DNA from: an uncultured Ruminiclostridium sp.
GTDB lineage: Bacteria; Bacillota; Clostridia; Oscillospirales; Ruminococcaceae
Assembly (NCBI GenBank): GCA_947627695.1
Contig: CANQXF010000008.1
Location: 1 to 64,000 of the forward strand
Direction: 5' to 3'
DNA length: 64,000 nucleotides
Positions 1-64,000 of this stretch are shown here, in pieces. The notes beneath the pieces are model-generated. The model saw only the letters and a program-made list of their open reading frames with translations. It ran no database searches and had not been told where the DNA came from. Within the stretch, counting starts at the first letter, position 1. Every line of letters begins with the position of its first letter. The position numbers and the translations under genes were made by a program.

Positions 1-758
1 TTCAGCATTGGTATTATGCAGTCCGGTATCGGTATCTCTCTGACGGAAGAATTGCTTTTGGGTTCGGTGATTATCAGTTTTGTACCGCCTGTGATTCGTA
101 TTCTTTGAATGGTTTTGGCGACGGAAATCGTGTGCTTGGAAAGGTCTATGTCTGACCACTTTAAAGCACATAACTCGCCTATACGCAAGCCTGTGAAAAG
201 GGACAGAGCTATGCCTAAAGAAGTTAAATTCTGGTTTGCGCTGAGGTATTTTTGTAAGCGGGTTTGTTGAGATTTGGAGAGCAGATTTATTTCTACTCGT
301 TTCCTTTTCGGCAAAACTACTTCTGCAATTCTGTTGCGGATATTGTAGCGGTTGACGGCAAATTTCATCACGGATTTTAAAAGTATAACAATGTCGGCTA
401 CATAATTAGAGGACAAGCCACCTTTTAATTTGTTAGAAATGAACTTATGAAGCTGTTCTGACGTCAATTCATCTGCCTTTATATTGCCGAACGCAGGTAA
501 TATATGGCTCTCCGCTTTACCGATGTAATTGGAAATCGTTGACTCTTTCAGCCGCAATTTTGAAAATTCAAGCCATTCCCAAAAAAGGTTTTTCACCGTC
601 AGACCCGTTTCGGAATAGCTTTGATTTTCCTTGAACTTTTTGATTTTTTGCCTGACCTCATCGCCGGTCTTTCCATAGAAATATCTGAGCTTATGACAGC
701 TTTTGTCCGCCAGCCGTCCCTCGTACCGTCCGTCCCTTCGCAGATAAATATTTTCCAT
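1..758 (-). CDS. Tyrosine recombinase / phage-type integrase, C-terminus cut by window edge
   Basis: The minus strand is open from an ATG at 758 to the left edge, 252 codons with no stop. Residues about 53-140 look like the SAM-like core-binding domain of tyrosine recombinases. The catalytic domain begins around residue 160 and has the block LFTGLRIGELCALKWSDID (residues 187-205), where Arg192 would be the first catalytic arginine. The SSVREIPIP segment (residues 238-246) also fits the family. The HxxR and catalytic Tyr lie beyond the edge, so activity cannot be judged. The short N-terminus (RRDGRYEGRL) resembles the DNA-binding arm of Tn916-like integrases. This is probably one end of an integrated element extending to the left. 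No attachment site or tRNA is visible beside it. Confidence 0.9.
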   Translation of the reverse strand, partial: MENIYLRRDGRYEGRLADKSCHKLRYFYGKTGDEVRQKIKKFKENQSYSETGLTVKNLFWEWLEFSKLRLKESTISNYIGKAESHILPAFGNIKADELTSEQLHKFISNKLKGGLSSNYVADIVILLKSVMKFAVNRYNIRNRIAEVVLPKRKRVEINLLSKSQQTRLQKYLSANQNLTSLGIALSLFTGLRIGELCALKWSDIDLSKHTISVAKTIQRIRITGGTKLIITEPKSNSSVREIPIPDCIIPML

Positions 759-778
759 TATTTTTTCGTCCTTTCTTG

Positions 779-807
779 TTGACATTTTCCCGTTTTTGTG
801 CTATGAT
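779..807 (+). promoter_or_regulatory. Consensus sigma-A promoter facing away from the integrase
   Basis: TTGACA (779-784), 17-nt spacer, TATGAT (802-807). It points right into a stretch with no gene that ends in a strong terminator at 885-924. It is the only evident promoter for the candidate RNA below. Confidence 0.7.
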
Positions 808-813
808 ATTTTC

Positions 814-924
814 GGTTTAGTAAACAGTTATCCAATTATATTTTAATTTAATTTTCTTTTTTCGCAAAAGAATAAATATACGAAAACAGACCGATGAACT
901 TTTCTGCTCATCGGTCTGTTTTTT
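814..924 (+). ncRNA. Candidate small RNA, about 110 nt
   Basis: A near-consensus promoter (779-807) is followed about 80 nt later by a 13-bp terminator hairpin with a T tract. The stretch between has no ribosome binding site and no credible reading frame, so a short untranslated transcript is the simplest reading. The 5' part is AT-rich and looks single-stranded; the 3' part is the terminator stem. It is divergent from the integrase and their 5' ends could overlap by a few bases. I do not recognise a known family. It could regulate the integrase or element, or be an orphan housekeeping sRNA. This is inference from signals only. Confidence 0.45.
885..924 (+). terminator. Rho-independent terminator of the candidate sRNA
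   Basis: A 13-bp stem, AACAGACCGATGA (885-897) with TCATCGGTCTGTT (908-920), a 10-nt loop, and a run of T that continues to 924. The T tract is on the plus strand only. Confidence 0.8.
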
Positions 925-929
925 GGGAC

Positions 930-956
930 AAAAAAGCCTTCACGAAACGTGAAGGC
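930..956 (-). terminator. Terminator of the patatin-like gene
   Basis: Stem GCCTTCACG (936-944) and CGTGAAGGC (948-956) around an AAA loop. On the minus strand it is followed by six T (930-935). It lies 25 nt after the stop codon of the patatin gene. Confidence 0.85.
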
Positions 957-981
957 CGGCGGTTTTTCTATTCTGTTGAAA

Positions 982-1836
982 TCATTTTCCTATAAATTCT
1001 CTTATTTCCCCTATCCTTTCCCTTGCCGCTTTGACGCCGCTTTGGTACAGGGGTTCAAGCAGGCTGACACGCTTTTCCGTTCTGCCTATGCCGTTAAGGT
1101 CTTCGGCGGTGGGGGCGATGACTAACGCCTTTCCCTCTTTTTCGTACTTTTCCAGTGCCTTTATGCTTTCGTTGTAACGCTGAGGGCGGGTGAGGAAGGT
1201 CTGCAAAAATTCGGAGTGCTTACGGTAGGACAGCTTCACCAGCGGCGTTGCCGCCTCTTTCCCCTTGACGTAGCCCCTTGGGTGGGAAAGGAGGACTATC
1301 ACCCTGTCGCAGCCGTCGTCAAACGCCCTCTGGAAAGGAATTGAGTCGGCTATCCCGCCGTCCATATACTTCACTCCGTTTACTTCTATGGGCTTGAAAA
1401 GTATGGGAAGTGCGCAGGAGGCTTTCAGCAGGTCGAAATTGTCGTCTTTCGGCATTTCAAAATACTCCGCCTCGCCGCTGTCCAGCCTTGTCACCACGGC
1501 GATACAGCTTTCCTTTCGGTTGTAAAACGTTTCATAATCAAACGGCACGAGCTGCTTCGGGATAGTTTCAAACACGAACTCAAGGTTGTAATAGCTTTTG
1601 TTTTTGCGGTCCAGCAGGTGCCTTGCGCCCATATAGCGCTTGTCCTCCTCATAATTTTTCAGTATGCGAAGATTCCTCTCAAACTGGCGGGAGCAGTAGC
1701 TGACGCCAAAGGAGATCCCTGCGGAAACGCCGATTATATAATCCGTATGTATATCCTCACTAAGCAGTAAGTCCATAACACCGCAGGCAAAATACGTGCG
1801 GCTGGCTCCGCCCTCTATAACAAGTCCGACTTTCAT
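982..1836 (-). CDS. Patatin-like phospholipase (YjjU/RssA type)
   Basis: Predicted serine acyl-hydrolase of 284 residues. The N-terminal oxyanion-hole region reads VIEGGASRTYFACGV, the nucleophile elbow GVSAGISFG carries the catalytic Ser (about residue 41), and DGGIADSIPF (about 159-168) carries the catalytic Asp and the DGG signature. The C-terminal 90 residues match the helical tail of the YjjU-like subfamily. There is no signal peptide, so it is cytoplasmic or peripheral on the membrane. The substrate is unknown; the family hydrolyses phospholipid or lysophospholipid esters. It is monocistronic, from a promoter that shares its -35 with the divergent PPIase gene, and has its own terminator. 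Nothing nearby (no CD-NTase) suggests a defence role. Confidence 0.9.
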   Translation of the reverse strand: MKVGLVIEGGASRTYFACGVMDLLLSEDIHTDYIIGVSAGISFGVSYCSRQFERNLRILKNYEEDKRYMGARHLLDRKNKSYYNLEFVFETIPKQLVPFDYETFYNRKESCIAVVTRLDSGEAEYFEMPKDDNFDLLKASCALPILFKPIEVNGVKYMDGGIADSIPFQRAFDDGCDRVIVLLSHPRGYVKGKEAATPLVKLSYRKHSEFLQTFLTRPQRYNESIKALEKYEKEGKALVIAPTAEDLNGIGRTEKRVSLLEPLYQSGVKAARERIGEIREFIGK

Positions 1837-1875
1837 TTTTTCGCCTTTCTTTGTCAGAATATCTTTTTATTTAAT

Positions 1876-1926
1876 TATAGCACTAAACTATAAGGTTGAC
1901 AAGTGGTGTGAAAAATGGTAAAATCA
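1876..1926. promoter_or_regulatory. Back-to-back promoters sharing one -35 segment
   Basis: Plus strand: TTGACA (1898-1903), 17 nt, TAAAAT (1921-1926), serving the cyclophilin lipoprotein. Minus strand: TTGTCA (1904-1899), 17 nt, TATAAT (1881-1876), serving the patatin gene. The two -35 hexamers are the two strands of the same seven base pairs, TTGACAA. Confidence 0.7.
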
Positions 1927-1953
1927 AAAGCGAATATTTTCTGAAAGGACAAA

Positions 1954-2802
1954 ATGAATATGAATACAAAAATACTGAAAGGACTTGCCTGCGGATTTGC
2001 GGCGGCAGTCTTGCTGGCGGGCTGCTCGGGCGGCGAAAGCTATGCGGACACAAAGGGAAACGTGGGAGAGGTTACTCTTGAAAGCGGAGATACCTACGCG
2101 GTGATTACTGTAAAGGATTTCGGCGCAATAACCTGCAAGCTGTTCCCTGAGGCTGCGCCTGTGGGCGTGCAGAACTTCATCGACCTTGCCAACAGCGGCT
2201 ATTACACAAATAAGGAGATACACCGTGTTTATGCCGACTTTATGTTCCAGGGCGGCTCTGCCAACGGCGACGGTATGTCAACGGACGACGAGCCGAAATT
2301 CGAGGTGGAATATCACCCCAATATGCGCCACTTCTACGGAGCTTTGTGCTACGCCAACGCAGGGGGAATAAACGGCACGCAGTTTTACATCGTGAATAAC
2401 AAGAATTACAGCCCGATGAATGCAGACACGCTAAAGTCCAATCTGGAGCAGCTCAATTCTCTGGTGGAGCAGGCAAACCAGCTTGCCGCAGCGGCGACTG
2501 ACGAAAACGAAAAGGCTTACTATCAGTATTACGTCTCTAAGTACCAGTCGCAGGTCAAAACCACCGAGGCGTCGATAAAGGCGCTGGAGGACGCCTCTGA
2601 GGAGGTACTGAATAAATACGAGCAGGTGGGCGGAACGCCTTCGCTGGACGGGGGCTACACCGTGTTTGGGCAGACCGTGGACGGATTTGACGTTATCGAC
2701 AAGATAAGCGGGGTAGAGGTGGAGGAACAGTCCAACGGCGAGATGAGCCACCCTGTTGACAAGATAGTTATTGAAAGCGTTGAGATATTTACAAAAGAAT
2801 GA
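1954..2802 (+). CDS. Cyclophilin-type peptidyl-prolyl isomerase lipoprotein
   Basis: A 282-residue exported foldase. A type II signal peptide ends in the lipobox LAGC (Cys24), so it should be anchored outside the membrane. The cyclophilin fold is recognised from FGAITCKLFPEAAPVGVQNF, the catalytic-core FMFQGG (Arg before F replaced in context YADFMFQGG), GTQFYIV and the closing GYTVFGQTVDGFDVIDKI. Between GTQFYIVNN and the closing strands sits an inserted, charged helical segment of about 60 residues (about 155-215), longer than in standard cyclophilins. The start is set by GAAAGGAC just upstream. It is single-gene between its own promoter and a bidirectional terminator. It probably helps extracellular proteins fold. 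Confidence 0.92.
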   Translation: MNMNTKILKGLACGFAAAVLLAGCSGGESYADTKGNVGEVTLESGDTYAVITVKDFGAITCKLFPEAAPVGVQNFIDLANSGYYTNKEIHRVYADFMFQGGSANGDGMSTDDEPKFEVEYHPNMRHFYGALCYANAGGINGTQFYIVNNKNYSPMNADTLKSNLEQLNSLVEQANQLAAAATDENEKAYYQYYVSKYQSQVKTTEASIKALEDASEEVLNKYEQVGGTPSLDGGYTVFGQTVDGFDVIDKISGVEVEEQSNGEMSHPVDKIVIESVEIFTKE

Positions 2803-2811
2803 TTGATAATG

Positions 2812-2841
2812 AAAAAAGCCTGACGGTGGTCAGGCTTTTTT
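2812..2841. terminator. Bidirectional terminator between PPIase and lipoprotein genes
   Basis: AAAAAAGCCTGAC and GTCAGGCTTTTTT form a 13-bp stem with a four-base loop, with T tracts in both directions, between two convergent genes. Confidence 0.9.
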
Positions 2842-2887
2842 CTTCAGGAGAGACAAAACAAAATATACCTTAAATGCATTTAGCTAC

Positions 2888-3772
2888 TCAGTCAAGATGC
2901 TCCGCATCGGTGATTTGCGCTTCACATCTTGAATGGAACTGGTCGGAATAGCCTATCTTCGGGTCTTTAAGGGTCAGCCTTACTTTTGCGTACTGCCCGT
3001 CGCTGAAATAATCCTGTATACCCACGTCATTCACATTTCCTACACGGTAAAAGTCGGAATCCATAGCATACGCCTTTTCGCCCTGAATGTCGCATACATA
3101 AGTCACATGGGAATTAAAAGGCAAAGGAAGATTTTCACAGCTTGTAGGGTCGGGGTAGAAATCCATATCTCCCTGCGCCAAGGCGTATTCATCCTCAAAG
3201 GCGCAGTACAGGATACCGTCTACCGTCATACTGCCCTCCAGCTCCACTACGCACTCAAACAGAGAAGGATCATCTTCCGTCTCAGGTTCGGGATATATCA
3301 GCTTATACCACGCGTCCTTTACGGTGAAAGGTCCCACCTGATCGCCCTGCTTCACCTTGAAATATTTATAGTCAAGCTCGGGGTTTATCATATCCTCGTC
3401 AAACTCGTAATTTTCAAAGTCGTACAGCTCAGGAGAAGTGTCGGTGTCATAATAATACGGCAGGGCGTATCTCATAAAAGCAAAATCATACTGTATAAAA
3501 AGTCCGTCTTCGGTCTTTGTGCCGTCGGCGTAATATCCCGCTGAGCCGTCGGGAAAGGTGAAATTGGCTTCCTCCTGCGGGGCGTCGGTCTCTTCGGGAG
3601 TCGTTTCCTCATCGGCTGTGGTGTCATTGGAGGCTTCCTCGGTGGGAGAAGTCTGTGAGCTTTCCTCCACTGAGGACTGCGGTGTGGTGGACTGCTCCTC
3701 CGCGCCGCCGTTATTGCAGGCGGTGAGGGTCATGGCAAGGGCAAGGAATATTGCAAAAATCGATTTTTTCAT
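2888..3772 (-). CDS. Putative secreted lipoprotein of unknown function
   Basis: A 294-residue protein. The signal peptide MKKSIFAIFLALAMTLTAC ends in a lipobox (Cys19). A Ser/Thr/Glu-rich linker covers residues about 24-70 and looks like a flexible surface stalk. The remaining 220 residues form an acidic, Tyr-rich domain I cannot assign. The ribosome binding site AAAAGGAG is 7 nt upstream. The leader is unusual: it contains the wreck of a second copy of this signal peptide (3840-3914) and, further up, a six-repeat operator with TATAAT (3956-4042). The same operator precedes the secreted protein at 24670-25059, so the two are probably co-regulated. Confidence 0.85.
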   Translation of the reverse strand: MKKSIFAIFLALAMTLTACNNGGAEEQSTTPQSSVEESSQTSPTEEASNDTTADEETTPEETDAPQEEANFTFPDGSAGYYADGTKTEDGLFIQYDFAFMRYALPYYYDTDTSPELYDFENYEFDEDMINPELDYKYFKVKQGDQVGPFTVKDAWYKLIYPEPETEDDPSLFECVVELEGSMTVDGILYCAFEDEYALAQGDMDFYPDPTSCENLPLPFNSHVTYVCDIQGEKAYAMDSDFYRVGNVNDVGIQDYFSDGQYAKVRLTLKDPKIGYSDQFHSRCEAQITDAEHLD

Positions 3773-3839
3773 TGTTTCTTCTCCTTTTCAAATTTAATTT
3801 AAAAAGTTTATTTCTTCAAGTGTCGCAAAATGGGTGACA

Positions 3840-3914
3840 TCAAGGGTCTGCCTCAATGCCGCCGCTGTTGCAGACGGTGAGGACGAGAATGCTTGAAGAA
3901 ATTGATTTTCTTAT
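3840..3914 (-). pseudogene. Remnant of a duplicated lipoprotein signal peptide
   Basis: Read on the minus strand from an ATA codon at 3914, the 24 codons give IRKSISSSILVLTVCNSGGI and then EADP before a TGA stop at 3842-3840. This aligns with MKKSIFAIFLALAMTLTACNNGG of the intact gene that starts 68 nt downstream at 3772, including the lipobox Cys and the following N-x-GG. The start codon is lost and two or three codons of the hydrophobic stretch are deleted. The simplest explanation is a tandem duplication whose promoter-proximal copy decayed. It now forms part of the leader of the intact gene. Confidence 0.65.
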
Positions 3915-3955
3915 TATTTTCCCCTATGTAAAGGTAAATTTTCTTCTATGCTTTT

Positions 3956-4042
3956 ATTATATCATTGAAACAGCAAAATTCAATTACAAAAGGGTTACAA
4001 TTCGATTACAATTCAGTTACAAATTATTACGATTCGGTAACA
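3956..4042 (-). promoter_or_regulatory. Six-repeat operator plus -10 (PhoB/PhoP-like), site 1
   Basis: On the plus strand the pentamer TTACA or a near match starts at 3984, 3995, 4006, 4017, 4027 (TTACG) and 4038 (TAACA): spacing 11, 11, 11, 10, 11. On the minus strand the proximal repeat ends 22 nt before TATAAT (3961-3956). The hexamer at the -35 position is a poor ATTGAA, which suggests dependence on an activator. Direct repeats with an 11-bp period upstream of a -10 are typical of PhoB/PhoP-type (OmpR-family) response regulators; that assignment is inference. The promoter reads toward the signal-peptide remnant and the lipoprotein gene. Confidence 0.65.
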
Positions 4043-4071
4043 AAAAATCCCGCCTTGAAACCAAGGCGGGA
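4042..4071 (-). terminator. Terminator of the 2H phosphoesterase gene
   Basis: TCCCGCCTTG (4048-4057) pairs with CAAGGCGGGA (4062-4071) around AAAC; six T follow on the minus strand (4047-4042). It abuts the operator repeats. Confidence 0.85.
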
Positions 4072-4089
4072 CTTTCCGCAAGCAAATAT

Positions 4090-4515
4090 TCACGCCGTAA
4101 CGCTCTCGGTCACCGTTCCGTCAAGCACGGAATAGCCGCCGAAAAGACCTGTTATCTCCACAGGCGGAACGGGCAGGAAGTTCAGATTTTTCGTGTCCAC
4201 AGGCTCCCCGTTGCCGCTTAACGCTATTGTTATGTGAGGGACGGCTATACTGTCAGCCATTTCCTGTATTTCGGGAACAGCGCAGGATAGGCGGACGCTT
4301 ACGCCCTCGTTTTTGCCGTCGTTGGCGTAGCCTGTCACCACCGCTTTGACGGGAGCGCCGAACAAGGCAACATTCACCTTGTCTGGCTTGTATTTAAAGG
4401 TAACGTGTGGGTCCGCTATCTCTCTTTCCAACATATTTTTTCTGATACCCGCAACGGCGGAGTAAAATTCCTCACGCTGAAAAAAACAGCCGATGTAAAT
4501 AAACGAATGCTCCAT
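4090..4515 (-). CDS. 2H phosphoesterase (LigT/2'-5' RNA ligase-like) family protein
   Basis: A small 141-residue cytoplasmic protein with two histidine motifs, PHVTFKY (about residue 36) and PHITIAL (about residue 93), spaced as in the 2H phosphoesterase fold, where two HxT motifs form the active site. Family members hydrolyse 2'-5' or cyclic phosphodiester bonds in RNA or nucleotides. The protein is shorter than LigT (about 180 residues), and the substrate cannot be inferred. It is followed by its own terminator; no partner gene is apparent. The assignment rests on the two motifs only. Confidence 0.65.
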   Translation of the reverse strand: MEHSFIYIGCFFQREEFYSAVAGIRKNMLEREIADPHVTFKYKPDKVNVALFGAPVKAVVTGYANDGKNEGVSVRLSCAVPEIQEMADSIAVPHITIALSGNGEPVDTKNLNFLPVPPVEITGLFGGYSVLDGTVTESVTA

Positions 4516-4577
4516 TTTCCCTCCTGAAAAAATTTTTCGTCTTACCGATTATTGGCAAAAGGGAATGAATGTATACG

Positions 4578-5918
4578 TCACTTTTTCCTTTTTTTGGAAA
4601 TAAGCAGGTTTTTGAAAGCGAAAAAAACGGTTATCACAATGCCGATTATGCAAATAAGCTGCAATACTCTTACCGCCGTATCGTTCAAGAACCAGCCGAA
4701 GAAGGAATTTATAAAGTCAAAGCTGTCGATAAGGGCGGAGAAAAAGCTCAGCACAGACAGCATGAGCAAGGCCTTGTTCACTCTGTCGTTGCGCCGTTCC
4801 TGCTCGCTTTCAGCCGTTTTCCTGCGTATTTCCGTCAATGACCTCAGCGGCTCGTGTACGTCCTCGTACATCTTTTTCAGAGAAAACGCGCCCGTCATCT
4901 TTTCGTAAAGCTCCTGATACTGAGGCACTTCGGTGACGCAGGAAAAGTCAAAGTCCGTTTCAAATTCGTAAAGCTGATGACGGTATTTCTCAAGGGTCTC
5001 AAGGGTGTTGTAGGTGCCTATCCCTATTTCGGTGAGAAACATATACATCACGTATTTTCTGTGGAGCAAAAGCACGTACATAAACAAATACTGCTCGTTG
5101 AAATTTGTGTAGAAGGTACTGCGTACGAACTCCTCCTTCGCCTGCGACGGGCAGACAAGGCACACCGCCGCCTCGGGAGATATGCCCCACACTATTCCCT
5201 TTGAATGTATATGTATCTCCTTTGCGTCAGATTCAGGGTCTTCCATATAAAGGAAATTTTCACCGTAGCATCTTCTGAGGTAAAACAGCTCCTTTTTATA
5301 ATCCTCTTTCGGCGGGACTTCAAGGTAGGTCAGCACATTTGCTCTTTCGGTGGAGGGGTTGGCGTAGTAAAAGAAATCAATATCCGCATTTTCACCTGCG
5401 GTCTTTCTCATCAAATCTTTCGCCATTTCCAGCATTGTGGTTTGACGTTCGTCGGAAAACAGCGTTTCCCTCGATACCTTTTTCAGATGATACAAGGCGT
5501 TGGACACCCAGAACGGGTCGTCCTTCTCAAGGCGTATTTTAAACGCAATTATACCAACAGAGGTGCTGAAGCAGTATAGCTGCACGTCAATTATGCAGAA
5601 CCTTACAGGCTGTTCCTCGCCGCCAAAGGGACAGGGCTCTGTATGAAAGAAGTCATTTTCCCCCATAAGCCCCAGCGCCGCACGGCGTTCCTCCCGCACT
5701 CTGTAATGAAAACAGCGGCAGTTTCTCTTATCGTAGCTGTTGAATTTATCTGCCACGTATTTGAGCATATACACTATCTCGTCGTGTATCTGCTCCCATT
5801 CGGCGCTGTTGTCAAGCGTGCCTGCGAAGCTCTCAAAATCCGAGGGTTCGCCGTAGGTGAAAGGTATAAATATATAGGATACGTTTTTCGGTTCATTCGG
5901 GTTTGCCTCATTATTCAT
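4578..5918 (-). CDS. Uncharacterised membrane protein with two C-terminal TM helices
   Basis: 446 residues from the ATG at 5918, which has GAAAGG at good spacing; a GTG six codons upstream (5936) is also in frame but has no such site. The first 370 residues are soluble, with no motif I recognise and several Cys/Tyr/Phe-rich strands. The last 70 residues hold two hydrophobic helices (around KALLMLSVLSFFSALI and VRVLQLICIIGIVITVFFAF) and a lysine-rich end. A large cytoplasmic domain followed by two closely spaced TM helices recalls CorA-like topology, but no GMN motif is visible, so I do not call it a transporter. It has its own promoter. Confidence 0.75.
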   Translation of the reverse strand: MNNEANPNEPKNVSYIFIPFTYGEPSDFESFAGTLDNSAEWEQIHDEIVYMLKYVADKFNSYDKRNCRCFHYRVREERRAALGLMGENDFFHTEPCPFGGEEQPVRFCIIDVQLYCFSTSVGIIAFKIRLEKDDPFWVSNALYHLKKVSRETLFSDERQTTMLEMAKDLMRKTAGENADIDFFYYANPSTERANVLTYLEVPPKEDYKKELFYLRRCYGENFLYMEDPESDAKEIHIHSKGIVWGISPEAAVCLVCPSQAKEEFVRSTFYTNFNEQYLFMYVLLLHRKYVMYMFLTEIGIGTYNTLETLEKYRHQLYEFETDFDFSCVTEVPQYQELYEKMTGAFSLKKMYEDVHEPLRSLTEIRRKTAESEQERRNDRVNKALLMLSVLSFFSALIDSFDFINSFFGWFLNDTAVRVLQLICIIGIVITVFFAFKNLLISKKRKK

Positions 5919-5951
5919 TATATTCACGCCTTTCACGCTGTATTTTGAATT

Positions 5952-5981
5952 ATTATATCACCTTTTGTCTTACCGTGTCAA
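5952..5981 (-). promoter_or_regulatory. Promoter of the membrane protein gene
   Basis: Minus strand TTGACA (5981-5976), 18 nt, TATAAT (5957-5952), about 34 nt before the ATG at 5918. Confidence 0.7.
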
Positions 5982-6002
5982 GATTTGGAGGATCGCAGGC
6001 AG

Positions 6003-6036
6003 CAAAAGACCCGCTTTCGGCAAGAAAGCGGGTCTT
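6003..6036 (-). terminator. Terminator after ferritin
   Basis: AAAGACCCGCTTTC and GAAAGCGGGTCTTT form a 14-bp stem around five bases, with a T tract on the minus strand, 12 nt after the ferritin stop. Confidence 0.85.
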
Positions 6037-6047
6037 TACGGTAGATT

Positions 6048-6557
6048 TTACAGCTTTAATGAGGGTGCGGAATAGGTTCTTTTACCCAGCTCGCTGTCCA
6101 GCATATAAAGGCTCTTGGGGTCGCCGCCGAACAGCTCGTAGCGCTTGATAAGGTCGCAGGCGTTCATTTCCTCCTCGCCCTGCTCCTTGATGAACCAGTC
6201 AAGGAACTGCATTGAGCGATAGTCCTTTGCCTTGTGAGCCGCCTCGTAAATGGTGTCGATAAGAGAGGTTACGTACTTTTCGTGCTTCAGCGTTTCGTCA
6301 AGGACTGCCTTTACGCTCTTTACTGCAACGGCGGGCTTTTCAACTGCGTCAAGCTGGGGCTTTATGCCGTTGTTTTGCAGGTATTGCAGGAACAGCATTG
6401 CGTGAGCCTGCTCCTCCTGAGCCTGGATACGGAACCAGTTGCCGAAGCCTGACAGTCCCTCGTCGTAAAGATAGTTTGAAAAGTCCAGATAAAGGTAGGC
6501 GGAATAAAATTCCTTGTTTATCTGCTGATTGATGAGTTGAGCCGTTTTGTTGTCCAT
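6048..6557 (-). CDS. ftnA: Ferritin
   Basis: A 169-residue non-haem ferritin that stores iron and detoxifies Fe(II)/peroxide in the cytoplasm as a 24-subunit shell. The ferroxidase ligands are visible: Glu in NKEFYSAYLYL (residue 16), EEQAHAMLF (Glu49/50, His53) and the later EQGEEEMNA. The length and C-terminal helix fit bacterial FtnA and not the haem-binding Bfr. It is the last gene of a three-gene run (PRTase-like, DegV, ferritin) with a 23-nt gap to degV and its own AAAGGAAG site, so it is probably cotranscribed. Confidence 0.95.
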   Translation of the reverse strand: MDNKTAQLINQQINKEFYSAYLYLDFSNYLYDEGLSGFGNWFRIQAQEEQAHAMLFLQYLQNNGIKPQLDAVEKPAVAVKSVKAVLDETLKHEKYVTSLIDTIYEAAHKAKDYRSMQFLDWFIKEQGEEEMNACDLIKRYELFGGDPKSLYMLDSELGKRTYSAPSLKL

Positions 6558-6580
6558 TTTGAAAAACTTCCTTTCGTTTT

Positions 6581-7423
6581 TTATTTTCTTATAAAGAGTA
6601 TTCCCAGAGTGCCGGGACCGCAGTGGCTTGAAACCGTGCAGCCTGCATTCGTTTCCAGTATCTCGTCAAATCCCATATATTCCCCTATCTCCTGCCTTAC
6701 GCTGTCGGCAAGTCCGTCGGGACAGGGAGTGTGGGTGATGAAAATACGGTCGTTTCGCACATCTTTTCGGTTTTCAAGCCGTTCCCTAACGTACTGGGCG
6801 ATACATTTTTCAAAAGTCCCTCTGTACTTTTTCCCCACCTTCATCTTGCCGTCGATGACCTCTATGCAGGGGCGGAGGGAGAGGAGATTTGCTCCCAGAG
6901 CCGCTAAAGCGGAACAGCGCCCGCCTTTGCGCAGATAGTCCAGCTTATCTATCACAAAGCTGGCTTCCACCTTGGGGGCGAGGGCGTTTATATCCTCAAC
7001 TATCTTTTCGGGAGAAGCGCCCTGCTGCGCCATTTCAGCCGCTTTCAGCACCAAAAGCCCGCTGCCTGTGGAGAGATTGCGGGTATCTATGACGTACACG
7101 TTGTCAAACTCCTGCGCCGCTATGCAGGCGTTCTGGTAGCAGCTTGAAAAGTCGGCGCTGATGTCAAGGTGTATCACGGCGTCGTACTGAGCCGCAAGGG
7201 GCTTGAAATAATTTATATAATCGTCGGTATTTATTGCGGCGGTGGAGGTTATCGCTCCGCCTGCGCTCACATGGTCAAAAATATCCTGCGGCACTATCTC
7301 CCGCATATCCTTGTAGGACTTGCCGTCCTTTACGATATAAAGGGGAAGAATATCTATCCCGTACTTTTCGGTAAGCTGCGGCGAAAGGTCGCAGGTGCTG
7401 TCGGCGGTTATCTTGATGTTCAT
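6581..7423 (-). CDS. DegV family fatty-acid-binding protein
   Basis: 280 residues. The DegV signature is seen at the N-terminus (ITADSTCDLSPQL) and in the fatty-acid site region (GGAITSTAAINTDDY, DTRNLSTGSGLLVLKAA, KLDYLRKGGRCS). Family members (FakB) bind a fatty acid and present it to a FakA kinase for phospholipid synthesis. No fakA lies in this window, so the partner must be elsewhere. It is the middle gene of a run between the PRTase-like gene (18-nt gap) and ferritin. Its function in this context is inferred from the family. Confidence 0.93.
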   Translation of the reverse strand: MNIKITADSTCDLSPQLTEKYGIDILPLYIVKDGKSYKDMREIVPQDIFDHVSAGGAITSTAAINTDDYINYFKPLAAQYDAVIHLDISADFSSCYQNACIAAQEFDNVYVIDTRNLSTGSGLLVLKAAEMAQQGASPEKIVEDINALAPKVEASFVIDKLDYLRKGGRCSALAALGANLLSLRPCIEVIDGKMKVGKKYRGTFEKCIAQYVRERLENRKDVRNDRIFITHTPCPDGLADSVRQEIGEYMGFDEILETNAGCTVSSHCGPGTLGILFIRK

Positions 7424-7441
7424 ACCCTTCTCCTTAAAACG

Positions 7442-8080
7442 TCAGATCTTTGAATATCCGTAGGCGTTTATGAGAGCGTCAACCTTGCGCTTTGCGGCGC
7501 ACATGGGACATTCGGAGGCGGAATGGCTCTCGTATCCCGGGAAGTCATGGGGCGTGAAGATGGACTTCACCTCAATGCCGTTCACCTCGTTTACGGCGCT
7601 GAACAGGGCGGCTACGCTCACAAGCTCGCCGTTGTAGTATTTCAGGCACTCTATGCAGCGGTTTATCGTCCAGCCCGTTGAAACGCTGGAGATAAGGAGC
7701 AATACGCGCTTTCCCCATATCATAGGCTGAGTGTCGTCGCGGAATATCATCTGGTTGTTGCTGTCAAGCTCGGGGGTTATTACGTTTATGTCGTTGCCGA
7801 AGTTTATCGAGCGATTGGAGCCTATGGAAAGTCCCTCCGCCAGAAATGCTCCCAGCATCTGCGTTCCCTCAAGGCAGACTATGGTATCTATTGGGGTGGA
7901 ATCGTAAATTCCCGCCAAAACCTGAGCAGTCTCCTTGGCGTTTTTGTACCTGCGCTTTATCTTGTTCAGGTCAACGTAATAATTTACATGGGAGTGGTTG
8001 GTGGCGAAATGCCCCGGGATTATGCCGATCTTTATCTTGGGATTTTTGCTGTAAGTTATTTCCTGAGTGCGGTTTTCCAT
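7442..8080 (-). CDS. Phosphoribosyltransferase-like protein (orotate PRTase family)
   Basis: A 212-residue cytoplasmic protein with a type I PRTase core. TIVCLEGTQMLGAFLAEGL is the strand-helix of the nucleotide-binding fold, and VLLLISSVSTGWTINRCIECL occupies the PRPP-loop position, though the usual D-D/E pair before the TGxT-like turn is replaced by S-S. The C-terminus has a possible metal site (HSASECPMC). The missing acidic pair means catalysis is uncertain; it may be a sensor or a divergent enzyme. It is the first gene of the run with degV and ferritin, with a promoter at 8144-8172. Confidence 0.75.
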   Translation of the reverse strand: MENRTQEITYSKNPKIKIGIIPGHFATNHSHVNYYVDLNKIKRRYKNAKETAQVLAGIYDSTPIDTIVCLEGTQMLGAFLAEGLSIGSNRSINFGNDINVITPELDSNNQMIFRDDTQPMIWGKRVLLLISSVSTGWTINRCIECLKYYNGELVSVAALFSAVNEVNGIEVKSIFTPHDFPGYESHSASECPMCAAKRKVDALINAYGYSKI

Positions 8081-8143
8081 TGAGAACTCCTTCCTGTGAT
8101 ACAGCGGACTTTTTATCGGTTCAAGGCTGTATCTTATTTAAGT

Positions 8144-8172
8144 ATTGTATCACAATATGCCCAAAAAATCAA
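8144..8172 (-). promoter_or_regulatory. Promoter of the PRTase-like/degV/ferritin run
   Basis: Minus strand TTGATT (8172-8167), 17 nt, TACAAT (8149-8144), about 64 nt before the ATG. Confidence 0.55.
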
Positions 8173-8519
8173 CACGAAAAGAAAAAAATATGTACATTTG
8201 CACAAACAAATTTGGTTTATTTTTACATTTTGAGGTGGTGTAAGGAAGAGGGGGATAAAAAAACCGTGCATATCGGTTATTATAATGCTCCGACCCCACT
8301 TTAGCAAGGATTTTTTGTTTTTATCCGCCGCTTTCTCCTAATCCGCAAAAAATCATTTATACAAAATACACAAATTCTTTTAGATTTATTCTATACCTGA
8401 TATGAAAAAAATACAAAAAATTACTGGATTTTTTATCAGCGTTGTAGTATAATGAAGGCAGCGTATTTGTTTTTGTTTTATGATAGAATGAATGCGACAA
8501 TCTTACACGGAGGTTTAGA
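8173..8519. other. Gene-free AT-rich stretch before the EF-G paralogue
   Basis: There is no credible coding frame. On the plus strand TATAAT at 8448-8453 is the likely -10 of the EF-G-like gene (the -35 is weak), and GGAGG lies 7 nt before the ATG. A G-rich patch near 8234-8256 can pair partly with CCCC near 8293-8297, but the fold matches no riboswitch I know. Otherwise I see nothing firm. Confidence 0.4.
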
Positions 8520-10586
8520 ATGAAAACCTATAAATGCAAAAATATCCGAAACGTGGCGCTTGCTGGTCACGGCGGAAGCGGCAAGACTTCCCTTGCGGAG
8601 GCGCTGATGTACGTCAGCGGAGGGCTCGACAGAATGGGCAAGGTGGCGGACGGAAGCTCCGTGTGCGACTTTGACCCCGACGAGATAAAGCGCAAGATCT
8701 CTCTTAACGCCGCGCTTACTTATGCTGAGTGGAAGGACGTTAAAATCAACATTATAGATACTCCGGGGCAGTTCGATTTTGTGGGCGAGATGATAGAGGG
8801 CGTGCGTGCCGCTGAAAGCGTTATCATCGCTCTCCCCGCAAAGGACGGCGTTCAGGTGGGAACGATAAAGGCTTACAATCAGGCAAAGGCTGAGAAAAAA
8901 GCAAGTATGTTCGTTGTCACCAGAATGGAGGAGGAAAACTCCAACTTCTACCGTGTGCTTGAAGAGCTGAAAACGAATTTCGGTCCTTCAATCTGCCCTA
9001 TCGTTGTTCCCTTTGACAAATTCGGAACGGTGGAAAGCTACATCAATCTGCTGGAGATGAAGGCTTACTCTTACTCCGCAGGAGGAAAGAGAACGGAAGT
9101 TGAAATGCCCGCGTCGGAAAACCGTCTGAAGGGCTTGCGTGCCGCTATGGCGGAGGCTGTTGCCGAAACGGACGAAGAGCTGATGATGAGATATTTCGAG
9201 AACGAAGGCGAGGACTTCACCTTTGCGGAGATAGTAAAGGGCATACACGACGGTATCGATCAGGGCGTTATCACCCCTGTGGTATGCTGCTCAGGGGACA
9301 CGCTGGCGTCTGTGGATATGCTGCTTGACACTATCGTTTATATGCTCCCCTCTCCAGATGAGCGCCCCGGCGAGCCTAAAGAGGGCGATCACGTAAAATA
9401 TGACGAAAACGGACCTTTGTCCGCATTTGTGTTCAAGACCGTTGCCGACCCGTTTGTCGGTAAGATGAGCTTTGTAAAGGTCGTTCAGGGACGGCTGACC
9501 GTAAGCTCTCCTATCGTCAACGCAACTACGGGTGAGGCTGAAAAGCCCGGCAAGGTGCTTGCAATAAAGGGCAAAAAGCAGGAAGAACTGGCTGAGGCTC
9601 TGGCAGGTGACATTGTTGCCGTGACAAAACTGAACGCAAACACCAACGACACCTTATGCGACCCGTCAAACGTTGTGAAGTATGACGCTATGGTATTCCC
9701 GCAGGCTTGCTTCTACAAGGGCGTTTCCGCAGGGAACAAGGGCGACGACGGCAAGCTGGGAACTGCTATCAGGCGTTTGCTTGAGGAGGATAAGACCCTT
9801 TCATACAGTCACAATCACGAAACTCACCAGCGTATCCTTGGCGGACTTGGCGAACAGCATATCGACGTTGCGGTGCAGAAGCTGAAAAACAAATTCGGCG
9901 TTGACGTTGAAACTGCGGATATGATAATCGCTTACCGCGAGACAATACGCAAAAAAGTCAGCGTTGAGGGCAAGCACAAGAAGCAGTCGGGCGGTCACGG
10001 ACAGTACGGTCACGTTAAGATGGAATTTGAGCCGGGCGACACAGACGAACTTGTATTTGAAGAAAGAGTTGTGGGCGGCAGCGTTCCCAAGAACTACTTC
10101 CCCGCAGTCGAAAAGGGACTTCAGGAGAGTATCGCTCACGGCGTGCTGGCTGGCTATCCCGTTGTAAAGCTGAAAGCTACGCTGTTTGACGGCTCCTATC
10201 ACCCTGTTGACAGCTCGGAGCAGGCGTTCAAAATGGCGGCTCACCTTGCGTACAAGGCAGGACTTCAGCAGGCTTCACCCTGTCTGCTTGAGCCGATAAT
10301 GAGCCTTGCGATAACCGTTCCCGACGACAACACGGGCGACGTTATGGGTATCATCAACAAGCGCAGAGGCGCTGTGCTTGGTATGAATCCTGTGGGCAAG
10401 GGCATTACGGAGATATCTGCCGAGCTGCCTATGGCGGAAACAGGCGATTTCGCCACCGTTATCCGTCAGATGACAAGAGGTATGGGTGGCTTTACGATGG
10501 AATTTGCAAGATATGAGCAGCTCCCCTCAAATCTGGAAGCGGAAGTTATCGCCAACGCTCCCAAGTTCAGCGAGTATGAAGGATAA
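8520..10586 (+). CDS. EF-G-like translational GTPase paralogue
   Basis: A 688-residue protein with the five-domain layout of elongation factor G: P-loop GHGGSGKTS (about residues 17-25), switch II DTPGQFDFVGEM, then domains II-V ending in the EF-G C-terminal fold (RYEQLPSNLEAEVIA). The guanine-specificity motif, normally NKxD, reads TRMEEEN here (about residues 134-140), which is unusual. No rpsL, rpsG or tuf genes are adjacent, unlike canonical fusA, so this is best seen as a second, divergent EF-G of the type found in many Clostridia. The ribosome binding site is GGAGG. It ends in a dispersed repeat and terminator. Whether it acts in elongation, recycling or stress is unknown. Confidence 0.88.
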   Translation: MKTYKCKNIRNVALAGHGGSGKTSLAEALMYVSGGLDRMGKVADGSSVCDFDPDEIKRKISLNAALTYAEWKDVKINIIDTPGQFDFVGEMIEGVRAAESVIIALPAKDGVQVGTIKAYNQAKAEKKASMFVVTRMEEENSNFYRVLEELKTNFGPSICPIVVPFDKFGTVESYINLLEMKAYSYSAGGKRTEVEMPASENRLKGLRAAMAEAVAETDEELMMRYFENEGEDFTFAEIVKGIHDGIDQGVITPVVCCSGDTLASVDMLLDTIVYMLPSPDERPGEPKEGDHVKYDENGPLSAFVFKTVADPFVGKMSFVKVVQGRLTVSSPIVNATTGEAEKPGKVLAIKGKKQEELAEALAGDIVAVTKLNANTNDTLCDPSNVVKYDAMVFPQACFYKGVSAGNKGDDGKLGTAIRRLLEEDKTLSYSHNHETHQRILGGLGEQHIDVAVQKLKNKFGVDVETADMIIAYRETIRKKVSVEGKHKKQSGGHGQYGHVKMEFEPGDTDELVFEERVVGGSVPKNYFPAVEKGLQESIAHGVLAGYPVVKLKATLFDGSYHPVDSSEQAFKMAAHLAYKAGLQQASPCLLEPIMSLAITVPDDNTGDVMGIINKRRGAVLGMNPVGKGITEISAELPMAETGDFATVIRQMTRGMGGFTMEFARYEQLPSNLEAEVIANAPKFSEYEG

Positions 10587-10588
10587 TG

Positions 10589-10623
10589 GCAGTTGACAGT
10601 GTAAGGTTGACAGTTGACAGTTA
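10589..10623. repeat. Dispersed CAGTTGACAGT repeat, short copy 1
   Basis: Starting 3 nt after the EF-G stop, the motif GTTGACAGT is iterated (10592, 10606, 10613). The same motif occurs at 15280, 17035 and 58666, always in intergenic DNA and not matched by coding needs. Only one arm of the larger element is present here. Confidence 0.7.
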
Positions 10624-10634
10624 ATTGAAATCTC

Positions 10635-10666
10635 AAAGCCGATGGTTATGCCATCGGTTTTGGTTT
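10635..10666 (+). terminator. Terminator after the EF-G-like gene
   Basis: CCGATGG (10639-10645) pairs with CCATCGG (10651-10657), followed by TTTTGGTTT. The stem is short, so this is moderate support. Confidence 0.55.
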
Positions 10667-10682
10667 AAAGAAAGGGATTTTT

Positions 10683-11699
10683 ATGAAAGCACTTATAATC
10701 GGCGGAACAGGTACTATAAGCAGCGCAGTTGTTGAACTCCTTGTAAAAAAGCAATGGGAGGTCTATGTTCTCAACAGAGGGACAGGCAGAAAAACACTGC
10801 CGTCGGAAGTAAAGCAGATAACGGTGAATATCGACGACGAAAAGGCGGTCAGCGAAAAGCTGGAGGGACTGCACTTTGACACGGTTTGCGAATTTATCGG
10901 CTTCGTGCCGTCGCAGTTGGAGAGAGACTATCGTTTGTTCAAGGGGAAAACGGAGCAGTACATATTTATCAGCTCCGCTTCCGCTTATCACAAGCCTGTG
11001 CGCAGCTACGTCATAACCGAGGGGACGACCCTTGCAAATCCGCACTGGGAATATTCCCGCAACAAAATAGCCTGCGAGGAATATTTAATGAAGTTGTACA
11101 GAGATGAGGGCTTTCCCGTCACTATCGTCCGCCCCAGCCATACCTACGACGAACGGGCGATACCTGTGGGCGCTCACGGGAAAAACGGCTTCTGGCAGGT
11201 GATAAAGAGGATAAGGGAGGAAAAGCCCGTCATTATCCAAGGTGACGGCTCTTCCCTCTGGACGGTGACCTTCAACACCGATTTTGCCGTGGGTTTTGTG
11301 GGACTTATGGGAAATCCTCATGCTGTCGGAGAGGCGTTCCATATCACAAGCGACGAAAGCCTGACCTGGAATCAGATATATGAAACTATTGCAGACGCTT
11401 TGGGAGTTAAGCTGAAGCCCTATCACGTTTCCTCCGATTTTCTCGCCGAAGTTGGAAAGCAGTATGATTTTGAGGGCGGACTGCTGGGGGACAAATCCTG
11501 CACCGTGGTGTTCGACAACAGCAAGCTGAAAAGAGTCGTTCCCGAATACAACGCAGTGGTGAGCTTCAAAGAGGGCGTTAGACAGGCACTTGACTACATT
11601 CTCACTCACCCCGAATGTCAGGTGGAGGACGAGGAGTTTGACAAGTGGTGCGATAACGTTATTGAGGCTTTGGAAAAGGCGAAAAAAGCGCTGATGTAA
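10683..11699 (+). CDS. NAD-dependent epimerase/dehydratase (extended SDR)
   Basis: 338 residues. The Rossmann NAD(P) motif is IIGGTGTISSAVVELL at the N-terminus, and the catalytic YxxxK appears as YSRNK (about residue 123) after ISSASAYHKP. The C-terminal half is a sugar-nucleotide-type substrate domain. The family includes UDP-glucose 4-epimerases and related dehydratases; the divergent second half resembles the CSP41/mRNA-binding-like branch, so the substrate is open. It stands alone between two terminators, with no sugar pathway neighbours. Confidence 0.85.
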   Translation: MKALIIGGTGTISSAVVELLVKKQWEVYVLNRGTGRKTLPSEVKQITVNIDDEKAVSEKLEGLHFDTVCEFIGFVPSQLERDYRLFKGKTEQYIFISSASAYHKPVRSYVITEGTTLANPHWEYSRNKIACEEYLMKLYRDEGFPVTIVRPSHTYDERAIPVGAHGKNGFWQVIKRIREEKPVIIQGDGSSLWTVTFNTDFAVGFVGLMGNPHAVGEAFHITSDESLTWNQIYETIADALGVKLKPYHVSSDFLAEVGKQYDFEGGLLGDKSCTVVFDNSKLKRVVPEYNAVVSFKEGVRQALDYILTHPECQVEDEEFDKWCDNVIEALEKAKKALM

Positions 11700-11714
11700 A
11701 AATTTGAATAAAAT

Positions 11715-11745
11715 AAAAAGCAGACTTTTAAAAGTCTGCTTTTTT
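11715..11745. terminator. Bidirectional terminator
   Basis: AAAAAGCAGACTTTT and AAAAGTCTGCTTTTT form a near-perfect stem between the convergent epimerase and Nudix genes. Confidence 0.9.
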
Positions 11746-11754
11746 ATATGCGTT

Positions 11755-12279
11755 TTACTCATCTATGGAAATCTCGCCCTTTTCTATCATCTCAATTGCG
11801 TAATCTATGATTATCTTCTCTCTTTTCAGCATAAATTTCATCTTGTATTCGCCGCACATATCAAGGGATTTTTCCATAAGGGAGGAGGCGTCCTGAAGGC
11901 TCATCCAGTTCATTGAAAAGCTGGGCTGTTTTTCGGTCTCCGCCTGCTCCTCTCCAATAACTCTGCCGATAAAGGCGTAGGAATACTGGCAGAAGTTGGT
12001 CTTTCCCTTATGCTCCTCCACCGTCCCCAAGGGGGCGATTATTTTGCAGTTATAGCCCGTTTCCTCCAGCACCTCGCGGACAAAGGCGTCGCTTTCACGC
12101 TCGCCCAGCTCTATCCCGCCGCCGGGGAGCTTGTAAAGTCCGTTGGCGCTCATAAGTATCATTCCCGCCTTGTTTTCGTCGTTGAGCAGGATACCCCTTG
12201 CGCCGTAGCGGGCTATGTCGGTGCATAGTCTGGGTTCTCCTCCGTTGAAATCAGCGTCGGTTATTACCGCTTTAAGCAT
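11755..12279 (-). CDS. Nudix hydrolase
   Basis: 174 residues from the ATG at 12279, which is preceded by AGGAAAGG at about 10 nt; an upstream TTG frame extension contains that site and is not used. The Nudix box GGIELGERESDAFVREVLEE followed by TGY fits Gx5Ex7REUxEExGU exactly, so it should bind Mg and hydrolyse a nucleoside diphosphate-linked compound. The substrate is not predictable. It lies downstream of the DUF6171 and arabinofuranosidase genes in the same direction, with about 40 nt between. Confidence 0.9.
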   Translation of the reverse strand: MLKAVITDADFNGGEPRLCTDIARYGARGILLNDENKAGMILMSANGLYKLPGGGIELGERESDAFVREVLEETGYNCKIIAPLGTVEEHKGKTNFCQYSYAFIGRVIGEEQAETEKQPSFSMNWMSLQDASSLMEKSLDMCGEYKMKFMLKREKIIIDYAIEMIEKGEISIDE

Positions 12280-12318
12280 TGACATCATTCCTTTCCTCAA
12301 GTTGAGCCGTGATCTTTT

Positions 12319-12564
12319 TTACCACAGCTTTTCCTCCGAGGGACATCGGTTGGTCTTTACCGCCGCCCTCATCTCAACGTAACAGCCGCATTTTCCGCAG
12401 ACGCCGCTGTTAAGATTATCGCACTCGCTGCATTTTTCAAGCCGTTCTTTATATAAATCTTCGCTTGCTTTTATATCGGGGGAAAGAGTGGAGATATATT
12501 CGCTGATCGTCTGCGCAAGCTCCTGTTCCCCCGCCTGCTTTAAAAGACATCTGCAAGGCTTCAT
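12319..12564 (-). CDS. Small cysteine-rich protein (DUF6171-like)
   Basis: 81 residues from the ATG at 12564, which overlaps the stop of the upstream arabinofuranosidase gene as ATGA; an in-frame extension nine codons longer exists but lies inside that gene. The C-terminal half has [21 protein letters not shown] and a later C-P-S-E, a pattern of five or six cysteines typical of a zinc or iron-sulfur knuckle. Similar small proteins are common and uncharacterised in Clostridia. Translational coupling to the GH51 gene is likely, but a functional link is not shown. Confidence 0.75.
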
Positions 12565-14027
12565 TCTATTGTGAATGCGGCTACGGAGCATTTTGGAAGC
12601 TTTATTTTCAGCTTACCGCCGCTTATTTCATAATCGGTGAAGTCCGCCAGCTTTACTGTCTCGGGAGAATCAAAGGTGTTGTGCTCTCTCACATCGGGAG
12701 CTGTGAGTATTTCCGCTTTTACTTTATTCACTGCAAAGTCCTTTACGCTCACCTCAATTTCTTGAGCGTCGGTGAGGGAGGCGTTGGTGACGGTGAGGGA
12801 CAGCTTTCCGTCCTTTACGGAAGCGCTGTGGCTCAGCATTGGTGCGTTCTCATAACTTACGCTGTCGCAGGTGGAATATACCCTGTCGCCCTCCATATGA
12901 CGGCGGTAAAGGTCAAATACGTGATAGGTGGGAGTTTTGGTCATACGCTCGCCCTCGGTGAGTATCACCGACTGCAAAACGTTTACCACCTGAGCTATGT
13001 TCGCCATAACTATCCTGTCGCTGTGGGAGATGAATATGTCAAGGTTGAGTGCGGCGGTCACTGCGTCGCGCATTGTGTTCTGCTGATACAAAAATCCGGG
13101 ATTGGTGCCCTTTTCCACGTCGAACCAGTTGCCCCATTCGTCCACGATAAGCCCTATCTCGTGCTTGGGGTCGTGGCGGGACATTATCTCCAGATGACGG
13201 GTGACTATCTCCTCCATCTGCATAGCGGCTCTAAGGGTCTCGTAATATTCCTCGTCGGTGAAATCGACTGCGTCCCCCTTATGCTCCCAATTGCCGTAGG
13301 GAACAGTGTAGTAGTGCAGGCTTATCGCCTTGGTGTGCCAGGGTCTTACTGTCTTTAACAGCTCGTCAGTCCAGTTGTAATCCATAGCGTTGGGACCGCA
13401 GGCTACCTTGAACAGCTGATTGTCGCCGTAATCACGGCAAAAGCTCTGGTACTGATTATACAGGTCGGCGTAATACTGAGGGCGCATATTTCCGCCGCAG
13501 CCCCAGTTTTCGTTTCCTATGCCGAAATATTTCAGCTTCCAGGGCTTTTCCCTGCCGTTTTTGCGGCGCAGGTCAGCCATAGGGGAAATGCCGCCGAATG
13601 TCATATACTCAACCCACTGAGCCATTTCCTGCACGGTGCCCGAGCCTAAGTTCCCCGCAACGTACGGCTCGCAGCCAAGCTCCTCGCACAGATTCATAAA
13701 TTCGTGAGTGCCAAAGCTGTTGTCCTCAGTAACTCCGCCCCAGTGTACGTTTACCAGCTTTTTGCGCTGTGACTTTTCACCTATGCCGTCCATCCAGTGA
13801 TAGGTGTCGGCAAAGCAGCCGCCGGGCCAGCGGAGAACAGGTACTTCCAGCGCCTTCAGCGCCTCAAATACGTCCGTTCTTATGCCGTTTTTATTGGGTA
13901 TCTTGGAGTTTTCCCCTACGTAAATGCCCTCGTAAATGCACCGTCCAAGGTGTTCGGAAAAGTGTCCGAAAATGTTTTTGCTGATATGCGACTGTTTGTT
14001 CCCTGCGTCGATAAATAACTGTTTCAC
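12561..14027 (-). CDS. abfA: Alpha-L-arabinofuranosidase, GH51
   Basis: A 488-residue intracellular glycosidase that removes terminal arabinofuranose from arabinoxylan- or arabinan-derived oligosaccharides. The GH51 signatures are clear: [15 protein letters not shown], the acid/base Glu173 in FGIGNENWG, and the nucleophile Glu297 in VDEWGNWFD. There is no signal peptide, so it acts on imported oligosaccharides. The (beta/alpha)8 barrel is followed by a C-terminal beta domain (about 390-488). It starts the run abfA, DUF6171, Nudix, from a promoter at 14090-14118. It indicates a plant-cell-wall-degrading, gut- or rumen-type lifestyle. Confidence 0.96.
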
Positions 14028-14089
14028 TTTATTTCCTCCCTCGATATTTTATGAAAGACTTTTTTGCCGTCTGAAAATTTACTGTAAAC

Positions 14090-14118
14090 ATTATAGTAAA
14101 TTCCTATGCAAAAATCAA
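14090..14118 (-). promoter_or_regulatory. Promoter of abfA
   Basis: Minus strand TTGATT (14118-14113), 17 nt, TATAAT (14095-14090). No clear operator or CRE site is seen beside it. Confidence 0.65.
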
Positions 14119-14158
14119 CACCTTTATAGAAAAAATTACAAAAATTTCACGCCCCGTA

Positions 14159-14187
14159 TTTACAAATACCCGTGGCAGTGCTATAAT
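14159..14187 (+). promoter_or_regulatory. Promoter of ilvE
   Basis: TTTACA (14159-14164), 17 nt, TATAAT (14182-14187), about 34 nt before the ATG. There is no room for a T-box or leader attenuator. Confidence 0.65.
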
Positions 14188-14226
14188 ACTAAAGTAAATC
14201 AGTATCTTTGAAAGAAGGCAAACAAA

Positions 14227-15288
14227 ATGGAAATCAAGATCCAAAAGACGACTTCTCCCAAGCAGAAGCCCGACCAGAAAAAGCTGGGCTTCGGTATCTA
14301 CTACACCGACCATATGTTTATGATGAACTATGACGAGGGGCAGGGCTGGCACGACCCGAGGATAGTCCCCTACGGTCCCGTTTCCCTTGACCCTGCGGCT
14401 ATGGTGCTTCACTATGCGCAGGAGGTTTTCGAGGGACTTAAGGCTTACCGCACCGCCGACGGAAAGATACAGCTTTTTCGCCCCGAAAAGAATATGGCAA
14501 GACTTAACGTTTCCTGCGAAAGACTTTGCATACCCAAGATAGACGAGGAATTTGCGATAAAGGCGATAAAGACGCTGGTAAAGGTGGACGAGGACTGGAT
14601 ACCCACCGAGCCTGAGACTTCGCTTTATATAAGACCCTATATTTACGCTACAGACGCTCACGTCGGCGTTCACGCCGCAAAGCACCTTACCTTCTCCATT
14701 ATACTCTCCCCTGTCGGCGCATATTATCCCAACGGTATCGAGCCTGTCAAAATTTTCGTTGAACAGAAATATGTCAGGGCTACTCCCGGCGGAACAGGCT
14801 TTACCAAAGCGGGTGCAAACTACGCCATTTCACTGAAAGGTCAGGAAGAGGCTGAGGCTCAGGGCTACGTTCAGACACTCTGGCTGGACGGCGTTGAGAG
14901 AAAATATATCGAAGAAGTCGGCTCTATGAACGTGTTCTTTATGCTGAAGGACGAGATAGTTACCCCTGCGCTGGTAGGCTCTATCCTTGGCGGTATCACA
15001 AGAATGTCCATTATCGAGCTGCTTCGCTCAAAGGGATATACGGTAAACGAAAGGCGTATTTCCATTGACGAGCTTATGGAAAAGTACGAAAAGGGCGAGC
15101 TGATTGAAGCGTTCGGAACAGGTACCGCGGCGGTAATTTCCCCTATCGGCGAGCTGAAATACGGCGACAAGGTAATGACGATCCACGACGGAAAGATAGG
15201 CGAAGTGAGCCAGATGCTGTATGATACGCTGACAGGCATACAGTGGGGAAAAATTCCCGACACTATGGGATGGACGCAGACAGTGTAA
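14227..15288 (+). CDS. ilvE: Branched-chain amino acid aminotransferase
   Basis: A 353-residue fold-type IV PLP enzyme that transfers the amino group between glutamate and the keto acids of Leu, Ile and Val. Visible are the BCAT2-type start (LGFGIYYTDHMFMMNYDEGQ), VFEGLKAYR, and the PLP lysine in GGTGFTKAGANYAISL. The length is typical of the larger class II bacterial BCATs. The ribosome binding site is GAAAGAAGG. The last codons (ACA GTG TAA) coincide with the start of a dispersed repeat, so the stop codon may have come from that insertion. It is followed by glyQS on the same strand with no terminator between. Confidence 0.96.
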   Translation: MEIKIQKTTSPKQKPDQKKLGFGIYYTDHMFMMNYDEGQGWHDPRIVPYGPVSLDPAAMVLHYAQEVFEGLKAYRTADGKIQLFRPEKNMARLNVSCERLCIPKIDEEFAIKAIKTLVKVDEDWIPTEPETSLYIRPYIYATDAHVGVHAAKHLTFSIILSPVGAYYPNGIEPVKIFVEQKYVRATPGGTGFTKAGANYAISLKGQEEAEAQGYVQTLWLDGVERKYIEEVGSMNVFFMLKDEIVTPALVGSILGGITRMSIIELLRSKGYTVNERRISIDELMEKYEKGELIEAFGTGTAAVISPIGELKYGDKVMTIHDGKIGEVSQMLYDTLTGIQWGKIPDTMGWTQTV

Positions 15289-15345
15289 AGTTGACAGTTG
15301 ACAGTGTAAAGTTATGGTGTATTTCTCCGCTTTGCGGAGAAATAT
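15280..15345. repeat. Dispersed CAGTTGACAGT repeat, copy 2
   Basis: ACAGTGTAAAGTTG occurs twice (15280 and 15301) around GACAGTTG, then a palindromic hairpin ATTTCTCCGC-TTT-GCGGAGAAAT (15321-15342). It begins inside the ilvE stop region and ends before the glyQS ribosome binding site. Confidence 0.7.
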
Positions 15346-15379
15346 CATTTTAAAATTATTATAGGAGAATCTCAGTTTT

Positions 15380-16756
15380 ATGAACAACACAGAAAAGACT
15401 ATGGACAAGATAGTCGGACTTTGCAAGGGCAGAGGGTTTATTTATCCCGGAAGCGATATTTACGGCGGTCTTGCAAATACTTGGGACTATGGTCCCCTTG
15501 GCACAAGGCTTAAAAATACCGTAAAGGACGCTTGGAGAAAGCGCTTTATACAGGAGCGCAGAAACAGCTATGAGCTGGACGCGGACATTCTTATGCACCC
15601 GAGAGTCTGGGAGGCGTCAGGTCACGTCGCAAGCTTTTCCGACCCGCTGTTGGACTGCAAGGAGTGCAAAATGCGCCACAGGGCGGACAATCTGATAGAC
15701 GACTTTGACCCCAACGCTCACGCAGACGGTATGACTAAGGAAGAGATGTTCCAGTACATCAAGGACCACTCCATTCCCTGCCCTAACTGCGGAAAGCACA
15801 ATTTTACCGACATTCGTGAATTTAACCTGATGTTCCAGACGTTCAGAGGCGTTACAAACGACAGCAAGAGCATTATTTACCTCCGTCCCGAAAACGCTCA
15901 GGGCGAATATGTGAATTTTCTGAATGTTCAAAGAACGATGAGGGCAAAGCTGCCGTTCTCCATCGGTCAGATAGGAAAGGCGTTCAGAAACGAGATAACT
16001 CCCGGAAACTTTACTTTCCGCACAATTGAGTTTGAGCAAATGGAATTTCAGACCTTCTGCAAGGAGGGTACTGACAGCGAGCTTTACGAATACTTCAAGG
16101 AGTACGGCAAGAAGTTTTATATGGATCTGGGAATTGCGGAGGAGCACCTGCGCTATCACGATCATGAAAAGCTGGCGCATTACGCAAAGGCGGCGTGCGA
16201 TATAGAATTTCTGTTCCCGTTCGGCTGGGGCGAGGTCAACGGCACTCACAACCGCACTAACTTTGACCTTACCCGCCATCAGGAATACAGCGGTCAGAAG
16301 ATGGAATATCTTGACCCTGAGACTAACGAGAAGTTCATTCCGTTCATCATCGAATCCACCTACGGTCTTGACAGAACGGTGCTTGCGCTTATCTGCGAGG
16401 CGTATGACGAGGAAGTTCTTGACGCTGAAAAGAACGACACGAGAGTAGTGCTTCACTTCAAGCCCTCTGTCGCTCCTATCAAGGCGGCGGTACTGCCGCT
16501 TTCCAAAAAGCTGGCTGACGGCGCTCTGCAAATTCACGACGAGCTGGCTAAGTATTTTATGGTGGATTATGACGAGGCGGGCTCTATCGGCAAGCGTTAC
16601 CGCCGTCAGGACGAGATAGGAACGCCTTTCTGCGTTACCTACGACTTTGACAGCGTGGAGGACAAGTGCGTCACCGTCCGTGAGAGAGACAGTATGGAGC
16701 AGGAGCGCATACCGATTGAGAAGCTGAAAGAGTATATCGAAGAACGTATCAGATAA
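15380..16756 (+). CDS. glyQS: Glycyl-tRNA synthetase, single-chain dimeric type
   Basis: A 458-residue class II aminoacyl-tRNA synthetase that charges tRNA-Gly. The N-terminal catalytic core has GRGFIYPGSDIYGGLANTWD, motif 2 around FRNEITPGNFTFRTIEFEQMEF, the glycine-specific YLRPENAQGEYVNF, and motif 3 near STYGLDRTVLA. The C-terminal anticodon-binding domain follows (about 360-458). It is the short eukaryote/archaea-like homodimer form and not the alpha2beta2 glyQ/glyS form. The ribosome binding site is TAGGAG. No T-box was found before it. The ileS promoter starts only 4 nt after its stop codon. Confidence 0.97.
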   Translation: MNNTEKTMDKIVGLCKGRGFIYPGSDIYGGLANTWDYGPLGTRLKNTVKDAWRKRFIQERRNSYELDADILMHPRVWEASGHVASFSDPLLDCKECKMRHRADNLIDDFDPNAHADGMTKEEMFQYIKDHSIPCPNCGKHNFTDIREFNLMFQTFRGVTNDSKSIIYLRPENAQGEYVNFLNVQRTMRAKLPFSIGQIGKAFRNEITPGNFTFRTIEFEQMEFQTFCKEGTDSELYEYFKEYGKKFYMDLGIAEEHLRYHDHEKLAHYAKAACDIEFLFPFGWGEVNGTHNRTNFDLTRHQEYSGQKMEYLDPETNEKFIPFIIESTYGLDRTVLALICEAYDEEVLDAEKNDTRVVLHFKPSVAPIKAAVLPLSKKLADGALQIHDELAKYFMVDYDEAGSIGKRYRRQDEIGTPFCVTYDFDSVEDKCVTVRERDSMEQERIPIEKLKEYIEERIR

Positions 16757-16759
16757 CGC

Positions 16760-16788
16760 TTGACAAATCAAAAATAAAGTGTTATTAT
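16760..16788 (+). promoter_or_regulatory. Promoter of the ileS T-box leader
   Basis: TTGACA (16760-16765), 17 nt, TATTAT (16783-16788), placed directly after the glyQS stop. Confidence 0.75.
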
Positions 16789-16799
16789 ATTTTCAATAT

Positions 16800-17029
16800 T
16801 CAAAGACTGTGACAAAGACAGTAGGCAAGTGCAAAGGCGCTTACAGAGAGCCGTAAAGGGTGGAAAGCGGCAGCGCGGCGTTTGCTGAACATCACTTTGG
16901 AGTTGCGGGCCGAACGGATTCCTATTAAGCCTTGCCGTATTTTCTGCGTTAAGGAAAGCCGTTTGATTGAATGGTTTAATGGGTGGTGAAAAAGGCTTTT
17001 TCCCGTTAAAACGGGAGAAAGCCTTTTTA
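16800..17029 (+). promoter_or_regulatory. T-box riboswitch for ileS (Ile specifier)
   Basis: The leader contains the stem I motif AGAGAGCCG with GGTGGAAAGC, then the specifier-loop context GAAC-ATC-AC with the isoleucine codon ATC at 16891-16893. Downstream, TGGT (16984-16987) in AATGGGTGGTGAA matches the NCCA end of tRNA-Ile with discriminator A. A terminator follows at once: AAAGGCTTT..CCCGTT-AAA-ACGGG..AAAGCCTTT with T (16990-17029). Uncharged tRNA-Ile should favour the antiterminator and ileS expression. The usual ACCGCG after TGGN is absent, so this is a variant T-box. A repeat element then separates it from the gene. Confidence 0.85.
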
Positions 17030-17034
17030 GTTTA

Positions 17035-17185
17035 CAGTTGACAGTGAATAGTTGATAGTTGTGGTGTCCGCTTTGCGGACGGATCCGGATTGTCGCCTGC
17101 AAACTTTTTAACTGTCACTTTTAATCATTTTTGCCAAAGGCAAAAATACCACCATTGTCAATTGTCAACTGTCCATTATCCACTG
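17035..17185. repeat. Dispersed CAGTTGACAGT element, copy 3 (with inverted ends)
   Basis: Starts CAGTTGACAGTGAATAG and ends with the near inverse (...TTGTCAACTGTCCATTATCCACTG). Inside lie the hairpin GTCCGC-TTT-GCGGAC and a TTTTTGCC-AAA-GGCAAAAA palindrome. GTTGTGG.GTCCGCTT.GCG is shared with the copy at 58666. About 150 bp long; no coding capacity. It sits between the T-box terminator and the ileS start. Confidence 0.75.
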
Positions 17186-17256
17186 TTTCGGCGTATTCAC
17201 ACCGAAACTGAGATTTATGTATAAATTATTGCTTAACAATAAAGGAGAAACAAAAG

Positions 17257-20200
17257 ATGTACGAGAAAGTTGACAGCGCCTTGTCCCCTGTTGAGAGGGA
17301 GAAAAAGGTGGAAAAGTTCTGGCGTGAGAACGACATTTTCAAAAAGAGCATGGAAACGCACAAGGGCGATCGCTCTTACGTTTTCTATGACGGTCCTCCC
17401 ACTGCAAACGGAAAGCCTCATATCGGTCACGTTGAAACGAGAGCATTCAAGGATATGATCCCCCGCTATCATGCAATGAAAGGGGCGTTCGTTCCCCGCA
17501 AGGCGGGCTGGGACACTCACGGTCTGCCCGTAGAGCTTGAGGTGGAGAAAAAGCTGGGACTGGACGGCAAGGAGCAGATAGAGCAGTACGGTCTTGAGCC
17601 TTTTATAAAGGAATGTAAGGAAAGCGTGTGGAAGTACAAGGGTATGTGGGAGGATTTCTCACAGACCGTGGGCTTCTGGGCGGATATGGAAAACCCTTAC
17701 GTTACCTATGACAACAATTTCATCGAATCCGAATGGTGGGCGCTGAAAACTATCTGGGACAAGGGTCTGCTTTATAAGGGCTTCAAGATAGTTCCCTACT
17801 GCCCTCGCTGCGGTACTCCCCTTTCCTCTCACGAGGTGGCGCAGGGGTATAAGGACGTAAAGGAACGCTCCGCTATCGCCCGCTTTAAGGCTAAGGGAGA
17901 GGACGCTTATTTCCTTGCATGGACGACCACCCCCTGGACGCTCCCCTCAAACGTAGCGCTGTGCGTAAACCCCGTTGAAACCTACGTCAAGGTAAAAAGC
18001 GGGGAATACACCTACTATATGGCGGAAGCGCTGGTAGCGTCAGTTCTGGAAGAAGGCTGGGAAATTCTGGAAAGATACACGGGCAAGGAGCTTGAATACA
18101 AGGAATACGAGCCTTTGTTCAACTTTGTTTCTCCGAAAGAAAAATGCTGGTACGTCACCTGCGACAGCTACGTAACGCTGACAGACGGTACGGGTATCGT
18201 TCATATCGCTCCCGCTTTCGGTGAGGACGACGCAAACGTGGGAAGGAACTACGGTCTGCCGCTGGTTCAGCTTGTGGACTCCAAGGGCGAAATGACTAAG
18301 GAAACCCCTTGGGCGGGAATGTTCTGCAAGGACGCAGACAAGGAAGTGCTGAAGGATCTGAAGGAAAGAGGACTGCTATTCAGCGCTCCTCCCTTTGAAC
18401 ACAGTTATCCCTTCTGCTGGCGGTGCGACACTCCCCTTATCTACTACGCACGCAACAGCTGGTTCATCAGAATGTCCGAAGTAAGGGACAGAATGATAAA
18501 GAACAACGAGGAAGTGAACTGGATACCCGAAAGCGTGGGCAAGAACCGTTTCGGGGACTGGATAGCCAACGCTCAGGACTGGGCGCTGAGCAGAAACAGG
18601 TACTGGGGAACTCCGCTGAATATATGGGAATGCTCCTGCGGTCACCAGCACGCTGTGGGAAGTATTGAAGAGCTGAAAAGTATGAGCAAAAACTGCCCTG
18701 ACGATATAGAGCTGCACAAGCCTTATATCGACGCAGTTACCTTGGTATGCCCCAAATGCGGCGGCGAGATGAAGCGCGTTCCCGAGGTCATAGACTGCTG
18801 GTTCGACAGCGGGTCAATGCCTTTCGCACAGCACCACTATCCTTTTGAGAACAAGGAGTTGTTTGAATCCCAGTTCCCCGCCGACTTTATCTCTGAGGCG
18901 GTGGACCAGACGAGAGGCTGGTTCTATTCACTGCTGGCTATCTCCACCCTGGTATTCGACAAAGCGCCGTACAAAAACGTGCTTGTACTGGGGCTTGTCC
19001 AGGACGAAGAGGGCAGGAAGATGTCAAAGCACCTTGGCAACACCGTCGACCCTTTTGAGGCGCTTGAAACTTACGGCTCGGACGCTATACGCTGGTACTT
19101 CTACACAAACAGCGCTCCCTGGCTTCCTAACAGATTTTCAGGAAAAGCCGTTATGGAGGGACAGAGAAAGTATATTTCTACTCTTTGGAACACCTATGCT
19201 TTCTTCGTGCTTTACGCAAATATAGACGATTTTGACGCAGGTAAATACAAGCCTGAGCCTGAAAAGCTGTCGGTAATGGACAGATGGCTGCTGTCAAAGC
19301 TGAACACAGTCATAAAGACGGTGGACGAAAATCTGGCTGATTTCCGTATTCCCGAGGCGGCAAAGGCTTTGCAGGATTTCACCGACGAAATGTCCAACTG
19401 GTACGTCCGCAGGAGCCGTGAGCGTTTCTGGCAGAAAGAACTGACCCAGGACAAGATAAACGCTTATACCACGCTTTACACTGCGCTTGTTACCGTGGCG
19501 AAGCTGACAGCTCCCATGACGCCTTTCGTGGCGGAGGATATTTACCGCAACCTTGTCTGCACCAACGACAAGACTGCTCCCGAAAGCGTTCATCTCTGCT
19601 CCTACCCCGAATGTGACGAAAGCCTGATAGACGCTGAGCTGGAAGAAAAAATGGAAACGGTATTGCAGATAGTTGCGCTTGGCAGAGCAGCAAGAAACAA
19701 CGCCGCAGTCAAGAACCGTCAGCCCTTGTCTGAAATTTTCGTTCAGTCGGAAAAACAGCTTGACGATATGTTTGTTGAGATAGTTACAGACGAACTGAAC
19801 GTGAAGAAGCTGGAATTCGTGGAGGATACCTCAGGGTTCACCTCGTATTCCTTCAAGCCGCAGTTAAAGCTGCTGGGTGCAAAGTACGGAAAGCAGCTTG
19901 GCGAAGTGAGAAACGCCCTTGCAGAGGTTGACGGGAACAAGGCGATGGCGGAGCTGAAAAACACGGGAGTTATGACCGTTACTATCTCCACGGGAGATAT
20001 AAAGCTGACGGAGGAGGAGCTGCTCATCGACGTTTCCCAGAAGGAGGGCTATGCAGTCGCCTCCGACAGGGGAGTTACCGTTGCGCTTAACACTGCTCTT
20101 GACGAGGCGCTTATCGAGGAGGGCTTTATCCGCGAGATAATCAGCAAGCTCCAAACAATGCGCAAGGACGCAGGCTTTGAGGTAATGGACAAGATCAAAG

Positions 20201-20370
20201 TATACTGCGCCGACAACGAAAAGATAAAAGAAATTATGGAGAGAGGAAGGGCGGAAATTTCCGAGAACACTCTCACCGAGGAATTTGTTTTCGGCAGCGC
20301 AGGCGGCTACACCGCAAGCTGGGATATCAACGGCGAAAAGGTAACGCTTGGAGTTGAGAAGATAGGATAA
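17257..20370 (+). CDS. ileS: Isoleucyl-tRNA synthetase, long (IleRS2-like) form
   Basis: A 1037-residue class I synthetase charging tRNA-Ile, with editing of Val. Signatures are HIGH in KPHIGHVETRAFKD, KMSKS as RKMSKHLGN, the editing-domain stretch LAWTTTPWTLPSN, and zinc-type cysteines in CPRCGTPLSSHE and CPKCGGEM. The length and the eukaryote-like C-terminal region (with no final Cys4 zinc finger) fit the IleRS2 group, which is generally less sensitive to mupirocin. The ribosome binding site is AAAGGAG. Expression is controlled by the upstream T-box. The gene ends at a terminator before the acetyltransferase. Confidence 0.96.
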   Translation: MYEKVDSALSPVEREKKVEKFWRENDIFKKSMETHKGDRSYVFYDGPPTANGKPHIGHVETRAFKDMIPRYHAMKGAFVPRKAGWDTHGLPVELEVEKKLGLDGKEQIEQYGLEPFIKECKESVWKYKGMWEDFSQTVGFWADMENPYVTYDNNFIESEWWALKTIWDKGLLYKGFKIVPYCPRCGTPLSSHEVAQGYKDVKERSAIARFKAKGEDAYFLAWTTTPWTLPSNVALCVNPVETYVKVKSGEYTYYMAEALVASVLEEGWEILERYTGKELEYKEYEPLFNFVSPKEKCWYVTCDSYVTLTDGTGIVHIAPAFGEDDANVGRNYGLPLVQLVDSKGEMTKETPWAGMFCKDADKEVLKDLKERGLLFSAPPFEHSYPFCWRCDTPLIYYARNSWFIRMSEVRDRMIKNNEEVNWIPESVGKNRFGDWIANAQDWALSRNRYWGTPLNIWECSCGHQHAVGSIEELKSMSKNCPDDIELHKPYIDAVTLVCPKCGGEMKRVPEVIDCWFDSGSMPFAQHHYPFENKELFESQFPADFISEAVDQTRGWFYSLLAISTLVFDKAPYKNVLVLGLVQDEEGRKMSKHLGNTVDPFEALETYGSDAIRWYFYTNSAPWLPNRFSGKAVMEGQRKYISTLWNTYAFFVLYANIDDFDAGKYKPEPEKLSVMDRWLLSKLNTVIKTVDENLADFRIPEAAKALQDFTDEMSNWYVRRSRERFWQKELTQDKINAYTTLYTALVTVAKLTAPMTPFVAEDIYRNLVCTNDKTAPESVHLCSYPECDESLIDAELEEKMETVLQIVALGRAARNNAAVKNRQPLSEIFVQSEKQLDDMFVEIVTDELNVKKLEFVEDTSGFTSYSFKPQLKLLGAKYGKQLGEVRNALAEVDGNKAMAELKNTGVMTVTISTGDIKLTEEELLIDVSQKEGYAVASDRGVTVALNTALDEALIEEGFIREIISKLQTMRKDAGFEVMDKIKVYCADNEKIKEIMERGRAEISENTLTEEFVFGSAGGYTASWDINGEKVTLGVEKIG

Positions 20371-20374
20371 AACA

Positions 20375-20414
20375 AAACGCCGCCCGATGAAAAAATCAGG
20401 CGGCGTTGTTTTTT
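20375..20414 (+). terminator. Terminator after ileS
   Basis: AACGCCGCC and GGCGGCGTT flank a 17-base centre (with a possible AT-AT extension), followed by GTTTTTT. The next gene's AAGGAGG begins directly after, so some read-through is possible. Confidence 0.8.
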
Positions 20415-20425
20415 AAGGAGGAGAA

Positions 20426-20983
20426 ATGATAATACAGGATATAAATTTTACGCTTAAGGACGGGCGCAGCGCCGTACTTCACAGCCCGAGAGAAGAGGAC
20501 ATAAACGGCACATTGGAATATCTCCGCCGTACCGCTGAGGAAACGGAATTTTTGCTCCGCTGTCCTGAGGAGTGCGGCAAATACACTTATGAGGGTGAAA
20601 AAGAGTGGTTTGAAAGAATGAATGCTGCTCCAAACGAAATTATGATGATGTGCGAGGTGGAGGGCAGGATAGCGGGAAACTGCGATATAGGCTTTACAAA
20701 TAACATCAAAACACGGCACAGGGCAAACGCGGCTATTGCTTTGCTGAAAGAATTCTGGGGTCTGGGGATAGGTACAAAAATGTTTCAGGAGATGATACGC
20801 CTTGCAAAGGAGTGGGAGAACGTTTTGCAGATAGAGCTGGAATTTATAGAGGGAAATACAAGAGCAAGGGCGCTGTATGAGAAAATGGGGTTCAGAGTAT
20901 GCGGCGTCCGCCCTGACGCAATACGCTTAAAGGACGGGACTTTGCTGAATGAGTATATTATGATAAAAAAGCTCAAGCGATGA
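20426..20983 (+). CDS. GNAT family N-acetyltransferase
   Basis: 185 residues. The acetyl-CoA motif A is seen as LKEFWGLGIGTKMFQEMIRLA (Q/RxxGxG/A-like GLGIGT), with motif B in IELEFIEGNTRARALYEKMGF, which is typical of RimJ/RimL-like or polyamine-type acetyltransferases. The substrate is unknown. A strong AAGGAGG site sits 7 nt before the ATG. It follows ileS across a terminator and ends in a bidirectional terminator, so it may depend partly on ileS read-through; no separate promoter is evident. Confidence 0.92.
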   Translation: MIIQDINFTLKDGRSAVLHSPREEDINGTLEYLRRTAEETEFLLRCPEECGKYTYEGEKEWFERMNAAPNEIMMMCEVEGRIAGNCDIGFTNNIKTRHRANAAIALLKEFWGLGIGTKMFQEMIRLAKEWENVLQIELEFIEGNTRARALYEKMGFRVCGVRPDAIRLKDGTLLNEYIMIKKLKR

Positions 20984-21006
20984 TTTTCGTGAATTATATT
21001 TAAATT

Positions 21007-21033
21007 AAAAAAAGAGCCTTATGGCTCTTTTTT
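21007..21033. terminator. Bidirectional terminator
   Basis: AAAAAAAGAGCC-TTAT-GGCTCTTTTTT between two convergent genes. Confidence 0.9.
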
Positions 21034-21042
21034 ATTCTGCCT

Positions 21043-21615
21043 TTATTCCGCTGTTTCAACAGCGTACTGCGCGGCGTTCCTCTTTGCAAAAATCGCTTTG
21101 AACACCGTTCTTATCAAGGGCTGAATGAAGAAAAGCTGTGAGAAAAACGCAAAGGGCAGATTTACGCATACCAGCTTTATCCAGTTGGCAAAGAGGGTCA
21201 GCACGCTGAAGCCCGCATAATACGGATAATACAGGAAAGCCGCTATAAGGCTCATAGCGGGGCACATAAGTCCCACCGTGGCGCATATTATCGCCGTTTC
21301 AAACAGGACGGGGTGAGTATTTTCCACATCAAACACCCTTGCGGCAAGGCGAAACGAGCAGGGACTTCCCATAAATATCTCAAGGCAGTAGGCAAAGACA
21401 AATTCCGTTATCACCACCGCCCAGATGGGAACGTAATGTCCGCACATATAAACTCCGCCCTGTGAGTTTATGGCGGAAAGCACGCCGCTTTCGCCCGTCA
21501 CCTGCATAAGCGTATCGCCGTTTACAACGTAAAGACTGTAAAAAACATAGGCGTGTACGGTAACGATGACCGTGAGAAGTGCGAATATCATTCGCTGAGC
21601 TTTGGTCTGAGGCAT
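21043..21615 (-). CDS. DUF2798-like small membrane protein
   Basis: 190 residues from the ATG at 21615, where AAGGAG sits 7 nt upstream; a 20-codon extension exists but contains that site. About four hydrophobic helices: near the N-terminus (MIFALLTVIVTVHAYVFYSLYV), IWAVVITEFVFAYCLEIF, TAIICATVGLMCPAMSLIAAFLYY and the C-terminal LVCVNLPFAFFSQLFFI. The repeat of similar two-helix halves is as in DUF2798 proteins. The function of the family is unknown. Own promoter at 21767-21795. Confidence 0.8.
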   Translation of the reverse strand: MPQTKAQRMIFALLTVIVTVHAYVFYSLYVVNGDTLMQVTGESGVLSAINSQGGVYMCGHYVPIWAVVITEFVFAYCLEIFMGSPCSFRLAARVFDVENTHPVLFETAIICATVGLMCPAMSLIAAFLYYPYYAGFSVLTLFANWIKLVCVNLPFAFFSQLFFIQPLIRTVFKAIFAKRNAAQYAVETAE

Positions 21616-21766
21616 AATTTTCTCCTTCTTTCGTCTGCATACCCTGCGAAAGGCGCAAAAAAACACATACGGCAAAACGTTTTCCGATACCGTATTGCTT
21701 CCGTGATCAGATTTACGCTTTTCGCCACATGTGTCGTATGCAATATTTATTTTTCTTTATATATTT

Positions 21767-21795
21767 ATTTTATCAAATCGGGAAAAATTTGTCAA
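21767..21795 (-). promoter_or_regulatory. Promoter of the DUF2798-like gene
   Basis: Minus strand TTGACA (21795-21790), 17 nt, TAAAAT (21772-21767). The leader is about 150 nt and has no clear structure that I can name. Confidence 0.6.
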
Positions 21796-21799
21796 ACAG

Positions 21800-21829
21800 A
21801 AAATTACCGCCTGTTCGGGCGGTAATTTT
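21800..21829. terminator. Terminator after the zinc-ribbon gene
   Basis: AAAATTACCGCC and GGCGGTAATTTT form a 12-bp stem; T-rich on the minus strand after the stem. It ends the citrate synthase, ElyC-like, zinc-ribbon run. Confidence 0.75.
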
Positions 21830-21846
21830 GTTTATTTTTATGAATT

Positions 21847-22314
21847 TCAATGGAACGCGCCGTCGGTTATCCATTCGGGGATATAGCCGTTCTCGTACAG
21901 GGAAATGACGGTGAACACTATTCCTCCCACAATGGCTATAACAAAGCCTGCAAGGGCAAGTCCCTTAAAGCGGGTGTTCCCCACAAAGCCGATTATGGAG
22001 GCGATCGCGGAAACGGGGTGGAGGATTATAGACGTGCTGAACATTCCCACCAGCGCTGCTACAAAGCCGAGTATCGCCAGCAGGTCGTAAACGCCAAGCG
22101 GCTTTTTCATTCTTGGCTGAGGAATTGGCATAGGAGGAGGCGGAGGGGGAACGGGTCTTGGCATAGGCTGAGGGGCGGGCTGGCTGGTCACAGGCTGAGG
22201 CTCAGCGTTTTTTACAGGAGCCGAGTCGGAAAAGCTGTCGCAGCGGCAGTTGAAGCAAAACAGATTTTCGTCGTTGTTTTCTGCGCCGCAGTTTTTACAA
22301 TACTTCATATTCAT
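21847..22314 (-). CDS. Zinc-ribbon membrane protein (DUF4190-like)
   Basis: 155 residues in three parts: an N-terminal zinc ribbon (YCKNCGAENN..FCFNCRC, two CxxC knuckles), a proline/glutamine-rich linker (about 38-75), and two TM helices (VYDLLAILGFVAALVGMFS and LALAGFVIAIVGGIVFTVIS). The layout is common in Firmicute proteins of unknown function; the ribbon would face the cytoplasm. ATG at 22314 or 22308 could be used (AAGGAAT upstream). It is downstream of the ElyC-like gene by 43 nt on the same strand. Confidence 0.8.
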   Translation of the reverse strand: MNMKYCKNCGAENNDENLFCFNCRCDSFSDSAPVKNAEPQPVTSQPAPQPMPRPVPPPPPPMPIPQPRMKKPLGVYDLLAILGFVAALVGMFSTSIILHPVSAIASIIGFVGNTRFKGLALAGFVIAIVGGIVFTVISLYENGYIPEWITDGAFH

Positions 22315-22357
22315 TATTCCTTTCCATATAGTATTTATGGGGCGACGCCCCTTATTT

Positions 22358-23146
22358 TTACAAATCTGTACCGAACACGAAAAAGTATGACAAGCCGAAC
22401 CATTCTCTCACCCAATAGGTCGGGAAAAGCCAGAACGGAGTTTCTGCATTCACCGCAGATGCGGAAATTCCCATATCCTTTGCCATAAGGGAAGCTCTGA
22501 GCTGATGAAAGCCGTCGGTGACTATGGCTACGTTTTCTGCTTTTATTCCGTTTTCCGAAAGGAGGACGGCTGAATATGCCAGATTTTCAGCGGTGCTGGT
22601 GGACTTGTCCTCGGGAATTATCCTGTCCTGAGAAATCCCCATTTCCACAAGGCGGCGTTTCATAACGGCAGCCTCGCTTTCAGGCTCGTCTTCCCCTTTT
22701 CCGCCTGATACCACGCAGATAACGTCCTCGTTTTCGCTTAAATATTCGTAGGCGGCGTCTATTCTCTTACTGAGCATAAGGCTTGGATTGCCGCTTGGCT
22801 GGACCTTACAGCCTAAAACTATCACGGCGTCGGGGGAGCTTGGGCGGTTTAAGATAGCGGAAAGCATCATTCCCGACAGGATAATGGCGTAAAGCACCAG
22901 TATCCCCAGCACCGTGCCTGACAGGACGAGCAGTATCTTTCCGCTTTTTTTCTTCCAAAGGGACTTTAACTCTGCCTTAAAGCGGGAGAAAAACACGGTC
23001 GCTATGAGGCAGGCGAGCATTACCGCCAGACCGAAAACATTGCCTATCCCGATTATGTTCCTTGTCATAGGGAGCATAAAAAGCAGGGCGGCGACTGTTT
23101 CCGCAGCTATGAAAATTACTCTTGTTATCTTTCCCGCACGGGTCAT
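22358..23146 (-). CDS. YdcF/ElyC/SanA family (DUF218) membrane protein
   Basis: 262 residues. Three TM helices in the first 110 residues (TRVIFIAAETVAALLFMLP, IGNVFGLAVMLACLIATVFF, LLVLSGTVLGILVLYAIIL), then the DUF218 domain with DAVIVLGCKVQPSGNPS, VVSGGKGEDEPESEA and EDKSTSTAENLAYSA. ElyC and SanA act in envelope integrity and vancomycin tolerance in enterobacteria; the precise role here is unknown. Its start overlaps the citrate synthase stop (ATGA-type, 23143-23146), so it is translationally coupled. The domain is predicted outside the membrane. Confidence 0.9.
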   Translation of the reverse strand: MTRAGKITRVIFIAAETVAALLFMLPMTRNIIGIGNVFGLAVMLACLIATVFFSRFKAELKSLWKKKSGKILLVLSGTVLGILVLYAIILSGMMLSAILNRPSSPDAVIVLGCKVQPSGNPSLMLSKRIDAAYEYLSENEDVICVVSGGKGEDEPESEAAVMKRRLVEMGISQDRIIPEDKSTSTAENLAYSAVLLSENGIKAENVAIVTDGFHQLRASLMAKDMGISASAVNAETPFWLFPTYWVREWFGLSYFFVFGTDL

Positions 23147-24510
23147 TTTCTGTCAGCCAGCTTTACATATTGTTTTGCTTCGCCCACGTTCATATAAGCG
23201 GGGCGGATTATCTTTCCCGCATTGATAAGCTCTTCCATTCTGTGAGCGCTCCAGCCGCTTATTCTTGAAACGGCGAAGATTGGGGTGTACAGCTCCAGAG
23301 GAAGTCCCATCATACTGTACGCAAAGCCGCTGAAAAAGTCCACGTTGGGGCTGACGCCCTTGTACATTTTCTTCGTTTTTGAAATTATTTTGGGAGCAAG
23401 GTCGGCTACCTTGGCGTAAAGCTGATATTCCGCCTCAAGTCCCTTTTCCTTGGACAGCTTTTCCACATACACTCTGAATACCTCAGCTCTCGGGTCGGAG
23501 AGGGAGTATATGGCGTGACCTATACCGTAGATAAGTCCCGCCTTGTCAAAGGCTTTCTTGTCAAGCAAAGCCTGCAAGTATGCGCTTATCTCATCGTCGT
23601 CCTGCCAGTCCTTTACGTTTTGCTTCATATCCTCAAACATATGCATGACTTTAAGGTTAGCGCCGCCGTGCTTGGGACCCTTAAGGGAGCAAAGCGCCGC
23701 CGCTATTGCGGAGTAGGTGTCAGTTCCCGAGCTGGTGACAACGTGAGTGGTGAATGTGGAGTTGTTTCCTCCGCCGTGCTCTGCGTGGAGCACAAGTGCA
23801 AGGTCGAGCACGTGAGCCTCAAGCTCGGTGTAATTGCTGTCAGGGCGGAGCAGGTGCAGAAGATTTTCCGCTATTGAAAGCTCAGGTCTCGGCTGATGAA
23901 TGAAAAGGCTTTGCTTTTCTATATAAAAATTGTACGCCTGATAGCCGTAAACCGAAAGCATTGGGAATACCGCTATCAGCTTCAAGCATTGTCTTAAAAC
24001 GTTAGGCAGGCTTATATCGTTGGCGTTTTGGTCGTAGCTGTGCAGGGTGAGAACGCTCCTTGCAAGGCTGTTCATCATATCGTCGCTGGGGCCTTTCATT
24101 ATAACGTCCCTGATGAAGTTGGTGGGAAGGGTCATCATATTTCCCAGAAGCTGTTTGAAATTGCTCAATTGCTCTGCATTTGGCAATTCTCCGAAAATCA
24201 GCAGATAGGTTATCTCCTCAAAGCCGAAACGCTTTTCGGAAATAAAGCCGCTGATAATTTCCTTTACGTTTATCCCGCGGTAAAAAAGCTGTCCCTCGCA
24301 GGGAACGGAAACGCCGTTTTCCGTTTTGCTGCCAACTACCGACGCTATCTCGGTAAGTCCCGCAAGCACGCCCTTGCCGTTAAGGTCTCTCAGTCCCCTT
24401 TTTACGTCGTATTTCCCGTAAAGAGAGGGGTCGATACTGCTGTTCTGAACGCAAAGGTCTGTCAGCGCCTGTATCTCAGGCGTAACGCCGATAAAGCTTT
24501 TTAATTCCAT
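23143..24510 (-). CDS. gltA: Citrate synthase
   Basis: 455 residues, the large form frequent in Clostridia. It condenses oxaloacetate with acetyl-CoA, feeding 2-oxoglutarate and glutamate synthesis in a partial TCA cycle. Active-site motifs are LHAEHGGGNNSTFTTHVVTS (catalytic His), KGPKHGGANLKVMHM (His/Gly-rich loop) and GIGHAIYSLSDPRAE (citrate-type arginine). The ribosome binding site is AAGGAGGAC. Promoter at 24592-24620. No aconitase or isocitrate dehydrogenase gene is adjacent. Confidence 0.95.
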   Translation of the reverse strand: MELKSFIGVTPEIQALTDLCVQNSSIDPSLYGKYDVKRGLRDLNGKGVLAGLTEIASVVGSKTENGVSVPCEGQLFYRGINVKEIISGFISEKRFGFEEITYLLIFGELPNAEQLSNFKQLLGNMMTLPTNFIRDVIMKGPSDDMMNSLARSVLTLHSYDQNANDISLPNVLRQCLKLIAVFPMLSVYGYQAYNFYIEKQSLFIHQPRPELSIAENLLHLLRPDSNYTELEAHVLDLALVLHAEHGGGNNSTFTTHVVTSSGTDTYSAIAAALCSLKGPKHGGANLKVMHMFEDMKQNVKDWQDDDEISAYLQALLDKKAFDKAGLIYGIGHAIYSLSDPRAEVFRVYVEKLSKEKGLEAEYQLYAKVADLAPKIISKTKKMYKGVSPNVDFFSGFAYSMMGLPLELYTPIFAVSRISGWSAHRMEELINAGKIIRPAYMNVGEAKQYVKLADRK

Positions 24511-24591
24511 AGTCTGTCCTCCTTAATGTATCTCGTCTGCGGTTTAATTCTCATTCTCCCTTTCTCTGTATGTTGTCAGTTGATATGTTTA

Positions 24592-24620
24592 ATTATAACA
24601 TATTTTAATAGGATTGTCAA
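24592..24620 (-). promoter_or_regulatory. Promoter of citrate synthase
   Basis: Minus strand TTGACA (24620-24615), 17 nt, TATAAT (24597-24592): a perfect consensus. Its -35 abuts the terminator of the upstream gene. Confidence 0.8.
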
Positions 24621-24652
24621 AACGAAAGGGGGCAGCTTTCGCCGCCCCCTTT
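24620..24652 (-). terminator. Terminator of the operator-controlled secreted-protein gene
   Basis: AAAGGGGGC (24625-24633) pairs with GCCCCCTTT (24644-24652); CGTTTTG follows on the minus strand. Confidence 0.75.
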
Positions 24653-24669
24653 ATAATTTTGTCATAATT

Positions 24670-25059
24670 TTACAGCATTTTGTAAACTTCGCCGTCTATA
24701 ACAACTGTTTTCGAGGCGGGGTCGTAGCTGAGCTTTTCGTTTTGCAGCTTTAAGAAGCAGTAATCCTTGTAGGTTATCCTGCCGCTGTCCTCGTCAGTCT
24801 CAGGCATATCCTTCCACACGTTCAGCACATATTCCGCCGCCGTTCCGTCGGCAAGGATAAGCTCGTCGTCGGTGAGGACTATCTTTTCTGCGGCCGCGTC
24901 GCCGTCCTTGTAATATTCTCCCTCGTATACCTGAGAAACAGCTTCATCTGCGTCGGCAGGCTGTTCCTCGTGGGCGGAAACCGCAAAGAGAGTCGTTCCT
25001 CCGGCAAACAGCATAATGCCGAAGGTCATAAGGAGGATACCTGCAACAATTCTTTTCAT
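24670..25059 (-). CDS. Small secreted or membrane-anchored acidic protein, unknown
   Basis: 129 residues. The N-terminal helix RIVAGILLMTFGIMLFAGGTTLFAVSA could be a signal peptide cut after VSA or a TM anchor. The rest is very acidic and has a small beta-rich look (EKIVLTDDELILADGTAAEYVLNVW, KLSYDPASKTVVIDGEVYKML). I do not recognise a family. Its promoter carries the same six-repeat operator and spacing as the lipoprotein at 2888-3772, so they likely respond to one regulator. The leader between -10 and ATG is about 75 nt and includes GAAAGGAG. Confidence 0.75.
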   Translation of the reverse strand: MKRIVAGILLMTFGIMLFAGGTTLFAVSAHEEQPADADEAVSQVYEGEYYKDGDAAAEKIVLTDDELILADGTAAEYVLNVWKDMPETDEDSGRITYKDYCFLKLQNEKLSYDPASKTVVIDGEVYKML

Positions 25060-25133
25060 GGCGCTTGCCGCTTCCCGAAGGAAGCTCTCCTTTCAGATCA
25101 TCATCGGAAGAACAGATATGTTCCTTGATAATA

Positions 25134-25219
25134 ATTATACACCATAAAAAGCAAAATACAATTACAAAACGGTTACAATTCGGTTACAATTTGGTAACAA
25201 AAGTTACAAAACGGTAACA
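25134..25219 (-). promoter_or_regulatory. Six-repeat operator plus -10 (PhoB/PhoP-like), site 2
   Basis: On the plus strand TTACA or TAACA starts at 25162, 25173, 25184, 25195, 25204 and 25215: spacing 11, 11, 11, 9, 11. The proximal repeat lies exactly 22 nt from TATAAT (25139-25134, minus strand), the same as site 1. The -35 position is a poor ATTGTA. The bases between, TTTTGTAATTG.ATTTTGCT, are also shared between the two sites. The operator occupies the gap between the ABC permease stop and the secreted-protein gene. Confidence 0.7.
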
Positions 25220-25226
25220 AAATCCA

Positions 25227-26603
25227 TTAGCTGCTCTTTTTCGCCATTTTTATCATCTGGGTCAGCTTCAGCGGTTTGCCTGTATAAAGGATTATCACCT
25301 CGTAGACCTTGGCGGTGAGGAGCGCCGCAAGGAACACCATTGCCGCAAGGAAAACTATTGCAAGAAGCATCTGCAAGCCGTCTATCTTTCCCATAAGTAT
25401 TGCGGAGGGGAGGGCGAACGGGGAGGAAATGGGGAAGAAATAAGAGAAGGTGATAACTGCGTCCATATCTCCCTCAAAATTTACGGCGGGAGGAATGTAG
25501 GACAGCATAAATCCAGCAACTGCCAGCAGTATAAGGGGCTGGAGAGAGCTTGCAAGGTCCTCAAGCCTGCTGACGCCAGCTCCCACAAGTCCCGCAAGGA
25601 GAGCGAAGAACAAAAATCCCAGAATAACGGTGATGATTATTGCAAAAATGGCAAGGGGATCGAACAGTCCGGGGACTGCGGTGGAAATTTCTCCCATAAC
25701 GTCGGTATTTGCCGCTGTTTCGCCTGCCGCTTCTGTTATCTCGTTCATAACACCCGAATTTACCACGTTCATCACGCCGATTGGTGCGGTGAGCAAAAAC
25801 GCCGCCGTTCCCACTGCTCCGAAAATAGCCGTCTGGGTTATGCAAACAAGGAGAGTTCCCGCTATCTTGCCAACGATTATGGCAAGGGGACGGCAGGAGG
25901 TTATCAGCAGCTCGATAACTCTGGAGCTTTTTTCAGTGGCTATGGACTGGGCTATCTGCTGAGAATACAGCATAATGAACATATAGAAAATAATGGAAAC
26001 TACCATAGGCAGCAGCTGTCCCACGACCATCTGTATTTCGGATTCGCCGCCGTAGACTGTCACGTTACTGCTCACGTCAGCCATAGCAAGGGGAAGATTT
26101 TCTTCGCTGACGCCAATGCTGAGATACAATGCCTTGGTGAAATTGTCCGTCACCTCGTAGGAAAATTCCTCCGCCGCATAGCGGGAGAGAATATCCTCAT
26201 TTTCGGGGCGGTAAAAGTTCAGGGAATAGCTTTTGTCCCCGCCGCCTGTTACGGTCAGAAGCATTTCCGCTTTGTCGCCTGAGGTTATCTCGTTCAGCTT
26301 TGCTTCAAGCTGTTCTTTTGTGATATTTTCAAAAGTGGTGTTTTGGATAGGGGAAAGCTGAAAATCCAGTTCGTTCTCGGCATAAATGTAAAGCGTGTTT
26401 ACGTTCTGAGCTTCGGTCTGCTCTCCGTCATCTCCGAAAATTTCGTCGTCGTCGCCTGAAAATACGGCGGGAAGAATGTTTATAGCTGCGCAGACCAGCG
26501 CGATAAGCACGCAGATAACGATAGTCCCTGTTTTGAAGGCTTTTGATTTCAGCGTCTGAAGATAGGTGAAGGATAAGATCTGTTTCCAGCCTTTAATTCT
26601 CAT
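25227..26603 (-). CDS. ABC-2 type exporter permease (NatB-like)
   Basis: 458 residues from the ATG at 26603 (AAGGTGGG upstream); a GTG three codons earlier is also in frame. One TM helix near residues 17-40, a long extracytoplasmic loop (about 50-175), then five or six TM helices, the NatB layout. It partners with the ATPase encoded just upstream, whose stop overlaps this start. NatAB exports Na+ or is induced by envelope stress in Bacillus; the substrate here is not established. The pair is transcribed from a promoter with an internal palindrome. Confidence 0.9.
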   Translation of the reverse strand: MRIKGWKQILSFTYLQTLKSKAFKTGTIVICVLIALVCAAINILPAVFSGDDDEIFGDDGEQTEAQNVNTLYIYAENELDFQLSPIQNTTFENITKEQLEAKLNEITSGDKAEMLLTVTGGGDKSYSLNFYRPENEDILSRYAAEEFSYEVTDNFTKALYLSIGVSEENLPLAMADVSSNVTVYGGESEIQMVVGQLLPMVVSIIFYMFIMLYSQQIAQSIATEKSSRVIELLITSCRPLAIIVGKIAGTLLVCITQTAIFGAVGTAAFLLTAPIGVMNVVNSGVMNEITEAAGETAANTDVMGEISTAVPGLFDPLAIFAIIITVILGFLFFALLAGLVGAGVSRLEDLASSLQPLILLAVAGFMLSYIPPAVNFEGDMDAVITFSYFFPISSPFALPSAILMGKIDGLQMLLAIVFLAAMVFLAALLTAKVYEVIILYTGKPLKLTQMIKMAKKSS

Positions 26604-27495
26604 TGCTTTCACCCACCTTTTCTATAAATAACTCGTTGAGAGTAGGCTCTCTAAGCTCAAATTTTATGGGAGAAATTCCCTTGGCAAGCATTTTTTGCAG
26701 GAATATTTTCGGCTGTTCCTCGTTTTCAACGTGGAAGCATACCCCATTTGGGGTATTTTCCTTAAGCTGTAATTTACATTCCGCCGCCAGGTCCATAAAG
26801 TCCGCCTCCGCCTTGACAAGGAGGTTTTCCCTGCCCCGTTGGCGCTTTATGGCGTTGAGGTTGCCGCTAAGTACCGTTTTTCCCCTGTTCATTATAACAA
26901 GGTCGTCGCAAAATTCCTCGATAATGTTCATCTGGTGGCTGGACATTATGATGAACTTTTCCTTTGCCGTTTCCTCACGGATAACAGATTTGAACAGGTC
27001 GGCGTTTACAGGGTCAAGTCCCGACAAGGGCTCGTCCAATACCAGCAGCTTCGGGTCGCCTATCAGCGCCGCCGCAAGCTGGACTTTCTGCTGATTGCCT
27101 TTTGAAAGCTGCTCGGCGTTTTTAAGACGGTATTCGTCAATTCCCAGCCTGCCGAACCAGTAATCTATCTGCGCCTTTGCCTCGGGCTTTTTTATCCCTT
27201 TCAGCGAGGCGAAAAAATACATCTGGTCAAGAATGTTGTATTTCGGATACAAGCCCCTGTCCTCCGCAAGGTAGCCTACGTTTTCCTGCGCGGGCTTCAT
27301 CGGCTCTCCGTTCCACAGTACCTCTCCCGTGTCCTTGGACAACATTCCCAGTATCATTCGTATGGAGGTGGTCTTGCCCGCGCCGTTGGTGCCAAGCAGG
27401 GCGAACATTCCCGGCTTTGCTATCTCAAAGCTGAGATCCTCAACGGCGGTGTATTCGCCGAATTTTTTTGATATGTGCTTTACTTCAAGGGACAT
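26593..27495 (-). CDS. ABC exporter ATP-binding protein (NatA-like)
   Basis: 300 residues. Walker A GTNGAGKTTS (about 36-45), Q-loop within LAEDRGLYP, signature LSKGNQQKVQ, Walker B LLVLDEPLSGLDP and H-loop MSSHQM. The C-terminal 80 residues are the DUF4162-type tail seen in NatA-like ATPases. It energises the permease encoded by the overlapping downstream gene. First gene of a two-gene operon. Confidence 0.94.
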   Translation of the reverse strand: MSLEVKHISKKFGEYTAVEDLSFEIAKPGMFALLGTNGAGKTTSIRMILGMLSKDTGEVLWNGEPMKPAQENVGYLAEDRGLYPKYNILDQMYFFASLKGIKKPEAKAQIDYWFGRLGIDEYRLKNAEQLSKGNQQKVQLAAALIGDPKLLVLDEPLSGLDPVNADLFKSVIREETAKEKFIIMSSHQMNIIEEFCDDLVIMNRGKTVLSGNLNAIKRQRGRENLLVKAEADFMDLAAECKLQLKENTPNGVCFHVENEEQPKIFLQKMLAKGISPIKFELREPTLNELFIEKVGESNEN

Positions 27496-27527
27496 TTTTC
27501 TCCCCCTTTTTCTGATTTTATGATTTC

Positions 27528-27556
27528 AGTATATCACATTGTTTCAATGTTGTCAA
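27528..27556 (-). promoter_or_regulatory. NatAB-like promoter with a palindrome between -35 and -10
   Basis: Minus strand TTGACA (27556-27551), 17 nt, TATACT (27533-27528). The spacer contains the perfect inverted repeat ACATTG-AAA-CAATGT, a likely repressor or MerR-type site. No regulator gene adjoins. Confidence 0.65.
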
Positions 27557-27640
27557 TAGAATTTACAGAAATATTTTCATATTTCAAAAATCAGTAAATT
27601 TCATTTACTCATAAAATGTACAGTTTTTCTCTGCAAGTTA

Positions 27641-27669
27641 TTGTATTTTTTGGGGAAATATGCTATAAT
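27641..27669 (+). promoter_or_regulatory. Promoter of glgA
   Basis: TTGTAT (27641-27646), 17 nt, TATAAT (27664-27669), about 58 nt before the ATG. Confidence 0.7.
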
Positions 27670-27727
27670 TATTATAAGTATAAAGCTTGTTCCGTGCAAA
27701 TAAATAATACAGGAAAGGAAATCAGTT

Positions 27728-29164
27728 ATGAAGATAATTTATGCCACCAGCGAGGCTCAACCTTTTGCCGCTTCAGGCGGACTTGCGGACGTTGCGGGTT
27801 CTCTGCCCAAGGCGCTTGTGGAGGAGGGACAGGAATGTGCGGTCGTTCTTCCCTATTACGTTAATACCATAAAGGATTCTCACAAGGAACACATCAGATA
27901 TGTGGACAATTTCAGCGTTTCAGTGGGCTGGCGCTCACAATACTGCGGCGTTTTCCAGACGGAGCTGAACGGAGTGACCTATTACTTCCTTGACAACGAA
28001 TATTATTTCAAGCGTGATTTCGGGCTTTACGGCTACTATGACGACGCGGAGAGATACGCTTTCTTCTCCCGTGCGGTTCTGGAGCTGATACAGCGCTTTG
28101 ATCTGCGCCCCGACATCATCAACTCCAATGACTGGCAGTGTGCTCTGATACCCGTTTACTATAACCTGTATTACCGCAATCAGTACAATATGCAGAACAT
28201 ACACACCGTGTTCACCATACATAATATCCAGTATCAGGGACGCTACGGTATGGAGCTTATGGAGGAAATTCTGGGTATACCTATGTATTATCGCTCCATT
28301 ATGGAATACGACAAGGACGTAAACTTTATGAAAGCGGCTATCGAGGTTTCCGAGAAGGTCACCACCGTTTCTCCCACCTATGCGAGGGAGATACTCGACC
28401 CTTGGTTCTCCCACGGACTTGACAGGATACTCAGGGGCAAGGAATACAAGACCTGCGGCTTCCTGAACGGCATTGACACGGATATGTACAATCCCGAAAC
28501 GGACGAGATAATCCCCGCAAAGTTCAGCGCAAAGAACAGAAACGGAAAAAAGATATGCAAGCAAAAGCTGCTCGAAGAAGTGGGGCTTCCCACCGACGAC
28601 GATATGCCTGTTATCGGACTGGTTTCCCGTCTTGTGGAGCATAAGGGCTTTGACCTTGTAAAATACGTTTTCGACCAGATGGTAAATCTGGGGTGCAAGG
28701 TGATAATTCTCGGTTCGGGCGAGGCGCAGTACGAAAACTATTTCAACGAAATGCACTATCGCTATCCCGACAGAGTGAGCTTCACCTGCGGGTACGTTCC
28801 CGCTTTGGCGAAGAAGATATACGCAGGGGCGGACATCTTCCTGATGCCCAGCAAGAGCGAGCCCTGCGGTCTGGCGCAGATGATAGCGCTGAGATACGGC
28901 ACCGTTCCCGTTGTAAGGGCGACGGGCGGCTTGAAAGACTCTATCCCCGACTACGGCGAGCCTGACGGCAGCGGGCTTGGCTTTACATTCCAGAGCTATG
29001 ACGCTCTGGATATGCTGGGAGCAGTGCGCAGGTGCGTTGAGCTTTACTACAACGACAAGCGCAAGTGGAGCGCCCTCGTTACAAAGGGAATGAAGGCGGA
29101 CTTCAGCTGGAAGCAGTCGGCAAAGCTGTATATCGGTCTTTACAAGGAGCTTTGCGGTCAGTAA
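27728..29164 (+). CDS. glgA: Glycogen synthase (ADP-glucose type), GT5
   Basis: 478 residues. It extends alpha-1,4-glucan with ADP-glucose. The N-terminal loop is ATSEAQPFAASGGLADVAGSLP; the residue before the SGGL block is Ala where E. coli has Lys in KxGGL, a variant in the ADP-glucose loop. The acceptor/catalytic region includes HNIQYQGRYGMELM and the C-terminal Rossmann half has GLVSRLVEHKGFDL and the E-x7-E-like stretch SKSEPCGLAQMIALRYG. No other glg genes are in the window. Start set by AGGAAAGG. It suggests glycogen storage. Confidence 0.94.
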   Translation: MKIIYATSEAQPFAASGGLADVAGSLPKALVEEGQECAVVLPYYVNTIKDSHKEHIRYVDNFSVSVGWRSQYCGVFQTELNGVTYYFLDNEYYFKRDFGLYGYYDDAERYAFFSRAVLELIQRFDLRPDIINSNDWQCALIPVYYNLYYRNQYNMQNIHTVFTIHNIQYQGRYGMELMEEILGIPMYYRSIMEYDKDVNFMKAAIEVSEKVTTVSPTYAREILDPWFSHGLDRILRGKEYKTCGFLNGIDTDMYNPETDEIIPAKFSAKNRNGKKICKQKLLEEVGLPTDDDMPVIGLVSRLVEHKGFDLVKYVFDQMVNLGCKVIILGSGEAQYENYFNEMHYRYPDRVSFTCGYVPALAKKIYAGADIFLMPSKSEPCGLAQMIALRYGTVPVVRATGGLKDSIPDYGEPDGSGLGFTFQSYDALDMLGAVRRCVELYYNDKRKWSALVTKGMKADFSWKQSAKLYIGLYKELCGQ

Positions 29165-29277
29165 GAAAAATTTGCAAGATCCATCGTTTTGTATAACGGT
29201 TCCTCTTAAAGTGAATAATAATGACGGAGCAGATAGGTTCTATCGGCTCCGCCCATTACTGTTCGGGAGGAATCGGA

Positions 29278-30075
29278 ATGAAAAAAACAAGCGAAAACAG
29301 CTTTAAGATAGTTACGGCGGCAGCGGCTATGCTGGCGGTGATGTTTTGCTTCGGAGCAGGAGCTTTGCAGGAGAACGCCTCAAAAGCGGTTCAGGCAGAC
29401 GCTGACGATGATTATTTCTCGCTGTACAAGGATCTGTACGTTGAGCAATTTGTAAACAAGGAATACGAAGACGACGAGGGGTGCGTTTACCTCACCTTTG
29501 ACGACGGCCCCTCACCCTATACGGAGGAACTGCTGGAAATTCTGGACAGGGAGAACGTCAAGGCGACGTTTTTTCTTTCACCAAACGACAGCGAGGAGGA
29601 CGAGCGACTGATAAGGCTGATAAGGGAAAAGGGACACACTATCGGCATACACACCTATTCCCACGTTTATTCAAGGATATATTCAAACGTCAGCAGTTAT
29701 CTTGAGGATTTTGACGCCGCATTTAACCGTATTTACGAAATAACGGGGGAAAAGTGCAGGTTCTTCCGCTTTCCTGCGGGAAGCGTAAATTCCTATAACA
29801 GAGGGATAAGGCAGGAGCTTATCAGCGAAATGACGCGCAGAGGCTTCGTATACTACGACTGGAACGTGGACGGGCGGGACGCCGTGGGCGCAGACTCGGC
29901 GCAGATAAAGCAGAACGTGCTTTCCCAATGCGAGGGAAAAAAGCGTGGAGTGATACTGCTCCACGACGGCGTTGAACGGACGGTGGGCGTGCTTGAGGAA
30001 ATAATCAAGGGGCTGAAGGACGAGGGCTTTACTTTCAGGAAAATAACCGAAGACGTGAGACCAATGCAATTTTAG
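29278..30075 (+). CDS. Polysaccharide deacetylase (NodB/CE4)
   Basis: 265 residues from the ATG at 29278 (GGGAGG upstream); the in-frame ATG at 29221 lacks such a site. A membrane anchor or signal helix (IVTAAAAMLAVMFCFGAGAL) is followed by the NodB domain: YLTFDDGPSPYTEELLEIL (Asp-Asp metal site), GIHTYSHVYSRI (HxxxH ligands), FRFPAGSVN, WNVDGRD and VILLHDG. It should remove N-acetyl groups from peptidoglycan or a related glycan outside the membrane, often to resist lysozyme. The HD gene starts 8 nt after it. Confidence 0.92.
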   Translation: MKKTSENSFKIVTAAAAMLAVMFCFGAGALQENASKAVQADADDDYFSLYKDLYVEQFVNKEYEDDEGCVYLTFDDGPSPYTEELLEILDRENVKATFFLSPNDSEEDERLIRLIREKGHTIGIHTYSHVYSRIYSNVSSYLEDFDAAFNRIYEITGEKCRFFRFPAGSVNSYNRGIRQELISEMTRRGFVYYDWNVDGRDAVGADSAQIKQNVLSQCEGKKRGVILLHDGVERTVGVLEEIIKGLKDEGFTFRKITEDVRPMQF

Positions 30076-30083
30076 GAGGAAAT

Positions 30084-30668
30084 ATGAACGCAGACGCAAC
30101 AAAGCAGGAATTTATCTCCATTTACAAGGAGAACATCAAGCGGGAGGGGGCGGAAAAGCTGCTGGATTTTCTGGTATCGAAATGCGATTTTTTCACTGCT
30201 CCCGCAAGCACACGCTTTCACAGCAGTTATGAGGGCGGGCTGGCTCAGCACTCGCTGAACGTCTATCACTGTCTGAAGGCGTACGTTGAACGGGAAAGAT
30301 TTTCAGAGGTATACGGGCTGACGTTCAGCGAGGAAAGCGTTGCTATCGCCGCGCTATTGCACGACGTGTGCAAGGTGGATACATATGTAAGGGATTTTCG
30401 CAACGTGAAAAACGACCAGGGGGTTTGGGAAAAAATCCCTACCTATCGGACGGAGGACAAGCTCCCCTACGGTCACGGGGAAAAGTCCGTGTATATGATA
30501 AGCGGCTTTATGCGGCTGACAAGGGAAGAAGCTATGGCTATACGCTGGCATATGGGATTTTCGGGAACGGAGGACAAAAATCTCGTTGGCAGGGCGTTCG
30601 AGAGCTTTCCGCTGGCATTTGCCCTTTCGGTGGCAGATATGGAGTCCACCTACTTCCTTGAGGCATGA
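30084..30668 (+). CDS. HD-domain phosphohydrolase
   Basis: 194 residues with an HD metal site: HSSYEGGLAQHSLNVYHCL (first His), ALLHDVCKVDTY (His-Asp), and later YGHGEKSVYMISGF and IRWHMGF. This resembles the HD half of the YhaM-type 3'-5' exonuclease, or a standalone HD hydrolase, but no OB domain is present. The substrate is unknown. GGAGG lies just before the ATG and the gene is only 8 nt after the deacetylase, so they are one operon. Confidence 0.88.
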   Translation: MNADATKQEFISIYKENIKREGAEKLLDFLVSKCDFFTAPASTRFHSSYEGGLAQHSLNVYHCLKAYVERERFSEVYGLTFSEESVAIAALLHDVCKVDTYVRDFRNVKNDQGVWEKIPTYRTEDKLPYGHGEKSVYMISGFMRLTREEAMAIRWHMGFSGTEDKNLVGRAFESFPLAFALSVADMESTYFLEA

Positions 30669-30696
30669 TTTTTCAGAAAATCATCACAGGAAACAT

Positions 30697-30725
30697 TTTA
30701 CAAATTCGACGTTTTGTGCTACAAT
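30697..30725 (+). promoter_or_regulatory. Promoter of the PrsA-like gene
   Basis: TTTACA (30697-30702), 17 nt, TACAAT (30720-30725), 32 nt before the ATG at 30758. Confidence 0.6.
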
Positions 30726-30757
30726 AGAAAAGACAAAATCGAAAGGAAAGGTTCTTG

Positions 30758-31951
30758 ATGAATACACGGAAAATCAAAATCATGCTTTCCGCCGCAATAG
30801 CGGGAGCGCTGCTCCTGTCAGGGTGCGGGGAGGCAAGCAAGGGTCCTGTGGCGCATATTGAGGATCCCCCAGAGGGAGCAGGCGACCACTTCACCATAAG
30901 CTATGAGGAATGGCACAACGAGTACACTTACCAGATGTTAAGGGGCAACTACACCGAGGAGGACAACGCCGACATTGCGAAAAACTACCGCCAGAGCACG
31001 CTGGACTATCTTGTACAGGAGCGCATAGTGCTGTGGCTGGCGAAGGAGCAGGGCATTTCTGCCGAGACGCTGACCCAGGAGGAGACCGACGAGATAAGCA
31101 AGAACGTTGACGAGACGCTTTCGGGCTGGTACGACAGCTACAAGACGGACGCGCAAAACGCGCTTGGAAGCGATTACACCGAGGAACAGCTAACGGAAAA
31201 GGAAAAGGAGCTTTTTGAGGAATTTCTCAAACAAGCGGGGCTGACGCCTGACATTTTCTACCAATGGTCGGTGAACGAGGCACTTACACAGAAATTTGTG
31301 GACAAGGTATCCGAGAGCATAACCGACGAAAAGGTGGAGGAGTTCGTTCAGGACACGATAGACACTGCAAAGGACAAGTACGAAAACGACATTGCCGCCT
31401 TTGAGCAGTCCTACACTCCGTTCTACATTCCTGAGGGGACGAGGACGGTACAGCAGATATACGTCAAGCTAAAGGACGACGTTACCAACGAGATAACCGC
31501 CTACCGCAAGGACGGCGACGACGCAAAGGCGGACGAGATACGGGACGCTGAGCTTGAGAAGATACGCTTTCGCATTGACGAGGCTTACGAAAAGCTGAGC
31601 AACGGCGAAAAGTGGGAGGACGTGCTCGAAGAATACAGCGAGGAGGGCGCGGTGGACTACACCGTTTATCCCAAGAGCAGTGTTGTTGACCCTGCGATAA
31701 CCGAAGCGGTGATGAAAATTCCCGAAAAGGGGCAATGGTCGGATATCATACCCACTGACCAGGGGTACTTCATCATTCTGTACAAGGACGACAGGGTGAT
31801 GACCGACGAGGAGAGCCAGGCGCTGAGAGATCAGGCGTTGGACTATCTGAAGGATCAGGAGGCGTACCAGAAGGTGCAGGATTTCACGGACGCGCACAAG
31901 TATGTATATGATTACGAGCTGTTACAGCTGGAAGCGCCTGCGGTGAGTTAA
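30758..31951 (+). CDS. PrsA/SurA-like parvulin peptidyl-prolyl isomerase lipoprotein
   Basis: 397 residues from the ATG at 30758 (AGGAAAGG upstream). A type II signal peptide ends in LLSGC, so it is anchored outside the membrane. The N-terminal helical chaperone region (about 40-215) has SurA_N/PrsA character. The parvulin-like C-terminal part (about 225-370) includes VQQIYVKLKDD, YTVYPKSSVVDPAITEAVMKIPEKG.. and the closing DQGYFIILYKDDR. It is a foldase for exported proteins, perhaps including pilins encoded next door. Ends in a strong terminator. Confidence 0.9.
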   Translation: MNTRKIKIMLSAAIAGALLLSGCGEASKGPVAHIEDPPEGAGDHFTISYEEWHNEYTYQMLRGNYTEEDNADIAKNYRQSTLDYLVQERIVLWLAKEQGISAETLTQEETDEISKNVDETLSGWYDSYKTDAQNALGSDYTEEQLTEKEKELFEEFLKQAGLTPDIFYQWSVNEALTQKFVDKVSESITDEKVEEFVQDTIDTAKDKYENDIAAFEQSYTPFYIPEGTRTVQQIYVKLKDDVTNEITAYRKDGDDAKADEIRDAELEKIRFRIDEAYEKLSNGEKWEDVLEEYSEEGAVDYTVYPKSSVVDPAITEAVMKIPEKGQWSDIIPTDQGYFIILYKDDRVMTDEESQALRDQALDYLKDQEAYQKVQDFTDAHKYVYDYELLQLEAPAVS

Positions 31952-31952
31952 A

Positions 31953-31989
31953 AAAATACCCGAGTCCGATAGGGCTCGGGTATTTTTTT
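31953..31989 (+). terminator. Terminator of the PrsA-like gene
   Basis: ATACCCGAG and CTCGGGTAT flank a loop, followed by six further T (to 31989). Confidence 0.9.
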
Positions 31990-32066
31990 GCGGGACGCTG
32001 TCCCGCACCCTGCCAAAGGAACTTTTTTGGAAAAAAGTTCCTTTGGAATCTTCAAAAAACTTTGGC
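31990..32066. repeat. Palindromic intergenic repeat
   Basis: Two hairpins in series: CGGGAC-GCT-GTCCCG (31991-32005) and a 16-bp stem CCAAAGGAACTTTTTT/AAAAAAGTTCCTTTGG (32013-32046) with only GG between. I recall palindromic repeats of this kind between genes in many gut Firmicutes, but cannot check copies here: this is the only one in the window. Confidence 0.55.
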
Positions 32067-32072
32067 TTTGGT

Positions 32073-32098
32073 AAAAAAAACAGCCCTCGTTGAGGGCT
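32073..32098 (-). terminator. Second terminator downstream of the pilin gene
   Basis: AGCCCTC (32082-32088) with GAGGGCT (32092-32098), followed on the minus strand by eight T. It lies after a first terminator, which gives a double stop. Confidence 0.7.
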
Positions 32099-32137
32099 AA
32101 AATAAAATAACGTTCATGTTTATGCATTGGGATTTAA

Positions 32138-32171
32138 AAGAAAAAGGTATTCTGTGTGCATGGAATACCTT
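32138..32171 (-). terminator. Terminator of the pilA/second pilin run
   Basis: AAGGTATTC (32144-32152) with GAATACCTT (32163-32171); TTTTTCTTTT follows on the minus strand. Confidence 0.8.
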
Positions 32172-32208
32172 CTCTTTCCAAATGAGTAAGACGGCGCAAA
32201 TTCGCTGG

Positions 32209-32874
32209 TCAGGTGGTCGGCGCTCTGTATTCAAAGAATTTATAAGCCGCAGGTACGCCGTACCAGTATTCCTGAGGATATGCGCCCATATATGCCTCCT
32301 GTTCCTTACTGCTGCCGTCAATAAACTTGACGTGGCACTCGGAGGAATAGCCTTTGTCTTTTATTCTTTCATAAGTCGCAAGAGGAGAACGGACAAAAAA
32401 CGCGCTCTCAACACGGTATTTGCTGTCAACAACAGCGTAGAAATTACCGCTTATGTCAGTGGTGGAAAGCAATTTGCTCACGGTGGAGGCAAATTCTGCC
32501 CAATCGCCTGTTGCTTCAGGCACTTCTGTGTCTAACGCCGCAGTCACGTCGCCGATATGAACGGTCACCGTAGCTGTGGACTGTATACTTCCGTCAGTGC
32601 CAGTGTTTTCGGTGGTGTTCGCTCCCTTGACCTCCGCCCAGACTACCGTCTTGCTGCCAGTAGCGGCGGGAAGTGCGGTCTCCTTTACCTTTTCCTCGGT
32701 CATAGCTTCCTGCACGTTGGAGTAGAACGCCTGCGCTCTGTCACGGGCGTCGCTCTCGTAGGCGGAAGAAGACGTGAGGAGAGGTACGACTATGGCGATA
32801 AGTACGGCTATCAGAGCCAGTACGACTATCAATTCCACCAACGTGAAGCCTTTTTTTGCCCACAAACGTTTCAT
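32209..32874 (-). CDS. Type IV pilin-like protein (second pilin)
   Basis: 221 residues from the ATG at 32874 (AAAAGGAG 8 nt upstream); a ten-codon extension contains that site. The class III leader reads MKRLWAKKG with cleavage before FTLVELIVVLALIAVLIAIVV, keeping Glu5 and the N-terminal polymerisation helix. The globular part shares little with PilA; it contains AFYSNVQEAMTEEKV and a C-terminal tyrosine-rich tail (YPQEYWYGVPAAYKFFEYRA). It lies 98 nt after pilA in the same direction, behind a stem-loop. It may be a minor pilin or an alternative major pilin. Confidence 0.88.
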   Translation of the reverse strand: MKRLWAKKGFTLVELIVVLALIAVLIAIVVPLLTSSSAYESDARDRAQAFYSNVQEAMTEEKVKETALPAATGSKTVVWAEVKGANTTENTGTDGSIQSTATVTVHIGDVTAALDTEVPEATGDWAEFASTVSKLLSTTDISGNFYAVVDSKYRVESAFFVRSPLATYERIKDKGYSSECHVKFIDGSSKEQEAYMGAYPQEYWYGVPAAYKFFEYRAPTT

Positions 32875-32903
32875 CGTTTTTTCTCCTTTTGAGAATTTAC
32901 ACA

Positions 32904-32932
32904 ATTTCCCCGCCCTTTGGGAGCGGGGAAAT
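32904..32932 (-). other. Stem-loop between pilA and the second pilin
   Basis: ATTTCCCCGC (32904-32913) and GCGGGGAAAT (32923-32932) form a 10-bp stem without a T tract on the minus strand. It may protect the 3' end of pilA mRNA or limit read-through, which would give more PilA than second pilin. Confidence 0.55.
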
Positions 32933-32972
32933 CGTCAGGTGTTTAGATTTTTAGTAAGTAACTGAGTGATAA

Positions 32973-33626
32973 TTAACCAGCAGCAGCAGCAGTAGTGGTA
33001 GTAGTGCCGCCCGACTGAGGAATGAATTTTCCTGTCAGACCAACTGCGCTGTTGCCAGTTGCTGTTTCGTAAGCGTTATCGAAACCGGAAACCTCTTGGA
33101 AACTTGAGCTGGTCGCAGCACTGGTACCAAAAGCTGCAAGGCTATTAGGGAGTGCAGTACCTGCATTGGTGTAAATAACGCCTGCGCAAGCAGAGCTTGC
33201 AACTGCTGCTCCAAAAGCACAATTGTTAGGCAGAGCAGCTGCCAAAGATGCATGTATTCTCTCAGCCGCACGAACCTGAGCCTTATCGGCGCCAGTGGTG
33301 GGGGTAGTAGTAAGCGTACCGCCGGCCGTACCTGATACCGTTACAGTACCAACCGTAACTTCCAGTACACCACTGGCATCCTTGTTGCCTGTAACTCCTG
33401 CAACATTGATAACGCCTATCTGATTAGCATCGGAAAGTCCGTTGTTAACAGCGCCGGAAATGGTGGAAGCCGCATCGTTCAGAGTTGTATAACGAGCCTG
33501 AGCTGAATAACGACCTACCAGAGGAACGATGATAGCGGTGAGTATCGCGATAATAGCGATAACAACTATCAACTCAACCAGAGTAAAGCCCTTTTTATTT
33601 TTGAGCTTCATAAGTTTGTTTAACAT
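32973..33626 (-). CDS. pilA: Major type IV pilin
   Basis: 217 residues with a prepilin leader MLNKLMKLKNKKG cut before FTLVELIVVIAIIAILTAIIV (Glu5 present), followed by the typical ARYTTLNDAASTISGAVNNG helix. The globular half is rich in Ala, Thr and Gly, with a low-complexity end (SGGTTTTTAAAAG). Two cysteines (about 142 and 150) could form the disulfide loop. GGAGG precedes the ATG. Promoter with an overlapping 22-bp palindrome at 33667-33697. Being first after its own promoter, it is the likely major subunit of the fibre built by PilB/C. Confidence 0.92.
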   Translation of the reverse strand: MLNKLMKLKNKKGFTLVELIVVIAIIAILTAIIVPLVGRYSAQARYTTLNDAASTISGAVNNGLSDANQIGVINVAGVTGNKDASGVLEVTVGTVTVSGTAGGTLTTTPTTGADKAQVRAAERIHASLAAALPNNCAFGAAVASSACAGVIYTNAGTALPNSLAAFGTSAATSSSFQEVSGFDNAYETATGNSAVGLTGKFIPQSGGTTTTTAAAAG

Positions 33627-33666
33627 TTTTATGCCCTCCTAAAAGCATAGATTTTATTGTAGCCTT

Positions 33667-33697
33667 ATTATAACATATTGAAAAAATTTTTTCAATA
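33667..33697 (-). promoter_or_regulatory. pilA promoter with overlapping perfect palindrome
   Basis: Minus strand TTGAAA (33695-33690), 17 nt, TATAAT (33672-33667). A perfect 22-bp palindrome, TATTGAAAAAA/TTTTTTCAATA (33676-33697), covers the -35 and most of the spacer. It includes an A6T6 tract that should bend DNA. Confidence 0.7.
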
Positions 33698-33810
33698 GTG
33701 TTTATGAATATTTGTATAAATTGACACAAATAAAGATTTACTTTTATACTTTTTCACAAAACTGTCACACAAGATAATATGAAAACAAAGAAATGCGATA
33801 AAGCTGTGGC

Positions 33811-34875
33811 TTATGCCATAGACAAATATTGACGCAGATCGTTGGGGTCCTGGCAGCGGGAACGTGCAATGTCCTCGGATATCTTGCCCATACGCACGAG
33901 GCTGGCAAGGTTCTGGTCGAGAGTGAACATTCCCTCCGCGCGGCCTGTTGCTATGGAGTTGGATATCTGGAATATCTTGCCCTCACGAATCAGGGCGCAG
34001 ATAGCGTCGTTGGCTTTCAAAATCTCCATTGCGGCGATACGTCCCTTTCCGTCCACGGTGGGAACAAGGGTCTGGGAAACTATGCCTACAAGGGTGTTGC
34101 CAAGCTGAGCCCTTATCTGCTGTTGAGAGTGGGCGGGGTAAACGTCCACGATACGGTCAAGAGTTTCAGCCGCGCCTGTGGTATGCAGGGTAGAGAGCAC
34201 CAAGTGTCCTGTTTCTGCGGCGGTAACGGCGGCGTTTATGGTCTCGAAGTCACGCATTTCTCCCACGAGGATAACGTCGGGGTCCTCACGGAGGGAGCTT
34301 CTCAGTGCGCCTGCGAAGCTGTCGGTATCAACGCCCACTTCACGCTGAGTTATCATAGACTGCTTGTGGTTGTGGACGTATTCAACAGGGTCCTCGATAG
34401 TGATGATGTGGCAATTGCGCTGACGGTTGATGTGGTCTATCATTGCCGCAAGGGTGGTGGATTTACCCGAACCTGTGGGTCCTGTTACGAGGACAAGTCC
34501 ACGGGGACGCATAGCAAAATCGCCCAGAATGGGGGGAAGTCCCATATCTTTAATAGTAGGTATCTCGTTGAGGAGCAGACGGAGGGCTACTGCGTGGTAG
34601 CCTCTCTGGCGGTAAACGTTGACTCTGTGTCGCAGACCGCCTGCGGAAACGTAGGCAAAGTCGGCGTCCGAGCCTTGGGAAATAAGCTGTTTTTGCTTGA
34701 CGGTGGTTATCTGGTTTATGATATTTACTATCATAGGTTCAGTCATATCGGGGTATTTGCTGAACTTTTTGATGTCGCCGTTTATTCTCACGATGGGGGG
34801 AAGTCCCACGGTGAAATGTACGTCCGACGCTTTTATTGAACGGGCTTCATCAAGGACAACGTTGATGTCTAACAT
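33811..34875 (-). CDS. pilT: Type IV pilus retraction ATPase
   Basis: 354 residues, the usual PilT length. PAS-like N-terminal domain, Walker A GPTGSGKSTTLAAMI (about 128-142), Asp box region IITIEDPVEYVHNHKQSM, the PilT-family VGVDTDSFAGALRSSLREDPD and AIRAEG-type end as AGALRS/ETGHLVLSTLHT. It depolymerises the pilus from the cytoplasm, so the pili are probably retractile. AGGAGG precedes the ATG. It lies between pilB and pilA in the same direction; the gap to pilA (33627-33810) carries the pilA promoter. Confidence 0.95.
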   Translation of the reverse strand: MLDINVVLDEARSIKASDVHFTVGLPPIVRINGDIKKFSKYPDMTEPMIVNIINQITTVKQKQLISQGSDADFAYVSAGGLRHRVNVYRQRGYHAVALRLLLNEIPTIKDMGLPPILGDFAMRPRGLVLVTGPTGSGKSTTLAAMIDHINRQRNCHIITIEDPVEYVHNHKQSMITQREVGVDTDSFAGALRSSLREDPDVILVGEMRDFETINAAVTAAETGHLVLSTLHTTGAAETLDRIVDVYPAHSQQQIRAQLGNTLVGIVSQTLVPTVDGKGRIAAMEILKANDAICALIREGKIFQISNSIATGRAEGMFTLDQNLASLVRMGKISEDIARSRCQDPNDLRQYLSMA

Positions 34876-34928
34876 TGGGTTACCTCCTGAGGGAATTTAA
34901 TATCAGCGCACTGCGCAAAATTAACAAA

Positions 34929-36623
34929 TCAAACGGAATAGGTGGCTTTTACAAGCTCGTCCATTGAGGTATCTCCACGCAATACCATATCCGTTACGTT
35001 TTCACGCAGGAGCTTTGTTCCGTTCTTGCGTGCCTGCTCGCCTATCTGGTCGGCGGTGGCGTTCTTGGAGATAAGCTCCTTTATGTCGTTGCTGGTGACG
35101 ATTATCTCATGAATAGCGGTACGGCCGTGGTAGCCTGTTCCGCCGCATTCGTGACAGCCGCCGTAGTGGGGCTGGCAAATCTCGGTAGGCTCGGTCTTTC
35201 CCACCAGACGAAGGTCGGCGGGGTCGGTGAGCATAACTCTTTCCTTGCAGGCGGGACAGAGGAGTTTTACAAGTCGCTGTGCTATAACGCCGATAAGTGA
35301 GGTTGCCACCATATACGGAGCAACGCCCATATCCACAAGACGAAGAATGGTGCTGGCGGCGTCGTTGGTATGCAGTGTGGAGAGAACCAAGTGTCCTGTG
35401 ATAGCGGCACGAATAGCGATATCGGCGGTCTCACCGTCACGGATCTCACCAAGCATTATAACGTCAGGGTCCTGACGAAGGATACTACGCAGGGCGGCGG
35501 CGAAGGTCATACCTGCTTTTGCGTTTATCTGGACCTGGTTTATGCCGTCCATTTTCTTTTCCACAGGGTCCTCAACGGTAACGATGTTGACGTTTGGCTT
35601 GGAAAGCTCGCCCAGGGCGGCGTAAAGGGTGGTTGACTTACCTGAACCGGTAGGTCCTGTAACAAGCATAACGCCGTGAGGACAGCGGATAATGCTCTTG
35701 AACATTTCGTAGTTGTAGTCCGTCATACCAAGGTCGGTTATCTTTCTCGCCTTTTCATCTGCGGTGGAAAGCAGACGGATAACGCACTTTTCGCCGTAAA
35801 CGGTAGGAATGGTGCTGACACGGACGTCAAGGTTCACCCCGTCGATAGTGGTACCGAAACGGCCGTCAAGAGGTATTCTCTTTTCGGCGATGTTCATTCC
35901 GCCCAAAATCTTTATACGGGTGATAAGGGCATTGTGGACGTTGGGCTTTACCGACATCTGCTCCACAAGGTCGCCGTCGATACGGTAACGAACGCGGGTC
36001 TTTACCTTGAACGGCTCGATGTGGATATCCGACGCGTTCTTGCGGAAGGCGGTCTCAACAAGGGTATTTACCAGCTTAACTACGGGGGCGTTGTCTATAC
36101 GCTCGTCGGTAGCCTCAGCTTCCGCCTGCATAAGGGCGGCGTTGGCGTCGTACTCCTTGTTGATGTCGTTCATGATGTCCGTGGTGGTATTCTGGGAATA
36201 CGCACGGTCAATTGCGTCGTTTATCGCTGATTTTGTGGCAAGCATGGGGTGTATTTCCATACCTGCGGTTATCTTCAGCTCCTCAAATATGTAAAAGTTT
36301 ACAGGGTCGTTGGTGGCGACGTACAGCTTGCCGTTGGAAATGCGGTAGCCTATGACGGTGTTTTTGCGGGCGACCTCTTCGGGTATCTTCTTTACCGCTT
36401 CTACGTCTATTTTTGCGGTGATAAGGTCAATGTAGGGGACCTTAAGTCTGGTGGACAGGGCGTGAACTACCTGAGTTTCGCTGACAAATCCCATTTTCAG
36501 CAGGACTTCACCTAACTTTTCTCCTGCGTAGGTGGTCTTTTGCTGACGGAGAGCCTCGCTCAGCTGTTCCTCAGTAATATAGCCCGCCTCTACCAGAAGC
36601 TGACCTATCGGTACGCTTTTCAT
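34929..36623 (-). CDS. pilB: Type IV pilus assembly ATPase
   Basis: 564 residues, PilB/GspE-like. N-terminal MshEN domain (GQLLVEAGYITEEQLSEAL...KLGEVLLKMGFVSETQV), which in relatives binds c-di-GMP; then the ATPase core with Walker A GPTGSGKSTTLYAAL, TVEDPVEKKMDGINQVQ, the His box ITGHLVLSTLHTNDA and the zinc cysteines CPACKERV/CHECGGTGYHGR. It powers pilus extension. It is divergent from pilD and upstream of pilT by 53 nt. Confidence 0.95.
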   Translation of the reverse strand: MKSVPIGQLLVEAGYITEEQLSEALRQQKTTYAGEKLGEVLLKMGFVSETQVVHALSTRLKVPYIDLITAKIDVEAVKKIPEEVARKNTVIGYRISNGKLYVATNDPVNFYIFEELKITAGMEIHPMLATKSAINDAIDRAYSQNTTTDIMNDINKEYDANAALMQAEAEATDERIDNAPVVKLVNTLVETAFRKNASDIHIEPFKVKTRVRYRIDGDLVEQMSVKPNVHNALITRIKILGGMNIAEKRIPLDGRFGTTIDGVNLDVRVSTIPTVYGEKCVIRLLSTADEKARKITDLGMTDYNYEMFKSIIRCPHGVMLVTGPTGSGKSTTLYAALGELSKPNVNIVTVEDPVEKKMDGINQVQINAKAGMTFAAALRSILRQDPDVIMLGEIRDGETADIAIRAAITGHLVLSTLHTNDAASTILRLVDMGVAPYMVATSLIGVIAQRLVKLLCPACKERVMLTDPADLRLVGKTEPTEICQPHYGGCHECGGTGYHGRTAIHEIIVTSNDIKELISKNATADQIGEQARKNGTKLLRENVTDMVLRGDTSMDELVKATYSV

Positions 36624-36672
36624 TTTATATCAACCTCTTTCCTTGGGTTATTTGCATAATTTTATATGGTAC

Positions 36673-36701
36673 TTGCTATTTTCCGAAAAAAATGGTAGAA
36701 T
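36673..36701 (+). promoter_or_regulatory. Promoter of pilD
   Basis: TTGCTA (36673-36678), 17 nt, TAGAAT (36696-36701), 35 nt before the ATG. Confidence 0.5.
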
Positions 36702-36736
36702 ATTGTTCGGAAAATCATAATACAGGAGGATAACCT

Positions 36737-37495
36737 ATGGAGATCGTTATCACTGTCGTTACATATGTGCTGTTCTTTGCGCTGGGGAGCGTTATCGGCA
36801 GCTTTCTCAATGTGGTGGCTTACCGCGTTCCTATCAAGGAATCGCTGATAAAGGGGCGTTCCCACTGCACCACCTGCGGAAAGCAGATCTTGAACCGTGA
36901 CCTTATCCCCGTGTTCAGCTGGATATTTTTGAGGGGAAAATGCCGTTTCTGCAAAAACAAAATTTCACCCAGATATATGATAGTGGAACTCATCAGCGGG
37001 CTGTCGTACCTTGCGGCGTACGCAATACTTGGTTTCAGCCTGAAGCTGGCATTTGCCGCCGTGCTGTTCCCCGTGCTGATAATCCTGAGTCTGTGGGATA
37101 TCGACCGTCAGGAAATCCCCTACACTTGCAGCATAATCATCGGAGTGCTGGGAATTATCTCCCTCGTCATCTCCATTTTTACCGCCGATATGCCTTGGTA
37201 TGAGCATCTGATAGGGGCGGCTATCGTTGCCGTGCCCTTTGCAATACTGGCGTTTCTCGGCGCTATGGGCGGCGGGGACGTTCAGCTTATGGCCGCGGCG
37301 GGACTTCTCCTTGGCTGGAGCATCGTTCCTGCGGCGCTGATAGGTATTCTGCTGGGAGCGATAGGCGGTATCATCGTCAAGGTGGTCACCAAAAACAACG
37401 TGATCTGTTTCGGACCGTATCTTTCGGTGGGGATAGCCGTGGGCTATCTGTTGGGAAGTCAGATAATAGGCGCTTATCTCGGGCTGATGGGATAA
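36737..37495 (+). CDS. pilD: Prepilin peptidase / N-methyltransferase
   Basis: 252 residues, an integral membrane aspartyl protease. The N-terminal part has the zinc site CTTCGKQILNRDLIPVFSW..CRFCKNKIS (two CxxC) linked to the methyltransferase domain. The protease aspartates are in LWDIDRQEIPY (first Asp) and MGGGDVQLM (GGGD). About eight TM helices. It cuts and methylates the pilins of this locus. It is the only gene of the locus on the plus strand and is followed by its own terminator. Confidence 0.95.
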   Translation: MEIVITVVTYVLFFALGSVIGSFLNVVAYRVPIKESLIKGRSHCTTCGKQILNRDLIPVFSWIFLRGKCRFCKNKISPRYMIVELISGLSYLAAYAILGFSLKLAFAAVLFPVLIILSLWDIDRQEIPYTCSIIIGVLGIISLVISIFTADMPWYEHLIGAAIVAVPFAILAFLGAMGGGDVQLMAAAGLLLGWSIVPAALIGILLGAIGGIIVKVVTKNNVICFGPYLSVGIAVGYLLGSQIIGAYLGLMG

Positions 37496-37513
37496 CGAGG
37501 ATTAAAGCAGGTT

Positions 37514-37538
37514 AAAGGCGGGGGTTTCCCGCCTTTTT
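37514..37538 (+). terminator. Terminator of pilD
   Basis: AAAGGCGGG (37514-37522) with CCCGCCTTT (37528-37536) and a T tract. It may also slow the convergent minor-pilin transcript. Confidence 0.75.
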
Positions 37539-37546
37539 GCTTTTGC

Positions 37547-38314
37547 TTATAATGTCCAGTCTTTTACCTGATATAGAATGACGAAAGATTCTCCCGGCTT
37601 TTGCGCATATGTTCCGTCCGCATTTTGTACATAATTTCCATCTGCGTCCTTTGCGGCGGTTTCATCGTGTACAGTACCCTGGAGCAACTTGAAACTCAAC
37701 GCACGGTCACGGTTTGCGGGATCGCCTTCAATGAAGGAGCCGGATTTGACGGTGTAATAGCAGCGGCTTGACATATTCACCCAATTGCTTGATGATTTGG
37801 GTGGCTCTGATGCATTAGCGGTAGCATCGGTGCCCATTTTCAGTTTGAAATCGGTTTCCTCATAAAACGCCTCATTGAAAAGGGCGTAATCATCAGACGG
37901 GTTTTTCAGCATATCCGCCATACTTGCGGCACTGATGACCCCGAAATCATAAACACGATGCGCTCCTTGGGAATTTTTCAGTACGGCAATAGCTTTTACA
38001 TTGTAACCTTCGGTCTTGTATGCCGCCAGCTTTGCGTCTACCGCAGTGACATCAGCAACGCTCCCCGACGTATCATCAAGGCGGAAAACCGTTACGTCGT
38101 TCGCCGTCTGGACCGAGCCGCGGATAAACTCGTTGGCGGTGTCGCATAAGGTCTCAATGTGAGCGTTGCTGCGCACGGAGTTCAGCAGATCCTGCACAGG
38201 TTTCATCAGATTGGCGGTTATCACCAGTATGACCGAGGAGATAAACAGTACCACCAATATTTCAGCCAGGGTAAGACCTTTTTTGTTTAGTATGGGTTTG
38301 AAAAAGTTTTTCAT
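37547..38314 (-). CDS. Minor prepilin (type IV pilus / pseudopilin-like)
   Basis: 255 residues from the ATG at 38314, 11 nt after the stop of the previous gene and with GAGGT upstream; the longer frame would overlap that gene. Leader FFKPILNKKG, cut before LTLAEILVVLFISSVILVI with Glu5 kept. A helical neck and a globular domain follow, ending GESFVILYQVKDWTL. The Leu at +1 and the position at the end of the operon suggest a minor pilin such as a PilV/PilW/GspJ equivalent; the exact type cannot be told. Confidence 0.85.
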   Translation of the reverse strand: MKNFFKPILNKKGLTLAEILVVLFISSVILVITANLMKPVQDLLNSVRSNAHIETLCDTANEFIRGSVQTANDVTVFRLDDTSGSVADVTAVDAKLAAYKTEGYNVKAIAVLKNSQGAHRVYDFGVISAASMADMLKNPSDDYALFNEAFYEETDFKLKMGTDATANASEPPKSSSNWVNMSSRCYYTVKSGSFIEGDPANRDRALSFKLLQGTVHDETAAKDADGNYVQNADGTYAQKPGESFVILYQVKDWTL

Positions 38315-38327
38315 TGGGGTAACCTCA

Positions 38328-39233
38328 TCAATCATTGGTATCTTTGGGATCATCGCGTCTATCATCGTTTAACGCCATAAACTCGCCGTTATGTTTTAGA
38401 TCTTTACCTACCACCTTTACCAAAGTAACAGTAGAGCCGTTTCCTGAACCGGTAAAGTAATGACTGAAGTTATCATCTTTCGTGGTGCCGCCGTCCAAAT
38501 AAACAAATTTACTTTTTGGCACGGTAAATTCGATAGTTACCTTTATATATTGTTTATTCCCCTGAGTAGCGTCACTTTGAGGGCTGAAACGAACAATTCG
38601 GTTTCCTAAATAGTAAACGTTGCAATCGCCGTTTTCCACAGTATAGGAAATCAAAGTTGCACCAGCAGGAAAAACTGCTTTTAATGCTTTAATATCCGAA
38701 CTTTCTGTTGCTGTAAATTCAAATGTCCATTCTTTTGTATATACACCGCCATTTTCTTCGCTTTTCTTTTCAGAAACATTAACGCCGCCATCGACTTCAA
38801 TAGCGCCATAAACTCTCTTGTCACCCACATCTATTTGTATATCTTTCTCGGAAGTGGTAGTAACATCTCCGGGTGAATCATCCGAAGAAGTTGTTATCGC
38901 TTCATCTACCTCAATACCGAAATCAACAGCGCCGATCTGAGCATTTGCATTAGGGTCGTTAATATATACCTTATTAGCATTATCGCCCGGTATAACTATA
39001 CCGCCGCCAAAATCAATATTTGCGTCAGGAATTTCTTCTGTAACGGTGCTTTGCTCGTTTACCAAATATTCTACCTGTCGGTCAACATCTTCTTCGGTGT
39101 TTCTGTTATCGTTTCGGAGATTGACAATAATGTTCATCATCATAGCGAGCATAAGCGTCATAATAGCAAGTATTGCCATAGCGACAACGCACTCTACCAA
39201 TGTAAACCCGCTTTTTTTATTCAGCTTTTTCAT
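38328..39233 (-). CDS. Minor prepilin, Ser/Thr- and Asp-rich
   Basis: 301 residues from the ATG at 39233 (AAAGGAG 8 nt upstream). Leader MKKLNKKSG, cut before FTLVECVVAMAILAIMTLMLAMMM (Glu5 kept; Cys6 unusual). The mature part is acidic with a beta-rich domain from about residue 120 (ADGTKT-like strands are not recognised; examples are YGAIEVDGGVNVSEK, VKVTIEFTVPKSKFVYLDGG). Codon use is more AT-rich than the flanking pil genes, as in the large gene upstream. Its role is inferred from position and leader. Confidence 0.82.
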   Translation of the reverse strand: MKKLNKKSGFTLVECVVAMAILAIMTLMLAMMMNIIVNLRNDNRNTEEDVDRQVEYLVNEQSTVTEEIPDANIDFGGGIVIPGDNANKVYINDPNANAQIGAVDFGIEVDEAITTSSDDSPGDVTTTSEKDIQIDVGDKRVYGAIEVDGGVNVSEKKSEENGGVYTKEWTFEFTATESSDIKALKAVFPAGATLISYTVENGDCNVYYLGNRIVRFSPQSDATQGNKQYIKVTIEFTVPKSKFVYLDGGTTKDDNFSHYFTGSGNGSTVTLVKVVGKDLKHNGEFMALNDDRRDDPKDTND

Positions 39234-39250
39234 TGTACATTCTCCTTTCA

Positions 39251-41422
39251 TTATTTATAACCTCCCGGAGTAAGTATGACGTTTTTTGAGCCATTTGACG
39301 GATTACCGTCGCCGATCTCATCGCCGCCGGCAAAATTGATCAGGTCTGCCACAATATTAGCACCACGTTCACTATATTCATCATACGGCTGACAGAAAGC
39401 AAGATAACCGTCCTGGTGATCATATTTGAAACCGCCCACAATCAAACCGCCAAGGAATTTGACATTATTACCGTTAGGTTTGATGTCCATCGTTGTCTTA
39501 GGAGCATATATATAACCAAACAATCCACACGTCGCCTGCAAATCAAATTTATTATCTCCTCTTGAAACCAAGAAAATATTATTATGAACCTTATCACTGA
39601 ACTTTGAATCATCAAGAACGGTGTATTGTTCACCATTATCTTCTATAGTCTTGAATATATAATTTGCGCTGGTTTCCTCTAAGAAGTTTTTCCATGTGTC
39701 TGTATTTCCTTGTGCCAGATCACAATTGGTAACAAGATTTAATTCGTCAGACGAACCCGTTTGCTTTTTTGCAAGTTCCAAATGCCCTATTAAGCTTCTA
39801 TCATGCATTTTGAACGTAATGCCTTCAGGCAAAACAAATATGACTGCATGACTCCCCTTAACAAGTATATTGTTTGAACCGTAAGAAGACGACGTAAAGG
39901 CAAACTCATCGCTACCGTTAGGGTCAAGGTAGATATATATATCAGAATCTGTTGCGTCAACTAAAATACCAAAATTAGATACTGACTGCAAATTGTTGGG
40001 TTTAAGATATTTGCAATTCTCCCTTATTACCAATTCTACTTGTTGACCGTTCCTTACGATATAACTCTTTTTTCCGTTTTCCTTAGCAGAATTGCTGACG
40101 TCCTGAGTGCCATTATTACTTAAACTTGCTACCTCTTGTTCAATGTCAAACGTAGGAACGCGAGCATATATTCCGTCTTCAGCTTCGCCCGTTTTTTCTT
40201 TTGTTTCAAACAGACTGAGTGCGTCCCATTCTTTATAAGTACCTATTGCAGTGTTGTTGGAAATATACGCAACAACAGAAGTCCAACCTGCCTGATCTTT
40301 ACCTTCTTCTGCAAAATTTTCGTTTCTGCTGTTTATTTGTGCTTCGATTTCGGAAGCAGTTATCGGTTGCGCTCTCGAAATGCTGGTTTCATTTCCGTTT
40401 CCGTCATATAACTTATTGGCATATCTGATTGTGACACCATCGGCAATAGTAAGACCTGAAGAGCAATATACGTCGCCTGCAACATAAATTGTACAACTGC
40501 CGTCTATTTTGTTGCTGAAATGACAATCGCCTTGCACAAAGAATACGGTGCTGCTTCCGTTGAACGGAGCGTCAATAGTCAGATTTCCACATACATATAC
40601 TGCGTCAGCATTTAAAATTTCACTGCTTCCGCTTTTAACCTCCATATTTTTGCCGACAAGAATACGTTTAAGATGTCGACCTTCACTTGCTCCGTTGCGA
40701 TAATAGTTTCCGAAAACAACTATTTCCTTATCCGTGAAATCAGATTCATAAACAAAACCTTTATCGATCAGCGTACCGGAAGAATATATGGATTTATGAG
40801 AGTAAGTAGGTCTATCAATAGTTGTAAACTCATTCTCAAAGTAGTTTTCACCATAAATCTGCTGAACTTTCAAGTAAGTATCAGTTGGAACGCCCAAACC
40901 TGTACTGGTCAAAAACCTTGTAAAATACTTAGTTTCGGACGCTGACAGCTTGACTTTCCAGACCTGAGTCAATGATGTTGTTTCACCGTTTACCGTTGAT
41001 TTTGTAGTGACCTCAAATTCCATATCTTCCGCATTAGCGGCGCCCTTAGTCTTTTTGATCGTAATTTCAAAATCCCCAAGGCCTAAATTTTTGAAAGCAT
41101 CTGTACCTTTTTCTTCGTCTTCTGTGTTAAAGGTTATTGTTCCGCCTTCATTCAAAGCAGCTATTTTGCCATATATTGTATTTTCATAAGGAACTTTGCT
41201 TTTACCGTTGATCTGCTGCTGCTGATTAAGCAAATAATCCGACACAGTCTTGTTCACCGAATAAGCCGTCTGATAAGACTGCTCGCTGTTATAATGCACC
41301 TCAACAGACTGTCGTTGGTTGCTGACGATATAATATGTTGCAGAAGCGACAACGAGAAGAATCGACATCACTACAACCACAAGGAAGAGCACGCTTCCCT
41401 TTTTGTTCAGCAATTTTTTCAT
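39251..41422 (-). CDS. Large PilX/GspK-like minor pilin, probable pilus tip
   Basis: 723 residues, far larger than an ordinary minor pilin. The leader MKKLLNKKG precedes SVLFLVVVVMSILLVVASATYYI: a prepilin cut site with no Glu5, as in GspK and PilX, which cap the fibre. Residues about 60-190 are helical and soluble. Residues about 225-345 show short hydrophobic rungs (ADAVYVCGNLTIDAP, SSTVFFVQGDCHF, CTIYVAGDVYCSSGLTIADGVTI) that suggest a parallel beta-helix. A second beta-rich half (about 490-700) has DIYIYLDPNG, HAVIFVLPEGITF and LFGYIYAPKTTMDI. An adhesive tip role is inferred. The gene is AT-richer than its neighbours. Confidence 0.8.
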   Translation of the reverse strand: MKKLLNKKGSVLFLVVVVMSILLVVASATYYIVSNQRQSVEVHYNSEQSYQTAYSVNKTVSDYLLNQQQQINGKSKVPYENTIYGKIAALNEGGTITFNTEDEEKGTDAFKNLGLGDFEITIKKTKGAANAEDMEFEVTTKSTVNGETTSLTQVWKVKLSASETKYFTRFLTSTGLGVPTDTYLKVQQIYGENYFENEFTTIDRPTYSHKSIYSSGTLIDKGFVYESDFTDKEIVVFGNYYRNGASEGRHLKRILVGKNMEVKSGSSEILNADAVYVCGNLTIDAPFNGSSTVFFVQGDCHFSNKIDGSCTIYVAGDVYCSSGLTIADGVTIRYANKLYDGNGNETSISRAQPITASEIEAQINSRNENFAEEGKDQAGWTSVVAYISNNTAIGTYKEWDALSLFETKEKTGEAEDGIYARVPTFDIEQEVASLSNNGTQDVSNSAKENGKKSYIVRNGQQVELVIRENCKYLKPNNLQSVSNFGILVDATDSDIYIYLDPNGSDEFAFTSSSYGSNNILVKGSHAVIFVLPEGITFKMHDRSLIGHLELAKKQTGSSDELNLVTNCDLAQGNTDTWKNFLEETSANYIFKTIEDNGEQYTVLDDSKFSDKVHNNIFLVSRGDNKFDLQATCGLFGYIYAPKTTMDIKPNGNNVKFLGGLIVGGFKYDHQDGYLAFCQPYDEYSERGANIVADLINFAGGDEIGDGNPSNGSKNVILTPGGYK

Positions 41423-41482
41423 TTTCTCAGCTCCATTTTCATTGACCGAATTGTTTGTTGCGTTATTGCCATAAACCGTTCA

Positions 41483-41508
41483 AGGTACCTGCCTTTCGGC
41501 GGGTACCT
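41483..41508 (-). other. Stem-loop between pilO and the large tip gene
   Basis: On the minus-strand RNA AGGTACC-C-GCC-GAAA-GGC-A-GGTACCT: a 10-bp stem with one mismatch and a GNRA loop, with no T tract. It may be an mRNA processing or stability element inside the operon. Confidence 0.5.
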
Positions 41509-41522
41509 GCGGTTTTTTCACT

Positions 41523-42434
41523 TTAACCCTGCGCTACTGCCTCAGACAAAGGCTCAGCACAGAAGAATGTTATGCTTATAGGCGCAGTTATCTTGTCCCT
41601 GTCGCCAAGATGTATAACGTTGTCATTGTTATTATTGTCGGGATTTGCCGCCGCGGGAGCAGGCTGATCTTCCTCGCCCTGCTCGTTGCCGCCGTTGCCG
41701 CCATTGTTGTCCTCTTCCTGAGATTCAACGGAGGTATAGGAAATGGTGGTGGAATTTATGTAGGTAGCCTTCTCAAGTCCTGCCACATAATCCAGGAATG
41801 CGAGGAAATCTCCCCTTGTTCCTTCCACGGTGAAAGTCAGCGTGATAGCGCCAAGAGTCTGGCTCTTGGTGGAAAGCACGGCGATGAGATAATTTTGCAG
41901 AGTGTCAACGGGATACGCTTCCTTGAAGGAATCGGGAATTATGATATTGCCGGATTCGTCGTACTGAAGGTCGTAAGTCGTGTCGCCCGTATCAGAGGCA
42001 GCAGCGGCTTCAGCATTTCCTGTACCCGTTGCGTAATCCTTGAGGGGATAATTTACAACAGTTTCAACGTAATCGCTTACTGTGAGCGTGGAGGTGGTGA
42101 AATCACCGATAGAGAGCGAATCTGTGGACATATTGGTAGCTTCCAGTATCTCTCTTATCAGAACGTCCGCCTCGTAGGTGGTCATATCCTCGTAGAAATT
42201 CATCGAGAACTTGTTTGCGTCGTCCAGGGCGTCCTGTATTTCCTGGTCGATGGTGGCTTCTCTCGCCAAGGTATCGTAGAGCTGTTCACGCTCAGCCTGA
42301 GCCGCCGCAAGAGCCTGAGTGTTAGGCTCGATCTTGTTATATTCGGGAAGTATCAGCAGGAAAACGCCTACTGCTATGATCACGATTGCAAGGAATACCG
42401 CAAGAATGATCTTTTCCATACTACTCAGCTTCAT
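41523..42434 (-). CDS. pilO: PilO-like pilus alignment protein
   Basis: 303 residues. A short cytoplasmic start, one TM helix (IILAVFLAIVIIAVGVFLLIL), a coiled-coil stretch (about 35-80, NTQALAAAQAEREQLYDTLA), then a ferredoxin-like domain split by an Ala/Glu/Asp-rich loop and a disordered NGGNGGNEQGEEDQPAPAAAN stretch (about 243-263). This is PilO architecture, linking the inner-membrane platform to the cell wall. The start overlaps the end of pilMN by 14 nt. Confidence 0.8.
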   Translation of the reverse strand: MKLSSMEKIILAVFLAIVIIAVGVFLLILPEYNKIEPNTQALAAAQAEREQLYDTLAREATIDQEIQDALDDANKFSMNFYEDMTTYEADVLIREILEATNMSTDSLSIGDFTTSTLTVSDYVETVVNYPLKDYATGTGNAEAAAASDTGDTTYDLQYDESGNIIIPDSFKEAYPVDTLQNYLIAVLSTKSQTLGAITLTFTVEGTRGDFLAFLDYVAGLEKATYINSTTISYTSVESQEEDNNGGNGGNEQGEEDQPAPAAANPDNNNNDNVIHLGDRDKITAPISITFFCAEPLSEAVAQG

Positions 42435-43923
42435 ATGCGTTTCCTCCCTTCAAAAGCATTGACAGTGAAAAACTGTAAGTTGCGTCATCGTCGTCTTCAT
42501 CTGAAGAAGTGCCTGTAAATCCGTTGTAATGGATATTCTCAAAATATCCCTGCTCGTTGAGCAAGCGAACATATTCGGCAGGCTGGCTCTGGTCGTCGCA
42601 GACGAAGTTTACGGAAACATTGTAGCCGCTTACGCTCACGTCGCCGTCAATGTACATTCCGTCAACAAGATTTTCCTCCAGCTTTTCCGTTATCTCGGTG
42701 ATTATCGTGGGCTGGAAGTCAAAGAGCAGCTTGGCTTCCTTGATATTGTCGCTGTACTGGGAAATGTTCCCCAGTCTTGTTATCTTGTTGTTGAGGGTGG
42801 TGAGTCTGTCCTGTATCTCGGGGGAGTTTATCTCCGCGTTGATCACCTCAGTCTGTGAAACGAGACCGTTGTTGGTGATGTTCAGCGCTATGTAAACGCC
42901 GCCTACTATCAGCGCCGCGCCCAGCAGACAGCCCGCAAGGATAAATCCGTAGGAGCCTATCGGCTTCTTTTCCTTTGCGGCAACTGCCTGCAGCATATTT
43001 ATGCGGTCGTTGTCCTGCTTCGGCTTGTAGAAAGCGGATATTGCGTTTGCATATTCCGCAAAATCATACTCGCAGAAGGAAACTACGTTTCCGGGAGCGC
43101 TGAGTATATGCGTGGAGGCGTTGAAGGACGCCATCGCATTGGTGAGCATTATGAAGTCGGGAATGTGTCCGTAGAAGGTTATCTCCTTCAAGGGCTTTGA
43201 CCCCGGTCTGCCGTTCATGAACTGGACCATACGGAACACGTTGTCGTATACCTGCTTTGCAAGGCTGTCGCCCTCGCTCTCCTCGTCGTCAGGCTCATCT
43301 ACGCTGACACGGCGGGAAAGAAGCACGCGGCTGTCGTCGTACAGGTTGATACTGATGAAGTCGCTCTCCACCTCTACCATCATAAGAGGCATAAGGCTTG
43401 CCAGGTTGGAGTTGTTCTGTACCAGTCTGGAAATGCAGTTTGTACTTACGTACAGTCCCTTGAGGGCTATTCCCAGATGTGAGAACAGCTTTATGTAACC
43501 GTCGACAAGTCTCTGAGGAACGGCGGTAGCCATAAGTCTTACCATGGGGTTGTTGTTTTCGTCTACCGTTTCCTCCACTATATTGAAGGTGATGTTGTAC
43601 TCGTTGTTCAGATTCATATTGTTCTGAATCATAGTTTCGATAACGAACGAGTTGTTCATATTCTTGGGCTTGGGTATCACCAGTTCCTTATGAAGGATAA
43701 GACCTGAGCCTATTTCGGCAACGACCTCTTTTTCCTTGATGTCGTTTGCCCTCAGACTTTCCAGAATCTCGCTGGCAAGCATTGGTACGTCAGCCACAAA
43801 GCCGTTTTCGATAAGTCCTTCTACCAGCTCAAGAGAAACGACCTGTATGATCCTTATCTTGCTGCCTGACAGAGAACCTCTTACGATCTTCACCTGACGA
43901 TCGGTAAAATCCAGTGAAAGCAT
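42421..43923 (-). CDS. PilM-PilN fusion protein
   Basis: 500 residues. Residues 1-310 are actin-like PilM (LSLDFTDRQVKIVRGSL, VVAEIGSGLILHKELVIPKP, MVEVESDFISINLYDDSRVLLSRRV). Residues about 315-340 are linked to a TM helix (YGFILAGCLLGAALIVGGVYIAL) followed by a PilN-like coiled coil and periplasm-type domain (ITRLGNISQYSDNIKEAK...). In Gram-negatives PilM binds the short N-terminal tail of PilN; here the two are one chain, which fixes the pairing. The platform protein PilC is encoded directly upstream and PilO directly downstream. Confidence 0.85.
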   Translation of the reverse strand: MLSLDFTDRQVKIVRGSLSGSKIRIIQVVSLELVEGLIENGFVADVPMLASEILESLRANDIKEKEVVAEIGSGLILHKELVIPKPKNMNNSFVIETMIQNNMNLNNEYNITFNIVEETVDENNNPMVRLMATAVPQRLVDGYIKLFSHLGIALKGLYVSTNCISRLVQNNSNLASLMPLMMVEVESDFISINLYDDSRVLLSRRVSVDEPDDEESEGDSLAKQVYDNVFRMVQFMNGRPGSKPLKEITFYGHIPDFIMLTNAMASFNASTHILSAPGNVVSFCEYDFAEYANAISAFYKPKQDNDRINMLQAVAAKEKKPIGSYGFILAGCLLGAALIVGGVYIALNITNNGLVSQTEVINAEINSPEIQDRLTTLNNKITRLGNISQYSDNIKEAKLLFDFQPTIITEITEKLEENLVDGMYIDGDVSVSGYNVSVNFVCDDQSQPAEYVRLLNEQGYFENIHYNGFTGTSSDEDDDDATYSFSLSMLLKGGNAYEAE

Positions 43924-43967
43924 AATTTATCGTTTTCCTTTCGGTTTATTTTTGTTTTTCTGAAGCA

Positions 43968-45164
43968 TCAGCCCATGCTGCCCATCGCTTCGTACATTGC
44001 GGGGTATACCGCCAGCAGTATCATAAGTACCAGCACGCCCATTACCAGTATCATGGCAGGCTGGAGCATAGCGGTGAGCTTATCTATCGCGGTATCGGAT
44101 TCGTCGTCGTAATAGTCGGCAGTCTTTTCAAGGATATCGTCCAGCGTACCTGATTCCTCACCGACGAAGATAACGGAGGTGAATACGCCGTCGAAAATTC
44201 CCGTTCTTCCTATTGAAGCGGAAAGGCTGTCGCCCTGCTTTACGCTCTCGATAACGCTCTCAAATTCTTTATTGATATAGCTGTTGCCCAGAGTCTGGAC
44301 GGATTTTTGTATACATTCCACCATCTGCATACCTGATGCGAAAAGGCTGCTCATGGTATGAGCGAAACGGGCGGTGTATATGGTGCATATCAGCTTGCCC
44401 GCTTTTGGTATGCGGACCTTGGTCTTATCCCACCAGAACTTTACGGAGGGGACCTTCTTGAGTATTCTGATTATAAGCACCAGAGCAATAACTGCGGCAA
44501 CGTATATGTACCAGTAGTTTACCAGCGAATCACTGAACGCCAGCAGTATCTTGGTGAATATGGGTATCTTGTCAGGGTCGGTGAACATCGACGCAAAGGA
44601 CGGCATTACGAATGCGAACAGCGCCACAACGATGACCAGCATGATAACACCAAGTACAGCAGGATATGACATAGCGCTCTTTATCTTGTTGTTGGTCTTG
44701 TTTTCCTTGTCGTAGTGAGTGGACAGACGGTTCATGATCATATCCAGGTTACCACTGCTCTCGCCTGCGGCAACCATGCCCACAAAAAGGTCGGGGAATG
44801 CGCCGGTCTGCGCCTGAAGCGCCTCTGAGAAGGATTTACCTCTCTGAACGTCGTCGTATATCTCGCTGAGTATCGCTTTCTTTTTCTTGTCCTCCTGCTG
44901 GGAAACAAGTATGGAAAGCGCTTTTACCAAGCTGATACCGGCGTTGAGCATCGTGCTTATCTGCCTTGACATAAAGGAAAGGTCCTTAGTCTTGAACTTG
45001 GCTTTTCCCGAATCCTTTGTCTTTTCCACCTCTTCGGTGAAGGACGTACAGAAAATACCCTTATCCCTCAGCTTCTGGATAAGCGCATTCTTGTCGTCCG
45101 CGCTCTCCCTGCCGTGGATGGTTTTTCCGTTGATGTCGGTGGCAGTATATCTGTAAATAGCCAC
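43968..45164 (-). CDS. pilC: Type IV pilus platform protein PilC (GspF family)
   Basis: 398 residues with two repeats of the GspF domain (about 65-190 and 270-390), each ending in TM helices (AVLGVIMLVIVVALFAFVMP; LVNYWYIYVAAVIALVLIIRI; MILVMGVLVLMILLAVYPAMY). Signatures are ISTMLNAGISLVKALSIL and VGEESGTLDDIL. It sits in the membrane and couples PilB/PilT motion to pilin insertion. First gene of the pilC-pilMN-pilO-tip-minor pilins run, from the promoter at 45228-45256. Confidence 0.95.
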   Translation of the reverse strand: MAIYRYTATDINGKTIHGRESADDKNALIQKLRDKGIFCTSFTEEVEKTKDSGKAKFKTKDLSFMSRQISTMLNAGISLVKALSILVSQQEDKKKKAILSEIYDDVQRGKSFSEALQAQTGAFPDLFVGMVAAGESSGNLDMIMNRLSTHYDKENKTNNKIKSAMSYPAVLGVIMLVIVVALFAFVMPSFASMFTDPDKIPIFTKILLAFSDSLVNYWYIYVAAVIALVLIIRILKKVPSVKFWWDKTKVRIPKAGKLICTIYTARFAHTMSSLFASGMQMVECIQKSVQTLGNSYINKEFESVIESVKQGDSLSASIGRTGIFDGVFTSVIFVGEESGTLDDILEKTADYYDDESDTAIDKLTAMLQPAMILVMGVLVLMILLAVYPAMYEAMGSMG

Positions 45165-45227
45165 TTATATTACCTCCGCAAGATTTTATGAATGTCATGA
45201 TATATTCACTGACATTTACACGGTTAC

Positions 45228-45256
45228 ATTATAACACAAAAAAATTTTTTTCACAA
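45228..45256 (-). promoter_or_regulatory. Promoter of the pilC operon
   Basis: Minus strand TTGTGA (45256-45251), 17 nt, TATAAT (45233-45228). The spacer carries an A7T7 tract (counting the last A of the -35), like the A6T6 in the pilA promoter. Confidence 0.7.
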
Positions 45257-45374
45257 TAAATTTTCAGAAGTTTATCACATACGATATTTTTTTTGTGCAA
45301 ATTCACCAATGCAAATCGTTCATTTGTACAGTGAAAAATTTTGATTTTTTCCTTTCACAATAGGATTTTACAAG

Positions 45375-45405
45375 GAAAAAACCGCCTGCTTTGAAAGCAG
45401 GCGGT
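45375..45405 (-). terminator. Terminator after the ThyX-like gene
   Basis: ACCGCCTGCTTT and AAAGCAGGCGGT form a 12-bp stem around a single G (so the inner pairs open), followed by six T on the minus strand. Confidence 0.88.
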
Positions 45406-45410
45406 ATGAT

Positions 45411-45968
45411 TTATCCCGTTATAAGCTCCTTGGCGTAAGGCAATTTCTCTATTTCAGCGCAAAATTCCCGCCATTCTGGGAGGCGGTGATTTTTCCGCTG
45501 GCTGTAAATGGTCTTGAGGCAGCGGTAATTTGTGGTGAGGCGGGCGGTAAGCTCAAAGCCGCAGGGGTTGGAATACAGCAGTCGGAGATAGTCCTCGGGG
45601 TCCTGGGTCTCGTTGTAGCGGTCTTTAAGCTCCTCCATTATCTCTATCATTCTGGGGTCGACGTATTGGTTGTACTGCTTTGAAAGGTCAAATTTCGCTA
45701 TCCTGTGCATAGTGGACTGGCTGGAAACGAACTCAAGAAAACGGTAGCGCTCCGCCTCCGTCCACGCCTTGACGGTAAAGGTCAAATCGAACGCAACTCT
45801 TATCCCCGTGAGGAACTGGTCGTGTCCCTCGCCCTTGGGGCTTTGGGCAAGGCTCTTTATACGCTCGGTGATGTCGCCGTTCACGGCGTTGGTGTCAACC
45901 GCCATGGGGTATTTGCTTGCCTTGAAGCATTCTTCCATATCATAAACTCTTATATTTTCCAGCTTCAT
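45411..45968 (-). CDS. Uncharacterised protein, weakly ThyX-like
   Basis: 185 residues, cytoplasmic, no TM helix. The C-terminal half (ELTARLTTNYRCLKTIYSQRKNHRLPEWREFC) resembles the flavin-dependent thymidylate synthase region with NxRSL..xxRxxxxAQ-E, and SSQSTMHRIAKFD sits where ThyX has its RHR-x7-S motif, but the second and third positions do not match well. So it may be a non-catalytic relative, or unrelated. It is followed by a terminator and lies 11 nt after lysC on the same strand, so it is cotranscribed with lysC. Confidence 0.6.
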   Translation of the reverse strand: MKLENIRVYDMEECFKASKYPMAVDTNAVNGDITERIKSLAQSPKGEGHDQFLTGIRVAFDLTFTVKAWTEAERYRFLEFVSSQSTMHRIAKFDLSKQYNQYVDPRMIEIMEELKDRYNETQDPEDYLRLLYSNPCGFELTARLTTNYRCLKTIYSQRKNHRLPEWREFCAEIEKLPYAKELITG

Positions 45969-45979
45969 TTTTTCCTCCC

Positions 45980-47299
45980 TCAGATCTCGGACAGCATAAA
46001 CATATCGTAAATGACCTTTATGGCTTTCTCAAAGTCCGCCTCGTCTATTCCTACTATTATATTAAGCTCGCTTGAGCCCTGGTCTATCATCTTTATGTTG
46101 ATATTTGCGTGGGAAAGGGCGGCGAATATTCGTGTAGCCGTTCCTCTCTTTTCCTTCATACTGCGCCCCACTACCGCAACAAGGGCAAGATTGTTGATCA
46201 CCTCGATGTGATTGGGGTGGGTTATCTCCTTTATATACTCTACTGTTCTTGGGTGCTTTTCCAGCTCCTCGGTGCTGACTACAAGGCTCATGGTGTCTAT
46301 GCCCGTGGGAATATGCTCAAAGCTCATTCCCTCGTGGTCCAGGACGGTGAGTATCCTTCTTAAAAAGCCTATTTCGGAGTTCATCTCGTCCTTTTCAATG
46401 GAGATAACGCTGAAATGCTTTTTCCCTGCTATCCCCGTTATAACTCTTCCTCCCTCCTTGTCGGGAGCTTCGGGGACTATCATTGTCCCGGGGTCGGAGG
46501 GAATGTTGGTGTTCCTTATATTTATGGGGATATTGGCGGTGCGAACGGGGAAAATCGCGTCCTGATGGAGCACCGACGCTCCCATATAGGAAAGCTCTCT
46601 CAGCTCCTTATAAGTGATGTAGTCAATTATTTCGGGGTCTTCAACTATTCTGGGGTCGGCGGCAAGGAAGCCGCTGACGTCCGTCCAGTTTTCGTATATC
46701 TCGGCGTTTATGGCTTTTGCCACGACGGAGCCTGTAAAGTCGCTTCCCCCTCTTGAGAAGGTCTGTATCGTGCCGTCAGGCTTTGCGCCGTAAAAGCCTG
46801 GGATAACCGCCTCGGAATAGCCGCCCAGCACTGCGGAGAGGCAGGCGTCGGTGAGGTCGGCGTCAAATTCACCGCCCGCGGTGAAGAAAATGCACTTTGC
46901 GGCGTCCACGAACTGAAATCCCAGATAGTTGGCTAAGATTATACTATTAAGATACTCGCCCCTGCTGGCGGCGTAATCGCGTCCTGCTCTTTTTACGAAA
47001 TTCTCGATTATCTTCTCGTATTCCGCGTCAAGGCTGAGGGTAAGTCCCAGATCGCTTATTATTCCGTCGAAGCGCTCGGCTATCGGGAGAAACTCGGCGG
47101 TGGCGTTTTTGCCCTCGCCTACTCTGTCGTAGCACTGATAGAGCATATCCGTTACCTTTATGTCGTCGCTGAAGCGCTTTCCCGGAGCAGAGGGCACTAC
47201 GTAGCGCCTTTTTTTATCGGTGCGGATTATCTCCGCCACCTTTCTGAACTGGTTAGCGTCCGCAAGGGAGCTTCCGCCGAATTTTACTACTTTAGCCAT
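45980..47299 (-). CDS. lysC: Aspartate kinase
   Basis: 439 residues from the ATG at 47299 (AGGAAGG upstream); an in-frame extension of about 100 codons with proline-rich, non-coding character is not used. Kinase start VVKFGGSSLADANQFRKVAEII, VSGFLAADPRIVEDPEII and the two C-terminal ACT domains (HFSVISIEKDEMN.., NLALVAVVGRSM..) that bind an amino acid effector. It commits aspartate to Lys, Thr, Met and diaminopimelate. Promoter at 47355-47383. No riboswitch is recognisable in the short leader. Confidence 0.95.
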   Translation of the reverse strand: MAKVVKFGGSSLADANQFRKVAEIIRTDKKRRYVVPSAPGKRFSDDIKVTDMLYQCYDRVGEGKNATAEFLPIAERFDGIISDLGLTLSLDAEYEKIIENFVKRAGRDYAASRGEYLNSIILANYLGFQFVDAAKCIFFTAGGEFDADLTDACLSAVLGGYSEAVIPGFYGAKPDGTIQTFSRGGSDFTGSVVAKAINAEIYENWTDVSGFLAADPRIVEDPEIIDYITYKELRELSYMGASVLHQDAIFPVRTANIPINIRNTNIPSDPGTMIVPEAPDKEGGRVITGIAGKKHFSVISIEKDEMNSEIGFLRRILTVLDHEGMSFEHIPTGIDTMSLVVSTEELEKHPRTVEYIKEITHPNHIEVINNLALVAVVGRSMKEKRGTATRIFAALSHANINIKMIDQGSSELNIIVGIDEADFEKAIKVIYDMFMLSEI

Positions 47300-47354
47300 A
47301 TATGTGTTTCCTTCCTGATGTATGTCAATTGCTGAATAAAAAATCGTATATAAC

Positions 47355-47383
47355 AGTATATCACAAATGGGCGGAAAATGCAA
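47355..47383 (-). promoter_or_regulatory. Promoter of lysC
   Basis: Minus strand TTGCAT (47383-47378), 17 nt, TATACT (47360-47355), with a roughly 50-nt leader. Confidence 0.65.
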
Positions 47384-47409
47384 CTGATGTTTTTGGGGAG
47401 GAGGACAGA

Positions 47410-47427
47410 GGGGGCGGGAGGGTGGGG
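47410..47427 (+). other. G-quadruplex motif with single-base loops
   Basis: G5-C-G3-A-G3-T-G4: four G tracts separated by one base each, within a longer G-rich patch (47395-47470). It lies 27 nt upstream of the lysC -35 on the template strand and about 250 nt before the SpoIIQ-like gene. Nothing else of this composition occurs in the window. The rest of 47300-47680 holds no coding frame that I accept. Confidence 0.6.
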
Positions 47428-47680
47428 CGATGGCGGGCGCTGGGAGGCAGGCGGCAAAAGGGAGGAAAGGTGAATTTGCCCTGCCGATAGTAGGCGTTTT
47501 CAGCCGAGAAAGTGAAAAGTAAGCGCTAAGCGGCGGAAAATAATCTGTTTGCAGGCGTTTTTGTAAGGAGCAGCTTTTTACCCGAAATATTTTGTGTATA
47601 TTTTCCATTTATCGGTCAACACTACACTTACAAAGGAAAATATGCCGTTGAACACGGCGACAAGGAAAGGACAATCCAAA

Positions 47681-48415
47681 ATGAAAAAGATCAAATTTGC
47701 CAAGGTAAAGGCGGCTCTTAAAGGCAAGGGCTTTATTTTTGCCCTGGCTCTGAGCATAGCCGCCGTGGGTGCGGCTACCTATTACGCTTACGACAGCGTT
47801 ATGAACGGATTTGGGGAGGGGGAGCTGACTGATGACGGACTTGTTATGGGAGTTGACAAAAACCAGCCGGACGTGCCGAAGGATACCACCAGCGAAACTG
47901 CCGTCCCTGCGCCGTCGGTTACAACGCCTGCTGAAAGCTCCTCTGAATCGACTTCGGAAAGCGAAACTCAGGCGGCAAATAATTTCTTTACGGCAAAAGC
48001 GCCAAGAACTCTGCCCGTTGAAGGGGAAATAATCAAGGCTTACAGCGATGGCGAGCTGGTGAAATCCGAAACGCTGAACCTGTGGCAGACCCATGACGGG
48101 ATAGATATTGCCGCAGCAATGGGAACTGAGGTCAAGGCGGCAGGAGAAGGCTCTGTCCTCAACGTGTGGGAGGACCCGCTGTGGGGAGTATGTCTTTCCA
48201 TAGACCACGGCGACGGATACGTAAGCACCGTCTGCGGACTTGACTCAAACGTGCCCGTTTCGGTAGGGCAGGAGGTTGAATGCGGCGACATTATCGGCAA
48301 GGTGGGGAACGTTCCCGAATGCGAATGTGCCCTTGACCCTCACCTCCACTTTGAAGTAAAGAAGGACGGAAGCTTCGTTTCCCCTCTCAGCTTTGCAGGC
48401 GAGCAGGCGGAATAA
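47681..48415 (+). CDS. M23 (LytM) peptidase-like membrane protein, SpoIIQ-like
   Basis: 244 residues from the ATG at 47681 (AAGGAAAGG upstream); the ATG at 47642, 13 codons earlier, with AAAGGA, is an alternative. One TM helix (GFIFALALSIAAVGAATYYAY), a Ser/Thr-rich linker, then a LytM domain with THDGIDIAAAMGTEV (H-x3-D), and DPHLHFEVKKDG (HxH), so the zinc ligands are present as in clostridial SpoIIQ. It lies directly before the spoIIA operon, which supports a sporulation role (engulfment channel with SpoIIIAH), though a vegetative endopeptidase cannot be excluded. Confidence 0.8.
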   Translation: MKKIKFAKVKAALKGKGFIFALALSIAAVGAATYYAYDSVMNGFGEGELTDDGLVMGVDKNQPDVPKDTTSETAVPAPSVTTPAESSSESTSESETQAANNFFTAKAPRTLPVEGEIIKAYSDGELVKSETLNLWQTHDGIDIAAAMGTEVKAAGEGSVLNVWEDPLWGVCLSIDHGDGYVSTVCGLDSNVPVSVGQEVECGDIIGKVGNVPECECALDPHLHFEVKKDGSFVSPLSFAGEQAE

Positions 48416-48501
48416 CCTCATAAATTTCCGCACCGTTTAAAATGCGGTGCAAAATGAAACAAAACGATTTCTTTTCCTCCGATTTTGACAAATTTTGCGG
48501 G

Positions 48502-48534
48502 ACAAGCCTGTTACTATTAAGGTAACGGGCTTGT
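48502..48534 (+). other. 13-bp stem-loop in front of the spoIIA operon
   Basis: ACAAGCCTGTTAC and GTAACGGGCTTGT pair over 13 bp (one G-T) around seven bases; it is not followed by a clear T tract. It may be a weak terminator of the SpoIIQ-like gene or a leader structure. A TTGACA is at 48485-48490, but no matched -10 is convincing. Confidence 0.45.
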
Positions 48535-48579
48535 TCCGTTATTTTGGTGAAAGAAAATCAAAGAAAAGGACGAAGAAAA

Positions 48580-48930
48580 ATGACTGTTGAACTTATCAGC
48601 GGCGACAGGCATCTCACTGCGGTGCTTGTGGGAGAGCTGGACCACCACACTGCCGCCGCCGCAAGAGAACTGATAGACGCAAGGCTGGAAAGGCTCACGC
48701 CGCCATTGCTGATAATAGATATGGCGGGAGTCAGCTTTATGGACAGCAGCGGCATAGGTCTTATCTTAGGCAGAAAAAGGACCGCCGAAAGCTACGGCGG
48801 CAGCGTTATGATAAAAAATCCCTCCCGCCCCGCCGAAAAGGTTATAAGACTGGCGGGACTCCAGGAGCTGGTAATTCCCGAAAAAGCAGGCGGCAGTCCT
48901 GTTTCCGAAAAGGAGCGCAAGAGAAAATGA
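48580..48930 (+). CDS. spoIIAA: Anti-sigma F factor antagonist (STAS domain)
   Basis: 116 residues from the ATG at 48580 (AAAAGGAC upstream). STAS fold with the phosphorylatable Ser in DMAGVSFMDSSGIGLILGRK (about residues 50-70). In Bacillus, unphosphorylated SpoIIAA displaces SpoIIAB from sigma F in the forespore. The stop overlaps the spoIIAB start (ATGA), so they are coupled. The assignment is firm because of the three-gene order; a sigma B-type RsbV would have the same fold. Confidence 0.88.
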   Translation: MTVELISGDRHLTAVLVGELDHHTAAAARELIDARLERLTPPLLIIDMAGVSFMDSSGIGLILGRKRTAESYGGSVMIKNPSRPAEKVIRLAGLQELVIPEKAGGSPVSEKERKRK

Positions 48931-49364
48931 AGATAAAAAATTATATGAAGCTCACCGTTCCCGCAAAGTCCGTGAATGAATCCGTGATAAGGAGCTGCAC
49001 GGCGGCATTCGCAGCGCAGGTGGACCCCACTCTTGAGGAATTGTCCGACCTGCGCTCCGCCGTCAGCGAGGCGGTTACCAACTGTATAGTCCACGGCTAC
49101 AAGGACAGCGAGGGGGAAATAACGGTGGTGCTTAAGCTGACCGCCGACGGCTGGCTCTACATAAAGATAAGCGACAAGGGCTGCGGCATAGAGGACATCG
49201 AGCAGGCGATGACCCCACTGTTCACCACTGCTCCCGAAGGGGAGAGGGCGGGGCTGGGCTTTGCCGTTATGGAGGCGTTCACCGATGATTTGAAAGTAAG
49301 GAGCGCCGTGGGCAAGGGCACCGCAGTCACCATGAAGAAAAAACTGAGTGGAAAATATGAATAA
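48927..49364 (+). CDS. spoIIAB: Anti-sigma F factor (serine kinase)
   Basis: 145 residues, GHKL ATPase fold. N box SEAVTNCIVHGY (Glu/Asn Mg and ATP contacts), G1 box ISDKGCGIEDIEQAM, G2 region GERAGLGFAVMEAF. It binds sigma F or phosphorylates SpoIIAA. The length equals B. subtilis SpoIIAB (146). Its last codons overlap the sigF start. Confidence 0.92.
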   Translation: MKIKNYMKLTVPAKSVNESVIRSCTAAFAAQVDPTLEELSDLRSAVSEAVTNCIVHGYKDSEGEITVVLKLTADGWLYIKISDKGCGIEDIEQAMTPLFTTAPEGERAGLGFAVMEAFTDDLKVRSAVGKGTAVTMKKKLSGKYE

Positions 49365-50010
49365 GCTGGACGATACCTTTGTTCAAAACAATCTGGGGCT
49401 GGTACATTCGCTCGCCGCCCGTTTCAGGGGGCGGGGGATAGAGTACGAGGAGCTTTTCGCCGCAGGCTGTGAGGGGCTGGTGAAAGCCGCCAACGGCTTT
49501 GACGAAAGCAGGGGCTTGAAATTCTCCACCTACGCCGTTCCCGTCATTTTAGGGGAGATAAAGCGGCTGTTCAGGGACGGAGGAACGGTCAAGGTGAGCA
49601 GGAGCCTGAAAGAGCTTTCCCTCAAGGCGGCAAGGGCGCAGGAACAGCTTAGAAAAAAAGGCGAGGAACCGCGCCTTTCCGACATAGCAAGCGCGCTGGG
49701 CGTTTCCCTTGAGCAGGCGGGAGAGGCGGTAGCCGCCGCCGTTCCGCCCGTTTCACTTACAGGCTTTGACGACGAGGGAGGAGAATTTGATATCCCCGTT
49801 GCTCCTCAGCAGTCCGCCCTTACCGAGCATATCGCCTTACAGCAGTGTATGAGCGTTCTGGACGGCGAGGACAGGCGGCTGCTCTGGCTCAGGTTCTGGG
49901 AGGACAAGACCCAGAGCGAAACGGGCAGGCTGCTGGGAATGTCGCAGGTACAGGTATCACGGCGGGAAAAAAAGATACTGCTTATGCTGAAAGAGATGTT
50001 AAATTCGTAG
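49357..50010 (+). CDS. sigF: Sporulation sigma factor sigma F
   Basis: 217 residues from the ATG at 49357, which overlaps the spoIIAB stop; GTGGAA lies upstream. Region 2: LVHSLAARFRGRGIEYEELFAAGCEGLVKAANGFD and FSTYAVPVILGEIKRLFRDGG. Region 3: KELSLKAARAQEQLRKKGEEPRLSDIASALG. Region 4: EDRRLLWLRFWEDKTQSETGRLLGMSQVQVSRREKKIL. The VPxILGEIKRxFRD block is typical of sigma F/G/B. It is shorter than the 255-residue Bacillus protein, mainly at the N-terminus. It drives early forespore genes; the operon implies an ability to sporulate. Confidence 0.92.
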   Translation: MNKLDDTFVQNNLGLVHSLAARFRGRGIEYEELFAAGCEGLVKAANGFDESRGLKFSTYAVPVILGEIKRLFRDGGTVKVSRSLKELSLKAARAQEQLRKKGEEPRLSDIASALGVSLEQAGEAVAAAVPPVSLTGFDDEGGEFDIPVAPQQSALTEHIALQQCMSVLDGEDRRLLWLRFWEDKTQSETGRLLGMSQVQVSRREKKILLMLKEMLNS

Positions 50011-50061
50011 GGTTTTGCCGCAAACAGCCTTCGCACGGCGCAACTCGAAGGATGTTCATAT

Positions 50062-50097
50062 ATAAAAAGGACTTCAGGAAATACCTGAAGTCCTTTA
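50062..50097. terminator. Bidirectional terminator after sigF
   Basis: AAAGGACTTCAGG (50066-50078) and CCTGAAGTCCTTT (50084-50096), 13-bp stem. It ends sigF and the convergent small gene. Confidence 0.88.
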
Positions 50098-50115
50098 AAT
50101 TTTTCGTCAAGCGCC

Positions 50116-50397
50116 TTACGCCGACCTTGAAAGCCACACGTACGCCACGTCAAGAGCGTCATACAGTCCGTTTCTCTCGCAGCTTTTCTTTATCGTTTCG
50201 CTGGCGTCAACGCCCTCTGTGTCGGTGAGCATAAGAAATACCTTTACCCTGTCCGCCACCTGGAGCCCGTTCACGTCCTTGGTGGACATTATCTGCAAAG
50301 CTGCGACAGTTTCGTCGCTCATATTGCCGTAATAGATCTGTTTGCCCTTGCGCACAAGGGGAAATCCTTTGTAGGTGAAAAATTTCTGCTCTGCCAT
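50116..50397 (-). CDS. Small conserved-looking protein, unknown
   Basis: 93 residues. It starts AEQKFFTYKGFPLVRKGKQIYYG and has a helical remainder (DETVAALQIMST..DRVKVFLMLTD..); no TM or known motif. AAAGGAG lies upstream of the ATG. It follows the DUF4340 gene by 33 nt on the same strand and so may be the last gene of the Gld-like cluster. The alpha/beta composition suggests a folded cytoplasmic protein. I do not recognise it. Confidence 0.7.
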   Translation of the reverse strand: MAEQKFFTYKGFPLVRKGKQIYYGNMSDETVAALQIMSTKDVNGLQVADRVKVFLMLTDTEGVDASETIKKSCERNGLYDALDVAYVWLSRSA

Positions 50398-50430
50398 GGT
50401 GTATTCTCCTTTTCCTGATAATTGCCGTTT

Positions 50431-51942
50431 TTAATAATTGTCTACTATATCTCCGCCGTCAAGGAACGCTTTTGCGTTTTCCCGCAGGCGCACCTGATAA
50501 TTCCACTTAGTAGTGAACACGTTCACGTCGTTTATCGCTATTATGATACTTCTTTCCCCGTCGGGAGCGTAGTAGAAGGAAACCGTATCAGGCTCACGCT
50601 CGTCCTCGTAGGTGTAGGTAAATTCCGCTATGAAATCTCCCCTCTCCTCGTCGGTGTAAAGCTCCTCGCCCCTGCATGAAACAAGGAACTGGTAGAAGGA
50701 ACGGAACCTTTCTGCGTCGACCTCCTCGCCGTCCATATACATTGCGTTTTCTTCGTTGTTGCCCGTTATCTTTACAGTGAAGTCAGTTTCATCGTCGTGA
50801 TAATGAACGTTGTCCACGTCGTAAATGTACGGAACGAGGAACATTTTTGACATATACGTGTTTATTTCCATAGTCACCCATACCAAATCGTCGGGAGAGA
50901 AAAGGTAAATGACGCCGGGAACCTTGTTGCTGATACCGTAGTAGCCCACGATCTCGGTCTTGGTGACGCCTGTTTCCTCGTCGGTTACCTCCTCGGTGAC
51001 TGCGTCTCCGATATAAAGGCGGTAAATGGTGTCCCCCGCCAACACGTCCACCTCGCAGAACGGGTCGTCAAGCCCTGTTGCGGCTCTCGTTTCGTCGGTA
51101 TCCTCAAGATATACCGCCTTTTGCGCCGTAAGTCCGAATATGGCGTAAAGAAATTCCGTTCCCGTTCCCAGATCAAGATATACGTTGGTTGGAGAAGTAA
51201 ATGTATAAGCATACACCTGTATGCTGTCACTTCCCTCTGGTACGTCGGGCAGGGATTCGATTATCAGCGGCTTTTCCATATCCTTGCGAGTTACGGTTAT
51301 CTTGGTTATCTCAGGCTGAGTCTCGTTGTCATAGTTGGGCATTGCCTGCGTGTTTATAAAGCTCATCTCGTCATCTTCGATGAAGGACTGTATGAGATAG
51401 GTATAATAGGAATACACGGCGTTTCCGCCCTCTATCATAACGTAATTTGCAGCTCCGCTGGTGACTGTGCCGCCTATCAGCAATGTCATACTTCCCTGCT
51501 CATATTCTGCGGTGACTTTTGCCTGTGGCTTATCCAGTCCGTAAGCGGAAAGGTCAGCGGGCTTTTCCTCTATCAGCGAACGGGCGGTCATATCCGTAAG
51601 CGCGTCCGCAACGGATTGGAGGTCGCTCTGAGACAAAAGATTTTCGTCAACGTCACTGCCGTCTATTACCCAATGAGCGTCGTCCCCCTCCCCTTTAAGG
51701 GAAATGGAATATCTTCCCGTGGAGTTTTCTATCGTTATCTTCTTCACGTCGCCTGATATTTCGTCGGGCTGCATCACAAGGGCGGGGTCTATCGTCGTTG
51801 TGGTGGTTATGTTTTCTTCTTCCTCCTCTTCCTCCTTAGGGGCGGTCAAGGTGAGGAAAAGCACTACAAGTCCCAATACCGCTATACCTATCACGGAAAA
51901 AAGGATTATCTGAAAATTCTTGCTTTTTGTGTTGATCTTCAT
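50431..51942 (-). CDS. DUF4340-containing membrane-anchored protein
   Basis: 503 residues. One N-terminal TM helix (IILFSVIGIAVLGLVVLFLTL), an acidic stretch of six Glu, then repeats of the DUF4340 type: ITIENSTGRYSISLKGEGD..WVIDGSDVDENLLSQSDLQSV, KPQAKVTAEYEQGSMTLLIGG. In bacteria such proteins are encoded next to GldA/GldF/GldG-like ABC genes. It would sit outside the membrane. It is the fourth gene of this cluster, 31 nt after gldG. The function is unknown. Confidence 0.85.
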   Translation of the reverse strand: MKINTKSKNFQIILFSVIGIAVLGLVVLFLTLTAPKEEEEEEENITTTTTIDPALVMQPDEISGDVKKITIENSTGRYSISLKGEGDDAHWVIDGSDVDENLLSQSDLQSVADALTDMTARSLIEEKPADLSAYGLDKPQAKVTAEYEQGSMTLLIGGTVTSGAANYVMIEGGNAVYSYYTYLIQSFIEDDEMSFINTQAMPNYDNETQPEITKITVTRKDMEKPLIIESLPDVPEGSDSIQVYAYTFTSPTNVYLDLGTGTEFLYAIFGLTAQKAVYLEDTDETRAATGLDDPFCEVDVLAGDTIYRLYIGDAVTEEVTDEETGVTKTEIVGYYGISNKVPGVIYLFSPDDLVWVTMEINTYMSKMFLVPYIYDVDNVHYHDDETDFTVKITGNNEENAMYMDGEEVDAERFRSFYQFLVSCRGEELYTDEERGDFIAEFTYTYEDEREPDTVSFYYAPDGERSIIIAINDVNVFTTKWNYQVRLRENAKAFLDGGDIVDNY

Positions 51943-51973
51943 ATCGGTTCGATAAAATTTCCTTTGGTTGATT

Positions 51974-53611
51974 TTAACGGCGCTTGCGGCGGATTATCAC
52001 AACAACTCCCACCGCAATAACTACAAGCGGAACTATCACCGCAAAAATTATGGTGATGAGCTGAGCCTGAGAGCCTGTTATCTCATAAGTCGCGGCGCCG
52101 AATACCTGCGGCACTACCGTTACTTCAACGTCCTCCTTGCCGCTGGCGTTGTTGAATATGCTGAGGATAATGTCGGCGTTGTTCAGGTAGGTGGAGGTGA
52201 GGAAGGTGGCGTCTACAAAATATTCGCCGCCTATTACGAAAATGCGGCTCCTGTGCGGGTCAAGCTGGTCGTAGAAGGACTTGTACGCTTCCGCCGCAAC
52301 GATATAACTGCCGCTGTCCTCCGCCTGTGAAGGGTCCCAGTCCCCTCTGTCAAAGGGAGCGATAACTGCGCCGTCGTAAGAGGAGATTATGCTTTGGGTC
52401 TGGTAGTTACTGTATTCGTCGAACAGCAGGGTTATGGGTTTCAGTCCGTCGCCCTGAGTTGTTTTTGTGTTTGTGTCTATCCCCTCGGCGTAATCGCTGT
52501 CGTCAAGCTGTAACTGCTGATACGTGGGGGAGGCGCTGAAGCCGTAATCAGTGTTTGTCTGGTAAACAAAGCCGCTGCCCAGTGAAAGCCCCCAGTCGTT
52601 GAGATACTTGTTCAGATTTGGCATTTCGTCCACCTGAACGCTGGGAATGAACATCAGGTTCTTGTCGTATTTTCCCCCGTTGTCAAGCCACATATCCAGC
52701 TTGTTTATGTCGTCGGTGGTGTAGTCGTAAAGGGGAGCGCAGATAACCGCAAAATCTATGTCGCTGTCTATGGTCTCAACGTTTTGTATATCAAGAGTTT
52801 CCACCGTATAGGTGTTGTCCTCCAGCAGAGAGCTGAGCGCATCGGGGGCGGCATTCACGCCGTAGCCCACAAGGAAAGCTACTCTCACGGGGTCCTCGTT
52901 GGTGACGTTCATTATGGCGGAAAGCAGGCACTTTTCAGCCGCCGCATAATATTCCACGGAAACATACTGACCATAGCCCATCTGATAGTACATCTGATAC
53001 TCGGCGGCGGTGGTCTCCTCACCGTTGACATAATATTTGGGAGAAAGATAATCCTGACCCGTCACTATAACGTGTCTGCCCGTTTTGGCGGACTCTACGA
53101 TTATGTCGCCCATATTAAGGTTATTCCCGTATTTGGAATAGAAGGTGGGGTTTTCGTCCAGGTCAAGGTATTGCAGAGTAAAGCGGGGATTTGCTCCCGC
53201 AACGCGCTTGGTTATCTCGCTCACCTGCTTGTAATATTCATAGCTGCTCTCAAAAGGCTCTTCCTCGGCGGTGACGACTATGGAAATTTCATCGTCCAAT
53301 CCCGCAAGATAGGAGGAGGTCTCCTCCGATATGGAGTAGAAGGACTTATCCGAAAGGTCGGCGGCAATGTCGAACCTGTCAAGCACCATATTGAAGATAA
53401 TGTTTATCAGCACTACTGCCGCCACGAAGAACACGGTGAACACCACCGCCAAGGCTCCGTGCTTAAGGCGTTTGCCTTTTGAGGAGGGCTTTTTGGATTT
53501 TTCGGGTTTGACGCTTTTTTCCTCGGCGATATATTCAGCCGCCGCTTCAACGGTCTCCTCCGACTTTATCTCCTCGTCCTTTATATTGTTTTCGTTGTTT
53601 TCCTTGCTCAT
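51974..53611 (-). CDS. GldG-like ABC-associated membrane protein
   Basis: 545 residues. TM helix near the N-terminus (HGALAVVFTVFFVAAVVLINIIFN) and at the C-terminus (LITIIFAVIVPLVVIAVGVVVII), with an extracytoplasmic ABC_transp_aux-like domain between (ARFTLQYLDLDENPTFYSKYG, RVAFLVGYGVNAAPDALSSLL, NGGKYDKNLMFIPS). In Bacteroidetes GldG takes part in gliding; in Firmicutes homologues have no known substrate. Order ATPase, permease, GldG, DUF4340 is conserved. A lysine/glutamate-rich cytoplasmic tail precedes the first helix. Confidence 0.85.
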   Translation of the reverse strand: MSKENNENNIKDEEIKSEETVEAAAEYIAEEKSVKPEKSKKPSSKGKRLKHGALAVVFTVFFVAAVVLINIIFNMVLDRFDIAADLSDKSFYSISEETSSYLAGLDDEISIVVTAEEEPFESSYEYYKQVSEITKRVAGANPRFTLQYLDLDENPTFYSKYGNNLNMGDIIVESAKTGRHVIVTGQDYLSPKYYVNGEETTAAEYQMYYQMGYGQYVSVEYYAAAEKCLLSAIMNVTNEDPVRVAFLVGYGVNAAPDALSSLLEDNTYTVETLDIQNVETIDSDIDFAVICAPLYDYTTDDINKLDMWLDNGGKYDKNLMFIPSVQVDEMPNLNKYLNDWGLSLGSGFVYQTNTDYGFSASPTYQQLQLDDSDYAEGIDTNTKTTQGDGLKPITLLFDEYSNYQTQSIISSYDGAVIAPFDRGDWDPSQAEDSGSYIVAAEAYKSFYDQLDPHRSRIFVIGGEYFVDATFLTSTYLNNADIILSIFNNASGKEDVEVTVVPQVFGAATYEITGSQAQLITIIFAVIVPLVVIAVGVVVIIRRKRR

Positions 53612-53647
53612 ATATATTTCCTTCCGAAGTAATTTTGCTTTGTCAGA

Positions 53648-54352
53648 TCATGCCCATCTGCGCTTTTCCAGCACCCTTACGGTGAGAAACAGGAACACGA
53701 ACGCCACGCTTACAAAGAAGAATATGTTTGACAGGCTGAATATACCTATCGTAAATTCATTGTAGCGGGAATAGAAGGACAGCGAATAGAACACGTCCTG
53801 CAAAAACTTAAAGGGCATTACCGAGGCGAAAGAATCCACAAGAATAAAGGCTATGTTTATGCCTATGGAGCCTATTGCGGCTATCATCTGATTTTCTGTC
53901 AGGGTGGAAACGAAAAGTCCCGACGAAATGCAAAGAGAGCCGAGCAGCAGCATTCCCACGATATTTCCCCAGATTATCGCCCAGTTCACGTCCGCAAAGG
54001 CGCTGAGCATTATGCCGTATACCACGAATATCATCACGCATATCAGCAGTATGCAGAATGCGGAAAGAAATTTTCCCATTACAAGGCGGGGCAGGCTGAC
54101 GGGAGAGGTGAGCAGGAGCTGGTCCGTTTTCTGCTTGTTTTCCTCCGCCATAAGGCGCATTGTGAGGACGGGTATCATTATCAGCATTACGAAAAACATT
54201 CCCGTGTACACCGAGCCCATATCGGTGGACTGATTATACAGCGTGAACAGATAAAGAAATACTCCCGAAAACAGGTAAAATACCGCTATGAAAACATAGC
54301 CCAGCGGAGATGTGAAATAGGATAAAAGCTCACGCTTCATTATAGCAAGCAT
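53648..54352 (-). CDS. ABC-2 type permease, GldF-like
   Basis: 234 residues with six TM helices (PLGYVFIAVFYLFSGVFLYLF, MFFVMLIMIPVLTMRLM, LSAFCILLICVMIFVVYGIM, WGNIVGMLLLGSLCISSGLF, IAAIGSIGINIAFILVDSF, LSNIFFFVSVAFVFLFLTV). LMAEENKQKTDQLLLTSPVSL is the conserved cytoplasmic loop of the GldF family. The start overlaps the ATPase stop (TAATG). It forms the exporter with the upstream ATPase. Confidence 0.9.
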   Translation of the reverse strand: MLAIMKRELLSYFTSPLGYVFIAVFYLFSGVFLYLFTLYNQSTDMGSVYTGMFFVMLIMIPVLTMRLMAEENKQKTDQLLLTSPVSLPRLVMGKFLSAFCILLICVMIFVVYGIMLSAFADVNWAIIWGNIVGMLLLGSLCISSGLFVSTLTENQMIAAIGSIGINIAFILVDSFASVMPFKFLQDVFYSLSFYSRYNEFTIGIFSLSNIFFFVSVAFVFLFLTVRVLEKRRWA

Positions 54353-55347
54353 TATTTACCGCCTCCCTTTTCGTGCTTATCCAGAGTTCTTTCATATTTT
54401 TCGGCGGTGCCGTAGGTATCGCCTGTGGTGAGCTTGAGGAATATCTCTTCAAGAGTAAGCTCGTTGGATCTCATCATCAGAATGGGGTAGTTTCGTGAAG
54501 AGAGCTTTTTGGATACGTCGCGGCGAATATCCCTGTCCTGCGCCGCCTCAAGGAAGTATTCCCACACGCCGGGTTCAGCCTCACGGTTAACGTGGACGCG
54601 CTCCATTCCGGGGATAGAGGAAAGCAGCTTTCTTATCTCCTCGCTGTTGCCCTCGGTGCGGACTACCAGCTTGTGGTCGGCGGAAAGGTTTCTCGCAAGG
54701 GCGTCGGTGGTGTCGTTCGCCACGATGCTGCCGCTGCTTATTACCACTATCCTGTCGCATACCGCCTGAACTTCTGGGAGAATGTGGGAGGAAAGTATCA
54801 CCGTGTGGTGCTTTCCGAGGCGCTTTATCAGCGTTCGTATCTCGATTATCTGCTTAGGGTCAAGACCGACCGTCGGCTCGTCCAGTATCAGCACTCCCGG
54901 ATTTCCCACCAGCGCCTGAGCAAAGCCCACACGCTGCTGATAACCCTTTGAAAGATTGCGGATAAGGCGGTTCTGCACGTCGGTTATCTTGACAAGCTCG
55001 CATATCTCCGCCAAATGGCTTTCACGGGGGAGCTTGCTCTTTTTCAGCTTGTAAACGAAGTTCAGATATTCCCTCACGGTCATATCGCCGTAAACAGGCG
55101 GTTTTTCAGGGAGATAGCCTATGCACTTTTTTGCGGCGATAGGGTCCTCCAGAATGTCTATCCCGTTTATCAGCGCTGTTCCCGAGGTGGAGGAGATGTA
55201 GCCTGTCAGCATATTCATTGTGGTGGATTTTCCTGCGCCGTTAGGACCAAGAAAGCCCAGTATCTCCCCCTCGTTGACGGAAAAGCTGACGTTATTGACA
55301 GCCGTCTTGCTGCCGTACTGTTTGGTAAGATTTTTTACCTCTATCAT
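54352..55347 (-). CDS. ABC transporter ATP-binding protein, GldA-like
   Basis: 331 residues. Walker A GPNGAGKSTTMN (about 36-47), Q-loop in YLPEKPPVYGD, signature LSKGYQQRVG, Walker B VLILDEPTVGLDP, H-loop LSSHIL. The long C-terminal extension (about 220-331) is the GldA/gliding-type DUF4162-like tail. It is the first gene of the cluster, with GAAGGA upstream and a short palindrome at 55397-55410. It probably drives an export or envelope-remodelling complex. Confidence 0.93.
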   Translation of the reverse strand: MIEVKNLTKQYGSKTAVNNVSFSVNEGEILGFLGPNGAGKSTTMNMLTGYISSTSGTALINGIDILEDPIAAKKCIGYLPEKPPVYGDMTVREYLNFVYKLKKSKLPRESHLAEICELVKITDVQNRLIRNLSKGYQQRVGFAQALVGNPGVLILDEPTVGLDPKQIIEIRTLIKRLGKHHTVILSSHILPEVQAVCDRIVVISSGSIVANDTTDALARNLSADHKLVVRTEGNSEEIRKLLSSIPGMERVHVNREAEPGVWEYFLEAAQDRDIRRDVSKKLSSRNYPILMMRSNELTLEEIFLKLTTGDTYGTAEKYERTLDKHEKGGGK

Positions 55348-55396
55348 TTATTTTTCCTTCCCGCCGTTAAACGGCGATATTCTTAAACAACCGTTG

Positions 55397-55410
55397 ATAT
55401 GATATCATAT
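55397..55410. promoter_or_regulatory. 14-bp palindrome upstream of the Gld-like cluster
   Basis: ATATGATATCATAT is a perfect palindrome about 50 nt before the ATPase ATG. A TTGTCA lies at 55421-55416 (minus strand), so the palindrome would cover the promoter spacer; no firm -10 is seen. Confidence 0.35.
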
Positions 55411-55444
55411 ATAAGTGACAATAAGGTGATTGTTATTTGACATT

Positions 55445-56350
55445 TTATTTTCTTACGGCGGCTTTCTTGTCCTTGGAAAGCTGTTCTTTAAGCTCGTCAA
55501 AGCCGCTGAACTTCCGTTCCTCCCGCATATAACCGCACAGAGAAACCAAAACCGTTCTGCCGTACAAATCCCCCTCATAGCCGATGATGTGCGTTTCCAT
55601 AACGGGGCGGCGTATCTCTCCTTTTTCAAGGGTCACCGTAGGGCGGACGCCTATGTTTGTTATTGATGGGTATTCCTTCCCCTCGGCGGAGGTTATGCTT
55701 TTGTAAACGCCGAATTTCGGCACCGCCATTCCGTCGGGGATAAGCTGATTTATGGTGGGAAAGCCCATTTTCCTGCCGTTTTTCTTGCCGTGTACCACTT
55801 CCAGCGAATAGGTCAGCTCGTAGCCTAAAAGCTCGTTCGCCTTTTCTATCTCGCCGCTTTTTATCAGCCTTCTTATCAGGGTGGAGCTTACCGTTTCGCC
55901 GTTTATCCGAACGGCGGGGACTACGCATACCTCTATTCCAAGCGGCTGACAAAGTCTGCGCAGGGCGTCTGCGTCCGCCTGACCGCCTTTTGCAAAGCGA
56001 AAGTCGTATCCGCAGGAAACAAAGCCCGCATTCAGCTTATTCACAAGTATCTCGCTGACGAACTGCTCCGCCGTCATGTTCTTCACGTCGTTGAAGTCGG
56101 GGGCGTAGATGTGGTCAACGCCCGCCCTGTCCAGCAAAAACAGCTTCATATCGTGGGTGATTATCTTTTCTTCCGTTCTGAATTTGGGCAAAGGGGTATT
56201 TTCGTTGAAGGTGAACACCACGGAGGGATATTCGGTTTTCATCAAAGCCTGCCGTATGACCTCGATATGCCCCAGATGCAGACCGTCAAAAAATCCCAGC
56301 GCCACCGCCGTTTTGCGGCTGAAAGCGCCATTAGCGGTAATATCTGTCAT
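55445..56350 (-). CDS. ribF: Bifunctional riboflavin kinase / FAD synthetase
   Basis: 301 residues. N-terminal FMN adenylyltransferase with AVALGFFDGLHLGHIEVI (HxGH nucleotide motif) and ETVSSTLIRRLIKSGEI; C-terminal riboflavin kinase (about 185-290) with MGFPTINQLIP, the ITNIGVRPTV block and ETHIIGYEGDLYG. It makes FMN and FAD. The start overlaps the truB stop (ATGA). Last gene of the rimP-ribF run. Confidence 0.95.
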   Translation of the reverse strand: MTDITANGAFSRKTAVALGFFDGLHLGHIEVIRQALMKTEYPSVVFTFNENTPLPKFRTEEKIITHDMKLFLLDRAGVDHIYAPDFNDVKNMTAEQFVSEILVNKLNAGFVSCGYDFRFAKGGQADADALRRLCQPLGIEVCVVPAVRINGETVSSTLIRRLIKSGEIEKANELLGYELTYSLEVVHGKKNGRKMGFPTINQLIPDGMAVPKFGVYKSITSAEGKEYPSITNIGVRPTVTLEKGEIRRPVMETHIIGYEGDLYGRTVLVSLCGYMREERKFSGFDELKEQLSKDKKAAVRK

Positions 56351-57240
56351 TTTGCCTCCGTAGTGATGAAGCGGCGCAGGACCTTGAGGGAATCGCCTTC
56401 CGTCCTGCCTACTCCTAAAAATGCGCCCTGTGCGCTTTCTATATAATAATTTCCGTCATAAAGGCGGTCAAGTGAAATTCTGTTTACGTCAAGCACCACG
56501 CCGCTTAAGAACATTCTTGTCTGTATCTCGTCCAGCTTTGCCTTTGGCAATGCCTCATACAGCTTTCCCACGGGGATAAGCAGCTGTTCCAGCTCCTCTG
56601 CCGTTTTGCCCTCAAGCTGAGAGAGCCTGCGGCAGTCGCTCAGGGTGAAAATGCCTGAGCGAGTGCGGACAAGGCTTGTCATAACGGCGCCTGCGCCTGT
56701 TTTCTTTCCTATATCGCTTATCAGGGTGCGTATGTAGGTGCCTTTTGAGCAGGACACCGTCATCACGCCCTCGTTGTTTTCGTATTCATCTATGTTTAAC
56801 TCGTATATCGTGACGGGGCGGGGCTTTCGCTCCACCTCTATCCCCTGCCTTGCAAGGGCGTAAAGCCGCTGTCCGTTTACTTTCACGGCGGAATACATAG
56901 GCGGGGTCTGCATTATCTCCCCCTTAAATCCCGCCGAAGCGTCAAGCAGCGTTTTCTTATCGATTATTTTATCGCTTTGGGAAAGTATTTTTCCCGTAAC
57001 GTCTTCCGTGTCAGTCGTGAGTCCCAGTTTAAAGCCCGCCTTGTATTCCTTCCCCTCGTCGGGGCAGAAATCGGCGGCTTTTGCGGCGTTTCCCACAAAC
57101 AGGGGCAAAACTCCCTCCGCCATCGGGTCGAGGGTCCCGCCGTGACCTATCTTTTTTGTGTGGAAAATTCCCCTCGCCTTTGCCACAACGTCAAAGGACG
57201 TCCAGCCCTTTTCCTTGTAAATGCAGATTATACCATTCAT
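56347..57240 (-). CDS. truB: tRNA pseudouridine-55 synthase
   Basis: 297 residues from the ATG at 57240, which overlaps the nrnA stop as ATGA; the longer frame runs inside nrnA. MNGIICIYKEKGWTSFDVV and the catalytic Asp in KIGHGGTLDPMAEGVLPLFVG; KGTYIRTLISDIGKKTG is the RNA-binding block. It makes pseudouridine 55 in the T loop of tRNAs. Coupled to ribF, the usual arrangement. Confidence 0.95.
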   Translation of the reverse strand: MNGIICIYKEKGWTSFDVVAKARGIFHTKKIGHGGTLDPMAEGVLPLFVGNAAKAADFCPDEGKEYKAGFKLGLTTDTEDVTGKILSQSDKIIDKKTLLDASAGFKGEIMQTPPMYSAVKVNGQRLYALARQGIEVERKPRPVTIYELNIDEYENNEGVMTVSCSKGTYIRTLISDIGKKTGAGAVMTSLVRTRSGIFTLSDCRRLSQLEGKTAEELEQLLIPVGKLYEALPKAKLDEIQTRMFLSGVVLDVNRISLDRLYDGNYYIESAQGAFLGVGRTEGDSLKVLRRFITTEAK

Positions 57241-58196
57241 TTCAGAGCATTTATCGCATCGGTGACGGCTTTTATTATCTGCGCCTTTGCCTCCTCGGCG
57301 GTCATATGCTTGAAGGAACAGCCCGCGGCTCTGATATGTCCGCCGCCGCCGAACAGTCCGCATACCTCCTGAACGTTCACGTTGTTGGAGCGCATTGAGG
57401 CTTTCCAGCCGTCCTCGCGCTGTTTCAGCACAACGCCCACCTCAACTCCCTCTATCTCACGGGGCAGGGAGGAAATGCCGTTTATGTCCTCGCTGTCCAC
57501 GCTGTTCATCAGCTCTTCTGTCAGGACGACTATTGCGCCCTTGTCATCAGCGAAAAATTCCATATCCTGCAAGACCTTTTGCTCCAGCAAAATTCTCGCC
57601 TTGGATTTCATATCGAACAGAACGTAATTCAGCGTTCCCATATCAAAGCCGCAGTCTATCAGCTTTCCCGCCTTTTCGTGAGTAAGGCGGGTGGTGCTGC
57701 CGTATTTGAAACAGCCTGTGTCGGTGGCTATCCCCGTGTAAAGGCAGACGGCGATATCCTCGTTCATATCTGCGCCTAAAAGCTGTATCAGGTCGTATAT
57801 TATCTCAGACGCCGCTGCGGCGGTGTCGTCAACGTAAATGTGCTTTGCAAAAGGAACGTGGGAAAGGTGATGATCGATAGCCAGATCCACCTTATCGCCG
57901 TAGACCTCCTCCAATTTTCCTAAAAGCGCCTTGTCCGCCACGTCAACGGAAATTATGGTCTTTTCCTCAAACTCCTGCGGTATTATCGCCTTTTTCATAT
58001 AGGAAAAGCGCTGTGACAGGGGGTCTGCGCAGGCTATCTTTGCCCGCTTTCCTATGCTTTGCAGCGCTCCGCAAAGGCTGTATGAACAGCCGAAGGTGTC
58101 CCCGTCGGGATTTGCGTGGGAGAGAATGAGAAAATCGTCGTTCCGGCGGATAAGCTCCGCCGCTTGCTCCAAAGTGATGTTGGTGGCTTTGTTCAT
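57237..58196 (-). CDS. nrnA: DHH/DHHA1 phosphoesterase (NrnA-like nanoRNase/pAp phosphatase)
   Basis: 319 residues from the ATG at 58196 (AAAGGATC upstream). DHH domain motifs LILSHANPDGDTFGCS, ISVDVAD, AIDHHLSHVPF (DHH) and YTGIATDTGCF; DHHA1 C-terminal domain with SMRSNNVNVQEVCGLFGGGGHIRAAG. It degrades 2- to 5-mer RNA and dephosphorylates pAp in relatives. Position between rbfA and truB is normal in Firmicutes. Confidence 0.93.
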   Translation of the reverse strand: MNKATNITLEQAAELIRRNDDFLILSHANPDGDTFGCSYSLCGALQSIGKRAKIACADPLSQRFSYMKKAIIPQEFEEKTIISVDVADKALLGKLEEVYGDKVDLAIDHHLSHVPFAKHIYVDDTAAAASEIIYDLIQLLGADMNEDIAVCLYTGIATDTGCFKYGSTTRLTHEKAGKLIDCGFDMGTLNYVLFDMKSKARILLEQKVLQDMEFFADDKGAIVVLTEELMNSVDSEDINGISSLPREIEGVEVGVVLKQREDGWKASMRSNNVNVQEVCGLFGGGGHIRAAGCSFKHMTAEEAKAQIIKAVTDAINALK

Positions 58197-58291
58197 TGTT
58201 GAGAGATCCTTTCGCCGCTGTGCGGCTCGTGCGCTCCCGTAATGCGGGAGCATTTTTTGCTTCTGTCCGAAATTTTTCCTTAGGCGGGATA

Positions 58292-58648
58292 TCAGCTTTC
58301 CTTATCCGACTCTGGCAGTCCCGCTATGATGTTGTTTATCTTTTCGTAATAATCCAGAGAATCGTCCGCAATAAAGGTTATCTCAGGCATTTTCCGCATT
58401 TTTATGCGGGCGTTTATCTGCCGCTTGAAAAAGCCCTCCGCCTTTTGCAGTGTCTTTACCGCCTCGGCGGTCTTTGCTCCGCCCATAGCGCTGACGTACA
58501 CCTTGCAGTAGCTCAGGTCGTTTGTAAGCTCAACTCTTGTGACAGTCACTATCCCTTGGGAAATGTGCTTGTCTTTAAGCTGAGTCATAGCCACGGATAT
58601 TTCTCTTTTAACGTCCTCGGTGAGACGGCTGATGTTGTGATTAGACAC
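58292..58648 (-). CDS. rbfA: Ribosome-binding factor A
   Basis: 118 residues from a GTG start at 58648 (GGGGGT upstream); the longer ATG frame at 58804 would run through a repeat element and is not credible. KH-like fold: HNISRLTEDVKREISVAMTQL, VTRVELTNDLSYCKVYVSAMG, RIKMRKMPEITFIADDSLDY. It acts in late 30S maturation near the 16S 5' helix. A 245-bp repeat lies between infB and this gene. Confidence 0.92.
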   Translation of the reverse strand: MSNHNISRLTEDVKREISVAMTQLKDKHISQGIVTVTRVELTNDLSYCKVYVSAMGGAKTAEAVKTLQKAEGFFKRQINARIKMRKMPEITFIADDSLDYYEKINNIIAGLPESDKES

Positions 58649-58665
58649 TTTTACCCCCGTTTTTG

Positions 58666-58910
58666 CAGTTGACAGTGTACAGTGTACAGTTGACAGTTGT
58701 GGAGTCCGCTTCGCGGACGGATTTGAAATGACAGGCAGAAATTTGCAGGCGGCAATTCTAAATTCATCGCCGCAGGCGTCCAATATTGCGGTTTTGCGTA
58801 GCAAAATGAATTTCCTTTAGGGAAATTCAAGCAATGTTGGATCGTACTTTCGGCTTGCCGAAAGTACCGGATACCACAACTGTACACTGTCAACTGTCAA
58901 CTTTCAACTG
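58666..58910. repeat. Dispersed CAGTTGACAGT element, full copy 4 with inverted ends
   Basis: Left end CAGTTGACAGTGTACAGTGT and right end (reverse) CAGTTGAAAGTTGACAGTTG are imperfect inverted repeats about 42 nt long. Inside are three palindromes: GTCCGC-TT-GCGGAC, GAATTTCC..GGAAATTC and GTACTTTCGGC..GCCGAAAGTAC. No transposase or long frame: a MITE-like, non-coding element of about 245 bp between infB and rbfA. Confidence 0.8.
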
Positions 58911-58913
58911 TAT

Positions 58914-61541
58914 TCAATCTCTGTATTCTTCCATATAATAGCACTCAAATACGTCGCCTTCCTTGATGTCGCCGAATTTTTCCAGCGAAACGCCGCATTC
59001 AAAGCCCTGCGCCACTTCCTTGGCGTCGTCCTTGAAACGCTTTAAGCCCGCTATCTTGTCGTCCGCTACGATTATGCCGTCGCGCACTACTCTTATCATT
59101 GTACTGCGCTGGAGCTTGCCCTCGGTGACGTAACAGCCTGCGACAGGTCCTACGCCTGTTATCTTGTAGGTCATACGTACGTCCGCCTTGCCCAGCATCA
59201 CTTCCCTGTACTTGGGAGCCAACATGCCCTTCATAGCGGTCTCAACTTCTTCTATTGCGTCGTAAATTATGCGGTAAAGTCTTATGTCAACGCCGTCACG
59301 CTTTGCGTTTTCCTGGGCGGCGGGATTGGGTCTTACGTTAAAGCCCACAATTATAGCGTTGGAGGCGCTTGCGAGCATTACATCGCTTTCGCTTACTGCG
59401 CCGACTGCGCCGTGGATAACTCTCACTCTCACCTCGCTGTTGGACAGCTTTTCAAGGGACTGCTTAACAGCCTCCACCGAGCCTTGAACGTCCGCCTTGA
59501 CGATAAGGCGAAGCTCTTTCATCTCGCCCTCTTCTATCTGAGCGAACAGGTTGTCGAGAGTTACCTTCTGATACAGGCTGAACTGAGCCTCTTTCTCCTC
59601 GAATTTGCGCTTTTCAACAAGCTCTCTCGCCAGCTTTTCGTCCTCAACGGCGGCAAAGGTGTCGCCTGCGGCGGGAACCTCGCCAAGTCCCATAATTTCA
59701 ACGGGAACGCTGGGTCCTGCCTCTTTGATGGAACGTCCCGTGTCGTCACGCATAACACGCACGTGTCCCACGGCTGTGCCTGCGATGATAACGTCGCCTG
59801 CGTGGAGCGTGCCGTTCTGCACAAGCAAGGTCGCGATAGGGCCTCTGCCCTTGTCCAGTCTTGCCTCGATGACTGCGCCCTTGGCAAGGCGGTCGGGATT
59901 TGCCTTGAGCTCCATAACGTCGGCGGTAAGGTTTATCATTTCAAGCAGGGTGTCCATTCCCTCGCCCGTCTTTGCGGAAACGGGAACGCAGATAACGTCG
60001 CCGCCCCATTCCTCGCAAAGCAGGTCGTGTTCAGTAAGCTCCTGCTTTATCTTTTCAGGATTTGCGCCGGGTTTATCCATTTTGTTTATGGCTACAATTA
60101 TGCTGACGCCTGCGTCCTTGGCGTGGTGGATAGCTTCAACAGTCTGGGGCATTATGCCGTCGTCGGCGGCAACTACCAGCACCGCTATATCCGTTATCTT
60201 GGCTCCTCTGGCTCTCATAGCGGTAAACGCCTCGTGTCCGGGAGTATCCAGGAAGGTGATGTCCCTGCCGTCCACTTTAACTCTGTAAGCGCCAATGTGC
60301 TGGGTAATTCCTCCCGCCTCTCCTGCGGCAACGTGAGCGTTTCTGATATAGTCTAGGATAGAGGTCTTGCCGTGGTCAACGTGTCCCATAACTACAACTA
60401 CGGGACTTCTGGGCTGGAGATTGTCCTCCTGGTCCTCTTCCTCCACGAACAGGCGTTCCTCGATGGTGACTATCTTTTCCTTTTCAACTTTTGCGCCCAG
60501 CTCCTCCGCTACAAGTGCGGCGGTGTCAAAATCTATGGTCTGGTTTATTGTACACATCTCGCCCAGCTTCATAAGCTGCTTTATCACCTCGGCGGCGTTT
60601 ACCTTAAGCCTTGAGGCAAGCTCGGACACAACTATCTCGTCGGGGATAAGGACTTTAAGCTGCTGCTTTCTGGCTCTTTCCAGCTCAAGGCGTTTCAGCT
60701 TCTGAGCCTCGGTCTCACGCACGTTCTTATTGCCGTACTGACCTTTTTTCTGGCGGCTCTTTTGCTCTATCTTCTGCTTTCTGCCTGAAAAATCACCTCT
60801 GCCCGAGGTCTGGGTGGCTATGGACTCGTACTTTTCGTTGTACTTGTCAAGATCCACATAGCTGCCCCTTGTGTCAACGTGCTTGGTGACCTGCTCGCCA
60901 CGCTTCTGCTCGGTATTTTCCTTTTTTTCCTTACGCTTGGCGACAGGCGGCTCGTTGGTCTTTATGGTGCTGATATCCACCTTGGCGGCAGGCTGTTTGG
61001 GCAGTATCTTGGGAGTTTTCTCCTTTTTGGGCGGCTGGGGCTTTTCAGCAGGCTTTGTTTCCTGCTTTGGCCTTTCAGCCTTGGGAGCAGGCTTGGGCTT
61101 TTCGGCAGGCTTTTGCTCTGCGGCCTTCTTTGCCGCTTCTTCCGCCTTTTTAGCTTCCTCTGCGGCTTTCTTCGCAGCGGCGGCTTTTTTGGCTTCCTCT
61201 GCCTTTTTAGCCTCTTCTGCTTTTTTAGCTTCTTCCGCCTTTTTCTTTTCCTCAGCCTTCTTAGCCTCTTCAGCCGCTTTCTTTGCCGCTTCCTCCGCCT
61301 TTTTAGCCTCCTCGGCTCTGGCGGCGCGCGCCTTATCTCCCTCGGCGAAATACTCGTCGAAGCTCTTTACCTGATTGTCCTGAGTCAGTTTGTCCAGAAT
61401 GATGTCCAGCTCCTCACCCACGAAGGTGGAGCCTACCTTCTTCTCGACTCCCGTGTACTGAGAAACTATGCCGATAAGGTCGGCGGGAGCGCTGTTAAGG
61501 TCCTTTGCGAAATCTCTGATTTTTGCTTTGTTGCTTTCCAT
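58914..61541 (-). CDS. infB: Translation initiation factor IF-2
   Basis: 875 residues. N-terminal domain ([20 protein letters not shown]), then a long coiled stretch of A/K/E repeats ([15 protein letters not shown].., about 70-150) and a basic linker, then the GTPase: [21 protein letters not shown], and C-terminal domains that bind fMet-tRNA. The repeats are of the normal IF-2 linker type. GGGGGA lies before the ATG. It delivers initiator tRNA to the 30S subunit. It is encoded in the classic nusA-infB-rbfA order. Confidence 0.96.
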
Positions 61542-61592
61542 TAAATATCCCCCAAGAATAAGTAGATATGATTTTTATTTTTTGTTTTTATA

Positions 61593-61907
61593 CTAAAGCT
61601 GTTCGCAGTCCTTTGCGGAGGTCTTCCAAAAGCCCTCGTCCGTGACGGCGATTATCCCCGTTTTCTTTCCCAGTATCGCCCCTGTTTCCTCCATACCTGC
61701 GGGGAGAACGGCGATCTCAAGGCGGAAACAAAATTTATCTCTTAAAAATAATATTTCCTTTTTGGATTTTGGTGACAGGTCGCTTGCAAGAAATATCCCG
61801 CAGACCTTTGAGGACGGGTCTTTAATTTCTCTCTCAACTGCGTCGAAGCCTGTTATCAGAACGCCCTTTTTCTTCATAAGTCCCAAAGTCGAAATATTCA
61901 TATTCAT
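61593..61907 (-). CDS. ylxQ: L7Ae/YlxQ-like RNA-binding protein
   Basis: 104 residues if the ATG at 61907 (overlapping the ylxR stop, ATGA) is used; ATG at 61901 is equally good by spacing to AGGA. STLGLMKKKGVLITGFDAVEREI..VCGIFLASDLSPKSKKEI fits the L30e/L7Ae fold that binds RNA K-turns. It is the usual partner of ylxR in this operon. Confidence 0.85.
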   Translation of the reverse strand: MNMNISTLGLMKKKGVLITGFDAVEREIKDPSSKVCGIFLASDLSPKSKKEILFLRDKFCFRLEIAVLPAGMEETGAILGKKTGIIAVTDEGFWKTSAKDCEQL

Positions 61908-62173
61908 TCTTCCTGTGCGGTTATTTCTTCTTTCAGGCGGCTGTACACCTCGTCGGGAATTTTGCATTTGAAAGAGCGCTCAAAGGCTTTTTTCTTCACC
62001 GCTTTTTCAAAGCAGGCAAGGTCTTTGCAGATATAAGCTCCTCTGCCCGACTTTTTTCCCGTAAGGTCAAGGGAGATATCTCCCTCCTTGCTCCTGACTA
62101 TGCGGAGCAGTCCCTTTTTCCCCAGCATTTCGTCACAGCCGAGGCATTTTCTCATAGATACTTTCTTTTCCAA
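61904..62173 (-). CDS. ylxR: YlxR family RNA-binding protein (DUF448)
   Basis: 89 residues. The YlxR motif MRKCLGCDEMLGKKGLLRIVR, with two Cys, and GKKSGRGAYICKDLACFEKAVKKKAFERSF. It is a small basic protein that binds RNA in known structures; a link to RNase P and transcription has been reported in relatives. Located between nusA and ylxQ. Confidence 0.93.
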   Translation of the reverse strand: MEKKVSMRKCLGCDEMLGKKGLLRIVRSKEGDISLDLTGKKSGRGAYICKDLACFEKAVKKKAFERSFKCKIPDEVYSRLKEEITAQEE

Positions 62174-62189
62174 TGCCGTTCACCGTTCC

Positions 62190-63266
62190 TCAGCCCTCAA
62201 AAAATCCGCTTTCGGGCTTTATGTCTATCTTGTAGCCTGTGAGACGCGCTGCCAGCTTTGCGTTTTGTCCCTTGTTTCCAATAGCGAGGGAAAGCTGATT
62301 GTCGGGAACCAGCACGGTGCAGGACTTCACGTTTTCGTCGGGTATCTCAACGCTAAGCACGTCGGCGGGCTTTAACGCCTGCTTGATGAACTCGGCGGGG
62401 TCGTCGCTGTAAATGACTATGTCTATCTTTTCCCCTTTAAGCTCCTCGCATATCTTGGATATCCTGCTTCTCTGAGGGCCTATGCAGGCGCCGAGGGCGT
62501 CCACGTTGGGGTCGTTGCTGATGACCGCCATTTTACTGCGCTGTCCCGGCTCACGGCTGATGGACTTTATCTCAACTATCCCCTCGTAAATTTCGGGGAC
62601 CTCTATCTCGAACAGGCGCTTTATAAGATCCCTGCCCGTTCTGCTTATCTTGAGCATCGGTCTGCGGTCGGCGGCAGACGCTCCGCTGACGTAGACCTTT
62701 ATCATATCCCCTGCGTGAAGCTCGTCTGCGGGGAGCTGTTCACTGCGAAACAGGGGCACCTCCGTGCCGTTTATGTCAACAATCGCGTTGCCCGTGGCAG
62801 GTTCGACCTTGGTGACACGAACGGTTACCGCCTCGTTTTGAATCTCGCCCCACTGCTCTACCAGCTTGCTGCGCTCCACGTCCTTTATCCCCTGTTTCAT
62901 CACCTGCTTTGCGGTCTGGGCGGCGATACGCCCAAAATGCTTGGTATCAAGAGGAATGGTGCAGATGTCGCCGACTTTAAGGCGCTTGCCGTATTTTTTC
63001 GCCTCGGTGAGAGTTATCTGATTTGCCTCGTCCTCTACGTCCTCAACTATCTCCTTTTGCAGGCTGACGCTGAATTTTCCTGTTTCGGAATCTATGTCAA
63101 ACTTTATGTTCTCACTTCTGGGATATTCCTTTTTCACCGCTATGGTGACGGCGGTCTTTATCTTTTCAACTATCAGCTCAGGCTCGATGTCCTTTTCCTT
63201 GGCAAGGAGAGCCAGCGCCTCAAAAAAATCGTTCTCGTTCACGTTCTCGTTTTTCTTTGCAGCCAT
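62190..63266 (-). CDS. nusA: Transcription termination/antitermination factor NusA
   Basis: 358 residues, the short Gram-positive form without C-terminal acidic repeats. N-terminal domain (EALALLAKEKDIEPELIVEKI), S1 domain (about 130-200; VRVTKVEPATGNAIVDINGTEVPL), KH1/KH2 with ISRTGRDLIKRLFEIEVPEIYEG and NVDALGACIGPQRSRISKI and a final GNKGQNAKLAARLTGYKID. It regulates pausing and termination, and could act on the hairpin in the leader of its own operon. Confidence 0.96.
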   Translation of the reverse strand: MAAKKNENVNENDFFEALALLAKEKDIEPELIVEKIKTAVTIAVKKEYPRSENIKFDIDSETGKFSVSLQKEIVEDVEDEANQITLTEAKKYGKRLKVGDICTIPLDTKHFGRIAAQTAKQVMKQGIKDVERSKLVEQWGEIQNEAVTVRVTKVEPATGNAIVDINGTEVPLFRSEQLPADELHAGDMIKVYVSGASAADRRPMLKISRTGRDLIKRLFEIEVPEIYEGIVEIKSISREPGQRSKMAVISNDPNVDALGACIGPQRSRISKICEELKGEKIDIVIYSDDPAEFIKQALKPADVLSVEIPDENVKSCTVLVPDNQLSLAIGNKGQNAKLAARLTGYKIDIKPESGFFEG

Positions 63267-63306
63267 TTTCGGTTTTCCTCCGTATATTTATTTTGAGTTT
63301 GCTTTT

Positions 63307-63792
63307 TCATATTTCGTCAGGCTCGGCGTTCACTTTTATGCATTTTGAGAGCTTGAGCGTTTCGCCGTTCACTGTTATTTCCTCTTTTTCCTCGTTGTAG
63401 CTTTCAAGTATTCCTGTGACGTATCTTTCGCCGTTTTCCGCCTTGACCTGCGCCTGAACTCCTGTTCCTATGCTGATAAGAAAATGCTCAGGCTTTCTCA
63501 GACGGCGGTAAAGCCCCGGCGAGCCTGTTTCTGCCACGTCGATAAGGGGCAGGCAGGACAGCTTGTCTATCTCCTCGTTCAGCGGCTGACTTATCTCTTC
63601 ACATTCGTCGGTGTCTATTCCGCCCTCGGGCTTGTCGAACAGCACGCGAAGATACCACAAAGCGCCCTCTTTTTCAAACACAACGTCCCACAGCTTGTAG
63701 CCGAAACGCTCCACGATGGGGGCAACTCTTGTAAGAGCCTCTTCCTCCACAGCCTGCGCCTGATTTTTCTTTCCGCCTTTTTGCTTTGACAT
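63307..63792 (-). CDS. rimP: Ribosome maturation factor RimP
   Basis: 161 residues. RimP N-terminal fold (LWDVVFEKEGALWYLRVLFDKPEGGIDTDECEEISQPLNEEID) and C-terminal SH3-like domain (YVTGILESYNEEKEEITVNGE). It assists 30S assembly. It is the first gene of the operon; the leader (63793-63884) holds a 15-bp hairpin. AGAGGC lies before the ATG. Confidence 0.95.
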   Translation of the reverse strand: MSKQKGGKKNQAQAVEEEALTRVAPIVERFGYKLWDVVFEKEGALWYLRVLFDKPEGGIDTDECEEISQPLNEEIDKLSCLPLIDVAETGSPGLYRRLRKPEHFLISIGTGVQAQVKAENGERYVTGILESYNEEKEEITVNGETLKLSKCIKVNAEPDEI

Positions 63793-63830
63793 AGCCTCTC
63801 CGTTTTCTGAAAATAAAATCTCTCATATAA

Positions 63831-63864
63831 AGACTAAAGACTGAGTTCGCTCAGTCTTTAGTCT
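63831..63864 (-). promoter_or_regulatory. 15-bp leader hairpin of the rimP-nusA-infB operon
   Basis: AGACTAAAGACTGAG (63831-63845) and CTCAGTCTTTAGTCT (63850-63864) pair fully around four bases. It starts about 14 nt after the predicted transcription start and lies upstream of rimP. TTATATGAG follows on the minus strand, so it is at most a weak terminator. Attenuation with NusA feedback is possible. Confidence 0.55.
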
Positions 63865-63884
63865 ACCTTATTCTACCTTAAAGT

Positions 63885-63913
63885 ATTATACTCCGTTTTT
63901 TTCCTTTTGTCAA
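63885..63913 (-). promoter_or_regulatory. Consensus promoter of the rimP-nusA-infB-ribF operon
   Basis: Minus strand TTGACA (63913-63908), 17 nt, TATAAT (63890-63885). Confidence 0.85.
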
Positions 63914-63944
63914 TACTTTTTTGGCAATTTTACGGAAATTGCTC

Positions 63945-63973
63945 TTGACGAAAGGGAAATTATGTGATATACT
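63945..63973 (+). promoter_or_regulatory. Promoter facing off the right edge
   Basis: TTGACG (63945-63950), 17 nt, TATACT (63968-63973). Divergent from the rimP promoter; its gene lies beyond the window. Confidence 0.6.
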
Positions 63974-64000
63974 CTTTTTTCGCAGGGAGCTGATATTTCG

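Follow-up and report, generated by a model that had tools for sequence, protein, structure and literature searches.

Rows of TGTWAY hexamers at envelope-gene promoters of an uncultured Ruminiclostridium as probable multi-box sites for a WalR-like regulator

Two promoters in a 64,000-nucleotide stretch of DNA from an uncultured Ruminiclostridium sp. (the window) are preceded by rows of six direct hexamer repeats that run into the -35 region. We interpret these arrays, with a probability of roughly 0.7, as multi-box sites for L023, a WalR-like response regulator of the same genome, which would activate envelope genes from upstream and repress from a place after the -10 element. The WalR-like regulon with long promoter-phased arrays is read here as a variant of the known WalR theme.

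Two arrays in the window

Both promoters and their genes lie on the minus strand. Arrays and promoter elements were read directly, and the genes were taken from the list of open reading frames. Both arrays are enriched over shuffled sequence, and that of site 2 is also kept in relatives.

Site 2
25161-25219, minus strand: array of six hexamers
25161-25166, minus strand: hexamer TGTAAT
25172-25177, minus strand: hexamer TGTAAC
25183-25188, minus strand: hexamer TGTAAC
25194-25199, minus strand: hexamer TGTTAC
25203-25208, minus strand: hexamer TGTAAC
25214-25219, minus strand: hexamer TGTTAC
25156-25161, minus strand: -35-like element TTGTAT, 16 nt from the -10 element
25134-25139, minus strand: -10 element TATAAT
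24670-25059, minus strand: gene for a 129-aa protein

Site 1
3983-4042, minus strand: array TGTAAT, TGTAAC, TGTAAT, TGTAAC, CGTAAT, TGTTAC, with boxes starting at 3983, 3994, 4005, 4016, 4026 and 4037
3978-3983, minus strand: -35-like element TTGAAT
3956-3961, minus strand: -10 element TATAAT, 27 nt from the start of the last box
2888-3772, minus strand: gene for a 294-aa lipoprotein-like protein (LTAC lipobox by eye; simple lipoprotein/signal rule)

Read along the minus strand from 25219 to 25134, site 2 has the form TGTTAC-N5-TGTAAC-N3-TGTTAC-N5-TGTAAC-N5-TGTAAC-N5-TGTAAT, leading into TTGTAT-N16-TATAAT. All six hexamers fit TGTWAY and follow one another in 11-bp steps with one 9-bp step, and the last box has one base in common with the -35-like element, namely its first. 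On the plus strand the repeats start at 25162, 25173, 25184, 25195, 25204 and 25215 (steps of 11, 11, 11, 9 and 11), exactly where the initial annotation had placed them, and the 22 nt that it gave between the proximal repeat and TATAAT were exact at both sites (proximal TTACAA to ATTATA, plus strand). The repeats of site 1 start on that strand at 3984, 3995, 4006, 4017, 4027 and 4038 (steps of 11, 11, 11, 10 and 11), the fifth being TTACGA. The same spacing had been claimed for the two sites; this holds exactly for the four promoter-proximal boxes but is off by one at the distal break. The bases said to be common to both, TTTTGTAATTGNATTTTGCT, are indeed exact at each. With up to three mismatches allowed, TTTTGTAATTGNATTTTGCT matched at the two sites only (shuffle mean 0.05; 0 of 100 shuffles reached two), and TTACAANNCGGTTACAA gave nine matches against a shuffle mean of 1.55, a number reached in 0 of 100 shuffles; eight of the nine fall inside the two arrays.

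The genes behind the promoters are unrelated in sequence, as had been noted, although they have a common theme of exported or envelope proteins. The 129-aa protein, with one N-terminal hydrophobic segment followed by a beta-rich domain, is probably exported. Its Pfam search matched no family, and its structural model (mean pLDDT 78; 12 of 15 matched sequences in the alignment) found no PDB entry at E ≤0.001. The 294-aa protein likewise matched no Pfam family. Upstream of site 2 lies a gene for an ABC-2 type membrane protein (25227-26612; Pfam), and the gene downstream of the 129-aa gene resembles citrate synthase by eye.

Conservation and spread of the element

Relatives of the 129-aa protein were found in 14 of 60 sampled genomes of the genus, the source genome included (15 matches, 25-100% identity). 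The match L092 was left out, as it covers only a C-terminal piece and the region before it is not the promoter. All 14 remaining promoters, again counting our own, have a four-box row in 11-bp steps. The four boxes all fit TGTWAH in nine promoters, and the other five have one or two degenerate boxes (third box TTTAAC in L093, L095 and L096; a poor fourth box in L094; poor third and fourth boxes in L091). Best four-box scores were 18-23 of 24 bases against shuffle maxima of 15-17, and at each promoter 0 of 200 shuffles reached the observed score, with a shuffle that moves base pairs in blocks of two and preserves dinucleotides only roughly. In all 14, a -10 element, which was not used for alignment, stands at a distance of 27 or 28 nt, measured from the first base of the last box. 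After the near-duplicate L084 was dropped, the TTG of the -35-like element was present in all 13 aligned promoters, and the next base varied.

The initial annotation had proposed an alignment with orthologous loci, and in it the boxes were kept better than their flanks: information per column was 1.78 bits in the boxes, 1.44 in the spacers, 0.37 upstream (57 columns) and 0.46 downstream, for rows aligned on the boxes without gaps, which favours the boxes and penalises the flanks. Box number among the relatives runs from 6 and 6 to mostly 4. As slippage can expand tandem repeats, this variation is what a chance or mutational expansion devoid of function might leave behind. We give that explanation practically no weight, since register and distance are conserved across 25-100% protein identity, the same junction stands before non-homologous genes, and shuffle and reversed-pattern controls speak against it. 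The argument for function over chance thus holds up: boxes and register are kept before the 129-aa relatives while flanks vary, and many unrelated genes have this element in front of them. Three further contigs from metagenome-assembled genomes (MAGs) also carry the array; by identity they may belong to the same species as G146, G165 and G015.

Across the source genome (2.70 Mb, 67 contigs), the paired-box pattern with at most one mismatch gave 20 matches, many of them overlapping pairs within the same arrays, against 0 for the reversed control. The core TGTWACCNTTTTGTAATTG has eight exact occurrences, and allowing up to three mismatches raises the count to 22, compared with 6 for the control. 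Each of the eight exact cores is accompanied by one to three further in-register boxes and by a -10-like hexamer, at a distance of 27-28 nt counted from where the last box begins. Behind them lie the 129-aa gene, the 294-aa lipoprotein gene and genes for an NlpC/P60 lipoprotein, a small membrane protein, an MBOAT acyltransferase, a GDSL-type lipoprotein, a BspA-like leucine-rich-repeat protein and a family-2 glycosyltransferase. A variant array precedes the gene of a cyclophilin-type lipoprotein, next to which is a murA-like gene (by eye). One core, the third on the contig of the window, lies about 3.4 kb past the window's end (L032, C8:67354-67372), before the GDSL-type lipoprotein gene.

A looser pattern of three TGTWAY boxes with up to three mismatches gave 116 matches against 102 for its reversed control and was discarded as noise; our claims are therefore built on exact or near-exact matches. 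Four places (C2:49506, C5:64714, C6:41087 and C17:17149) had no -10 element at the right distance in the sequence examined and were rejected as promoters, C3:54760, which precedes a 639-aa protein, is a doubtful array promoter, and the weak places C6:105347, C28:21920, C13:17188, C4:18361, C12:12100, C25:1386 and C5:131028 were not accepted.

Within the genus, TGTWACNNNNNTGTAATTG was present in 24 of 60 genomes (reversed control, 1 in total), with five to twelve copies in eleven genomes, hereafter array-rich. The other 36 had no exact match, a pattern too strict to show absence because G132, one genome with no exact match, has an array before its 129-aa relative. Among 119 genomes of the family, a stricter core was found in two, which both belong to this genus, against 0 in the control. 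When three boxes in a row were required to fit the general consensus exactly, the 59 other sampled genera had 0-2 copies (control 0-1) and the two members of this genus 6 and 7.

Target genes and the sign of regulation

We examined 40 of 103 listed places (8 in the source genome, 5 in G015 and 27 others), 39 after removal of one duplicate. A -10-like hexamer was present at 37 of the 39, and an ORF of at least 100 aa started 45-330 nt downstream at 33; six had no such ORF. A simple rule classed 31 of the 33 products as lipoprotein-like (14) or signal/TM-like (17), one of them (L060) passing on a weak segment, and the other two were glycosyltransferases; the same rule marked 19 of 51 ORFs taken from the window. 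These 33 ORFs are not independent, because several are orthologues. With NlpC/P60, M23, MBOAT, GDSL, cyclophilin lipoprotein and GT2 genes, the set comprises peptidoglycan hydrolases and other envelope genes, as does a WalR regulon.

The M23 peptidase gene of the source genome (domains M23, G5 and LysM) differs in layout, its box pair (L036, C14:11143-11160) lying just after the -10 element and starting 14-17 nt after the start of the -10-like hexamer. This arrangement was found at 11 of 30 orthologous loci, namely in 10 of the 11 array-rich genomes and in G160. It was absent from the M23 locus of the array-rich G153; in G150 the boxes are in the same place, though the -10 pattern was unmatched. 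Sixteen of the remaining loci had no pair and two had one elsewhere.

WalR of S. aureus is associated with activation where its sites lie upstream of -35 and with repression where they lie between or after -35 and -10 (PMC10746227), and in B. subtilis WalR is described as activating yocH, lytE and cwlO and repressing iseA (PMC7299342). By this analogy the boxes after the -10 element at the M23 gene occupy what may be a repressor-type place. Given the two placements and these precedents, the genus seems to use both signs of regulation. As both types of place are conserved, the rule that position sets sign, established in S. aureus, is open to test in another class of bacteria.

The initial annotation had called the arrays operators. 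That word suits the repressor-like placement at the M23 gene of the same genome, but boxes upstream of -35 are more likely activator sites. That the arrays are nevertheless repressor operators, blocking the promoter when bound, seems to us improbable. The one-base overlap of the last box with the -35-like element would agree with it, but TTGTAT is a poor -35, as would be expected if the promoter depends on an activator; WalR sites in this upstream position accompany activation (PMC10746227), and at the M23 gene the genus has boxes in a separate position, after the -10 element.

Candidate regulator, known systems and a candidate small RNA

The array boxes, TGTWAY-N5-TGTWAY, are direct repeats that fit the WalR/YycF consensus TGTWAH-N5-TGTWAH as given in PMC9210968 and PMC4168254. 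The source genome has ten Trans_reg_C matches; a partial copy (L026) and the 402-aa L027 were left out, and eight regulators were compared. Among these, L023 has the most WalR-like DNA-binding domain, with a WalR-type recognition helix identical to that of YycF at 13 of 17 positions, against at most 9 of 17 in the other seven. The NCBIfam YycF model NF040534, whose equivalog cut-off of 340 bits was reached by none of the eight regulators scanned, gave L023 207.7 bits, the VanR-like L018 216.1 (above L023) and L024 206.9 (about equal), and such scores do not decide between regulators. The solved domain of RegX3 is slightly closer to L023 than that of WalR. As L023 scored below the YycF cut-off, it is called WalR-like here and not filed as YycF. 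The binding protein is very probably a regulator of the OmpR type, and it is probably L023. Two regulator-kinase pairs that resemble each other lie at L026 (C43), where the regulator is shortened internally, and L024 (C12). Next to each pair is a small exported protein in which TGQQ motifs recur.

The arrays could instead be bound by a different OmpR-type regulator encoded in this genome, such as the VanR-like L018 or L024, in which case the likeness to WalR sites would be convergent and the promoter logic unchanged. Whole-protein scores do not single out L023, and OmpR-type regulators generally bind repeats about one turn apart, as with the 7-bp motifs and 4-bp spacer reported for M. tuberculosis PhoP (PMC4832192). 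We nevertheless hold this to be unlikely: the recognition helices of the other seven are less like that of YycF, no array lies beside their genes among the matches listed in our pattern searches, and the envelope theme of the targets fits WalR.

The L023 operon (L037:3908-7611, contig C28) has the order lipoprotein-regulator-kinase. Its kinase has HAMP, HisKA and HATPase domains (Pfam) and no PAS domain at E 0.001, a difference from B. subtilis-type wal loci. The lipoprotein has 451 aa and a lipobox by eye; its model has a pLDDT of 83, and its best 50 Foldseek matches had high probability with query-length TM-scores of only 0.17-0.30. We take most of these matches to be beta-propellers. Relatives of the lipoprotein occur in 59 of 60 genus genomes and 55 of 61 family genomes, and the regulator follows it at 29 of 30 loci examined, none being found in L115. 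As the array core is confined to the genus but the lipoprotein is family-wide, presence of the regulator alone does not predict arrays. The operon piece examined has no exact TGTWAH-N5-TGTWAH pair, in line with the description of wal operons as not autoregulated (PMC9210968).

The walA-walR-walK operon of C. difficile, as described in PMC9210968, has the same order and likewise a kinase that has a HAMP but no PAS domain; there the kinase gene is followed by truA2, whereas the neighbours here are different. The C. difficile lipoprotein has a beta-propeller domain, and the two lipoproteins are likened here by layout and, given the low TM-scores above, only tentatively by fold. That report calls the C. 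difficile accessory lipoprotein unique; if the two prove homologous, counterparts are suggested in 54 of 60 sampled genera of the family. WalR (YycF/VicR) sites of B. subtilis, S. aureus, S. mutans and C. difficile have the same TGTWAH-N5-TGTWAH form, envelope and hydrolase targets and two placements. In the descriptions consulted they are pairs, whereas here rows of four to eight boxes with a common TTTTGTAATTG core are fused to the -35 region in a fixed way, in an exact form restricted to part of one genus and with a regulator below the YycF cut-off. The titles and abstract openings of the literature searched describe no multi-box WalR rows and no Wal-controlled RNA.

Actinobacterial MtrA has a related DNA-binding domain, but the score against its NCBIfam model was 205.2 bits, below the cut-off of 300. 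The MtrAB system is described as having a lipoprotein and a kinase without PAS (PMC9210968).

Under the WalR-like reading, L023, phosphorylated in response to some signal, would bind as dimers to neighbouring TGTWAY hexamers, which are spaced by one turn of DNA and lie on the same helical face. As the row ends at -35, the last regulator subunit could touch RNA polymerase, and this contact would activate the weak TTGNAT/TATAAT promoter. Placed just after a -10 element, as at the M23 peptidase gene, such boxes would block transcription, and the regulon as a whole would tune exported proteins and enzymes of the cell envelope. Such a regulon would make envelope control readable in a gut lineage represented here by MAGs, and promoters with two to eight boxes at the same junction would form a natural series for the dose response to one regulator.

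Pho boxes bound by PhoB/PhoP are likewise direct repeats spaced by one helical turn and located upstream of -10, with the same 11-bp spacing, and the arrays might on this ground be Pho boxes that respond to phosphate limitation through L019, the PhoB/PhoP-type regulator encoded next to phoU. The PhoB/PhoP consensus is also said to resemble that of WalR (PMC4168254). The genome's own pst promoter, however, has a different pair, TTTACA-N5-TTTACA, in the opposite orientation, with only single TGTWAH hexamers and no array; no phosphate gene is among the identified array genes, and the L019 helix matches YycF at 9 of 17 positions. We consider this reading very unlikely, and membership in the Pho regulon was set aside, the element not being found before pstS. 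The TTTACAACAATTTTACA pair upstream of pstS, before the pst-phoU-regulator-kinase genes (L134, C1:224000-236000), is likely a Pho box, presumably a pair of the PhoP type.

In four genomes, G126, G135, G148 and G152 (L063, L072, L076 and L073), about seven to eight boxes with a promoter face an ORF-less stretch, which we note, as a lead only, as a candidate small RNA:

L063:1391-1900, plus strand: candidate RNA locus
L072:1120-1629, minus strand: candidate RNA locus
L073:1120-1629, minus strand: candidate RNA locus
L076:1120-1629, minus strand: candidate RNA locus

Tentatively, and with small odds in our estimate, the arrays may be polymeric sites of up to eight boxes whose number and fixed -35 junction set a graded or threshold response, the longest array in some species driving a small RNA with a conserved anti-Shine-Dalgarno-like UUUUUUCUCCUC. 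If true, the RNA would give wall control a post-transcriptional arm. Rfam at gathering thresholds had no match in the loci of six relatives that included the candidate. BLAST with the candidate transcript matched 6 of 60 genomes, and only in G126, G148 and G152 is it driven by an array; matches in G161, G172 and G119 were short, with no array in the locus. It was not found by BLAST in the source genome; since BLAST also missed G135, which was recognised by array and 3' end only, the source genome may hold a diverged copy. The ORF-less stretch starts near GTAGGAAGAA, and its conserved 3' end comprises TATATTRTGAAAA, a TTTTTCTCCTC segment and a hairpin resembling a terminator.
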